DNA from: a virus | DNA length: 30,255 nucleotides | IMG/VR virus record: IMGVR_UViG_3300048838_001775 | Span: 1 to 30,255 of that record | Direction: 5' to 3' (one strand) | Shown here: positions 1 to 30,255 of the stretch, piece by piece | Layout of the letters: every line of letters begins with the position of its first letter | How positions within the stretch are numbered: position 1 is the first letter of the stretch | The notes under the pieces: generated by a model | Told to the model about the DNA's origin: nothing | The model's database searches: none | The model's input: only the letters and a program-made list of their open reading frames with translations | Program-made: the position numbers and the translations under genes

Positions 1-131
1 TTCTTGGTGCTCACCTGGATGGACAGCGGATAGGCGTCGCCGACCTGACGGAAGCCGTCGGTCTTGACGCCGCTGGAATTGACCGGGGCAAGGTAGAGCG
101 TCCCGGTGCCGGAAAAGACTTTGTAGCTCAT
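1..131 (-). CDS. Phage tail tube protein (gpV position), C-terminus beyond window
   Basis: Only the first 43 or so residues are present, beginning MSYKVFSGTGTLYLAPV; the gene leaves the window at base 1. The N-terminus, with a short beta-type stretch followed by a small-residue loop, is typical of phage tail tube/major tail proteins. The position directly after FII-, Z- and U-like genes is that of lambda V. The product would polymerise into the tail tube above the tape-measure protein. The start is the ATG at 129-131, preceded by a GAGGTCGCC ribosome-binding stretch. The family call rests mainly on gene order, since most of the protein is not visible. Confidence 0.6.
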   Translation of the reverse strand, partial: MSYKVFSGTGTLYLAPVNSSGVKTDGFRQVGDAYPLSIQVSTK

Positions 132-156
132 GGCGACCTCGTGATGGTTGGTGGCC

Positions 157-615
157 TTAGGCCACGGTGAACTCTAAAAACAGCCGGCAGTGATAGTAAG
201 GATGCGGCTGCATGCCTGGGTTTCTCTCCTCGGACTCGGGGGTGCCGAGGGAAAAGCGGATGGTGTCGCCGAGCCGGTAGGGGGCGAAACGGGGCTGTTC
301 CACGATCCGGCCCAGGGCGGTGCACAGCTCGCAGATTTCGGCGTTGCCCTCGGCGATGGTGCCGCTGGTGTAGAGGCCCGCGTCGATCAGCAGTTTGAAC
401 GGCGACGGCGGCCGCCGGTGAAAGGCGCCCTCATAGACCAGCCAGCGCACGAAAGGGTATTCCTCGGCCTCGGCCACGGCCTCGGTGGGCCTGGGCAGCA
501 TGATGTCGATGACCTGGGGCGCGACCAGCAGGCCGGATGGCTTGTGCAGGTAGCGCAGGTCGTCGACCAGTTCGGTCAACCGGGCCTTGAGGGCGGCGAA
601 GAACTGCTCGGTCAT
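157..615 (-). CDS. Tail terminator-like minor tail protein (gpU position), 152 aa
   Basis: A 152-residue soluble protein without signal peptide or membrane segment. It begins with an amphipathic helix (MTEQFFAALKARLTEL), and the C-terminal half is beta-rich and ends FTVA. Size and position between the Z-like and V-like genes match lambda gpU, which caps the tail tube and joins it to the head completion proteins. The start ATG (615) overlaps the stop of the Z-like gene by ATGA, which suggests translational coupling. The downstream gap of 25 nt contains only the V ribosome-binding site. I see no diagnostic motif, so the assignment is by synteny and length. Confidence 0.55.
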   Translation of the reverse strand: MTEQFFAALKARLTELVDDLRYLHKPSGLLVAPQVIDIMLPRPTEAVAEAEEYPFVRWLVYEGAFHRRPPSPFKLLIDAGLYTSGTIAEGNAEICELCTALGRIVEQPRFAPYRLGDTIRFSLGTPESEERNPGMQPHPYYHCRLFLEFTVA

Positions 616-1232
616 GCCTTGCCTCGCACGTTAGTGTAAAAGTTGAGTTCTTGGGTAAGCACCTTAAGAAACTCCTCCCTGATGGCGTCGCCGTCGCGGT
701 CGACCACCCGCTTCAGCACCTCATCGATGGGCACGGCGGCTCGGACCACCGGGAAGCGGCCGCGCAGGCCGGCATCGCCAAGGCCGCGATCGCCGGGCCG
801 CTTCCTGGTCGGGTACAGTTCCGGGGAAAAATGCCTGGAGCGCAGCCGGATCCACGCCTTTTGCTGGCCGGTGTAGATCGAGGCCAGGAAGGCGCCGCGA
901 TAGGTGCGCCGACCGGCCTTAACCCCGCCGGTCTTGCCGGGGACCCCGTAGGGCCGCACCGATCCGACATCAAACGGCGACAGTGGCTGGGTGCCGATCC
1001 AGACCTTGAGCACCTTGTCCCCCTTGCGGATCGACTCGGAAAAGAACCGCTTGCCCAGGGCCTTCTGCGGCAGGCGTAGCTCCTTGGCCGCCTCCCGCTT
1101 GACCGAGGTCTCGATCCGCTTGCGCATCTTGCGCAGGGCCGAGGCAATGGCCAGATCGACCTGGCCCGGGGTGGAGGCGAACCGGGCGAGCACGCTGTCA
1201 AGCGAGGCTTTGTCCACCTGCACGTCCAGCAT
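612..1232 (-). CDS. Minor tail protein Z-like, 206 aa
   Basis: The 206-residue protein has the N-terminal helical, basic region of prophage minor tail protein Z family members (residues 25-60, with ALRKMRKRIETSVKREAAKELRLPQKAL), followed by a beta-rich middle and a C-terminal helix. Lambda gpZ is 192 aa and acts at head-tail joining or tail completion. The gene sits exactly where Z lies, between FII- and U-like genes, and overlaps both neighbours (TGATG upstream at 1230-1234, ATGA downstream at 612-615). This indicates a single coupled morphogenesis operon. Function in this phage is inferred from family resemblance and order. Confidence 0.7.
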   Translation of the reverse strand: MLDVQVDKASLDSVLARFASTPGQVDLAIASALRKMRKRIETSVKREAAKELRLPQKALGKRFFSESIRKGDKVLKVWIGTQPLSPFDVGSVRPYGVPGKTGGVKAGRRTYRGAFLASIYTGQQKAWIRLRSRHFSPELYPTRKRPGDRGLGDAGLRGRFPVVRAAVPIDEVLKRVVDRDGDAIREEFLKVLTQELNFYTNVRGKA

Positions 1233-1522
1233 CAGCCCACCTCCCGCTCCAGGGTCCAGACCGTGAACCCGGAGAGTTTGTCGTGCACGCTGATGATGCT
1301 CCAGGTGGTGCCGTCCACCACGGTGTCGTGGCGCACTCGCCGCTGGAAGGTGTCGCCGGGGAGGTGGGTTAGCTCCTGGCGCTCGGTCATCACCCGGCCG
1401 AACTCATCCGGCTCGACCGGGAGCGCCTTGACCCGGCAGAACAGCTCGACGCCGTCCACGGTGTGCACAGCACCGCCGGTGCGCTCCAGCATCATCTGCA
1501 GGTCCTCCTCGGCGAAGATCAT
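1232..1522 (-). CDS. Head-tail joining protein, gpFII-like, 96 aa
   Basis: A 96-residue, mostly beta protein with the pattern of gpFII-type head completion proteins: an N-terminal MIFAEEDLQMMLERTGG, then a compact barrel ending in TVWTLEREVG. Lambda gpFII (117 aa) binds the connector after packaging and forms the tail attachment site. The gene overlaps its upstream neighbour by ATGA (1519-1522) and its downstream neighbour by TGATG. No catalytic residues are expected. The call combines length, predicted fold character and lambda-like order. Confidence 0.55.
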   Translation of the reverse strand: MIFAEEDLQMMLERTGGAVHTVDGVELFCRVKALPVEPDEFGRVMTERQELTHLPGDTFQRRVRHDTVVDGTTWSIISVHDKLSGFTVWTLEREVG

Positions 1523-1716
1523 CCCTCAATCACCCAGTTGTGTTCCTGCCAATTCGCCACTTCATCGGGATGCACATCGGCCTCGGTGGGCTCGCCGTAT
1601 ACCTGATCTCGGGTCATGCGCACCGTCACCGCCGGGGCCTTTTTGCCGTCTCCAGGAAAAGCCAGGACGGGGTTCGCGGCCAGGCTGGCGGCAGGCTGTT
1701 CGGCCTTCTTGGTCAT
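1519..1716 (-). CDS. Small head protein in gpFI position, 65 aa
   Basis: A 65-residue protein (MTKKAEQPAASLAANPVLAF...) with a flexible, Ala/Pro/Lys-rich N-terminal half and a C-terminal half that may fold as a small head-tail connector domain (DVHPDEVANWQEHNW). It lies between the capsid gene and the FII-like gene, the place occupied by FI in lambda, where the protein stimulates DNA packaging. The start ATG has a strong AGGAGG site 5 bases upstream. The family is not recognised with certainty. The position makes a packaging accessory or connector role likely. Confidence 0.5.
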   Translation of the reverse strand: MTKKAEQPAASLAANPVLAFPGDGKKAPAVTVRMTRDQVYGEPTEADVHPDEVANWQEHNWVIEG

Positions 1717-1749
1717 AAGATCCTCCTGTCAGTCTCGTTATCGATTCGA

Positions 1750-2889
1750 TCACCCCAGCAGAATGGCGATGTGTTCGGTTTTGACCGCCTTGACGCCCCA
1801 GGCAATTTGGATGGCGATCTGGTTGGCCATGTAACCCTTGTACAGCGCCACCCGAAACGGCAGACCAGAGACAGGATCCACCAGAACCATTTCATCGTCA
1901 GCTTTGTCGCCCCCTTCCGGCACCTTGGGCAACCGGGCCAGGAGATGGATGGCGCTGCGGTCAAAGGCCAGGTTGGCGGCGTAGCTGTTGCCGATGGTTA
2001 TGGCGTTGCTGTCGGGGATAGCCACTCGGGCGCCGGGGGCGGCGATGGCAAAGGCGCCTCCAGACAAAGCCGTGGCGACCACGTATTTGTTGGCCGAGTC
2101 GACGGCAAAGGTGGCGATGTCGCCGGCCAGGATGGTGCCCGATCCGGTGTCCGCGGCAATGGCGGTACCACCAATGGCGATGTTCGAGGCGTTATTAACC
2201 AGATAGCTGGCCCCGGTGCCCTTGGTATGCTGCTTGATCTGGGCCGACTCGCGGATCTTGCATCCGGCGATGTTGATGAGGATGCCCTGCTGTTGCAGCG
2301 ACCCGACATTGCCTCCGATGATGTCGGCGCGGGCCTGTTTGCCGATGATGTTGGCGCCGGCGGCTGTGTTGAGTACCAGTTGGATATCGGAGGTCGGCGC
2401 GCCATTGTCTTTGAGGATTTTGACTGCCTGGGCCGCGTCGGAGAAATCGCCGGCCGTACCGAATGGAGCGGTGCCTGGGGTGCCATATGCCCTGGACGCA
2501 TAGGGATAGAGCCCAGCCAGGTCGGTCTCGATCAGGTTGGCCAAAGTGCGGAAGGCCTGGGCGAATTTATTGTTCTCGATGGCGTTGCGCTTGTTGCCCA
2601 GCGCCCGCTCATCCTCACCGGTCCAGTAGAAGCGGACCGTCTTTGAGTTGGTCAGCTTCATGGTTCCGGTGCCCACGGTGGTGTCGCCCAGGGCAGGAGG
2701 GGTGGCGGCCGGAACGGTATCCTCGCTGACCATGGTCGGGACCACGTCATAGGTGATGTCCTGATTGACCGCGGCCTGCTCGGCCACGCCGTTGATGTAG
2801 ACGGAAGGGATCAGGCCCACCATCTCCCGGCTGACCACGTCGGCCGATTCGTAGATGTAGTCGATGAGACCGGTAATCGTGTTTCCCAT
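1750..2889 (-). CDS. Major capsid protein, P22 coat-like family, 379 aa
   Basis: The 379-residue protein begins MGNTITGLIDYIYESADVVSREMVGLIP and continues with AEQAAVNQDITYDVVP. This N-terminal pattern is that of the P22-type coat protein group of HK97-fold capsid proteins, followed by a helical spine region (residues 95-135) and a Gly/Ala-rich beta domain. The product forms the icosahedral shell. The gene follows the protease/scaffold gene, and its start has AGGAG 8 bases upstream. There is no separate decoration protein gene of gpD type between protease and capsid. The 50-base gap at 2890-2940 shows no other gene. Confidence 0.85.
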   Translation of the reverse strand: MGNTITGLIDYIYESADVVSREMVGLIPSVYINGVAEQAAVNQDITYDVVPTMVSEDTVPAATPPALGDTTVGTGTMKLTNSKTVRFYWTGEDERALGNKRNAIENNKFAQAFRTLANLIETDLAGLYPYASRAYGTPGTAPFGTAGDFSDAAQAVKILKDNGAPTSDIQLVLNTAAGANIIGKQARADIIGGNVGSLQQQGILINIAGCKIRESAQIKQHTKGTGASYLVNNASNIAIGGTAIAADTGSGTILAGDIATFAVDSANKYVVATALSGGAFAIAAPGARVAIPDSNAITIGNSYAANLAFDRSAIHLLARLPKVPEGGDKADDEMVLVDPVSGLPFRVALYKGYMANQIAIQIAWGVKAVKTEHIAILLG

Positions 2890-2940
2890 TGCTGTATCTC
2901 CTGTAATTTCGGGGTGGTATCAGTTTTTGAGGTCCTGCCG

Positions 2941-3387
2941 TCAGTCCACGATCTTGACGCCGCTCTTGACGGTTTCGGCCCGTTCCATCAACGACAAGGC
3001 GTTGAACTCGGCCCGCTTCATGGCCTTTGCGCCGCCTTGGCCCGGATCTCCGGCAAGCGGAACGGGCTGGTTACCCTGGGAGGTGAAGGCGGCGGCATGC
3101 TGTTGCCGGGCCTGTTTTTCAGCGGCGACAATGGCCTTGGCCGCCTCGGCTCCGGTCGATTGCCCATCAAGTTCCAGCTGGGCAATCAGGCCCTCATGTC
3201 CGGGGATGCACTGGGCGCGGACGTCGGCGATGCGGTCACGCTCCTGCCGGGCGCCCTGGGCGGTGAGCGCGGCCACTACGCCGGGGTTGTTCTTGGTCAG
3301 GTCCTCCTGGGTGATCCCGGCCACGATTTCAGCGGTCAGGGCCACAACAAGCTCAGGATGCTCTTGCTTCAATTGCTGCAGATCCAT
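2941..3387 (-). CDS. Nested in-frame scaffold protein (Nu3-like), 148 aa
   Basis: Inside the protease gene, codon 194 is an ATG (3385-3387) preceded by AGGAG with a 6-base spacer (AGGAGCAAAAAATG), a near-ideal ribosome-binding site in the middle of a coding region. Initiation there gives a 148-residue protein, MDLQQLKQEHPELVV..., that is exactly the scaffold-like region without the protease. Lambda C/Nu3 uses the same arrangement: a protease-scaffold fusion and a separate scaffold from an internal start. The site is seen directly. Its use in vivo is inferred. Confidence 0.6.
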   Translation of the reverse strand: MDLQQLKQEHPELVVALTAEIVAGITQEDLTKNNPGVVAALTAQGARQERDRIADVRAQCIPGHEGLIAQLELDGQSTGAEAAKAIVAAEKQARQQHAAAFTSQGNQPVPLAGDPGQGGAKAMKRAEFNALSLMERAETVKSGVKIVD

Positions 3388-3966
3388 TTTTTGCTCCTGT
3401 GTAGGGATGGTTGTGGGCGTGACTGCCCGTGGTTGCTCAAGATCGGAAAAGACCGTGACCCTGGTGCCGCTGTCGGCGCCCAGGGGGACGAAGGACGTTT
3501 CATAAACTTCCGATTCCAGCCAAACTTCGGCCGGTCCCTGCACGTTCTCGCCGTTGACGATCATGGCCGCGTTCTCCCGGATCTCAAGCACGGTCTTGGG
3601 CTTGACCCCGATCGAGGCCTGCCAGGGGAATCCCTCCTGGGCCAGGGCCTTGACTTCCTTGGCCGCATCGGTGGCGGACGAAAAGACCCCCTGCACGCGC
3701 AGGGAGCCATCGGCCTTGGCCGCGGTCGAGTATCCGACGATTTGGGCGCGGTCGTGGTTGAGGAAGATGGGCATCTGCTGGCTGGCGGAGATGCCGTCCA
3801 CCGCCACCACCAGCTTGCCCCACCATTGATCGACCACCGCGCCGGTGTAGGCCTCGATATCAAACCCGGTCAGATCCTGGGTGTCCTTCTCCCGCAGGAG
3901 CTGTACCCCGGAATCAAAGGAGAGCTTGGTGCACTTGGCCTGCTTGATGTCTATTTTTCGGGTCAT
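2941..3966 (-). CDS. Prohead protease fused to scaffold domain, 341 aa
   Basis: Residues 1-170 look like an HK97-type prohead protease. H71 is in FLNHDRAQIVGYS and S118 is in the WQASIG segment that corresponds to the catalytic serine box; ETSFVPLGADSGT at about 156-168 resembles the conserved end of the domain. Residues 194-341 are a charged, Gln/Glu/Ala-rich helical region of scaffold type. The protein would guide capsid assembly and then cleave scaffold and capsid. The start overlaps the portal stop (ATGA, 3963-3966). An internal start at residue 194 allows a separate scaffold product, listed separately. Confidence 0.75.
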   Translation of the reverse strand: MTRKIDIKQAKCTKLSFDSGVQLLREKDTQDLTGFDIEAYTGAVVDQWWGKLVVAVDGISASQQMPIFLNHDRAQIVGYSTAAKADGSLRVQGVFSSATDAAKEVKALAQEGFPWQASIGVKPKTVLEIRENAAMIVNGENVQGPAEVWLESEVYETSFVPLGADSGTRVTVFSDLEQPRAVTPTTIPTQEQKMDLQQLKQEHPELVVALTAEIVAGITQEDLTKNNPGVVAALTAQGARQERDRIADVRAQCIPGHEGLIAQLELDGQSTGAEAAKAIVAAEKQARQQHAAAFTSQGNQPVPLAGDPGQGGAKAMKRAEFNALSLMERAETVKSGVKIVD

Positions 3967-5603
3967 GCTTCTTCCTCTGGATTGGTGCTGGCCGGGAGCG
4001 GTTGCGGCGCTGGGGCCGCTGCCGGAGCCAGGCCGTTGTCTCGAATCCAGCGCTGCTCCTTGACAATCTGCGGCTGGATCGATTCGTGATCGCCGCCGAT
4101 CATCTCGGCGTATTCCTGGTCGAGCGTGGTCAGATACATTTCCACCCGCTTGGAGGCGGCCTCGACCGCCTTGACCGGATCGATCTCGCCGGGAGCGTCG
4201 CCGTCCCAGCGGGTGCCCAGCCAGGCGCGGCGAATCATGGGATCTTGGAGAAATCCGGGCGCGTTCAACCGGCCAAAGACCACCGCCTCGGTGATGATCA
4301 CCTCATAGACCGGCTGGCAGAACTGGCTGGCCAGCCAATGCCGGCGGCGGTAGAAGTAGTCCCAGGCGTCGAGCAGGGCGGCACGGGCTGCTGAGTATGA
4401 CGCGGTGAAATGCTTGATCAGCACCTCGAAGGGTAGTTCCAGGCACATGCCGATCTGGCGGGCAATGGCCACGAAAAAGGGATCAAAGGCGGCGTTGGGC
4501 CGGGCCGGGTTGACCGTCTCCACTCGCTGGCCGTCGCGCAGACCGAGCACCGAACCGTAGCCCAGCTCCAGGCCAGTGGCATCGACCTGGCTGGCGGTGT
4601 CGCCGGTGGGATTGGTCTGGGTCGGGGCCGGGCCGAACTCCGGGTTGCCAGTTTCGTTGTAGACAAACACGGTGAGCATGCCGCTGACCACGGCCGCCAT
4701 GACCTCGGCGTCGGTGTAGCGGCCCAGCTGCTTGATCAGCTCGATTACCGGGGCCAGGTAGGGCACGCCCCTGGTTTGGCCAGGGCGGGTCTTGTCCTTG
4801 AGGAGGAGGGCCAGGGGCGTGCCGTCCTGGGCAAAGGCGCGGAGGGAGCGCCAGCTCAGGTCCACCAGCTTGCCGCCCTGCAGTTTCCAGCGGCGAGCGG
4901 GGTGGCGATTGCAAACATGGAAGATTTCGGGGGCGCCTAGGGCGTCTTTCTGCACCCCGGCAACAAGGGTGTCGGTGTCCTTGCCGAAGTTTGGGTTGCA
5001 GATCCGGGCCGCCTCGATCAGTTCCAGGCGGGTGGTGTAAGGGGAGCCGGGCCGGCGCACGCGCGGCAGGTTGACGACCAGGTCGCCGTCTTCGAGCACG
5101 CGCAGGAAGGCCAGGGCCTGGAGCAGGCTGAAGGGCAATTCGCGCTCCAGGTCAAACTCGCGGGTTTCGGTGGCGAGGAGAAATTCCCGCTCGGCGACGC
5201 GTTCCCAGGCGTCGGCCTGGTCATCGCTCAGGCGCAGCACTTGGCGATCGACCCGGGCCTTGACCCGCAGGCCGCACCCCACCACCTTGGTGATGTTGGT
5301 CTTGAGCGCCCCGGCGGCAATGGCGTTGTTGCGGGCCAGGTGCTGGGAATCCTCGCGCAGGGTGGCGAGATCCGGGACAATGGCGCTGTCGGCGTCCATC
5401 TCCCGCCGGCCGCCGTGCTGGTTGGCGCGGCGGGTCTTGTCGGCCGAGGCGTAGCCGCCGGAAAGCATGGCCATGCGGGCGCGGGCCTGGAAGCGGCGCT
5501 GGCCGGCGGCCGGGTTGAACCAGTTGATCAGGTGATCGGCCGCGGTCAGGCCGACCTCGATCTGGCGCTGACCAAGGGTGATGGTGTTGGGCAGGCGGCT
5601 CAT
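3963..5603 (-). CDS. Portal protein, lambda family, 546 aa
   Basis: At 546 aa this matches the lambda gpB-type portal (533 aa). Typical features are the N-terminal QRRFQARARMAMLSGGYASADKTRR region, the segment DLATLREDSQHLARNNAIAAGALKTN, and FTASYSAARAALLDAWDYF near residue 400, all characteristic of this family. The dodecameric portal forms the DNA entry vertex and docks the terminase. The C-terminus is Pro/Ala-rich. The start overlaps the stop of the preceding gpW-like gene by ATGA, and the stop overlaps the protease start. A role other than portal is unlikely. Confidence 0.93.
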   Translation of the reverse strand: MSRLPNTITLGQRQIEVGLTAADHLINWFNPAAGQRRFQARARMAMLSGGYASADKTRRANQHGGRREMDADSAIVPDLATLREDSQHLARNNAIAAGALKTNITKVVGCGLRVKARVDRQVLRLSDDQADAWERVAEREFLLATETREFDLERELPFSLLQALAFLRVLEDGDLVVNLPRVRRPGSPYTTRLELIEAARICNPNFGKDTDTLVAGVQKDALGAPEIFHVCNRHPARRWKLQGGKLVDLSWRSLRAFAQDGTPLALLLKDKTRPGQTRGVPYLAPVIELIKQLGRYTDAEVMAAVVSGMLTVFVYNETGNPEFGPAPTQTNPTGDTASQVDATGLELGYGSVLGLRDGQRVETVNPARPNAAFDPFFVAIARQIGMCLELPFEVLIKHFTASYSAARAALLDAWDYFYRRRHWLASQFCQPVYEVIITEAVVFGRLNAPGFLQDPMIRRAWLGTRWDGDAPGEIDPVKAVEAASKRVEMYLTTLDQEYAEMIGGDHESIQPQIVKEQRWIRDNGLAPAAAPAPQPLPASTNPEEEA

Positions 5604-5827
5604 CGGGGGATGATCTCGCGCACGCGAATGCCGCCGCCGGAAGCGGCCGGGGTGAGTTCGACCACCAGGTTGTTCCAGTAGCGGATATCCTTGAGGATGG
5701 CTTCGAGCTGCGCCTGCTGGTTGGTATCGCCATCCACGGACACCTCTTGGGCGGTGCTGACGCGGCGATGCGCGGCCAGGGCCAGGTCAAGATGGGTCTG
5801 GGCGATTTCAAGGGTGATGCCGGCCAT
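5600..5827 (-). CDS. gpW-like small head-tail protein (DUF6148-like), 75 aa
   Basis: The ATG at 5827 is preceded by AGGAG five bases away, giving a 75-residue protein that starts MAGITLEIAQTHLDLALAA and contains DIRYWNNLVVEL near residue 50. This two-helix pattern is that of small phage proteins lying just before lambda-type portals. Lambda gpW (68 aa) fills the same slot and seals the portal after packaging. In-frame codons continue upstream of the ATG but match nothing, so the ATG with the strong site was chosen. It is the first gene of the head operon, directly downstream of the repeat and promoter-like region at 5868-5928. Confidence 0.7.
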   Translation of the reverse strand: MAGITLEIAQTHLDLALAAHRRVSTAQEVSVDGDTNQQAQLEAILKDIRYWNNLVVELTPAASGGGIRVREIIPR

Positions 5828-5867
5828 GGGGGCTCCTGGGAAAGGTATTCGCGCTAGGTTCGCCCCA

Positions 5868-5928
5868 AGAATACGCCCCCTCAAAAAAACAAAAAAGGTA
5901 CCTTTGTCCGGCTTTGTCAGCCTTTGTC
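5868..5928 (-). promoter_or_regulatory. Presumptive late promoter with three 10-bp-phased CTTTGTC repeats
   Basis: The heptamer CTTTGTC occurs three times at exactly 10-base intervals (5902-5908, 5912-5918, 5922-5928; read GACAAAG on the minus strand), all on one helix face. About 30 bases downstream (minus strand) is a TATTCT hexamer (5868-5873) with no convincing -35 box at the right distance. This is the layout of an activator-dependent promoter for the head operon starting at 5827. An inverted GTATTC/GAATAC pair follows in the leader. The promoter is inferred; the repeat is seen. Confidence 0.45.
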
Positions 5929-5946
5929 CCAAAAAATGCCGGACGC

Positions 5947-5975
5947 AAAAAAAAAGAGCGGCCCGAAGGCCGCTC
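5947..5975 (-). terminator. Rho-independent terminator after the BRO-type gene
   Basis: On the minus strand an 8-bp GC-rich stem (GAGCGGCC/GGCCGCTC at 5956-5963 and 5968-5975) closes a TTCG tetraloop and is followed by nine T residues. It lies 22 bases after the stop of the BRO-type gene and about 120 bases before the gpW-like gene, so it separates the accessory island from the head operon. The plus strand also has a T-rich run after the stem, so it may act in both directions. Confidence 0.9.
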
Positions 5976-5997
5976 CCTTTCCTTTTTTTAAAACCAC

Positions 5998-6786
5998 TCA
6001 GGCGGCTTCCGCCACCCGCACCCGCCACGGCTCCTTGAGCCGGAGCCCGTGCCAGTACACCCCGTCGCCGGCCCGGCGCTGGGCCAGGTCGGGCCGGTCC
6101 TTGAGGCAGAGGCCGAAGGCGCGCTGACTGGGCAGGTCCTGCAACTCGAAGCCGGATTCCTGCCGCCACAGGGAAAAGGCCCGGTAGAGCCGGGTCGAGC
6201 CTTCCCGGCTCTGGGGGTCGAGCTGGCAGCAGGAGGAGACAAAGGCGGCCACCCAGGCGTGCTGGCCGCGCAGCTCCTCGCTGATCTCGATATCGGAGAA
6301 GTCCACCCCGGTCAGGCGGGTGAGGATCTCCAGCGACTGGCGGGTGGGCTTGGTCACCACCCTGGTCAGGTCGAGGTGGTAGCGGATGCCGTGGGGGTTG
6401 GCCAGGCTGTTCTTGGTGTAGCGGTGATCGACCGTGACCAGCTTTTCCTTCTTGGCCGGAACCAGGGTATAGCCGCCGGTCTTGCGGATCGCGGGCAGGA
6501 CCTCGCGGGTGACCCAGCGGCGGAAGGTCTTGGCCTGGGGTTTGCGCGACTTGAAAATGAGGGCGTAGAGACCGGATTCGGAGATGATGGTCATTTCCTG
6601 TGATCCGCCCAAGGTGTTCAGTATTTCTGAACCCCTTTCGTCCTCGTCAAGGCACCTCAAGGCTTCGGTGATGTTGCCAAGCTCAAGAATAGAACATACA
6701 TCCTTGCCCACAAACCAGGGCTCTTCCCCGCGCAGAATAGTGCGCACCACCGTGTTCTCGAAACAGAAGGGTTGGATCTCAGCCAT
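5998..6786 (-). CDS. BRO-N family regulator/antirepressor with helicase-type C-terminal domain, 262 aa
   Basis: Residues 1-115 form a BRO-N domain: FCFENTVVRTILRGEEPWFVGKDV, then ISESGLYALIFKSRKPQAK and FRRWVTREVLPAIRKTGGY, all classic. Such proteins are DNA-binding phage regulators or antirepressors. The C-terminal 85-90 residues are not a usual antirepressor tail. They match the C-terminal domain of the SF3 helicase in this window: FVSSCC...STRLYRAF..W, QRAFGL.LK and GDGVYWHGL.L. The start ATG (6786) has GGAGG seven bases upstream and overlaps the preceding small frame. It is the last gene of the island and is followed by a strong terminator. The partner repressor is unknown. Confidence 0.85.
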   Translation of the reverse strand: MAEIQPFCFENTVVRTILRGEEPWFVGKDVCSILELGNITEALRCLDEDERGSEILNTLGGSQEMTIISESGLYALIFKSRKPQAKTFRRWVTREVLPAIRKTGGYTLVPAKKEKLVTVDHRYTKNSLANPHGIRYHLDLTRVVTKPTRQSLEILTRLTGVDFSDIEISEELRGQHAWVAAFVSSCCQLDPQSREGSTRLYRAFSLWRQESGFELQDLPSQRAFGLCLKDRPDLAQRRAGDGVYWHGLRLKEPWRVRVAEAA

Positions 6787-7035
6787 GGCGCACCTCCCTG
6801 CGGTCCAGGAGCCGTTCCAGCAGGGCCACGGCCAGCACCTGGCGGCGGCTCTGGAGGCAGTCCAGGATCAGGGGCAGCTCCAGGTACATCTGGTCGAGCT
6901 GGCGGACGGCGTGGCCATGGGCCGAGTGGCGGTCGCGGCGGCAGGGTTGGATTTCAGCCATGGCGCACCGCAATTGCGGGCAAGGGCACCGCAAGTGCGG
7001 TGAGATGGCGGGTTGCATTTCAGCCATGGCGCACC
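6768..7035 (-). repeat. Three direct copies of a ribosome-binding-site/start cassette
   Basis: A 26-27 base block recurs at 6768-6794, 6943-6969 and 7010-7035 with one or two differences. On the minus strand each copy reads GGTGCGCCATGGCTGA followed by codons for the start of MAE(I/M)QP. Each copy therefore holds a ribosome-binding region, an ATG and the stop of the preceding frame. Between copies 2 and 3 a second small repeat (CACCGCAA-TGCGG) appears twice. The outer copies keep GGAGG; the middle one has lost it. Confidence 0.8.
6779..7027 (-). CDS. Small uncharacterised protein, 82 aa (or 60 aa from an internal start)
   Basis: The frame begins MAEMQPAIS at the ATG at 7027 and re-enters a second MAEIQP at 6961; it ends in RREVRHG just across the BRO-type start. 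The first start has GGAGG seven bases upstream; the second has only GCGGTG. The last 35 residues (MYLELPLILDCLQSRRQVLAVALLERLLDRRE) are Leu-rich and helical. No family is recognised. The N-terminal part appears to derive from tandem duplication of the start region of the BRO-type gene, so the shorter form may be the ancestral one. It is coupled to both neighbours by overlap. Confidence 0.4.
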   Translation of the reverse strand: MAEMQPAISPHLRCPCPQLRCAMAEIQPCRRDRHSAHGHAVRQLDQMYLELPLILDCLQSRRQVLAVALLERLLDRREVRHG

Positions 7036-7235
7036 TCCCGGCCGGTGCGGGCCTGGGGATGCTTGCGGTCAAAGGTGGCCCACATGGCCTTGAGTTCGCC
7101 GAACTCGCGGATCAGCTCCTCGATGCAGCGCCGCGGCACGGTGAGCATGGGTTCAGGCTCCGGGACCGGAGCGGGCTTGACGGGACGGGGGGCGCGGACG
7201 GCCGGACGGCCGCCCTGGAGCAGAGTGAGGTGCAT
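7020..7235 (-). CDS. Small uncharacterised protein, 71 aa
   Basis: The protein begins MHLTLLQGGRPAVRAPRPVKPAPVPEPEPM, a Pro/Arg-rich flexible N-terminus, followed by a helical part (CIEELIREFGELKAMWATFDRKH). The start ATG has AAGGAG seven bases upstream. It is the first gene behind the promoter/operator at 7261-7315 and ends in TGREVRHG, overlapping the next start by the repeated cassette. The short helix may be a protein-interaction region. I do not recognise a family. Position in front of a BRO-type gene suggests a regulatory or accessory role, which is only inference. Confidence 0.5.
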   Translation of the reverse strand: MHLTLLQGGRPAVRAPRPVKPAPVPEPEPMLTVPRRCIEELIREFGELKAMWATFDRKHPQARTGREVRHG

Positions 7236-7260
7236 GGCAATTCTCCTTGAGGTCGCCGAC

Positions 7261-7315
7261 CTGACTTTAGTAATTCTAAAGTCAGATCATTTTTTTACCG
7301 CCCCGGCGCTGTCAA
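7261..7315 (-). promoter_or_regulatory. Promoter with perfect 10-bp inverted-repeat operator
   Basis: On the minus strand a consensus -35 TTGACA (7310-7315) stands 18 bases from AATGAT (7286-7291). Immediately downstream, covering the expected transcription start, is a perfect inverted repeat CTGACTTTAG-N5-CTAAAGTCAG (7261-7285). A repressor bound there would block initiation for the 71-aa, 82-aa and BRO-type genes. The regulator cannot be named; HicB, the two-HTH repressor or a host factor are possible. Confidence 0.65.
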
Positions 7316-7656
7316 ACGCAAAAAGGGCGGCAACTATGCGGGTTGACAGACCGGAACGTAGGCACCGGCGGGCGCGAGGCCCCCCGCATAGCGCCGCCCA
7401 AGGAGAGCAGGGCCATGCTGCGGACGCAAAAAAACCGCCATCAAGGGGGAGAGGCGGCGCGTCCGCCTACGTTGTTCGGGCTGTCAAACCCGGCCACGTC
7501 TTTTTTCCGTGGCGAGCATACCGTACCCGAACCTGAGGCCTGGATGCAAGCGGTTTCTTCATGCCCGGCCAGCCAACCCCTTGAATCTCCAGGATGGCTG
7601 CGATAGCATGCAGAGAGCCACCACCACCGCCATCAACAGCCACCCCGGAGAAAAGC
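7316..7656. other. Gene-poor stretch with nested inverted repeats
   Basis: No convincing gene is seen here. GGGCGGC-AA-CTATGCGGG (7325-7342) pairs with CCCGCATAG-C-GCCGCCC (7383-7399), giving a 16-bp stem with one small bulge around a 40-base loop. GCGGACGC (7420-7427) pairs with GCGTCCGC (7459-7466) around an inner CCGCC/GGCGG stem. A longer imperfect pair beginning TTGACAG and ending AACGTAGGC lies at 7343-7363 and, inverted, at 7465-7487. Structured RNA, operators or a small terminal-inverted-repeat element are all possible. Confidence 0.5.
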
Positions 7657-7863
7657 ATGCAACTGCCTTCAACTGTGCACCCCAGGCACATTACACTGAA
7701 TGGCTACACCTTTGAAGTTGTCACGTATTTCCCCATAACCGACGAGCAAGCCCTCAAGATTGCCGTCAATTATCTCCGTTTTGCGGCAAAGAAACAGCTT
7801 CGCAAGAAGGGCGTTCATCAAATTTTGTTTGCCCACGATGCACACTCTCTAGCATTGCTATAA
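7657..7863 (+). CDS. Small uncharacterised protein, 68 aa, rightward
   Basis: The ATG at 7657 has GGAG six bases upstream and opens MQLPSTVHPRHITLNGYTFEVVTYFPITDEQALKIAV, a sequence with normal alternation of beta and helix propensity, followed by a basic helix (NYLRFAAKKQLRKKG). Codon use is less GC-rich than in the structural genes. Its last 98 bases overlap, tail to tail, the 99-aa gene on the other strand. No family is recognised. It may be a transferred accessory gene. An upstream in-frame ATG (7594) lacks a ribosome site and encodes low-complexity sequence, so it was not used. Confidence 0.5.
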   Translation: MQLPSTVHPRHITLNGYTFEVVTYFPITDEQALKIAVNYLRFAAKKQLRKKGVHQILFAHDAHSLALL

Positions 7864-8065
7864 GCAGGGGCAGGTTCTCTTTCCGGACATGGAACTGATC
7901 TCCGTTGCAACTGTTCCACATCCAGAAATACCCCTCATCATCAATCGTCATGGAAAAATACAGGTCCGGGTTGCCCGCTATATCGGGATGCTGCGGAAAA
8001 CAGCACTCCCTTTCCCAGTTCTCATCAACAACCAACACGCCATGCACCTCGGTATACTTGATCAT
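7766..8065 (-). CDS. Uncharacterised 99-aa protein divergent from hicA
   Basis: The protein starts MIKYTEVHGVLVVDENWERECCF and contains MTIDDEGYFWMWNSCNGDQFHVRKENLPLLIAMLESV, an ordered alpha/beta pattern resembling small immunity-type or phage accessory proteins, though no family can be named. The start has AAGGA five bases upstream. It is transcribed away from hicA, and the 55 bases between them hold one palindromic operator. The 3' end overlaps the opposite 68-aa frame by 98 bases. Composition is more AT-rich than in the packaging genes, consistent with recent acquisition. Confidence 0.6.
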   Translation of the reverse strand: MIKYTEVHGVLVVDENWERECCFPQHPDIAGNPDLYFSMTIDDEGYFWMWNSCNGDQFHVRKENLPLLIAMLESVHRGQTKFDERPSCEAVSLPQNGDN

Positions 8066-8084
8066 CTCGTTCCTTTAAAATTTC

Positions 8085-8117
8085 TTGACCATGGGCCTTT
8101 GCGTGTGTATTATACAC
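8085..8117 (+). promoter_or_regulatory. hicAB promoter with palindromic operator
   Basis: TTGACC (8085-8090), a 17-base spacer and TATTAT (8108-8113) make a strong sigma70-type promoter. The inverted repeat GTGTA-TTA-TACAC (8105-8117) overlaps the -10 box; on the minus strand the same palindrome contains TATAAT. The ATG of hicA is at 8121, only seven bases after the -10 box, so the predicted transcript starts at or next to the start codon. HicB, with its C-terminal ribbon-helix-helix, is the natural candidate to bind. Confidence 0.75.
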
Positions 8118-8120
8118 AAC

Positions 8121-8303
8121 ATGAAAAGCAAAGAGATCATACGCCGGCTTGAGGCGGACGGTTGGACCCTGCGGGGGGTGAAGGGTTCGCATCACATCTT
8201 CACCCACCCGGAAAAACCAGGACACATCAGCGTCCCGCATCCCAAGGGCGACCTGGGCAAGGGCCTGGTCGCCAAGCTGCTCAAGCAGGCCGGTCTCGCA
8301 TAG
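8121..8303 (+). CDS. hicA: HicA family mRNA interferase toxin, 60 aa
   Basis: The 60-residue protein MKSKEIIRRLEADGWTLRGV...GSHHIF has the full HicA fold, a double-stranded-RNA-binding-like domain, with the catalytic His in the GSHH motif (H24) and the conserved SVPHPKGDLGKG stretch. HicA toxins cleave mRNA and are held in check by HicB. The start at 8121 was chosen because it matches the family; the frame is open further upstream but those codons overlap the promoter. No ribosome-binding site precedes the ATG, and the promoter position suggests a leaderless message. hicB follows 9 bases after the stop. Confidence 0.9.
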   Translation: MKSKEIIRRLEADGWTLRGVKGSHHIFTHPEKPGHISVPHPKGDLGKGLVAKLLKQAGLA

Positions 8304-8312
8304 GAGGAGCCC

Positions 8313-8720
8313 ATGAAACTCAAATACCCCATTGCCATCGAACCAGGAGACGACACCACCGCCTTTGGCGTCATTGTCCCGGATCTGCCCGGCTGCTTTT
8401 CCGCCGGAGACACCTTGGACGAAGCTGTGGAGAACAGCAAGGAGGCCATCTCCTTGTGGATCGAGACCGTGCTCGACGACAACGGCACGGTCCCGGCGCC
8501 CGGTTCCCTGCGCGAACACAGCCAAAACCCAGAGTTCGCCGGCTGTACCTGGGCCGTGGTCGAGGTCGACGGCGCCCTGCTGGACGACAAATCAGAGCGG
8601 GTGAACATCAGCATGCCCAAACGGATCCTCGCCCGGATCGACCGGTACGCCTCGGCCCACGGCGAGACCCGCAGCGGGTTCCTGGTGAACGCGGCCCTGG
8701 AACGGATTGTCCACGGGTGA
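8313..8720 (+). CDS. hicB: HicB family antitoxin with ribbon-helix-helix domain, 135 aa
   Basis: Residues 1-85 form the HicB partial RNase H-like fold (YPIAIEPGDDTTAFGVIVPDLPGCFSAGDT region) that covers the HicA active site. Residues 96-133 are a ribbon-helix-helix DNA-binding domain (VNISMPKRILARIDRYASAHG, then SGFLVNAALERI), which would autoregulate the pair through the palindrome at 8105-8117. The start has AGGAGGAG immediately upstream, a far stronger site than hicA has, favouring excess antitoxin. The stop codon is part of TGATCA, shared with the stop of the convergent HTH gene, so the two genes abut with no terminator between. Confidence 0.92.
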   Translation: MKLKYPIAIEPGDDTTAFGVIVPDLPGCFSAGDTLDEAVENSKEAISLWIETVLDDNGTVPAPGSLREHSQNPEFAGCTWAVVEVDGALLDDKSERVNISMPKRILARIDRYASAHGETRSGFLVNAALERIVHG

Positions 8721-8975
8721 TCACTCCCGCCACACCTCCTTGTCGATCTTGATCGAAGACACATAGTCGCGCAGCTCGCTGGCGAGCAGGCGCAGGCCGC
8801 GCGATCCCTTGGCGCGGCCGTAGGCGTGCACCTCGCCCTCCCGCACCATGCGGTGCACGGTCCGCTCCGAGCAGGCCAGGATCTGGGCCGCCTCGGCCGG
8901 GGCCACCAGCACGGTCTGATCGAGGAAGGCCTGCTTGTAGGCCAGCACATCATGCCGGGTGATCCGCTCATTCAT
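8721..8975 (-). CDS. Excisionase/AlpA-like helix-turn-helix protein, 84 aa
   Basis: The product MNERITRHDVLAYKQAFLDQT... contains a winged HTH of the excisionase or AlpA kind: VLVAPAEAAQILACSERTVHRMVREGEVHAYGRAKGSRGLRLLASELRDYV. This is the helix-turn-helix followed by a wing and a positioning helix. Start at 8975 overlaps the terminase stop by ATGA, so it is translated with the packaging genes rather than with int. A role in packaging-site recognition or transcription is therefore as likely as excision. It ends base to base against hicB. Confidence 0.75.
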   Translation of the reverse strand: MNERITRHDVLAYKQAFLDQTVLVAPAEAAQILACSERTVHRMVREGEVHAYGRAKGSRGLRLLASELRDYVSSIKIDKEVWRE

Positions 8976-10861
8976 ATCTGCACCCCCTTGGAATACACGA
9001 TCGGGCCAGCGGGCCGGCCCGGCTGCTCCCGCCTGAACCTGCGCACGCCGATGATGTCGGCCGCGGCCAGGGCATAAACCCAACAGTCCCACTGGTGATT
9101 ATCCTTGCCCTTGGGACACTGCCAAAAGCCGTGGTCGTCCCGGTACTCGGCGCACAGCTGGCGGGCATAGTCGGTGGTGGTGGCCGCATCCAGGCAGATT
9201 GCGCCAGGGTCGTCCGGCTCCCGCTGCAGCTTGCCGGCCAGCTCGTCCTTGTAGAGGGTGACGTTGATGTTGTAGCGGCGAAGCCCGCCCGGGATCTTCT
9301 CCATCCTGCCTTCGCGCGACGGGTAATAGTCCATCAGCTTGACCGCCCACCCGGTCTCCAGGGTGCGTTGCCCCTTAATCGGCCGCCAGAAAGGATACTG
9401 CTTGCAAAACCGGTAGACCTCGTTGGTGCGGCTGTGCTTGGGCTTGAACGGGTTGGTGCCGCCGCCGGAGTCGATCCAGCCGGACATGGCCCGGTGTTCC
9501 GTGCCATCAGCATCCAGGCGCGGCTGCTGGGCGATGTCGTTGAGCTGGGCAAAGGTCTCGACAGAGCCGTGCTCAATCTTGGTCACGGGCAGGTCCTCGC
9601 CAAAGCCATAGGCCACTACCTTGTAGTGGAAGCCGATCTGCTGGGTGTCGGCGATCACGGCCAGGTAGCAGGTATCGCGCGGCACCACCCCGCGCGGCTG
9701 GGCCTCGTCGCGCAGGCGGAGGATGAAGTCTTCCTTGCGGTCCTGCTGCTCATATTGATAGTCCTCGGCCTCGTAACCGTTGGCCCAGGCAATCTTCTCG
9801 ACCACGCCGCCGTGCTTGGCCTCCAGCCAGGCGGTGGCGATTTCGTGCAGCGGCACATCGCGGCAGTCCCAGGCGCGGTGGTGGAAGCCCACCGTGGACG
9901 GACGGGCCACCTCGGCCCCCTTGATGCACACCCACTCCGGTGTGGCCAGCATCTCCATCCGCTCCAGCTCGGTGATGGCGGAGCCGCACAGGGTGCAGTT
10001 GTAGGTGATGTCGGTTTCCGGGGTGATGTCGGCCGCGCTCAGGTCTTCCGGGATGTTGAGGCCGTCGCCACTGGGACGGAACAGGCCGTCGCAGTGGGGG
10101 CAGCGGTGATGGTGCTCCCACACCTGGCGGCAGGCCATGGTGCCCTTGTAGATGACCAGCTGGGCTGGGGTAGAGGCGAAAAACCGCTTGTAACGGCCGC
10201 GATAGAGCCGGTTGCGCTTCTTGATGATGGCGATGGGGCCGGTCTCGCGGCCGACCCGCTCGGGGTATTTATCGACCTCATCGCCAAAACAGTGCTTGGC
10301 CGCGAACGTGGCCATGGACGCGGCCGAGTTGGCCCAGGCCGGCCGGATGGTGACCCCGTGGGAGAGCTTGATCCGGGCGAGGGTGATATCGTTTTCGCGG
10401 TCGCCGATGTAGCGCCGCAGCCGTTTGGAGGCCCGCACCAGCGGGATCAGCTTTTCCGAGGTGACCTTTTCACCGGTGGCCTCGGTGGGCATGAGGTAAA
10501 AGATATTGCCCGGATCGACATCGGCGGCCCAGTGCAGACAGTTGAGCATGCTGTTGGTCTTGCCCGATTGGTCGACCCCGCAAAACCAGATTTCGCGCAC
10601 ATAGGGCAGACCATAGGTGTCCATGATCTTGACCGTGTGTGGGGCCAGTTCGTGCCGCCAGGGACCGGGGTGGGGCTCCTCGGTGACCACGCGAAAGAGC
10701 CGGGCGTGCTCGCTGACCCGGATCTTTTCCGGGGTGCGCATCCGCCGCCGGATCGGGGTGGGGAGCCGGTCGAACCGGACCTGCTGGCCAGCCAGCCGGG
10801 CGCGGATCTCCGGCGGGACAAAGGCGGGGATGGCGCGGGGCAAGGGAGTCGGGGACATCAT
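8972..10861 (-). CDS. Terminase large subunit, GpA family, 629 aa
   Basis: The 629-residue protein has the GpA-type ATPase with Walker A GVDQSGKT (K101) and Walker B HCFGDEVDKYP (D194/E195), a zinc-binding pair CPHC...CTLC at about 250-290, and a C-terminal nuclease region rich in acidic residues. It translocates DNA into the prohead and cuts concatemers, normally at cos sites in this family. It overlaps TerS upstream (ATGA, 10858-10861) and the HTH gene downstream. Length is close to lambda gpA (641 aa). No intergenic cos is obvious next to it. Confidence 0.95.
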   Translation of the reverse strand: MMSPTPLPRAIPAFVPPEIRARLAGQQVRFDRLPTPIRRRMRTPEKIRVSEHARLFRVVTEEPHPGPWRHELAPHTVKIMDTYGLPYVREIWFCGVDQSGKTNSMLNCLHWAADVDPGNIFYLMPTEATGEKVTSEKLIPLVRASKRLRRYIGDRENDITLARIKLSHGVTIRPAWANSAASMATFAAKHCFGDEVDKYPERVGRETGPIAIIKKRNRLYRGRYKRFFASTPAQLVIYKGTMACRQVWEHHHRCPHCDGLFRPSGDGLNIPEDLSAADITPETDITYNCTLCGSAITELERMEMLATPEWVCIKGAEVARPSTVGFHHRAWDCRDVPLHEIATAWLEAKHGGVVEKIAWANGYEAEDYQYEQQDRKEDFILRLRDEAQPRGVVPRDTCYLAVIADTQQIGFHYKVVAYGFGEDLPVTKIEHGSVETFAQLNDIAQQPRLDADGTEHRAMSGWIDSGGGTNPFKPKHSRTNEVYRFCKQYPFWRPIKGQRTLETGWAVKLMDYYPSREGRMEKIPGGLRRYNINVTLYKDELAGKLQREPDDPGAICLDAATTTDYARQLCAEYRDDHGFWQCPKGKDNHQWDCWVYALAAADIIGVRRFRREQPGRPAGPIVYSKGVQI

Positions 10862-11391
10862 TGCTCACCCTCCCATTGGATATGCAAACTCTCGCCAGCC
10901 ACCTCGTTGAAGGCCTGGCTGACCACCTGGTCCATGCGCTCAAAGACCTCTGGGGCCCGCATCGCGTCGCCCCCGGCGGCCAGGGTGATGTCAACCTGGG
11001 CGTCGTGGAGTTGGCGGCGGATGACCTCGCGCAGGTCGCCGATCAGGGCCGCGACCACCGACCAGGCGGTGTCGGCGTGCAGCCAGGCGGCGTCCTCCTC
11101 CCGGCGCATGCGCTCGGCCTTCATCTCGGCGATATCGGCTTCGGCCAGTTCCCGGCGGTGCATCGACTCGGTCCGGGACAGGGCCGACGGGTCCGGCTGC
11201 TGGGCCGTTTCCAGGCCCTTGCCATAGACGGCCACCTGGTATTTGGACAGGGATTTGTCCTGGTTCAGGACCGGGAACCCTTTGGCCTTGATGTCCTGAT
11301 AGAACTTGCCGATCGAGACCGCATACCCCTGCCCGATCAGCCACTCATGGGCCTCCTTGCGAGAGCGGAAGGTTTCGGTCTCAGTGGTCAT
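10858..11391 (-). CDS. Terminase small subunit, 177 aa
   Basis: The protein begins with a domain resembling phage DNA-packaging HTH modules (FRSRKEAHEWLIGQGYAVSIGKFYQDIKAKGF), then a charged helical middle (HRRELAEADIAEMKAERMRREEDAAW) and a C-terminal helix set ending LHIQWEGEQ. Nu1-like small subunits have this N-terminal winged HTH and central coiled helix (lambda gpNu1 is 181 aa). It lies directly before and overlaps TerL. The start lacks a good ribosome site and sits three bases after the stop of the previous gene, which suggests reinitiation. Confidence 0.75.
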   Translation of the reverse strand: MTTETETFRSRKEAHEWLIGQGYAVSIGKFYQDIKAKGFPVLNQDKSLSKYQVAVYGKGLETAQQPDPSALSRTESMHRRELAEADIAEMKAERMRREEDAAWLHADTAWSVVAALIGDLREVIRRQLHDAQVDITLAAGGDAMRAPEVFERMDQVVSQAFNEVAGESLHIQWEGEQ

Positions 11392-11394
11392 GGC

Positions 11395-11832
11395 TCAGGT
11401 GGTGGCGACGCGGACGGGATGGGGGCGACCGCAGAGGCGGCCCAGGTCCTCGACCGGATTGAGGGTGGCCGGACGCACCGGGCCGACAAGGGCGGGGCGT
11501 TCCATGATCGGAGCGGATGCGCCGGACTGGCCGCTATCTGGCTTCGTCGAGGCCGCTCGTTGCCGGCGGGTGGCGATGCGCTTGAAAACGAGGTAGCCGA
11601 GCAGATCCAATTCAGAATCTTCGTCCTCATCCTCTTGCCCACTTTTGATTCGGCTCAGCTTGTCGTCCGCGCGGACGTTGATCTGCTCGATCGGGTCGGC
11701 CCGGCTGAAAATGCGGACCGGCTCAAGCACCGAGTTGCCGTACTTGCGATTTTTCTCGATTAAAAATTCGGCGATGAAATCGCACTCCTCAACAATGTCC
11801 AGGGCGGTGCCGGTGAGGTGGTCGCGGATCAT
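11395..11832 (-). CDS. Nmad1/DUF1599-like nucleotide-modification-associated protein, 145 aa
   Basis: Residues 1-75 carry a recognisable core: DFIAEFLIEKNRKYGNSVLE, PVRIFSRADPIEQINVRADDK, LSRIKSGQ. This is the DUF1599 or nucleotide modification associated domain 1 pattern, seen in phages and linked by comparative genomics to modified bases. Residues 80-145 are an acidic stretch then a basic, Pro-rich tail that may be flexible. The ATG at 11832 has GGAG eight bases upstream and overlaps the stop of the 56-aa zinc-ribbon gene. It lies just upstream of the terminase, so it could act on DNA before packaging; no modification enzyme is seen in the window. Confidence 0.7.
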   Translation of the reverse strand: MIRDHLTGTALDIVEECDFIAEFLIEKNRKYGNSVLEPVRIFSRADPIEQINVRADDKLSRIKSGQEDEDEDSELDLLGYLVFKRIATRRQRAASTKPDSGQSGASAPIMERPALVGPVRPATLNPVEDLGRLCGRPHPVRVATT

Positions 11833-11999
11833 TCTTTTGGCTCCATGGGTTTGGGCCAGGAGACATCGCCGCTGGCGATCTCCTCCTCGCAGGTTGGGCA
11901 GAGCCCGGCCGACCATGTCGAGGACAGGCTCGATATGGTCTCGTCGGGGAGTTCGATTTCTTGGCCGCACCAAGCGCAGAGAATAATCGCTGCTGGCAT
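11829..11999 (-). CDS. Small zinc-ribbon protein, 56 aa
   Basis: A 56-residue protein, MPAAIILCAWCGQEIEL..., with two Cys pairs: C-A-W-C near residue 8 and C-P-T-C near residue 34. They are spaced as in a zinc ribbon, with an acidic C-terminus. The ATG at 11999 directly follows the TAG of the previous gene, and its own stop overlaps the next start by ATGA, so the reading frame is fixed by tight coupling on both sides. It probably binds zinc. Nothing more specific can be said; small phage zinc ribbons often contact nucleic acid or polymerase. Confidence 0.7.
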   Translation of the reverse strand: MPAAIILCAWCGQEIELPDETISSLSSTWSAGLCPTCEEEIASGDVSWPKPMEPKE

Positions 12000-12218
12000 C
12001 TAGGACTCCTTCCGTTGCTGCCATTCCCGGCACTGGCCGCCGGCGGCCACGGCATAGCTGTCCAGACTGCACCAGATGGCCTTGCGGACGGTTGACGTTT
12101 TGGCATGGGCGCAATTTCGGCAACGACGCACGTCATCCTTTTGCATGTCACTCGGCCGCCGATAGCCCTTTTTCCAACGGCATTGTTCTGCATAGGTCCC
12201 GTATTTATCGGCTATCAT
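12000..12218 (-). CDS. Small Cys-rich protein, 72 aa
   Basis: The chosen ATG (12218) has GAGGAGGAG about nine bases upstream and gives MIADKYGTYAEQCRWKKGYRRPSDM. A longer frame starts at a TTG (12308) but runs through the attC-like end and is unlikely. The protein has Cys at the CRNCAHAK knuckle and again in IWCSLDSYAVAAGGQCREW, suggesting one metal site. It is the first gene of a tight three-gene run (this gene, the zinc ribbon, the Nmad1-like gene). No family is recognised. Confidence 0.55.
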   Translation of the reverse strand: MIADKYGTYAEQCRWKKGYRRPSDMQKDDVRRCRNCAHAKTSTVRKAIWCSLDSYAVAAGGQCREWQQRKES

Positions 12219-12261
12219 GGCTTCAATCTCCTCCTCGCAGAGTGGCCGAACCAGGCGCAAT

Positions 12262-12304
12262 GGATAACAACCATTATTGGTTCCTGATAATGATATAGTT
12301 AGAT
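12262..12304 (-). repeat. Short attC-like inverted repeat after the 66-aa gene
   Basis: On the minus strand, directly after the stop of the 66-aa gene, ATCTAAC (12298-12304) fits the integron R'' consensus RYYYAAC. It is followed by CATTAT-N9-ATAATG and then GTTATCC (12262-12268), giving TAAC...GTTA outer pairing. At about 43 bases it is shorter than known functional attC sites and the last box deviates from GTTRRRY. It may be a degraded attC or simply a hairpin terminator without a T tract. Confidence 0.4.
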
Positions 12305-12505
12305 TCAAAGACGAAACAATTCGTCAGCATTTACGAAAAAATCCAGAGTCTCGCTATTATGCCCGTTTGCATGAATAATAAAATGGACTCCCTCATTTGT
12401 TTTCTTTTGAACAGCAACACGGAACTCTGGGGTGAATTTCACGTCTTCACCTGTGACTGAGTTCTTCCCTTCAACTTCCATTCTGAGCAAATTTTCAAGA
12501 GTCAT
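12305..12505 (-). CDS. Uncharacterised 66-aa protein in a possible integron cassette
   Basis: The ATG at 12505 has AAAGGTG five bases upstream and encodes MTLENLLRMEVEGKNSVTGED..., a small alpha/beta protein with FRVAVQKKTNEGVHFIIHANGHNSETLDFFV as its core. It is clearly more AT-rich than the surrounding phage genes. It starts 25 bases after the GTTAGAT end of the attC-like site and ends directly before a second RYYYAAC box, the normal layout of a gene cassette. Many cassette genes encode such small proteins of unknown role. An upstream ATG at 12523 exists but has no ribosome site. Confidence 0.6.
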   Translation of the reverse strand: MTLENLLRMEVEGKNSVTGEDVKFTPEFRVAVQKKTNEGVHFIIHANGHNSETLDFFVNADELFRL

Positions 12506-12530
12506 TTTTTCACCTTTTATCAAAAAGTTA

Positions 12531-12623
12531 ATCTAACAATGCCGCTCAAGCCGACCAGCGGAAGCAGCGTTTCATTCCAAGGCCTGGCCGGTGGCCGCTG
12601 GCTGGCTTACCAGCACGTTATGC
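12531..12623 (-). repeat. attC-like integron cassette recombination site, 93 bp
   Basis: Read on the minus strand: R'' box GCATAAC (12617-12623), L'' TAAGCC (12604-12609), L' GGCTTGAG (12545-12552) and R' GTTAGAT (12531-12537), the last a perfect GTTRRRY. The arms fold as expected: AAC/GTT, GTGC/GCAT, an unpaired central spacer, AAGCC/GGCTT, then AGCGG/CCGCT, with a variable terminal loop. The TAA stop of the upstream gene lies inside R'', as in typical cassettes. Known: integron integrases recombine such folded single strands. None is encoded in this window. Confidence 0.7.
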
Positions 12624-12866
12624 CTCGTAAACCTCCAGCAACAGAGACTCTATCGTGAGCTTATGCACGCCTGGCCGAAAAAGACCACTGTTGAGGAAAT
12701 TACTTATCTCCACCGCATCGGCCCAAGAAAGTCCGCGCCCTGGCCAGATTTCGCTCCTAAACTGCTGCACAGGCAGGTCAAGCACCAGTTTCCGGCGTTT
12801 GTAGCGGTGCCAATACTTCCCCTCATTTTCCAAACCAGGAGACAACAACCGGCAAAATATCTGCAT
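12618..12866 (-). CDS. Uncharacterised 82-aa protein, stop codon inside attC-like site
   Basis: The start at 12866 has GGAGG eight bases upstream; starts at 12872 (ATG) and 12875 (GTG) are possible but too close to that site. The protein, MQIFCRLLSPGLENEGKYWHRYKRRKLVLD..., contains a basic cluster and a second part with WPGRGLSWADAVEISNFLNSG. It has no signal or membrane segment. Its TAA lies in the R'' box of the attC-like site, while its 5' end touches the 435-aa gene without a visible cassette boundary. It may be a cassette gene whose left junction was lost. No family is recognised. Confidence 0.55.
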   Translation of the reverse strand: MQIFCRLLSPGLENEGKYWHRYKRRKLVLDLPVQQFRSEIWPGRGLSWADAVEISNFLNSGLFRPGVHKLTIESLLLEVYEA

Positions 12867-12871
12867 ACCCA

Positions 12872-14179
12872 TCACCTCCCCGCGAAGGTCAGGCAGGCTT
12901 CGCCGCGAAGGACACGACGGGCGAAGTCGAGCATTATTTCCCGATCCGGGTCGATGTAATCGGCCACGGTCTCGTTTTGGGCGGCGAGCAGGTCGTTGAG
13001 GCGGGCGTTTTCATTTTTGAGGGCCTCGCAGTGGCGCTCGATTGCGCTAATTTTCTCCTCGCTCTCCCCATACATTTTGTCGAGCTTTGCCAAGACCACC
13101 ATGCGGCGCGCGGCGACCTTGACCGTGGATTCGTCCGACGGCTGCGCCTGCAAGGCTTCCCGGATCTCCGAGACTGTTTCCACCAAGGAGCTATTCTCGG
13201 CCAACAGCCGATCTGCCGAGCCTGCAGCCAGCGCCAGGGACGATTCGAATTTGTCCTCCCTGGCTTCTGCCGCCTCGGCTAAATTACGGAAACGGGCGAG
13301 CGCGTGCACCAGCTCGGAGATGGCCCCGGTGATCTCGGAGACCTCGGCATCTTCGGGCAGGCCGAGGGCCTCCTTGATATGGCCGAGATCGCGGCCGGCG
13401 TCGTCCAGATCGGTTAACCAGCCGGCGGCGGTGGAGGTCACCCTTGCGAGCGTCCGCTCAGCCTCTTCCAGCATCGCCGCTGTCTGCATGGCCGCCAGAG
13501 TAATAGCGGACAGCTCTGTTACAATCGAAGCCTCGAGCCCAAGGGCGCGGGCCAGGTCGAGCAGGCCGGGGTCGGCCGGCCGGGTGGGGATTGCTTCGCT
13601 GTGCTCGCAATGACGGGGGGCAACCGACACCCGCACCGCCTCAATCAAGCCTGCCCTATCCTCGCCGGTATAACCGACGATCTCGGCAATCCTGGCCAGG
13701 GCCTCCCTGTCGATCGCCACCGGGACAGCCGGGTCGAGCATATCCGCCGCCAATTTGCCCAGCGCTCGCCCCACGGCTTCTGGCCGGTTGCTAATGGCCC
13801 CATAGAGGGCGGCGCACGAGCCGCAAACTTTGTCCCCCTTAATGCTCTGCACCTTGACACCCGTTCGTTTGCAGTTTTCGCACGTCCCTGTCGTCATTTT
13901 ACCCATACCCTCCTCCACTTGCGTTTTTAGAGCCGCCAGTTCGGCGGCGTCGATCAATTCCAGGCCAGGGGGCAGGATGCGCCCCTGGCAGACGGCGCAG
14001 TAATTCGATCCGACCGCGACCGGACCGGCAAGATTTTCGTTCCAGCCCCGTGCCGAGGCGGCCGCTCCGGCCTCGAGATTTTGCGTGGCCCGGCACAGGG
14101 CCTCCCAACTCGACTTGGTCAGGCGGGTGGGCAGGTTCGAGGTGGCTGGGCAGATACGGATGGTAATGGGGCCACTCAT
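12872..14179 (-). CDS. Zinc-finger/coiled-coil protein of unknown function, 435 aa
   Basis: The ATG at 14179 overlaps the primase stop (14176-14179). The N-terminal 60 residues (RLTKSSWEALCRATQNLE...) resemble nothing named. Cys pairs follow at YCAVC near 60, TCENC near 100 and VCGSC near 117, suggesting two zinc sites. From about residue 200 the protein is helical, with coiled-coil-like stretches (VHALARFRNLAEAAEAREDKF and SEEKISAIERHCEALKNENARL). Residues around 188-198 read PRHCEHSEAIP, the translation of a common interspersed repeat. It sits between primase and accessory genes, so a role in replication or recombination is possible. Confidence 0.6.
   Translation of the reverse strand: MSGPITIRICPATSNLPTRLTKSSWEALCRATQNLEAGAAASARGWNENLAGPVAVGSNYCAVCQGRILPPGLELIDAAELAALKTQVEEGMGKMTTGTCENCKRTGVKVQSIKGDKVCGSCAALYGAISNRPEAVGRALGKLAADMLDPAVPVAIDREALARIAEIVGYTGEDRAGLIEAVRVSVAPRHCEHSEAIPTRPADPGLLDLARALGLEASIVTELSAITLAAMQTAAMLEEAERTLARVTSTAAGWLTDLDDAGRDLGHIKEALGLPEDAEVSEITGAISELVHALARFRNLAEAAEAREDKFESSLALAAGSADRLLAENSSLVETVSEIREALQAQPSDESTVKVAARRMVVLAKLDKMYGESEEKISAIERHCEALKNENARLNDLLAAQNETVADYIDPDREIMLDFARRVLRGEACLTFAGR
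13588..13617 (-). repeat. Interspersed bacterial repeat inserted in frame
   Basis: The minus strand reads CGTCATTGCGAGCACAGCGA followed by AGCAATCC, matching the widely dispersed palindromic-type repeat whose core is CATTGCGAGC...GAAGCAATC and which is common in intergenic DNA of many bacteria. Here it lies inside the 435-aa gene, keeps the frame and encodes RHCEHSEAI. It has probably inserted into a tolerant linker between the zinc-finger and helical parts. Confidence 0.75.
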
Positions 14180-15615
14180 GGGTTGATCTCCCTTTTTGGC
14201 TCGCGGCCGCGAACCACATAGCCGCCAAACACTTCTTTCATTTCGATGGTGTGGGCAATGGCCTCGGCCCTGGCCTGGCCGTCCAACCCGGCCAGGGCCG
14301 CCCGCAACCGTTCCAGTTCCTTCTGGCTGAAGACTGGCCGCCCCTGCCCGGCCAGTTCCCGCCACTTGGCCTTGTCGTTGGTGACGAACACCACCTTGCC
14401 GTCAGTCAAGGCGATCTCGGCAACCTGTTGCTCGTTGCTTTCCAAGACCTGGGCCTCTTTGGCCTCTGGCTCTGGCCTCGTCACGGCGCGGCGGCGACCG
14501 GTAAAACCCAGCTTGATCTTGAGCCCGCGCGGCAATCCGTCCACCAGCCAGGCAAACAGGTCCACGCCCTGCTGCGCGGCATCGCCAGGATCCTTGGTGC
14601 CACCGGGCAGGGCCGGCAGCCGCCGGTACTGGCGATACTGACCCTGCCACCACTCCTGCTCCCGATCCCCCCCCTGATCATAGTCCATGGCGCCCAGGAT
14701 ACAGGTCGCCCGCGAAAGCAGGGTATGGGTCTCGGCATCGGGCCGGGCCGCCGAGTTCCAGGTGGTGAGCGCGCCGATCCGGCCCCCGGTGAGCGCGGCC
14801 AGGAGAATGGCGTCGAATCCGCACTCCACGACCACGAACACCTCGGCTTGCGGGTGCAGGACCATGGTGGCCATGGAGGAGCCATCGATCGGCAGGTATT
14901 TGATGTGCGCGGCAAAGGCGGCAATATCCTCGTTCAGCCGCCGGATCCGCAGCTGAACCAACCGGCCCTGGCGGTATGCCGGGATAACCCAGCCACGCGG
15001 GATCCATAACCGCTTGTCCTTGTCGCCCCGCTGTTTTTCTGGCAGCCCCCATCGGCCGCGCGGCCGGTAGCGATCCCCGCCCTTGCTGCTCTGGTTGTAC
15101 CCCAGGCTATAGGCTTTGGCGGTTTCAGGATCGATGCCACGGGCCGCCAGCCAAGCCGATGCAGGGGGGTCCTCTTGCAGACGGCGCTGACAATCGGCCA
15201 GCAGGTTGGCGGCCTTGTCCTGCCACACCAGGCTTGGATCCGGATAGGTGCGCGGTGACCAGGATTCATAGTGGTGGGGCAGGGACGGCGGCGGCTGGTA
15301 GCGGCTGCGCGGGGCCAGGTCTGGCTGTTCCAGGGGGATGCCCAGCTCGGCGCAGGCCTGGGGGAAGGTGAGACCGTCGATCTGCTGTAAAAAAGTGATG
15401 GTGTCCCCGGAACGACCGCACTGCCGGCACCAGAACCGCCCCAGGCACTTGCCGGCGTTCTCCCGGGCTGGCCAGATGTGAAACCGGTCGCTCTCCTGGC
15501 CCTTGCCGCCATCACCACAAACAGGGCAGGACGAACAATATTCACCGCCATGGGTGGAGGAAATTTTCCGGGGAGAAAGGCCCCGATTTTGCAAAAGGGT
15601 CAATAGATCGGACAT
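14176..15615 (-). CDS. DnaG-type primase (zinc finger plus Toprim), 479 aa
   Basis: Residues 20-80 hold a primase zinc finger (C30-x2-C33 and C63-x2-C66, then GDTITFLQQIDGLTFPQACAEL). The Toprim core has E264 in VVVECGFDAILLA and D311/D313 in MDYDQGGD. This is a short phage version of bacterial DnaG without its helicase-binding domain. It would make RNA primers for phage DNA synthesis together with the SF3 helicase encoded just upstream. The start at 15615 has only a weak AAGAAG site. The 120-base AT-rich leader (15616-15735) contains TCACCTCCTT, resembling the 16S rRNA anti-Shine-Dalgarno end, and no gene. Confidence 0.88.
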   Translation of the reverse strand: MSDLLTLLQNRGLSPRKISSTHGGEYCSSCPVCGDGGKGQESDRFHIWPARENAGKCLGRFWCRQCGRSGDTITFLQQIDGLTFPQACAELGIPLEQPDLAPRSRYQPPPSLPHHYESWSPRTYPDPSLVWQDKAANLLADCQRRLQEDPPASAWLAARGIDPETAKAYSLGYNQSSKGGDRYRPRGRWGLPEKQRGDKDKRLWIPRGWVIPAYRQGRLVQLRIRRLNEDIAAFAAHIKYLPIDGSSMATMVLHPQAEVFVVVECGFDAILLAALTGGRIGALTTWNSAARPDAETHTLLSRATCILGAMDYDQGGDREQEWWQGQYRQYRRLPALPGGTKDPGDAAQQGVDLFAWLVDGLPRGLKIKLGFTGRRRAVTRPEPEAKEAQVLESNEQQVAEIALTDGKVVFVTNDKAKWRELAGQGRPVFSQKELERLRAALAGLDGQARAEAIAHTIEMKEVFGGYVVRGREPKREINP

Positions 15616-15735
15616 CTTCTTATTCTTTTTTATATGAAGGAGGTGAATGTATTTATAGAAGAGTATTATTTAGGTTCCCTATATAGAGCTGGAAACTCTC
15701 TGGGAAGAAGGTTCAGTAAGCTACAAAGATACATT

Positions 15736-17343
15736 TTAGAACTCCGGTGTTGGCGGTTCTGGCCCCAGGGCGTCTTCGAGCATGCGCCGCTCCCAGGTTG
15801 GATTGAGGGCCAAGCCCTTGTAATAGACGCCGTCACCCCGCCGGACCTGCTCAAACTCGCCCCGGGCCTTGAGTTTGAGACCGAAGGCCCGTTGGGTTGG
15901 CGTCTGGTTTTTCTTGGCGTTGAGCGTTTCCCGGAACCAGGTGACAAAGGCGATATAGAGCGTGGTCGACCCTGTGTCCCGGTTTGCCCGGGTGCAGCAG
16001 GCATCAATGAACTGACCCATCCAGTCGGCATCGGCTTGGTACTCCTCGGTGGATTTGAGCACGGAAGGCGGAGGCACGATTTTGCGGCCGTTTTCCTGCC
16101 ACTTCATGCAGCCATCGACCAGCCAGGCGAGGATCTGGACATCCATGCCGGCCAGTTTTTCTTCGATATCGGGATCCGCCAACCGTTCGTTTTTGGCTGG
16201 ATCCGGGTTTGCCTTGACGAACCGGACCGGGTGATTGACCAGGAAGGTGCGGTCCCAGAAGGCGGGATCACCGGAGGGCGGCACCGGCTCATGGTTGCCG
16301 ATCATGATGTTGAGGTGGGTCGGGTCGAAGTTGCGCAGCTCCTTGTCATACGGGTTGCGGCCTTCAAGCCGGTCCCCGCCGGTCAGCCGCTTGACCTGCT
16401 GCGCCGAGAAACGCGAGCCCTCTTCCACCTCGCTCGACATGGCAATACGCAAACCTTCAAGCTTCATGATGCCCGGGTCGGTTTGGTTGGATGAGCGCGG
16501 TTGATTCGATTTGAGGAACAGCTCGCACGGGACAATGGCGGCATAGTCGCCCATGACGCGGACGATCGAGTTGATGAACAGGCTTTTGCCGTTGCGGCCG
16601 TGGCCGAGCAGGAAGGGAAAGATGTGTTCGGTGGTGAGGCCGGTTATCCCGTAGCCGAGCAGGATCTGCATGAACTCGATGATCTCCTGATCGCCGGCGT
16701 AGATTTCTTCCAGGAACTGGAGCCACCCGGTCATGTCGACCCGGTCGAGCGGGACAAAATCACAGGAGCATTGCTTGCTGATCATTTGATTGGGCTCGCC
16801 TGGATACAGCTCGCCGGATCGGAGATCCACCACCCCGTTGCGCACGCCCAGGAGCCACGGGTCCTTGTCGAACTCGGTGCCCTCTATGGCAAACGGGTTG
16901 CCAAAATAGGTGTGGGCGAACTTGATGCAGGCGTTGCGGCCTTTCTCCTGGCGCAGCGCCCTGATTTTCTTCTGAAGCAGGTCTATTTTCCGGTTCCACC
17001 CACGCGCGTAGGCCTTGTGGTCTTCGTCGTCGTTCTCTTTCTTCGACCTGCTGATCTTTTCCTCGAGGTCGACTATCTCCCGACCGTATCGTTCGGTGAC
17101 ATATCGTACCAGGCCAAGGACCAGGTTGACCTTATCCCGTTGCCAGGCGTGGCCGCGCCACACATACCAAGAGGCGGTGGCCGAGGCATACAGCAGCTTG
17201 TCTTCCATCAGTGCCGCGAACAACATGCCATCACCCTCGTTGTCCATGTCGAGGCACTCCAGCACGAATTTGCCGGGCACCTCGTTTGGATCTGGCACCA
17301 GTGTCGACTGGCCCTTGCTGTTGATTGCCTCGATCAGCCGCAT
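15736..17343 (-). CDS. SF3 replicative helicase, D5/P4 type, 535 aa
   Basis: Residues 135-235 form a D5_N-type domain (DPWLLGVRNGVVDLRSGEL), and 240-375 an SF3 ATPase with Walker A GHGRNGKS (247-254), an acidic SSEVEEGSRFS segment and a sensor Asn in IMIGNHEP. Residues 440-520 are a winged-helix-like C-terminal domain that is repeated in the BRO-type protein at 5998-6786. There is no N-terminal archaeo-eukaryotic primase domain; the separate DnaG-type gene downstream replaces it. The N-terminal 130 residues include a charged coiled coil (EEKISRSKKENDDEDHK). The start ATG lacks a clear ribosome site. Confidence 0.88.
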   Translation of the reverse strand: MRLIEAINSKGQSTLVPDPNEVPGKFVLECLDMDNEGDGMLFAALMEDKLLYASATASWYVWRGHAWQRDKVNLVLGLVRYVTERYGREIVDLEEKISRSKKENDDEDHKAYARGWNRKIDLLQKKIRALRQEKGRNACIKFAHTYFGNPFAIEGTEFDKDPWLLGVRNGVVDLRSGELYPGEPNQMISKQCSCDFVPLDRVDMTGWLQFLEEIYAGDQEIIEFMQILLGYGITGLTTEHIFPFLLGHGRNGKSLFINSIVRVMGDYAAIVPCELFLKSNQPRSSNQTDPGIMKLEGLRIAMSSEVEEGSRFSAQQVKRLTGGDRLEGRNPYDKELRNFDPTHLNIMIGNHEPVPPSGDPAFWDRTFLVNHPVRFVKANPDPAKNERLADPDIEEKLAGMDVQILAWLVDGCMKWQENGRKIVPPPSVLKSTEEYQADADWMGQFIDACCTRANRDTGSTTLYIAFVTWFRETLNAKKNQTPTQRAFGLKLKARGEFEQVRRGDGVYYKGLALNPTWERRMLEDALGPEPPTPEF

Positions 17344-17625
17344 TGGCTCGTGATGGCTAAAGAAATTTTCATTATTTCAAGTGCCTGAACGATTCAAATG
17401 GAGTCAAACCCCGCGAGTCCGTCGACCCGTCTGTCGGCTCGGCTGGAAGGACCCGTGCTTTTCTGGGGTGCTGTGAACCTTGCTTGGATTCTTCTTGAAA
17501 GAAAGAAAGAGGGCGGGCGCCGCATCGGCCGCCTTGCCCTGACGGGCCAAACCAGGGCAAGGATAAGGGGGCAGGGCCGGCCAGGTTGCCACACGTCTGC
17601 CGATGACAAGGACGTCCACCGTTCA
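17344..17625. other. 282-base gap before the helicase gene, with a perfect inverted repeat
   Basis: No reliable gene is seen. CCTTGCCCTG (17532-17541) and CAGGGCAAGG (17553-17562) form a perfect 10-bp inverted repeat with an 11-base loop. No T tract follows on either strand, so it is not a standard terminator. A frame from 17626 to 17372 (84 aa, minus strand) overlaps the lipoprotein stop by TGATG, but its sequence is low-complexity and unprotein-like. The gap could hold a replication origin, a cos/pac site or a regulatory hairpin. Confidence 0.5.
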
Positions 17626-18351
17626 TCACTCTTCGCTCGCTGGCTCAGTGGCGGTCTCGGTTTCTTCAGACTCTGTCGTTTCGGCCGCTGGCGTGGCGGC
17701 CTCATTGGTGATCTCCGAAGTGGTGGGGCTGGCGGTGGCTCCGGTCGGTGCGCCACTGACCGTGCCGGTCGATTCGTCGCCGCTGACCGAACTGGTCACC
17801 TCGTTGTTGATGTGGGTCTTGCTGGAGCGGTAACTGTTGCCGTCCCCCTCCATGGTCACTGAGGTGGAGTCGCCAGCCTGCTGGGCCAGGTACTTGACCG
17901 CCTTGACCGCGCCATAGACCGGCAACCCGACCGTGGCAATGTCCTTGACCGCGCCGACGGCCGAGTCCGCCACGTCATACCCCGTCTTGGCCTTGGGAAC
18001 GGCGGCAATGTTGCGCGCGGTGGTGTCGTCAATTTGGGCAATGGCCAGGGCGCGAAAAGCGGCTTTCCAGGCGGCGGTCTGCTCGCTGTCTGTTGCTGCC
18101 TCCTGGGTCACGTCCTTGATGGCGTCGGCCCGCGCCTTGATGTTCGCGGCGGTCTGTCTCGATACCTCGGAGATGGCCTCATACATCTCGGTGTTGGGAT
18201 CGCCAACCGCCTTGGCGTCATCGACCGTGTGGGTCGCCCGGCCCTCTTGGTCGTAAAAGGTTGTTTTCCGGCTGCCGGTCGAAACCCCGGTGAATACACA
18301 GCCTGTCAGGCTGACCAGCACCACCACCGCCATCAGCATTTTCTTTGTCAT
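17626..18351 (-). CDS. Phage-encoded lipoprotein, 241 aa
   Basis: The N-terminus MTKKMLMAVVVLVSLTGC is a textbook lipoprotein signal with lipobox L-T-G-C (acylated Cys 18). The mature part is helical to about residue 165, then becomes a long Ser/Thr/Glu-rich tail (SGAPTGATASPTTSEITNEA, ESEETETATEPASEE) likely to be extended. The start has AAGGAGG four bases upstream. It lies in the early/replication direction, not in the lysis module, so an o-spanin is unlikely by position. Prophage-expressed surface lipoproteins often block receptors or DNA entry, which is a possible role here. Confidence 0.7.
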   Translation of the reverse strand: MTKKMLMAVVVLVSLTGCVFTGVSTGSRKTTFYDQEGRATHTVDDAKAVGDPNTEMYEAISEVSRQTAANIKARADAIKDVTQEAATDSEQTAAWKAAFRALAIAQIDDTTARNIAAVPKAKTGYDVADSAVGAVKDIATVGLPVYGAVKAVKYLAQQAGDSTSVTMEGDGNSYRSSKTHINNEVTSSVSGDESTGTVSGAPTGATASPTTSEITNEAATPAAETTESEETETATEPASEE

Positions 18352-18369
18352 GCTCCCTCCTTGCTCATG

Positions 18370-18663
18370 TCACTCTTGTTCATCTGGCTGATAGGGCGGC
18401 AGCTCGGCGATTCGGGCCGCGACCATGGCCCCGATCTCGTCGGGCTCAAGGCCCATCTTGTACATTTGTTCGACCATGTTGCAGATCTCCCATATCCCAT
18501 CCCCACCAGGGGTGGCGGCGTCCGCCCTGCTTGCTCGCTGGGACGCCGCCGTGCGGTCGGGGTGTAAGGAGTGGTTGGGTGGGAGGTCTGGCGAGGATGT
18601 CCCGTTGCCGGCAGCAGGGCCGCACCGGCGTGGGGACTGGGGGAATGGGATAATCGGCGGCAT
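18370..18663 (-). CDS. Uncharacterised early protein, 97 aa
   Basis: The first 60 residues are Pro/Ser/Arg-rich and probably disordered (PPIIPFPQSPRRCGPAAG and onward). The C-terminal 40 residues form a compact helical unit, IWEICNMVEQMYKMGLEPDEIGAMVAARIAEL, that could be a small HTH or dimerisation module. The ATG (18663) follows the stop of the 40-aa membrane gene by one base, which fixes the start. A longer frame upstream overlaps that gene and was rejected. Function unknown. Confidence 0.55.
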   Translation of the reverse strand: MPPIIPFPQSPRRCGPAAGNGTSSPDLPPNHSLHPDRTAASQRASRADAATPGGDGIWEICNMVEQMYKMGLEPDEIGAMVAARIAELPPYQPDEQE

Positions 18664-18664
18664 G

Positions 18665-18787
18665 TCAGCCCAACCGGCCGAGGTAAAGCATGGAGCCGAG
18701 CAGGCCACCACACCAGAGCACCACGGTGGCGACCCCGGCAAGGGGGGAAGCCGTGAACCAGCGGAGACCCTCGGCTATCTTGCGCAT
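18665..18787 (-). CDS. Small single-span membrane protein, 40 aa
   Basis: The 40-residue product begins MRKIAEGLRWFTASPLAG and has one hydrophobic segment (VATVVLWCGGLLGSMLYL) with basic residues before it, predicting a single inner-membrane span with the N-terminus inside. AAGGAG stands five bases before the ATG, inside the end of the upstream gene (13-base overlap). The stop is one base before the next start. A role in membrane-level exclusion together with the nearby lipoprotein is conceivable, but nothing in the sequence proves it. Confidence 0.6.
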   Translation of the reverse strand: MRKIAEGLRWFTASPLAGVATVVLWCGGLLGSMLYLGRLG

Positions 18788-18975
18788 ACATCCTCCTTGG
18801 CCAGCTCGATCAGCGAGCGGCGCTTACGTTTGGGTTGGGTCGGGCGCTTGGGCGCGGTCGCCTCCAGGGCCTCGGCCTGGCGGACCAGGTCGGCGGCCAT
18901 GGCTCGCAGTCGGGCCGCCACGATCTCGGCCTCGGTGACCTGAGGCAGGGAGGGTATGGCTGCCGTGCGGATCAT
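18775..18975 (-). CDS. Small basic early protein, 66 aa
   Basis: The protein is one long helix-prone segment (VTEAEIVAARLRAMAADLVRQAEALEA) followed by a strongly basic patch (PKRPTQPKRKRRS) and a short acidic end. Helix plus basic tail suggests nucleic-acid binding or a small scaffold for a complex. The ATG overlaps the stop of the 153-aa gene (ATGA, 18972-18975). The stop lies within the start region of the membrane protein gene. No family is recognised. Confidence 0.6.
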   Translation of the reverse strand: MIRTAAIPSLPQVTEAEIVAARLRAMAADLVRQAEALEATAPKRPTQPKRKRRSLIELAKEDVCAR

Positions 18976-19433
18976 TTGCGATCCCGGCCATACCTGGCCA
19001 CGGTGAGCTCAATCTCTTCATGCGCGGCCTTTTCGTACAACTGCACCGTAGCCAGGTCCGCACCCGCATCGATGACCCGCTGCAGGTCAGCCACGGCCGA
19101 ATAATCGGCCAGGATCTCTTCATGGATGGTCGGCAGGGGTTCGCGGATCGACTCCGGCCGGGCGGCCTCATCAATGGCTGTCTCCAGATAGGCAATCGCG
19201 GCCCTGGCCACATAACCCAAGCCAACCGCATCCATGCGCTCGAACAAGGTGTGCAGCAGCTCCAGGGGGCAACGACAGCGAACCTCAGTATAGGTTGGAT
19301 CCTGGGCCCAATTATTTGCCGAGCGGATTTCCCGGTTGAAGATCCTGGCCACGGTGTTAGCGCCCAGATACTTGCGCGCGGCCTGGAACACCTGCCACGG
19401 TTGCATTTTGTTGTCGTCGGTTGACATGGACAT
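18972..19433 (-). CDS. Early regulatory protein, possibly CII/Cro-like, 153 aa
   Basis: Residues 10-90 look like an atypical HTH unit: MQPWQVFQAARKYLGANTV, ARIFNREIRSANNWAQDP, then PLELLHTLFERMDAVGLGYVARAAIAYLE. The pattern of a partial HTH followed by a Leu-rich helix resembles phage regulatory CII-type proteins, but the match is weak. The C-terminal part is helical and acidic. GGAG stands seven bases before the ATG. It heads the long minus-strand early operon, in the place of a Cro, CII or replication initiator gene. Confidence 0.5.
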   Translation of the reverse strand: MSMSTDDNKMQPWQVFQAARKYLGANTVARIFNREIRSANNWAQDPTYTEVRCRCPLELLHTLFERMDAVGLGYVARAAIAYLETAIDEAARPESIREPLPTIHEEILADYSAVADLQRVIDAGADLATVQLYEKAAHEEIELTVARYGRDRK

Positions 19434-19462
19434 GGAAATTCTCCGCTCTACAATGAACTCAT

Positions 19463-19476
19463 GAAAACCTGTTTTC
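19463..19476. promoter_or_regulatory. Perfect palindrome GAAAAC-CT-GTTTTC before the early operon
   Basis: The 14-base sequence is an inverted repeat of GAAAAC with a 2-base centre, 30 bases upstream of the first gene of the main early operon (start 19433). Size and position fit an operator dimer site. No strong -10/-35 pair is evident on the minus strand around it, so the promoter it would control is not defined. The surrounding 19434-19606 shows no gene; a CGAGGG/CCCTCG hairpin lies at 19579-19595. Confidence 0.45.
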
Positions 19477-19606
19477 TTGCATCAAATGCCCGTCCCCTGT
19501 ACTATCCTGGCAATGCCGCCAAGCATCATGCCCAAGGTCCGTCCAGGGGGCGGGGCTTTTCTGTTTTCCCGCTTGAGGCGAGGGGCCGACCCTCGGCGAT
19601 TGCTGA

Positions 19607-19717
19607 TCAGGCGAAAAGGGGGGCGACATTTTGCTGAGGCACTCCAAGCGAGCGGGCGATTGACACACCGGTTATGCCCTTGAGAATCAACGCTGCGCGT
19701 ATTTCGTTTGGTTGCAT
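19607..19717 (-). CDS. Truncated or miniature Ner/Nlp-like HTH protein, 36 aa
   Basis: The short product, MQPNEIRAALILKGITGVSIARSLGVPQQN followed by VAPLFA, is the first helix and the HTH of Ner/Nlp-type DNA-binding proteins (typically 70-90 aa). It stops where the second half of the domain should begin. Other frames downstream do not continue the family. It lies divergent from the two-HTH repressor, exactly where a Cro or Ner gene is expected. It may be a pseudogene remnant or a real mini-regulator; AAGG stands seven bases before the ATG. Confidence 0.5.
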   Translation of the reverse strand: MQPNEIRAALILKGITGVSIARSLGVPQQNVAPLFA

Positions 19718-19828
19718 AAAGAAGCCTTGGCAATATGTTGTTTCGCTAGGAGTTCTAACTGCGCCAATAATCAAAAACCAACATTGCGGCAATATAATTT
19801 TGTCATTATTCACCATCGTGAGGCTAAG
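19718..19828. promoter_or_regulatory. Divergent early/repressor control region
   Basis: The 111 bases between the mini-HTH gene and the repressor hold a perfect -10 TATAAT for the rightward repressor gene (19793-19798, weak -35). They also hold GGCAATAT twice (19729-19736 and about 19788-19795), the second within ATTGC-G-GCAAT, an 11-base palindrome abutting the -10 box. These look like operator half-sites for the repressor and its antagonist. The leftward promoter cannot be placed with confidence. The stretch is AT-rich, as phage switch regions often are. Confidence 0.55.
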
Positions 19829-20755
19829 ATGGATACGTTAGGTAAAAGATTACGGGTAGTTATGGGTGCAAAAAAAATAACACAAGTCGTGCTCGCCGAC
19901 GCTGCTGGGGTCAACCGGACAACGATCGGGCTGCTGTTGAAAGACAAGGTCGAAAATCCGCACCCAAGCACAATTCACAAAATAGCGGAATTCTTAGAAT
20001 GCAATTCCTCGTGGCTTGAAACGGGCATAGGAGATATGTTTTTTACGGAGGGGGTCGAATCTGAATACAACATTCCAACGGCCAAGCGACTGGCCTATTT
20101 GAAAGGAGGCATGACCCTCAAGGCCTTTGCAAAAAAATGCGGCATCGATGAGGTGACGCTGGCTGGTTACTTGGAGGATGGCCGAATTCGCAACAACGAG
20201 CACGTCTATAAAATAGCCAAAGCTTTTAACGCTTCGCTGGGGTGGTTGACCGCTGGAGAGGCTTGGCAAAGCCCTACTAAAAAATTCACCGGGTTTTCAG
20301 GGGAAAAACACAGAGAAACAGGCGAGCGTTTATATTCAATCAGTCGGTTTATGCACAAGTTGACGATTGATCTTGAATTTTCTTACCCCCTCACGGGAAC
20401 ATTATCAAAACCACTACAAACGGCTGCTGAATGCCGAGATAAAATTGATGCTTTGCGGAGTTACCTCGATGCGAATTTGTACGAGGACAATCCTTCCGCC
20501 TTTGATTCAAAAACATACTATTGCGGCGGGCTGGCGACAGATGAGAGCAAGTTTATAGACGAAATGAACGGTCTTTTTGATGCAATTAAACAATGGCAAG
20601 AAGAAGAATATGGGAAGAACCAAGCTACCTCGATGAGTTTTGCTCAATTCTTCCACGAGCGCATCCCGGAATTCGGGGACTGGTTAAAAAAACAGAAGGG
20701 CGAGCGTCATTCGAATACACTACCTTTCCGCTTATCGGCGAATGGAGAAAAATGA
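19829..20755 (+). CDS. Two-HTH phage repressor, 308 aa
   Basis: Residues 4-66 are an XRE-type HTH (LGKRLRVVMGAKKITQVVLA, DAAGVNRTTIGLLL) and residues 84-145 a second one (AKRLAYLKGGMTLKAFAKKC, GIDEVTLAGYLEDG). The C-terminal 150 residues are helical and contain no S24 protease pattern, so cleavage by RecA as in LexA-type repressors is not indicated. Induction could instead use an antirepressor such as the BRO-type protein. The start has GAGG five bases upstream. The gene is AT-rich, faces the integrase, and is divergent from the early operon, the usual lysogeny arrangement. Confidence 0.8.
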   Translation: MDTLGKRLRVVMGAKKITQVVLADAAGVNRTTIGLLLKDKVENPHPSTIHKIAEFLECNSSWLETGIGDMFFTEGVESEYNIPTAKRLAYLKGGMTLKAFAKKCGIDEVTLAGYLEDGRIRNNEHVYKIAKAFNASLGWLTAGEAWQSPTKKFTGFSGEKHRETGERLYSISRFMHKLTIDLEFSYPLTGTLSKPLQTAAECRDKIDALRSYLDANLYEDNPSAFDSKTYYCGGLATDESKFIDEMNGLFDAIKQWQEEEYGKNQATSMSFAQFFHERIPEFGDWLKKQKGERHSNTLPFRLSANGEK

Positions 20756-20775
20756 TAAATAGGTAACTATCTTTA

Positions 20776-20803
20776 TTGACAATAAAAACACCAAATATAT
20801 GGA
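20776..20803 (+). promoter_or_regulatory. Possible integrase promoter
   Basis: A consensus TTGACA (20776-20781) is followed after 16 bases by TATGGA (20798-20803), a weak -10. It lies 20 bases after the repressor stop and about 35 bases before the GTG start of int. A 13-codon frame from ATG 20799 ends in a TGA overlapping that GTG, so leader translation could affect int expression. Confidence 0.4.
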
Positions 20804-20836
20804 ACGAAAGATGGTCAAGGAAGGGATCGCGGTTCC

Positions 20837-21898
20837 GTGAGCGTCCATCAGCTCCCAGATGGCCGCTGGTTTGTCCAATGGCGGAACGCCGAGGGCAAGC
20901 GGGTCCGGGAGTATTTCGGCCGGGGCGGCGACGCCGAGCGGGCGGCGCGGCAGCGCAACCATGACCTCGGCCTGGGCGCTTCCGGACTGGCGGCAGGCCC
21001 CACCTTTGCCGATCTGGCCGAACAGTATTTCCTGGCCCGGCGGTCCTCGGTGGCAGCCACCACCCGAACCGACCTGGCCTGGAAACTGGAAGGGGTGATC
21101 CTGCCCGCCCTGGGCGAGTTATCGGCCCTGCGCGTGGATGCACCCGCGCTCGATCAGTACGTGGCCGCGCGGTTGGCGATTGGACGCAAGCGCACCAGCG
21201 TGCACCGCGAACTGTCCATCATCCGGGCCGTGCTCAGGTGGGGTGTCAGCCGCCGCTTGATCGCCCACAACCCGATGGAGGGCTACCCCATGCCCAGCCG
21301 GGATGACGCCATCCTGCAGCCGCCCACTTCGGCCGAGCTGGCGGCCATCCACGCGGCCGCGGCCCCGCACCTGCAGCGGGCCATCCTGTTGGCCGCCTAT
21401 ACCGGCATGCGGCCAGGATCGAGCGAGCTGCTTGGCCTGCGCTGGCAGGCGGTGGACCTGATCAATGGCACCATCTTTGTCGAGTCGGCCAAAAAAGGCG
21501 GGATGCGGGCGAGGGTGGTGCCGATCGCAGAGGCCCTGGCAACACAATTGCGGATCTGGTTGCAGGCCGACCGGCAAGCGGGTAAGGTGGAGTTTGTGGT
21601 GCACTACCATGGCCGGCGGGTGGAGCGGATCAAAACAGCCTGGCGCGCCGCCCTGGTCCGGGCCGGGATCACCAGGAGAATTCGGCCCTATGACCTGCGC
21701 CACCTGGCGGCGTCAACCATGCTTGATGCCGGGGCCGACTTGAAAAGCGTAAGCGAGATCCTCGGCCACTCCAGCCCCGATCTGACCTTGCGCACCTACC
21801 AGCACACCAGCACCGCTTTAAGGCGGGACGCAGTAGCGAAAATTGGTAGCCTGTTACCAATTGATAGCACTGGAGATAACGGAAAAACAAAGAAATAA
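20837..21898 (+). CDS. int: Tyrosine recombinase integrase, 353 aa
   Basis: The N-terminal 50 residues are an AP2-like arm-binding type region (HQLPDGRWFVQWRNAEGKRV), followed by a SAM-like core-binding domain and the catalytic domain. Catalytic positions: R192 in TGMRPG, the Lys hairpin AKKGG, R288 in YDLRHLAAS (the usual His of HxxR is Tyr285), H311 in LGHSS and the nucleophile Y321 in TYQHTS. The start is GTG at 20837; no in-frame ATG precedes it. The 3' end of the gene contains the first possible arm-type repeats, and the attP core lies 17 bases after the stop. Confidence 0.93.
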   Translation: MSVHQLPDGRWFVQWRNAEGKRVREYFGRGGDAERAARQRNHDLGLGASGLAAGPTFADLAEQYFLARRSSVAATTRTDLAWKLEGVILPALGELSALRVDAPALDQYVAARLAIGRKRTSVHRELSIIRAVLRWGVSRRLIAHNPMEGYPMPSRDDAILQPPTSAELAAIHAAAAPHLQRAILLAAYTGMRPGSSELLGLRWQAVDLINGTIFVESAKKGGMRARVVPIAEALATQLRIWLQADRQAGKVEFVVHYHGRRVERIKTAWRAALVRAGITRRIRPYDLRHLAASTMLDAGADLKSVSEILGHSSPDLTLRTYQHTSTALRRDAVAKIGSLLPIDSTGDNGKTKK

Positions 21899-22011
21899 GA
21901 GGCGAAAACCGGCCCTTCGGGACGCTGGGGTCGGAGGTTCAAATCCTCTCTTCCCGACCACTTACAACACACCAGGATGGTTAGCGAGCTACCAAAAGCT
22001 ACCAGCTACCA
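21843..22011 (+). other. attP: attP: tRNA-Pro(CGG) 3' fragment core with flanking arm-type repeats
   Basis: Bases 21916-21960 match tRNA-Pro(CGG) from the anticodon loop TTCGGGA through the T arm (GGAGG-TTCAAAT-CCTCT), acceptor strand CTTCCCG, A and CCA. The five bases before the loop cannot pair with CGCTG, so identity to a host tRNA should begin there: a classic attP core that restores the tRNA after integration. GCTACCA occurs three times downstream (21988-21994, 21998-22004, 22005-22011), and inverted as TGGTAGC at 21844-21850, plus a near copy GTTACCA at 21853-21859: candidate integrase arm sites. Confidence 0.85.
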
Positions 22012-22028
22012 ATCGGGCGGGCAGGACA

Positions 22029-22073
22029 TAAAAAAAAAGGCGACTCGGAGAAATCCTGGTCGCCTTTTTTTTA
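22029..22073. terminator. Bidirectional rho-independent terminator
   Basis: An A tract, the stem GGCGAC (22039-22044) / GTCGCC (22059-22064) with an inner GGA/TCC pair around GAAA, and a T tract follow one another. The structure reads equally well on both strands, so it can end int transcripts and also the lysis operon (last stop at 22096). It marks the boundary between the two transcription units. Confidence 0.9.
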
Positions 22074-22095
22074 TCGAAGCCAAACGGGACTGCGC

Positions 22096-22254
22096 TTATG
22101 GGTCGAAATCCTCCTCCGGATCAGTCGAGGTGGACAGCTCGCTCTCCCAATGGCAGACCGGGCAGAAAATAAAATCGTAGTCCCAGCCGCAGCCGTAGAC
22201 GATGGCGCAGTCGGCCCCGCAGCGCGGGCAGGGGTGAGGCGGCAATTCGGGCAT
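22096..22254 (-). CDS. Small zinc-ribbon protein, 52 aa
   Basis: The 52-residue product MPELPPHPCPRCGADCAIVYG... has two CxxC knuckles (CPRC near 9 and CPVC near 31, followed by His) and an acidic C-terminus ESELSTSTDPEEDF. The layout resembles Lar-type restriction alleviation or other Cys4 zinc ribbons. The ATG overlaps the lysozyme stop (TGATG, 22252-22256), so it belongs to the lysis operon as its last gene. Function unknown; the zinc site is clear from the sequence. Confidence 0.65.
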   Translation of the reverse strand: MPELPPHPCPRCGADCAIVYGCGWDYDFIFCPVCHWESELSTSTDPEEDFDP

Positions 22255-22832
22255 CAGGTCCCCCAGCGCAGACGCAGGAACCAGCCCGGCCAGCTCTCGT
22301 GGGCGGCCAGGCTGGCGTAATGGCGGTACTGCTCGCCGGTGTAGCAGGTGAGCAGGAGGCGGAGGGCATTGGCGGTGCTGCCGCCGTAGCTGGTTTGGAG
22401 CTGGCGGCGCAGGGTGTGCATGGTGGTGGTGCCGAGCAGGCCATCGACCGGGATGTCTGGGTAGGTCTGGCCGTGGCGGTTGAGGCGGTTGAGCGCGACC
22501 TGGAGGAATTTGGTGGCCTGGTGGACCCCGCAATTAACGGCGGCGTCGAATACCCGGCAGGCCAACTCCAGATCGAGCGCGGCCAGCTCGTTGCCGCGAA
22601 TCCTGTACCAAAAATTGGTGCGATAAAAATCGCGCACCGGATCTTCCAGGGCGGTGTCGCGCTGGTGCTCGGTGATGATCCCGGCCGTCCAGTCATCCAC
22701 GATCATCCATCCCGGCCAACCGGGCCAGAAGCGGCGATCGATGCCGCGATAGGTGGGGCCGCTCTCGGTGTAGCCTCCCTCGGCGGCCATGGTGCGGGCA
22801 AAGGCGGCGAGGAAGGGATCAGGGCTGCTCAT
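22254..22832 (-). CDS. Endolysin, GH108 N-acetylmuramidase-like, 192 aa
   Basis: The protein begins MSSPDPFLAAFARTMAAEGGY, where E18 in the EGGY motif is the expected catalytic acid of glycoside hydrolase family 108. A segment TYRGIDRRFWPGWPGW follows. The C-terminal half has the family's peptidoglycan-binding type helices (ACRVFDAAVNCGVHQATKFLQ). It has no signal peptide, so a holin would be needed for release. GAGAGG stands six bases before the chosen start; an upstream frame extension overlaps the 46-aa gene and was rejected. Confidence 0.85.
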   Translation of the reverse strand: MSSPDPFLAAFARTMAAEGGYTESGPTYRGIDRRFWPGWPGWMIVDDWTAGIITEHQRDTALEDPVRDFYRTNFWYRIRGNELAALDLELACRVFDAAVNCGVHQATKFLQVALNRLNRHGQTYPDIPVDGLLGTTTMHTLRRQLQTSYGGSTANALRLLLTCYTGEQYRHYASLAAHESWPGWFLRLRWGT

Positions 22833-22959
22833 GGTTGGCCTCTCGTTGTTTTTTATCCATGGCGATACGCTCTTCCATATCGCGTTTGGCCTGGTCCATT
22901 TTTTTTGGGTCAATCCACATCATCCGGCGGCGCAGCCAGGCGAGCAGTCGGCGGATCAT
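22819..22959 (-). CDS. Small basic protein of the lysis module, 46 aa
   Basis: The 46-residue product MIRRLLAWLRRRMMWIDPKK... has an N-terminal amphipathic, strongly basic helix that could lie on the membrane surface, then a charged helical tail ending REANHEQP. The ATG overlaps the stop of the cysteine-amidase-like gene (ATGA, 22956-22959) and its stop lies inside the lysozyme gene. Such small amphipathic proteins in lysis clusters can be antiholins, spanin parts or pinholin-like, but no family is recognised. Confidence 0.55.
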   Translation of the reverse strand: MIRRLLAWLRRRMMWIDPKKMDQAKRDMEERIAMDKKQREANHEQP

Positions 22960-23501
22960 GGCCACTCTCCCTCGAAAATAACGTCAAAGTTTTTCCAGCG
23001 ACGCCACTCATCGGCCAGGGTGTCAGGATTCACGCCGGTGAAGGGTTCGCAGCGGGCGGCCACGAAAACTAGGTATTTGGCCACCAGCTCGCTGCAGACC
23101 AGCCAGCGGCCGAAGCCGAGGAATTTGGCCAGGGGCGGCACCAGGTGCAGGGGCAGCCGCCAAAGCGGGTAGACCCGGCCGAGGTGCTCGCTCAGGGCGT
23201 CAATGGCCAGCCCCTTGGCGGTGGGGCTGATCGAGGCCCCGGAAAAGATGGTCGAGGACGGGCGGGCAATCAGGATGGTCTGACCGGAGTAGCGGTCCAG
23301 GTTGGACCGGCGCACGGTCCAGAGCGCCTCGATAGTTTCTCCGGATGCGCTGGTGATGATGCCGGCGTGACCATGGAGGGCCTCGTTGTCGTCGGACAAA
23401 CACCATTCCACCGCGCGGATTGCGGCCGCGACCGGCCCACGGCCACGGACGACAAAGACGTCTCCCGGTTGGAGCAGGTCGTGGGGGCTACTCGCTATCA
23501 T
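22956..23501 (-). CDS. Permuted papain-like (YiiX/NlpC-P60-type) cell-wall hydrolase, 181 aa
   Basis: The order of motifs is permuted as in YiiX-type enzymes. The His-containing HGHAGIIT (H45) follows GDVFVVRGRG near the N-terminus, and Glu58 is in GETIEAL; the nucleophile C136 comes late, in WLVCSELVAKYL. Members cleave amide bonds in peptidoglycan or lipids. It lies in the lysis operon next to a muramidase, so a second cell-wall-degrading activity is likely. No signal peptide is visible. The start overlaps the upstream gene by 14 bases, and AAGG touches the ATG. Confidence 0.7.
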   Translation of the reverse strand: MIASSPHDLLQPGDVFVVRGRGPVAAAIRAVEWCLSDDNEALHGHAGIITSASGETIEALWTVRRSNLDRYSGQTILIARPSSTIFSGASISPTAKGLAIDALSEHLGRVYPLWRLPLHLVPPLAKFLGFGRWLVCSELVAKYLVFVAARCEPFTGVNPDTLADEWRRWKNFDVIFEGEWP

Positions 23502-23916
23502 CCTTACGCCTCCGGTGGGGGGTGAGCCGGGCGCGGTCCTGGTCCTCGCCTCGGCGGTTCAGACGGCCGAAGATGGCCTCGACATCGGCCTGGATCTGTT
23601 TCATGGCCTCGGCTTGTACGGCCAGGGTCTTGTCGAGCCCGGCCAGGTCGCGCAGGTGGGTGATCACCATGTCCTGGATGGCGGCCCGGACAATCCCGCC
23701 CACCTCCTTGCGCAGGTCCTCCATGATCTCCTCTTTCTGCCGGGCGCAGGCGCCTTCGCGCTCTTTTTTCCAGACCTCGACCACGCCCAGCCGGGCTGAG
23801 AGGTCTTGATTGCCAGCCCCGCGTGCGGCCAGCCATCCGGCGATAGCCGCGGCCACGGTCGAGGCAATCCCGACCAGCCATTGCCAGAGGTTGCCGCCAT
23901 CGCTCGGGGGTTGCAT
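23488..23916 (-). CDS. Membrane-anchored coiled-coil protein of the lysis module, 142 aa
   Basis: The start at 23916 (MQPPSDGGNLWQWLVGIAS) gives a protein with one N-terminal transmembrane segment (WLVGIASTVAAAIAGWLA), then a long charged helix (VVEVWKKEREGACARQKEEI...) and a Lys/Arg-rich C-terminus. One span plus a coiled coil recalls phage lysis accessory proteins, such as XhlA-like or i-spanin-like types, though i-spanins face the periplasm. It directly follows a holin-like gene. A role as holin partner or i-spanin is inferred. Confidence 0.6.
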   Translation of the reverse strand: MQPPSDGGNLWQWLVGIASTVAAAIAGWLAARGAGNQDLSARLGVVEVWKKEREGACARQKEEIMEDLRKEVGGIVRAAIQDMVITHLRDLAGLDKTLAVQAEAMKQIQADVEAIFGRLNRRGEDQDRARLTPHRRRKDDSE

Positions 23917-23918
23917 GG

Positions 23919-24095
23919 TCAGGCTCGGGGTTTGAGGGTCTGGGCGAGTTTGCCGCCGAGCAGGGCCACCAGGAAGGCCTGGATCTCGCCGGGCGGCACG
24001 TACATGGCCCCGGTTCGGTAGGTCAGCCAGGCTTGTTCCAGACCGAGGACCAGGATACAAAACAGGCAGATGAGGCGGTAGGTGCGGCCGGGCAT
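23919..24095 (-). CDS. Holin-like small membrane protein, 58 aa
   Basis: The product MPGRTYRLICLFCILVLGLEQAW... has two hydrophobic stretches (LICLFCILVLGLEQAWL and IQAFLVALLGGKLAQTL) separated by a short loop, with basic ends, the general plan of a small class II holin. GGAGG stands eight bases before the ATG. It precedes the coiled-coil membrane protein, the amidase-like gene and the lysozyme, which need a membrane pore. The first segment could instead be a signal anchor; holin is the best guess. Confidence 0.6.
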   Translation of the reverse strand: MPGRTYRLICLFCILVLGLEQAWLTYRTGAMYVPPGEIQAFLVALLGGKLAQTLKPRA

Positions 24096-24098
24096 GGG

Positions 24099-24197
24099 TC
24101 ATGCCTCCCCTAATTCCGCAATGGGAGACAGACCTGTTTTGCCAACAGCGGCAAAAGCAAGGTCAGTCCCCATTGCTCTGTTGGTGGTTGCAGGCAT
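24099..24197 (-). CDS. Very small uncharacterised protein, 32 aa
   Basis: The frame MPATTNRAMGTDLAFAAVGK...LGEA is packed exactly between its neighbours: the ATG (24197) comes two bases after the previous stop with GAGG seven bases upstream, and the stop is three bases before the holin-like start. Tight packing supports translation, but the sequence itself carries no motif. It may only serve to couple translation. Confidence 0.35.
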   Translation of the reverse strand: MPATTNRAMGTDLAFAAVGKTGLSPIAELGEA

Positions 24198-24199
24198 GA

Positions 24200-24415
24200 T
24201 CAAACCTCGTAGGTGCGGGTTGGGCGGCGGTTGCCGGCCGGGCCGAGGATGCGGCCGGCGAGGAGGACGACGCGGTCGCCGATCCGCCAGGTGGCGTTGC
24301 TCTCGGCGCGCAGGGTGCGGCCGGCGTCGTCCTGAAGGGTATAGCGGCCGGAGCCGATGGCGGTCACGGTGGCCACGATGGGGGCCTGGGCGGGCTGGGC
24401 GTTGACCAGGATCAC
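24200..24415 (-). CDS. Small uncharacterised tail-region protein, 71 aa
   Basis: The frame starts with a GTG (24415) overlapping the stop of the previous gene (GTGA) and encodes (V)ILVNAQPAQAPIVATVTAIG, then LQDDAGRTLRAESNATWRIGDRVVLLAGRILG. This is a small beta-barrel-like pattern, as in OB or SH3-type adaptor domains. Position between tail-tip proteins and the lysis module suggests a virion accessory part. No family is recognised; the start choice rests on the overlap. Confidence 0.5.
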   Translation of the reverse strand: MILVNAQPAQAPIVATVTAIGSGRYTLQDDAGRTLRAESNATWRIGDRVVLLAGRILGPAGNRRPTRTYEV

Positions 24416-24720
24416 AGTTCGCGCTCCACTTCCAGGGCGAGGTCTGCCTGGAAACTGTCGCCCTCGCGGATAAGGGTGAGGCCGCAGCGACGCACCAGGC
24501 CACGCCAGGGACCACGGCGGCCAGCCACGGCGATGAGCGAGCCGGGGGCGATCCATTGACGATACGGGCCGGTCAGGCTGACCAGGGCCCGGTTGGTGCT
24601 GGCCCGGTCTATCTCGACGCGGCCGCGTTCGCGGGCAGCCAGGTCGGCGGTGAGCAGGGGGGCGGTGATGTCCGGGCCGGGGCGGTCGGCCGGGGGGCGT
24701 TGGACGGTGACGGCGATCAT
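24412..24720 (-). CDS. Uncharacterised tail-region protein, 102 aa
   Basis: A 102-residue, beta-rich protein (MIAVTVQRPPADRPGPDITA... RRGPWRGLVRRCGLTLIREGDSFQADLALEV) with no signal or membrane segment. It overlaps the upstream gene by ATGA (24717-24720) and the downstream GTG start by GTGA, so it belongs to one coupled tail operon. Nothing diagnostic is visible. A structural or baseplate accessory role is likely from position alone. Confidence 0.5.
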   Translation of the reverse strand: MIAVTVQRPPADRPGPDITAPLLTADLAARERGRVEIDRASTNRALVSLTGPYRQWIAPGSLIAVAGRRGPWRGLVRRCGLTLIREGDSFQADLALEVEREL

Positions 24721-25232
24721 TGGGCGGCCTCCAAGTAAATGACGATGACGCTGCGCCAGGTCTGGTCCTCAGCCAGGGTCAGGGGCGGGGGCACGTAGCG
24801 GTAGAGCAGCACCCGCAGCGGCAGGGTGGCGTCGGCGGTGCAGGGGACGCCGCCGGCCATGCGGATCTGGCGGCCCTCCTGGCGCATGCCGGTGCCGGCG
24901 CGGCCATAGTAGTGCAGGCTCACCGGGCCGCTGGGCTGGTGGGACAGCTCTACCGGATCATCGGCCACGGTCCAGGTCAAGGCCTGCTCCCGGGTGCGGC
25001 TGACCTCGCCTGCGGCCACCACCATGCCCGAGGTGGGCACGATCCGGTCGAGGCGGAGCACGGCCTCATCGTATTGCAGCCAAAACCAGACCTGGTCGCC
25101 GGGGTACCATTGGGATTTTTCGCTGCCGTCGGCGTTTTTGTTGAGGGTCTCGTCCAGCTCGACCGCGACAAAGGCGGAGCTGTCCGCGCCCTCGCCAAAC
25201 TCGACCACGATGGTGGTGCCAATGCTGCTCAT
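24717..25232 (-). CDS. Uncharacterised tail-region protein, 171 aa
   Basis: The start at 25232 (MSSIGTTIVVEFGEGADSSAFV) was chosen because it overlaps the previous stop by ATGA; an upstream extension reads across that gene. The protein is predicted to be mostly beta, with an acidic N-terminal half and motifs such as QVWFWLQYDEAVLRLDRIVPTSGMVV. It may form part of the tail tip or a fibre-attachment collar. No family is recognised. Confidence 0.55.
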   Translation of the reverse strand: MSSIGTTIVVEFGEGADSSAFVAVELDETLNKNADGSEKSQWYPGDQVWFWLQYDEAVLRLDRIVPTSGMVVAAGEVSRTREQALTWTVADDPVELSHQPSGPVSLHYYGRAGTGMRQEGRQIRMAGGVPCTADATLPLRVLLYRYVPPPLTLAEDQTWRSVIVIYLEAAQ

Positions 25233-26731
25233 AAATCCGCCACCAGTTGGAGTTGCTCGTTGTTGGGATCGCGCACCTGCCACTTGCGGCAGCGGGTGGT
25301 GTAGGTCAAGGTCAGCAGCGACTCGCCGGCCACGCTGGCGCTGAGGGTGCCGTCCTCGCTAAAGGTGACTGTGCCCAGGTTGACCTGGCCCCAGGTGACC
25401 GCATCGCGGCTGACAATGGGGTATTGGGTGCGGCCGCTGCCGGCCACGATTTCAATGGTCTCGGTCTCCTGGCGGGTCTCGATGCCGAGCGGCTCGACCT
25501 GGACCCATCTCCCGCCGGTGTGGCGCAGGTCAAACGCCCCGGTCCAGGGGGTCTGGTAGCCGCGCACCAGCTTGGTGGTGGCGGTCAGGGTCTCCTCTTC
25601 CAGTCGCAGGGTGTCGGCGCTGCTCATCTGGTCGCCGATGAGAAACTTGTTGTGGCCGGAGCGGATATCCGGGCTGCTGGCGGCGGTGAACAGGTCCAGG
25701 GTCTCGGTCAGGCTGTGATCCGGAGTGGCGGCCGCCCAGGAGGGCAGGGCCAAGGGGTATTCGGGCTGCACCCGGAGGGAGCTGTCGGGCTGGCTTTGGA
25801 CCACGGCCCCGACCGCTGCGGCCACCTGCTTGAGCAGGGCCAGGGGGGCCTGCTGGCTGGCGATCAGGGTGGCCGCCGGAATAGCCCAGTCCACGGTCTG
25901 CCAGTCCAGGGTCAGGGGCGCAGCCAGGGCGGCGGCAATAGTGGCGGCCAGGCCGGAGTGCTCGCCCTCGATGGGGGTGGCCCAGGGCTCGCCCAGGAGC
26001 ACGGCCGGGCTCATGGCCTCGACTACATAGCGGGTCTGGCCGTGCTGCTCATCGATGCGGGGCGCGGTGATGACGAACTGAAAAACCGTGGTCTCGGTGG
26101 CGCTGGTGATGGTCACCTGCAGATCCGCTCCCAGGGAGCAGCGCAGGTATTCAGCCTCGGTATCGGGGTGGATCTCGCAACTGAGCACGTCCTGATCCAG
26201 GTCGCCCTCGATGTTGACATGGCTGACCCGCACCGGCTGGCCCCCTGCCAGGACCGCGACGGTGTAGCGGAGCAGGCCGCTGTCGACGGCGATCGACCAG
26301 GCCTGCGCCAGCGCGGCCAGGAGTGGGTCCGGGGCGCGCAGATCCCAAGGCTGGACCAGCAGCGCTTGCGCCGTTGCGTCCAAAATGGCCCACGGCTGGG
26401 CGAGCGGGCCGAGAGCCGGGCCGGTGATCAGCCAGGGCTGTTCCAGCTCGGCCACCAGCGGTGCGGCATCATGCCAGGACTGCACCAGGGCCAACTGGGG
26501 CGCGCCCATGTCCCGCCAGGGCTGGTAGAGGGCACACCGCCGCACCGGCGCATCCTGCCAGGCCTGGCGCAGGTCGGCGCCCAGGCGCAGGCTCCAAGCC
26601 TGATCCAGGGCGCACATCGCCCGACCATAGACCACCGGCGGCGGGTCGCCGACCAGGAAGACGAGGGGATCCGGCGGGGTGTAGCCGCTGGCAACCTCGA
26701 AGACGAGGGGATCAGGCGGGGTGTAGGCCAT
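25229..26731 (-). CDS. Tail-tip protein with N-terminal 14-residue repeats, 500 aa
   Basis: Residues 3-26 contain YTPPDPLVF twice, 14 residues apart. Residues 41-146 contain eight Q-x-W units (Trp at 46, 58, 72, 86, 100, 114, 129, 145) at 12-16 residue spacing. From about 150 onward a baseplate-hub-like region follows (RVSHVNIEGDLDQDVLSCEI, APRIDEQHGQTRYVVEAMSP) and a long C-terminal beta region. It likely sits at the tail tip or links tip and fibres. It overlaps both neighbours (TGATG at 26729-26733, ATGA at 25229-25232). The repeat region looks like a solenoid or a multivalent binding strip. Confidence 0.6.
   Translation of the reverse strand: MAYTPPDPLVFEVASGYTPPDPLVFLVGDPPPVVYGRAMCALDQAWSLRLGADLRQAWQDAPVRRCALYQPWRDMGAPQLALVQSWHDAAPLVAELEQPWLITGPALGPLAQPWAILDATAQALLVQPWDLRAPDPLLAALAQAWSIAVDSGLLRYTVAVLAGGQPVRVSHVNIEGDLDQDVLSCEIHPDTEAEYLRCSLGADLQVTITSATETTVFQFVITAPRIDEQHGQTRYVVEAMSPAVLLGEPWATPIEGEHSGLAATIAAALAAPLTLDWQTVDWAIPAATLIASQQAPLALLKQVAAAVGAVVQSQPDSSLRVQPEYPLALPSWAAATPDHSLTETLDLFTAASSPDIRSGHNKFLIGDQMSSADTLRLEEETLTATTKLVRGYQTPWTGAFDLRHTGGRWVQVEPLGIETRQETETIEIVAGSGRTQYPIVSRDAVTWGQVNLGTVTFSEDGTLSASVAGESLLTLTYTTRCRKWQVRDPNNEQLQLVADL
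26657..26728 (-). repeat. Two 30-bp direct repeats, 42-bp period, in the tail-tip gene
   Basis: The blocks at 26657-26686 and 26699-26728 share nearly every base (for example GACGAGGGGATC and GGCGGGGTGTAG on the plus strand). They encode the two YTPPDPLVF units; the 42-base period equals 14 codons, the same period as the Q-x-W repeats that follow. Confidence 0.85.
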
Positions 26732-27024
26732 CAGTCAGCCACCAGGTGGGTGTGGACGACGCAGTTTTCCCCGACCTCGCCCTGGGTCACCATGGCCCAG
26801 CGGGTGGCGGCAAAGCCTGGCACGGTGAAGCTCACCGCCCCGGTGGCGGGGTCGCTGTCGGCCACGGCCATGGCGTTCTGCAGGTTGTTTTCGGGGTAGA
26901 GATAGACCTTGCGGCCGCGCGGGTTGGCGTCCGGGTCCTGGACCGTGGCCGAGAGGGTCACGGTGCAGGGGGTGGCGCTGTGACGGGCCAGGCCAGGCAG
27001 CAGGGGCAGATGGATGGCGGCCAT
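26731..27024 (-). CDS. Uncharacterised tail protein, 97 aa
   Basis: A 97-residue protein with an immunoglobulin-like beta pattern: TPCTVTLSATVQDPDANPRG, KVYLYPENNLQNAMAVADSD, GAVSFTVPGFAATRWAMVTQ. Such small beta domains often decorate tails or connect fibres. GGGAG stands nine bases before the ATG, four bases after the stop of the fibre-like gene. The stop overlaps the start of the repeat protein by TGATG. No named family is recognised. Confidence 0.55.
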   Translation of the reverse strand: MAAIHLPLLPGLARHSATPCTVTLSATVQDPDANPRGRKVYLYPENNLQNAMAVADSDPATGAVSFTVPGFAATRWAMVTQGEVGENCVVHTHLVAD

Positions 27025-27027
27025 GGC

Positions 27028-28029
27028 TCAGTACTCCCGCAGCAGGGTGTAATTCGATCCGTTGGTCTGGAAATAACGATAGTTGGCGACGCCATCGCTC
27101 AGGGTGCCCTCACTGGTCAGGCCGCTGCCGTTCACCAGCCGGATGCCGGGCAAGGGCCCGATGCAGGAGTTGGTGGCGGCGCAAAAGATCTCGGCCATGG
27201 GATAGGAGCCGCCGGCAAAGGTGTCGGCGGAGGTTGATGGGTGGGAGGTGATGCTGTCCTTGGTGTGCGTGGACGATTTGGCGCCGGTGTGGCTGAGGAC
27301 AAACCCTCCGCCGGAGCTAATGCCATTGATTGAGGCGGTGTTCCAGGCGCTGAACTCGCCCAGCAGCTTGGCCCCGCTGGCATAACTGGCCGCCACCGTG
27401 TCCAGGGTGACCACACTGCCCTCGATGGCGCTGATGGTCACCTGCTCGCAGTTGGCATTGTCGCGCAGATGGAGCTTGCGGCCAACGCTCCATTCTGCCG
27501 GCACCGCATCCACGGTCACGGCCACGCTGCTGCCGGCGGTGATCGAGCCGCTGCTGGTGGCCACGGCTGTGGCCCAGCGGGAGTCGGGGCAATGGCCGGC
27601 GCCGCTCAAGTAATAGGCGCTGGCATATTTGACCACGCCCCAGAAGTGGTCGAGATTGCCGAACACCCACAGGGTGCAGGCGGTTGAGTTGGTGTTGGTC
27701 CAGTTGTTGGCCGTTCCAGCCGCGGTCACCCCGGTATGGGTGGCGGCATTCCAATACAGGTAGGCGTGCAGGTTAATGTAGCCGCTGGCAAGGGTGACCT
27801 TGACATAGAGATCCTGGTCGCCGTTCTCCCCGGGCGAATAGGCCACGAAATAATCGTTGTAGGCCACGGTGTGCTGGTCGGTGGCGTAGACCGCGTCGTG
27901 CAGGGTCCAGCCGATGCCGGTGGTGGAATAGTCGTAGCTGCCGTTGCGCTTGCACAAAAAATCGCGCAGCCGCTTGAAGGCCTCTTTGTTGTCGGTGCAG
28001 GCTCGACTGACCAGGCTGGCTCCTGCCAT
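27028..28029 (-). CDS. Tail fibre or surface-type virion protein, 333 aa
   Basis: The protein is rich in Ser, Thr, Gly, Asn and Tyr, with long beta stretches and aromatic clusters (NDYFVAYSPGENGDQDLYVK, YINLHAYLYWNAATHTGVTA). It has a glycine-serine-rich middle and ends in ANYRYFQTNGSNYTLLREY. These are features of fibre or receptor-contact proteins. Residues 1-40 are a more ordered helix that may attach to the tail. AGGAG stands six bases before the ATG. A host-binding role is inferred from composition and position only. Confidence 0.5.
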   Translation of the reverse strand: MAGASLVSRACTDNKEAFKRLRDFLCKRNGSYDYSTTGIGWTLHDAVYATDQHTVAYNDYFVAYSPGENGDQDLYVKVTLASGYINLHAYLYWNAATHTGVTAAGTANNWTNTNSTACTLWVFGNLDHFWGVVKYASAYYLSGAGHCPDSRWATAVATSSGSITAGSSVAVTVDAVPAEWSVGRKLHLRDNANCEQVTISAIEGSVVTLDTVAASYASGAKLLGEFSAWNTASINGISSGGGFVLSHTGAKSSTHTKDSITSHPSTSADTFAGGSYPMAEIFCAATNSCIGPLPGIRLVNGSGLTSEGTLSDGVANYRYFQTNGSNYTLLREY

Positions 28030-28038
28030 GGCGGGCTC

Positions 28039-28356
28039 CTAGGCGATGATGGTGGAGTAGCGGCACTTGCGGCACCCAAGGATGCGCAGGCCATCGTGGT
28101 TTGCGACCAGACCCAGACGGGTGCCGCAGTGGGGACAGGTTGGGCCGGAGGGCGCGGCCGGTCGCCCTGGCGTCCCGGCGGCTGCGGCCGGGTCGGGCAG
28201 AGTCTGGGCCGCGGCGACCAGGGCCTGCATGTGCGCCTGATACCTGGACAACACCTCGGCCGGGGTCAGGCCCAGGGCCTGCATGCGGCTGGCCACGGCC
28301 GCCACCAGGTGCAGGTGCGGGCCGGAAAACGGGGCGAGCATGGGGTCGGGGCTCAT
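28039..28356 (-). CDS. Zinc-ribbon tail-region protein, 105 aa
   Basis: The ATG at 28356 overlaps the previous stop (ATGA). The N-terminal half is a helical segment (LHLVAAVASRMQALGLTPAE, VLSRYQAHMQALVAAAQTL), then a Pro/Ala linker, then a C-terminal zinc ribbon CPHCGTRLGL...CRKCRYS. The ribbon may bind DNA, a partner or be structural. An upstream ATG four codons earlier reads MGVR but lies inside the neighbouring gene. The role is unknown. Confidence 0.55.
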   Translation of the reverse strand: MSPDPMLAPFSGPHLHLVAAVASRMQALGLTPAEVLSRYQAHMQALVAAAQTLPDPAAAAGTPGRPAAPSGPTCPHCGTRLGLVANHDGLRILGCRKCRYSTIIA

Positions 28357-30215
28357 TCGCACACCCATTCATATAATCTGGAGACTCGCTGGCCATACAT
28401 GGCGTATTGCGGGTTTGGGTCCTGCAGCATGGTGCAGCAGCCGCCGCTGTAGGTGGTGCGTCTCCCACCAAGACACTGATACCGCAGGCACAGAGCCCGG
28501 TTGGGGTCGCCCAGGCTGCCGATGCTGGTGATGAGCAGGGTCGAGCAGTCCAGCTCAGGGCAAGACCCATAAAATCCGGCGACGGCATAGGCCACGTTGA
28601 CCATCCAGGGGCCACTGGTGCGAGTGCTGGGCAGGCTGAAGCTGCTGCCGCACAGGTCGGAGGGACCATCAGTGTCGGATGGACCGGGGGCAAAGCCAGG
28701 CGGCCGCGAGCAGGGATCCTCGACCGTGCGGGGCACCCATCGGCCCAGGGTCGAGCGGATGGTGCAGGTAGCCTCGGTGTTGCAGGCATCGGTCACCTTG
28801 ACCTCGCTCCAGCCGCAAAAATCCTCGGGCGAGCGCAGGTAGACCGTCCGGGCCAGGGGGCCCTCGGCCACCAGGGTCATGTCGCCCAGGTCCCAGACAA
28901 AAGGCGGCACCCCGTCGAGGGCGGTCAAGCTGAAAAGGGACTCCGGCGGCACCACCGTGTCGTTGGGTAGGTGGACCGGGATGCCAGCCTCGCAACAGTC
29001 ACGCGCGTTCAACTGCTGCCGCCACTCGATCGTGCCGCAGTTGCCGCTCTTGGGGCTGACCGCGACAAAACGGACCAGCGGGGCATAGATCGAGGCGTAC
29101 ATTTCCCTGTGTTTGCAGGGCGCGCCGGCGGCGAGGATGCCGCGCCGCACCCGGCATGGCGGCCCCTGTCCCTCGACACAGCAATTCTGCTTGTAGAAAT
29201 CCGGATCATCCATGTCGCCATCGGTCTCCCCGCAGTTGACATAGGCCACCAACTGCGAGCGGCTGCCGAGGTAGTGCACGCCCGGGCCGGTACCCTCCGG
29301 GCAGGGCACGTCCATCTCCAACTCAGGGAAACTCTCTGCCACGTCTCCGGAGCAGGCACAGCGGGTATACTTGCGCAGGATCTCGACACACCGGGTCTCG
29401 TTGTCCGGATCGCTGCTGACATCGTAGCTGGCCGCGCAGAGCAGGGGCTCGTCCTGGTCGGCGGCCGCGATCTCCGGAGGCTCCAGGGTGCAGGTGGCCA
29501 CCAGGCGGTGATAGAGGGCAGCCGACTCGGCCGAGGTCCGCTCATCGCCGTCCAGAGGCGCGGCCACGCGCACCGTGACCAGGTCGTATTGGCTGAGGTA
29601 GCGCAGCACCAGCAGCCCGGTGGCGGGCTCGCTCAGATTGACCGTGCTGCCGCGCAGACTGACCGTGGGGGCCTGGCCGCTCTCGGTCAGCACCCGGCCC
29701 CGCCAGCCAATGGCGGGCCGGCCCTGCACCGGCCAGGGCAGATCCTGGCTGCTGTCGCCGGAAAAGGACAGGGTCTCGCTCACCTCTTGCTGCACCGCTA
29801 CCCTGCGCACCACCTGGCCGCCATCGATGACCAGGGCATAGGGCTCGCCCAGGTGCGAGCGCACCACCTTGACCTCGGCCTGCCAGCTCAGATCCGGTCC
29901 GGCGCAGGCATCGGTGGCCAGGGCCTCGACCACGGCCTGGGAAAACTCCTCCTCGCTGACCGCTGGCTCCAGGGTGGGCGTGCCGGGCTCGGCCTCCGGG
30001 GTGGTCTCCTCCTCGGCGGCCGGCTCGCCCTGGCCCCAGGCCTCGGCATCGCAGGGCTCGACCCCAAAGAGCTTGTCGATCAGGCCGGCTGCCTCGCCGA
30101 GAGAGGCGAACTCATCGACCACGCCCACCTGCTCCAGCCGGATCCACCAGTTTTCGTCGGCGCCGGCCAGCGGCCGGGCCTGGTAGGTGAGGGTCAACTG
30201 GCTATTGGCGGGCAT
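28353..30215 (-). CDS. Large Cys-rich tail-tip protein, 620 aa
   Basis: The 620-residue protein has 28 Cys, many in pairs (QNCCVEG, RDCCEAG, GGCCTML), which is rare for intracellular phage proteins and suggests either disulfides in the finished virion or metal sites. Residues 60-90 are an acidic, Thr/Pro-rich linker. The remainder is beta-rich and includes LRSPEDFCGWSEVKVTDACN-type immunoglobulin-like stretches. It may be a tail-tip or adhesion protein. The start (30215) follows GAGGTGCGCC, the same ribosome-binding block used in the BRO cassette. No family is recognised. Confidence 0.55.
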   Translation of the reverse strand: MPANSQLTLTYQARPLAGADENWWIRLEQVGVVDEFASLGEAAGLIDKLFGVEPCDAEAWGQGEPAAEEETTPEAEPGTPTLEPAVSEEEFSQAVVEALATDACAGPDLSWQAEVKVVRSHLGEPYALVIDGGQVVRRVAVQQEVSETLSFSGDSSQDLPWPVQGRPAIGWRGRVLTESGQAPTVSLRGSTVNLSEPATGLLVLRYLSQYDLVTVRVAAPLDGDERTSAESAALYHRLVATCTLEPPEIAAADQDEPLLCAASYDVSSDPDNETRCVEILRKYTRCACSGDVAESFPELEMDVPCPEGTGPGVHYLGSRSQLVAYVNCGETDGDMDDPDFYKQNCCVEGQGPPCRVRRGILAAGAPCKHREMYASIYAPLVRFVAVSPKSGNCGTIEWRQQLNARDCCEAGIPVHLPNDTVVPPESLFSLTALDGVPPFVWDLGDMTLVAEGPLARTVYLRSPEDFCGWSEVKVTDACNTEATCTIRSTLGRWVPRTVEDPCSRPPGFAPGPSDTDGPSDLCGSSFSLPSTRTSGPWMVNVAYAVAGFYGSCPELDCSTLLITSIGSLGDPNRALCLRYQCLGGRRTTYSGGCCTMLQDPNPQYAMYGQRVSRLYEWVCE

Positions 30216-30255
30216 GGCGCACCTCGAGCACGCTGCCGTCGCAGGCGTCGTAATA
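30202..30255 (-). CDS. C-terminal end of an upstream tail gene (partial)
   Basis: The last 17 codons before a TAG (30202-30204) read YYDACDGSVLEVRHARQ in the frame that overlaps the next start by 14 bases, as elsewhere in this operon. The rest lies beyond the window. The frame is inferred from the overlap pattern and could be wrong. Confidence 0.35.
   Translation of the reverse strand, partial: YYDACDGSVLEVRHARQ

Follow-up and report, generated by a model that had tools for sequence, protein, structure and literature searches.

A temperate phage with a Desulfobulbaceae-like host probably carries a single integron gene cassette, inverted and placed between the genes for replication and those for the terminase, where related phages carry integron modules. 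The phage is IMG/VR virus record IMGVR_UViG_3300048838_001775, and its 30,255 bases constitute the window analysed here. The attC site of the window is weak by itself, and the case rests on the relatives.

The window encodes a large terminase subunit of the GpA type (TerL, 8972–10861, minus strand) and a small terminase subunit (TerS, 10858–11391, minus strand), assigned by homology and position without a Pfam match. Other phage genes include those for a lambda-type portal and a D5-type helicase; no tRNA was found in the record. Against Rfam at gathering thresholds the window gave a single match, a C4 antisense RNA (7325–7404, minus strand, 50.5 bits), and none to attC. RNAs of this type are regulators in temperate phages, P1 and P4 among them. 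The host is probably a sulfate-reducing bacterium, as judged from the closest TerL relative, which is 76% identical and encoded in the Desulfobulbus sp. genome bin L135. The tyrosine integrase at 20837–21898 (plus strand) is that of the phage itself. It scores 34.6 bits against the integron-integrase profile, for which the cut-off is 265, and it lacks the IntI-specific insert that is kept in the IntI of the related contig L009. No intI gene was found in the record, which may be incomplete; the phage integrase was the sole match.

The attC site and the limits of the cassette

The 93-bp element at 12531–12623 on the plus strand is most probably a genuine integron attC. It consists of R'' ATCTAAC (12531–12537), L'' TCAAGCC (12546–12552), L' GGCTTA (12604–12609) and R' GTTATGC (12617–12623), all on the plus strand. 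As in class 1 attCs, L'' contains an extrahelical C. The spacers measure 8 nt between R'' and L'' and 7 nt between L' and R', the usual order being 7 and 8, and the box order and bulge side agree with established attCs, for example TTCTAAC-7-TCAAGCC...GGCTTA-8-GTTAGAC. We trained a covariance model on 35 known attC arms, with the window left out; it matched 12531–12623 on the plus strand alone, scoring 15.0 bits (E 0.18 over the record). Class 1 integrons, the integrons of Vibrio, Shewanella and Tetrasphaera phages, and an array of the class 1 type in one viral contig supplied these arms. A second model with 83 training sites gave 14.9 bits, also on the plus strand. Both scores are borderline and fall below the 20-bit cut-off of Qi et al. 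(PMC9892861). The site was absent from the matches of a filter-free search with the first model, for which we suspect a hit-length limit. A hand-made attC scorer used alone proved too unspecific. Folded as DNA, the minus (bottom) strand recovers the R and L stems, with an energy that does not improve on that of shuffled sequences (z −0.6). The models detected one attC in the window, fewer than the two required for a CALIN, the arrangement without intI.

The ends of integron cassettes are set by the G|TT cut rule, and a cassette opens at its 5' end with bases (TTRRRY) complementary to the R'' of its own attC. In the window the plus strand has a single GTTAGAT, at 12298–12304, which pairs with R'' at 7/7 positions. 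Since this single copy pairs with R'', the predicted cassette as excised under the cut rule spans 12299–12617 on the plus strand (TTAGAT ... attC ... G), 319 bp with a GC content of 43.9%. With the attC on the plus strand, the cassette therefore does not consist of the upstream gene plus the attC. The boundary rule alone is symmetric, so the polarity rests on the models and the bulge. An attC-like structure with a 7/7 boundary arose on the plus strand within 2 kb of the small terminase gene in 2 of 300 shuffles, and at any position of the window in 16% of them; the real window holds two further such matches, both on the minus strand and presumably due to chance. We found no attI at the start of the array: the left boundary is unlike the attIs of 12 related loci, and attI likeness of this flank was rejected on its rank of 479 among 625 GTT sites. 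The window thus shows neither the intI nor a recognisable attI of a complete integron. No exact empty site was found. In L135 the interval from the homologue of the 497-aa gene to TerS is short and cassette-free, but there the whole interval is missing and not the cassette alone.

The gene within the cassette (12305–12523, minus strand) encodes 72 aa from a TTG or 66 aa from the ATG at 12505, upstream of which lies the ribosome site AAAGGTG. It runs antisense to the attC and co-directionally with the terminase genes. A gene in the direction of the attC is customary, not strictly defining, for cassettes; the gene of the window cassette is antisense instead, as in the related phage arrays. The GC content of the open reading frame is 38.4%, against 63.2% for the window, which places it in the lowest 0.25% of 225-bp stretches. 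Pfam and PHROG returned no match to the protein, and matches to DNA ligase in phage records (E 0.5 or worse) were judged to be chance. Homologues of the 72-aa family were found in viral contigs only; the family was absent from plasmids, phage records and 74 Desulfobulbaceae genomes, and a first genome scan was also empty. Its members, in L001, L025 and L042–L046, belong to diverse phages and share the pattern MxTLExLLRM...TPEFRVAVQ...HNGDTLDF. In L044 the homologue lies directly 3' of an antisense attC within a two-attC array, and no attC was found alongside the homologues in L001, L025, L042, L043 and L045.

On the other side of the attC, a gene of 84–85 aa (12618–12875, minus strand) ends in a TAA stop codon (12618–12620) that overlaps R'. 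Its overlap with the 497-aa gene upstream makes it more probable that this gene is resident in the phage than that it belongs to a cassette; no relatives of it were found in viral contigs. In the gene that follows the cassette, the 5' part (12222–12280, CAWFG...CEEEIE) resembles a damaged copy of the zinc-ribbon of the next gene (11829–11986, CAWCGQ...CEEEI).

Integrons beside the terminase genes of related phages

TerL homologues were taken from viral contigs and bacterial genomes. Arrays of attCs are present in L007, L008, L012 and L019, always on the strand opposite the phage genes, as is the attC of L044. The TerL relatives L007 and L008 contain five to six attCs antisense to TerL, and in most pairs each R'' matches the R' of the next attC at 6–7 of 7 positions; throughout the phage set, R'' and the next box are complementary at 7/7 positions at 21 of 25 junctions. 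A full intI adjoins TerL in L009, L014 and L018, with TIGR02249 scores above the cut-off (290–380 bits). Among solved structures, the L009 IntI is closest to 2A3V, the integron integrase of Vibrio (263 bits), with XerD far behind at 76 bits. In three loci only the C-terminal part of an integron integrase is left, set against the start of the terminase (L007:5720–5962, L008:3912–4037 and L136:8828–8956), whereas the cassette arrays persist. Desulfobulbaceae bacterium UBA2273 (L136) has the L008 array as well. This genome bin has several chromosomal integron integrases with attCs in addition to the prophage cassette array, and it is a place where exchange of cassettes could be examined.

The sequence-only reading had called phage-borne attC sites uncommon. 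That does not agree with a scan of viral contigs, in which at least 570 IMG/VR contigs have an IntI-like gene; the best 80 were examined. In at least 18 contigs, some of them near copies, an IntI gene precedes a co-directional gene for a GpA-type TerL, with a gap that is often below 50 bp or holds TerS and small genes alone. Beyond L009, L014 and L018, such neighbours occur in L057–L061, L063, L068–L070, L084/085, L088, L091 and L106/108. The order IntI-TerS-TerL is seen with a different terminase family in L054 and L074, and the Geobacteraceae genome bin L137 has the same intI-terminase layout, with intI, TerS, TerL and their neighbours co-directional. Many loci have an attI-like conserved stretch with a predicted G|TT box before intI. 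Terminase-side intI genes fall in about six places of an IntI tree with rough bootstrap values; the tree does not show a single origin, and this distribution suggests that repeated acquisition or replacement of intI beside the terminase is likely.

IntI loci adjoining a phage integrase or primase do not count in the core set, since some of them may represent host sequence flanking a prophage. In these loci (L065, L073 and L098; L071, L097 and L102), the gene directly after IntI encodes a tyrosine phage integrase or else a large DNA primase; several have inverted cassettes, and they are possibly satellites or prophage edges. One IntI clade (L087, L096 and L104) has attCs downstream of intI on the same strand, unlike all other loci seen. 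Viral contigs L048, L049, L050 and L051 contain attCs of the class 1 type, some adjoining DNA methyltransferase-like genes, and the array in L050 is long.

The direction of cassette genes was scored on open reading frames with a ribosome site inside cassettes. The terminase-side phage set gave 23 antisense, 2 sense and 15 unclear calls, and each of the sense calls overlies an antisense gene that competes with it. In the other viral IntI loci 33 genes were antisense and one was sense, that of L115, whose intI groups with Vibrio. The controls (class 1, Vibrio and UBA2273 chromosomal integrons) gave 0 antisense and 15 sense. By this scoring, the cassette genes of the intI-TerL relatives are systematically inverted. 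Their pool includes DNA methyltransferase, DHH phosphoesterase and PAPS-reductase-like proteins.

The window cassette lies upstream of TerS, where L014, L018 and L137 carry intI, and its attC has the polarity seen in the related phages. The related phage L024 also has a lone inverted cassette without intI; it separates TerS from TerL, its 7/7 box is at 5330, and its attC is borderline at 19.2 bits. The window and its relatives share one design: attC, ribosome site, gene and box.

Origin of the window cassette and competing readings

The cassette would have been inserted by an integron integrase that joined the folded bottom strand of the attC to a G|TT site directly behind the stop codon of the 84-aa gene. 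This integrase would have acted in trans, from a related phage or host (the more likely case), or would once have been encoded here and since lost. A ribosome site directly 3' of the attC would come with the inverted gene, which could be read together with the packaging genes; the attC itself may still function. Relatives have intI, attI and the attC array at the same place, with inverted genes, intI and terminase pointing one way. Given the lack of intI and a left boundary unlike attI, we tentatively favour a stray insertion in trans over a relic for the window cassette. A relic would be what remains of a complete integron like that of L009 or L014 after loss of intI, attI and most cassettes. 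We regard this as possible but rather unlikely: the locus and the attC polarity are those of intI-bearing relatives and decay of intI is seen in L007 and L008, where the C-terminal part persists by TerL, but the window contains neither an intI remnant nor an attI-like boundary sequence, and its G|TT site directly follows a stop codon, the position expected of a simple insertion.

The low model score, a fold energy close to that of shuffles and the frequency of an attC-like pair with a 7/7 boundary in shuffled windows would all be expected of a chance hairpin, or of an operon terminator, between two phage genes. However, the bulge side, box sequences, polarity, locus and GC step all fit an attC, and the layout is repeated in L024, L007, L008 and L044, so that we consider such a hairpin improbable. 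Still less credible, indeed very improbable, is the arrangement proposed by the sequence-only reading, in which a minus-strand attC closes a cassette that contains the 84-aa gene. The boxes it had placed at 12531–12623 are present and, taken with their context, are better than chance. With a TAA in the box and the next gene starting soon after, the region does look like a gene-attC-gene chain. However, neither model matches the minus strand, on which the bulge would be on the wrong side; no GTTATGC box is present upstream in that orientation; the 84-aa gene overlaps the 497-aa gene; and overlap with a TAA is also a hallmark of the inverted cassettes in L007 and L008. The box assignment it had given (R'' GCATAAC and R' GTTAGAT) is thus replaced by ATCTAAC and GTTATGC on the plus strand, and the cassette content by the antisense gene at 12305–12523, the 7/7 GTTAGAT box at 12298 having been overlooked. 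The broader proposal that a phage captured an integron cassette is supported. The model scan it had suggested did match the site, at 15 bits and on the plus strand instead of the minus strand. It had also named, as evidence against itself, two small proteins confined to phages together with the lack of an attC match. The 72-aa family is indeed found in viral contigs only; on the other hand, a model match exists and the L044 homologue sits by an attC.

Relation to known integrons

Integrons are usually studied as bacterial devices, with phages as occasional carriers. If they recur in the packaging-region modules of phages, then phages themselves hold, express and exchange cassettes, which makes the origin of the cassettes, the rise of inverted cassettes and the work of phage IntI late in infection testable. 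We think it somewhat likely that several phage lineages domesticated integrons before the terminase. IntI would lie by the packaging genes with attI ahead and nearly all cassettes inverted, so that cassette genes, intI and terminase make up one co-directional unit, allowing late expression and shuffling and spread between phages, and the window cassette would be a traded unit. The whole integrons with inverted cassette genes at this spot in the relatives point to a version, operated by phages themselves, of a gene-capture system best known for the spread of antibiotic resistance.

Cassettes can also insert away from attI, at attG sites, so that one stands alone behind a G|TT with no attI. The window has the same features, a phage operon being the apparent target. 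The term attG appears in PMC12901181. Phage integrons as such are already known. The accessible text of Qi et al., 2023 (PMC9892861) describes phage-borne integrons and CALINs and reports that IntI1 recombined five of the six phage attCs under test with attI1; its phages include Tetrasphaera phage TJE1, Shewanella phage M16-3 and Vibrio phage Va_90-11-286_p16. Like the window, these phages have attCs and cassettes in their genomes. According to that text, at least two attCs were required, whereas the window has one, and the cassettes of TJE1 and PH101 are oriented in the typical way, whereas those of the window and its relatives are inverted. A conserved intI-terminase neighbourhood is not reported in the accessible text, where the word 'terminase' occurs once. 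We found no report of terminase-side placement or of inverted-cassette arrays in the open literature (subscription papers and preprints were outside the scope), and the two together are apparently a new variant. Class 1 and Vibrio integrons share with the phage integrons the form of the attC, the G|TT boundaries and an intI divergent from the attC array. In the former the genes run with the attC (0/15 antisense), whereas the phage genes run against the attC and with intI.
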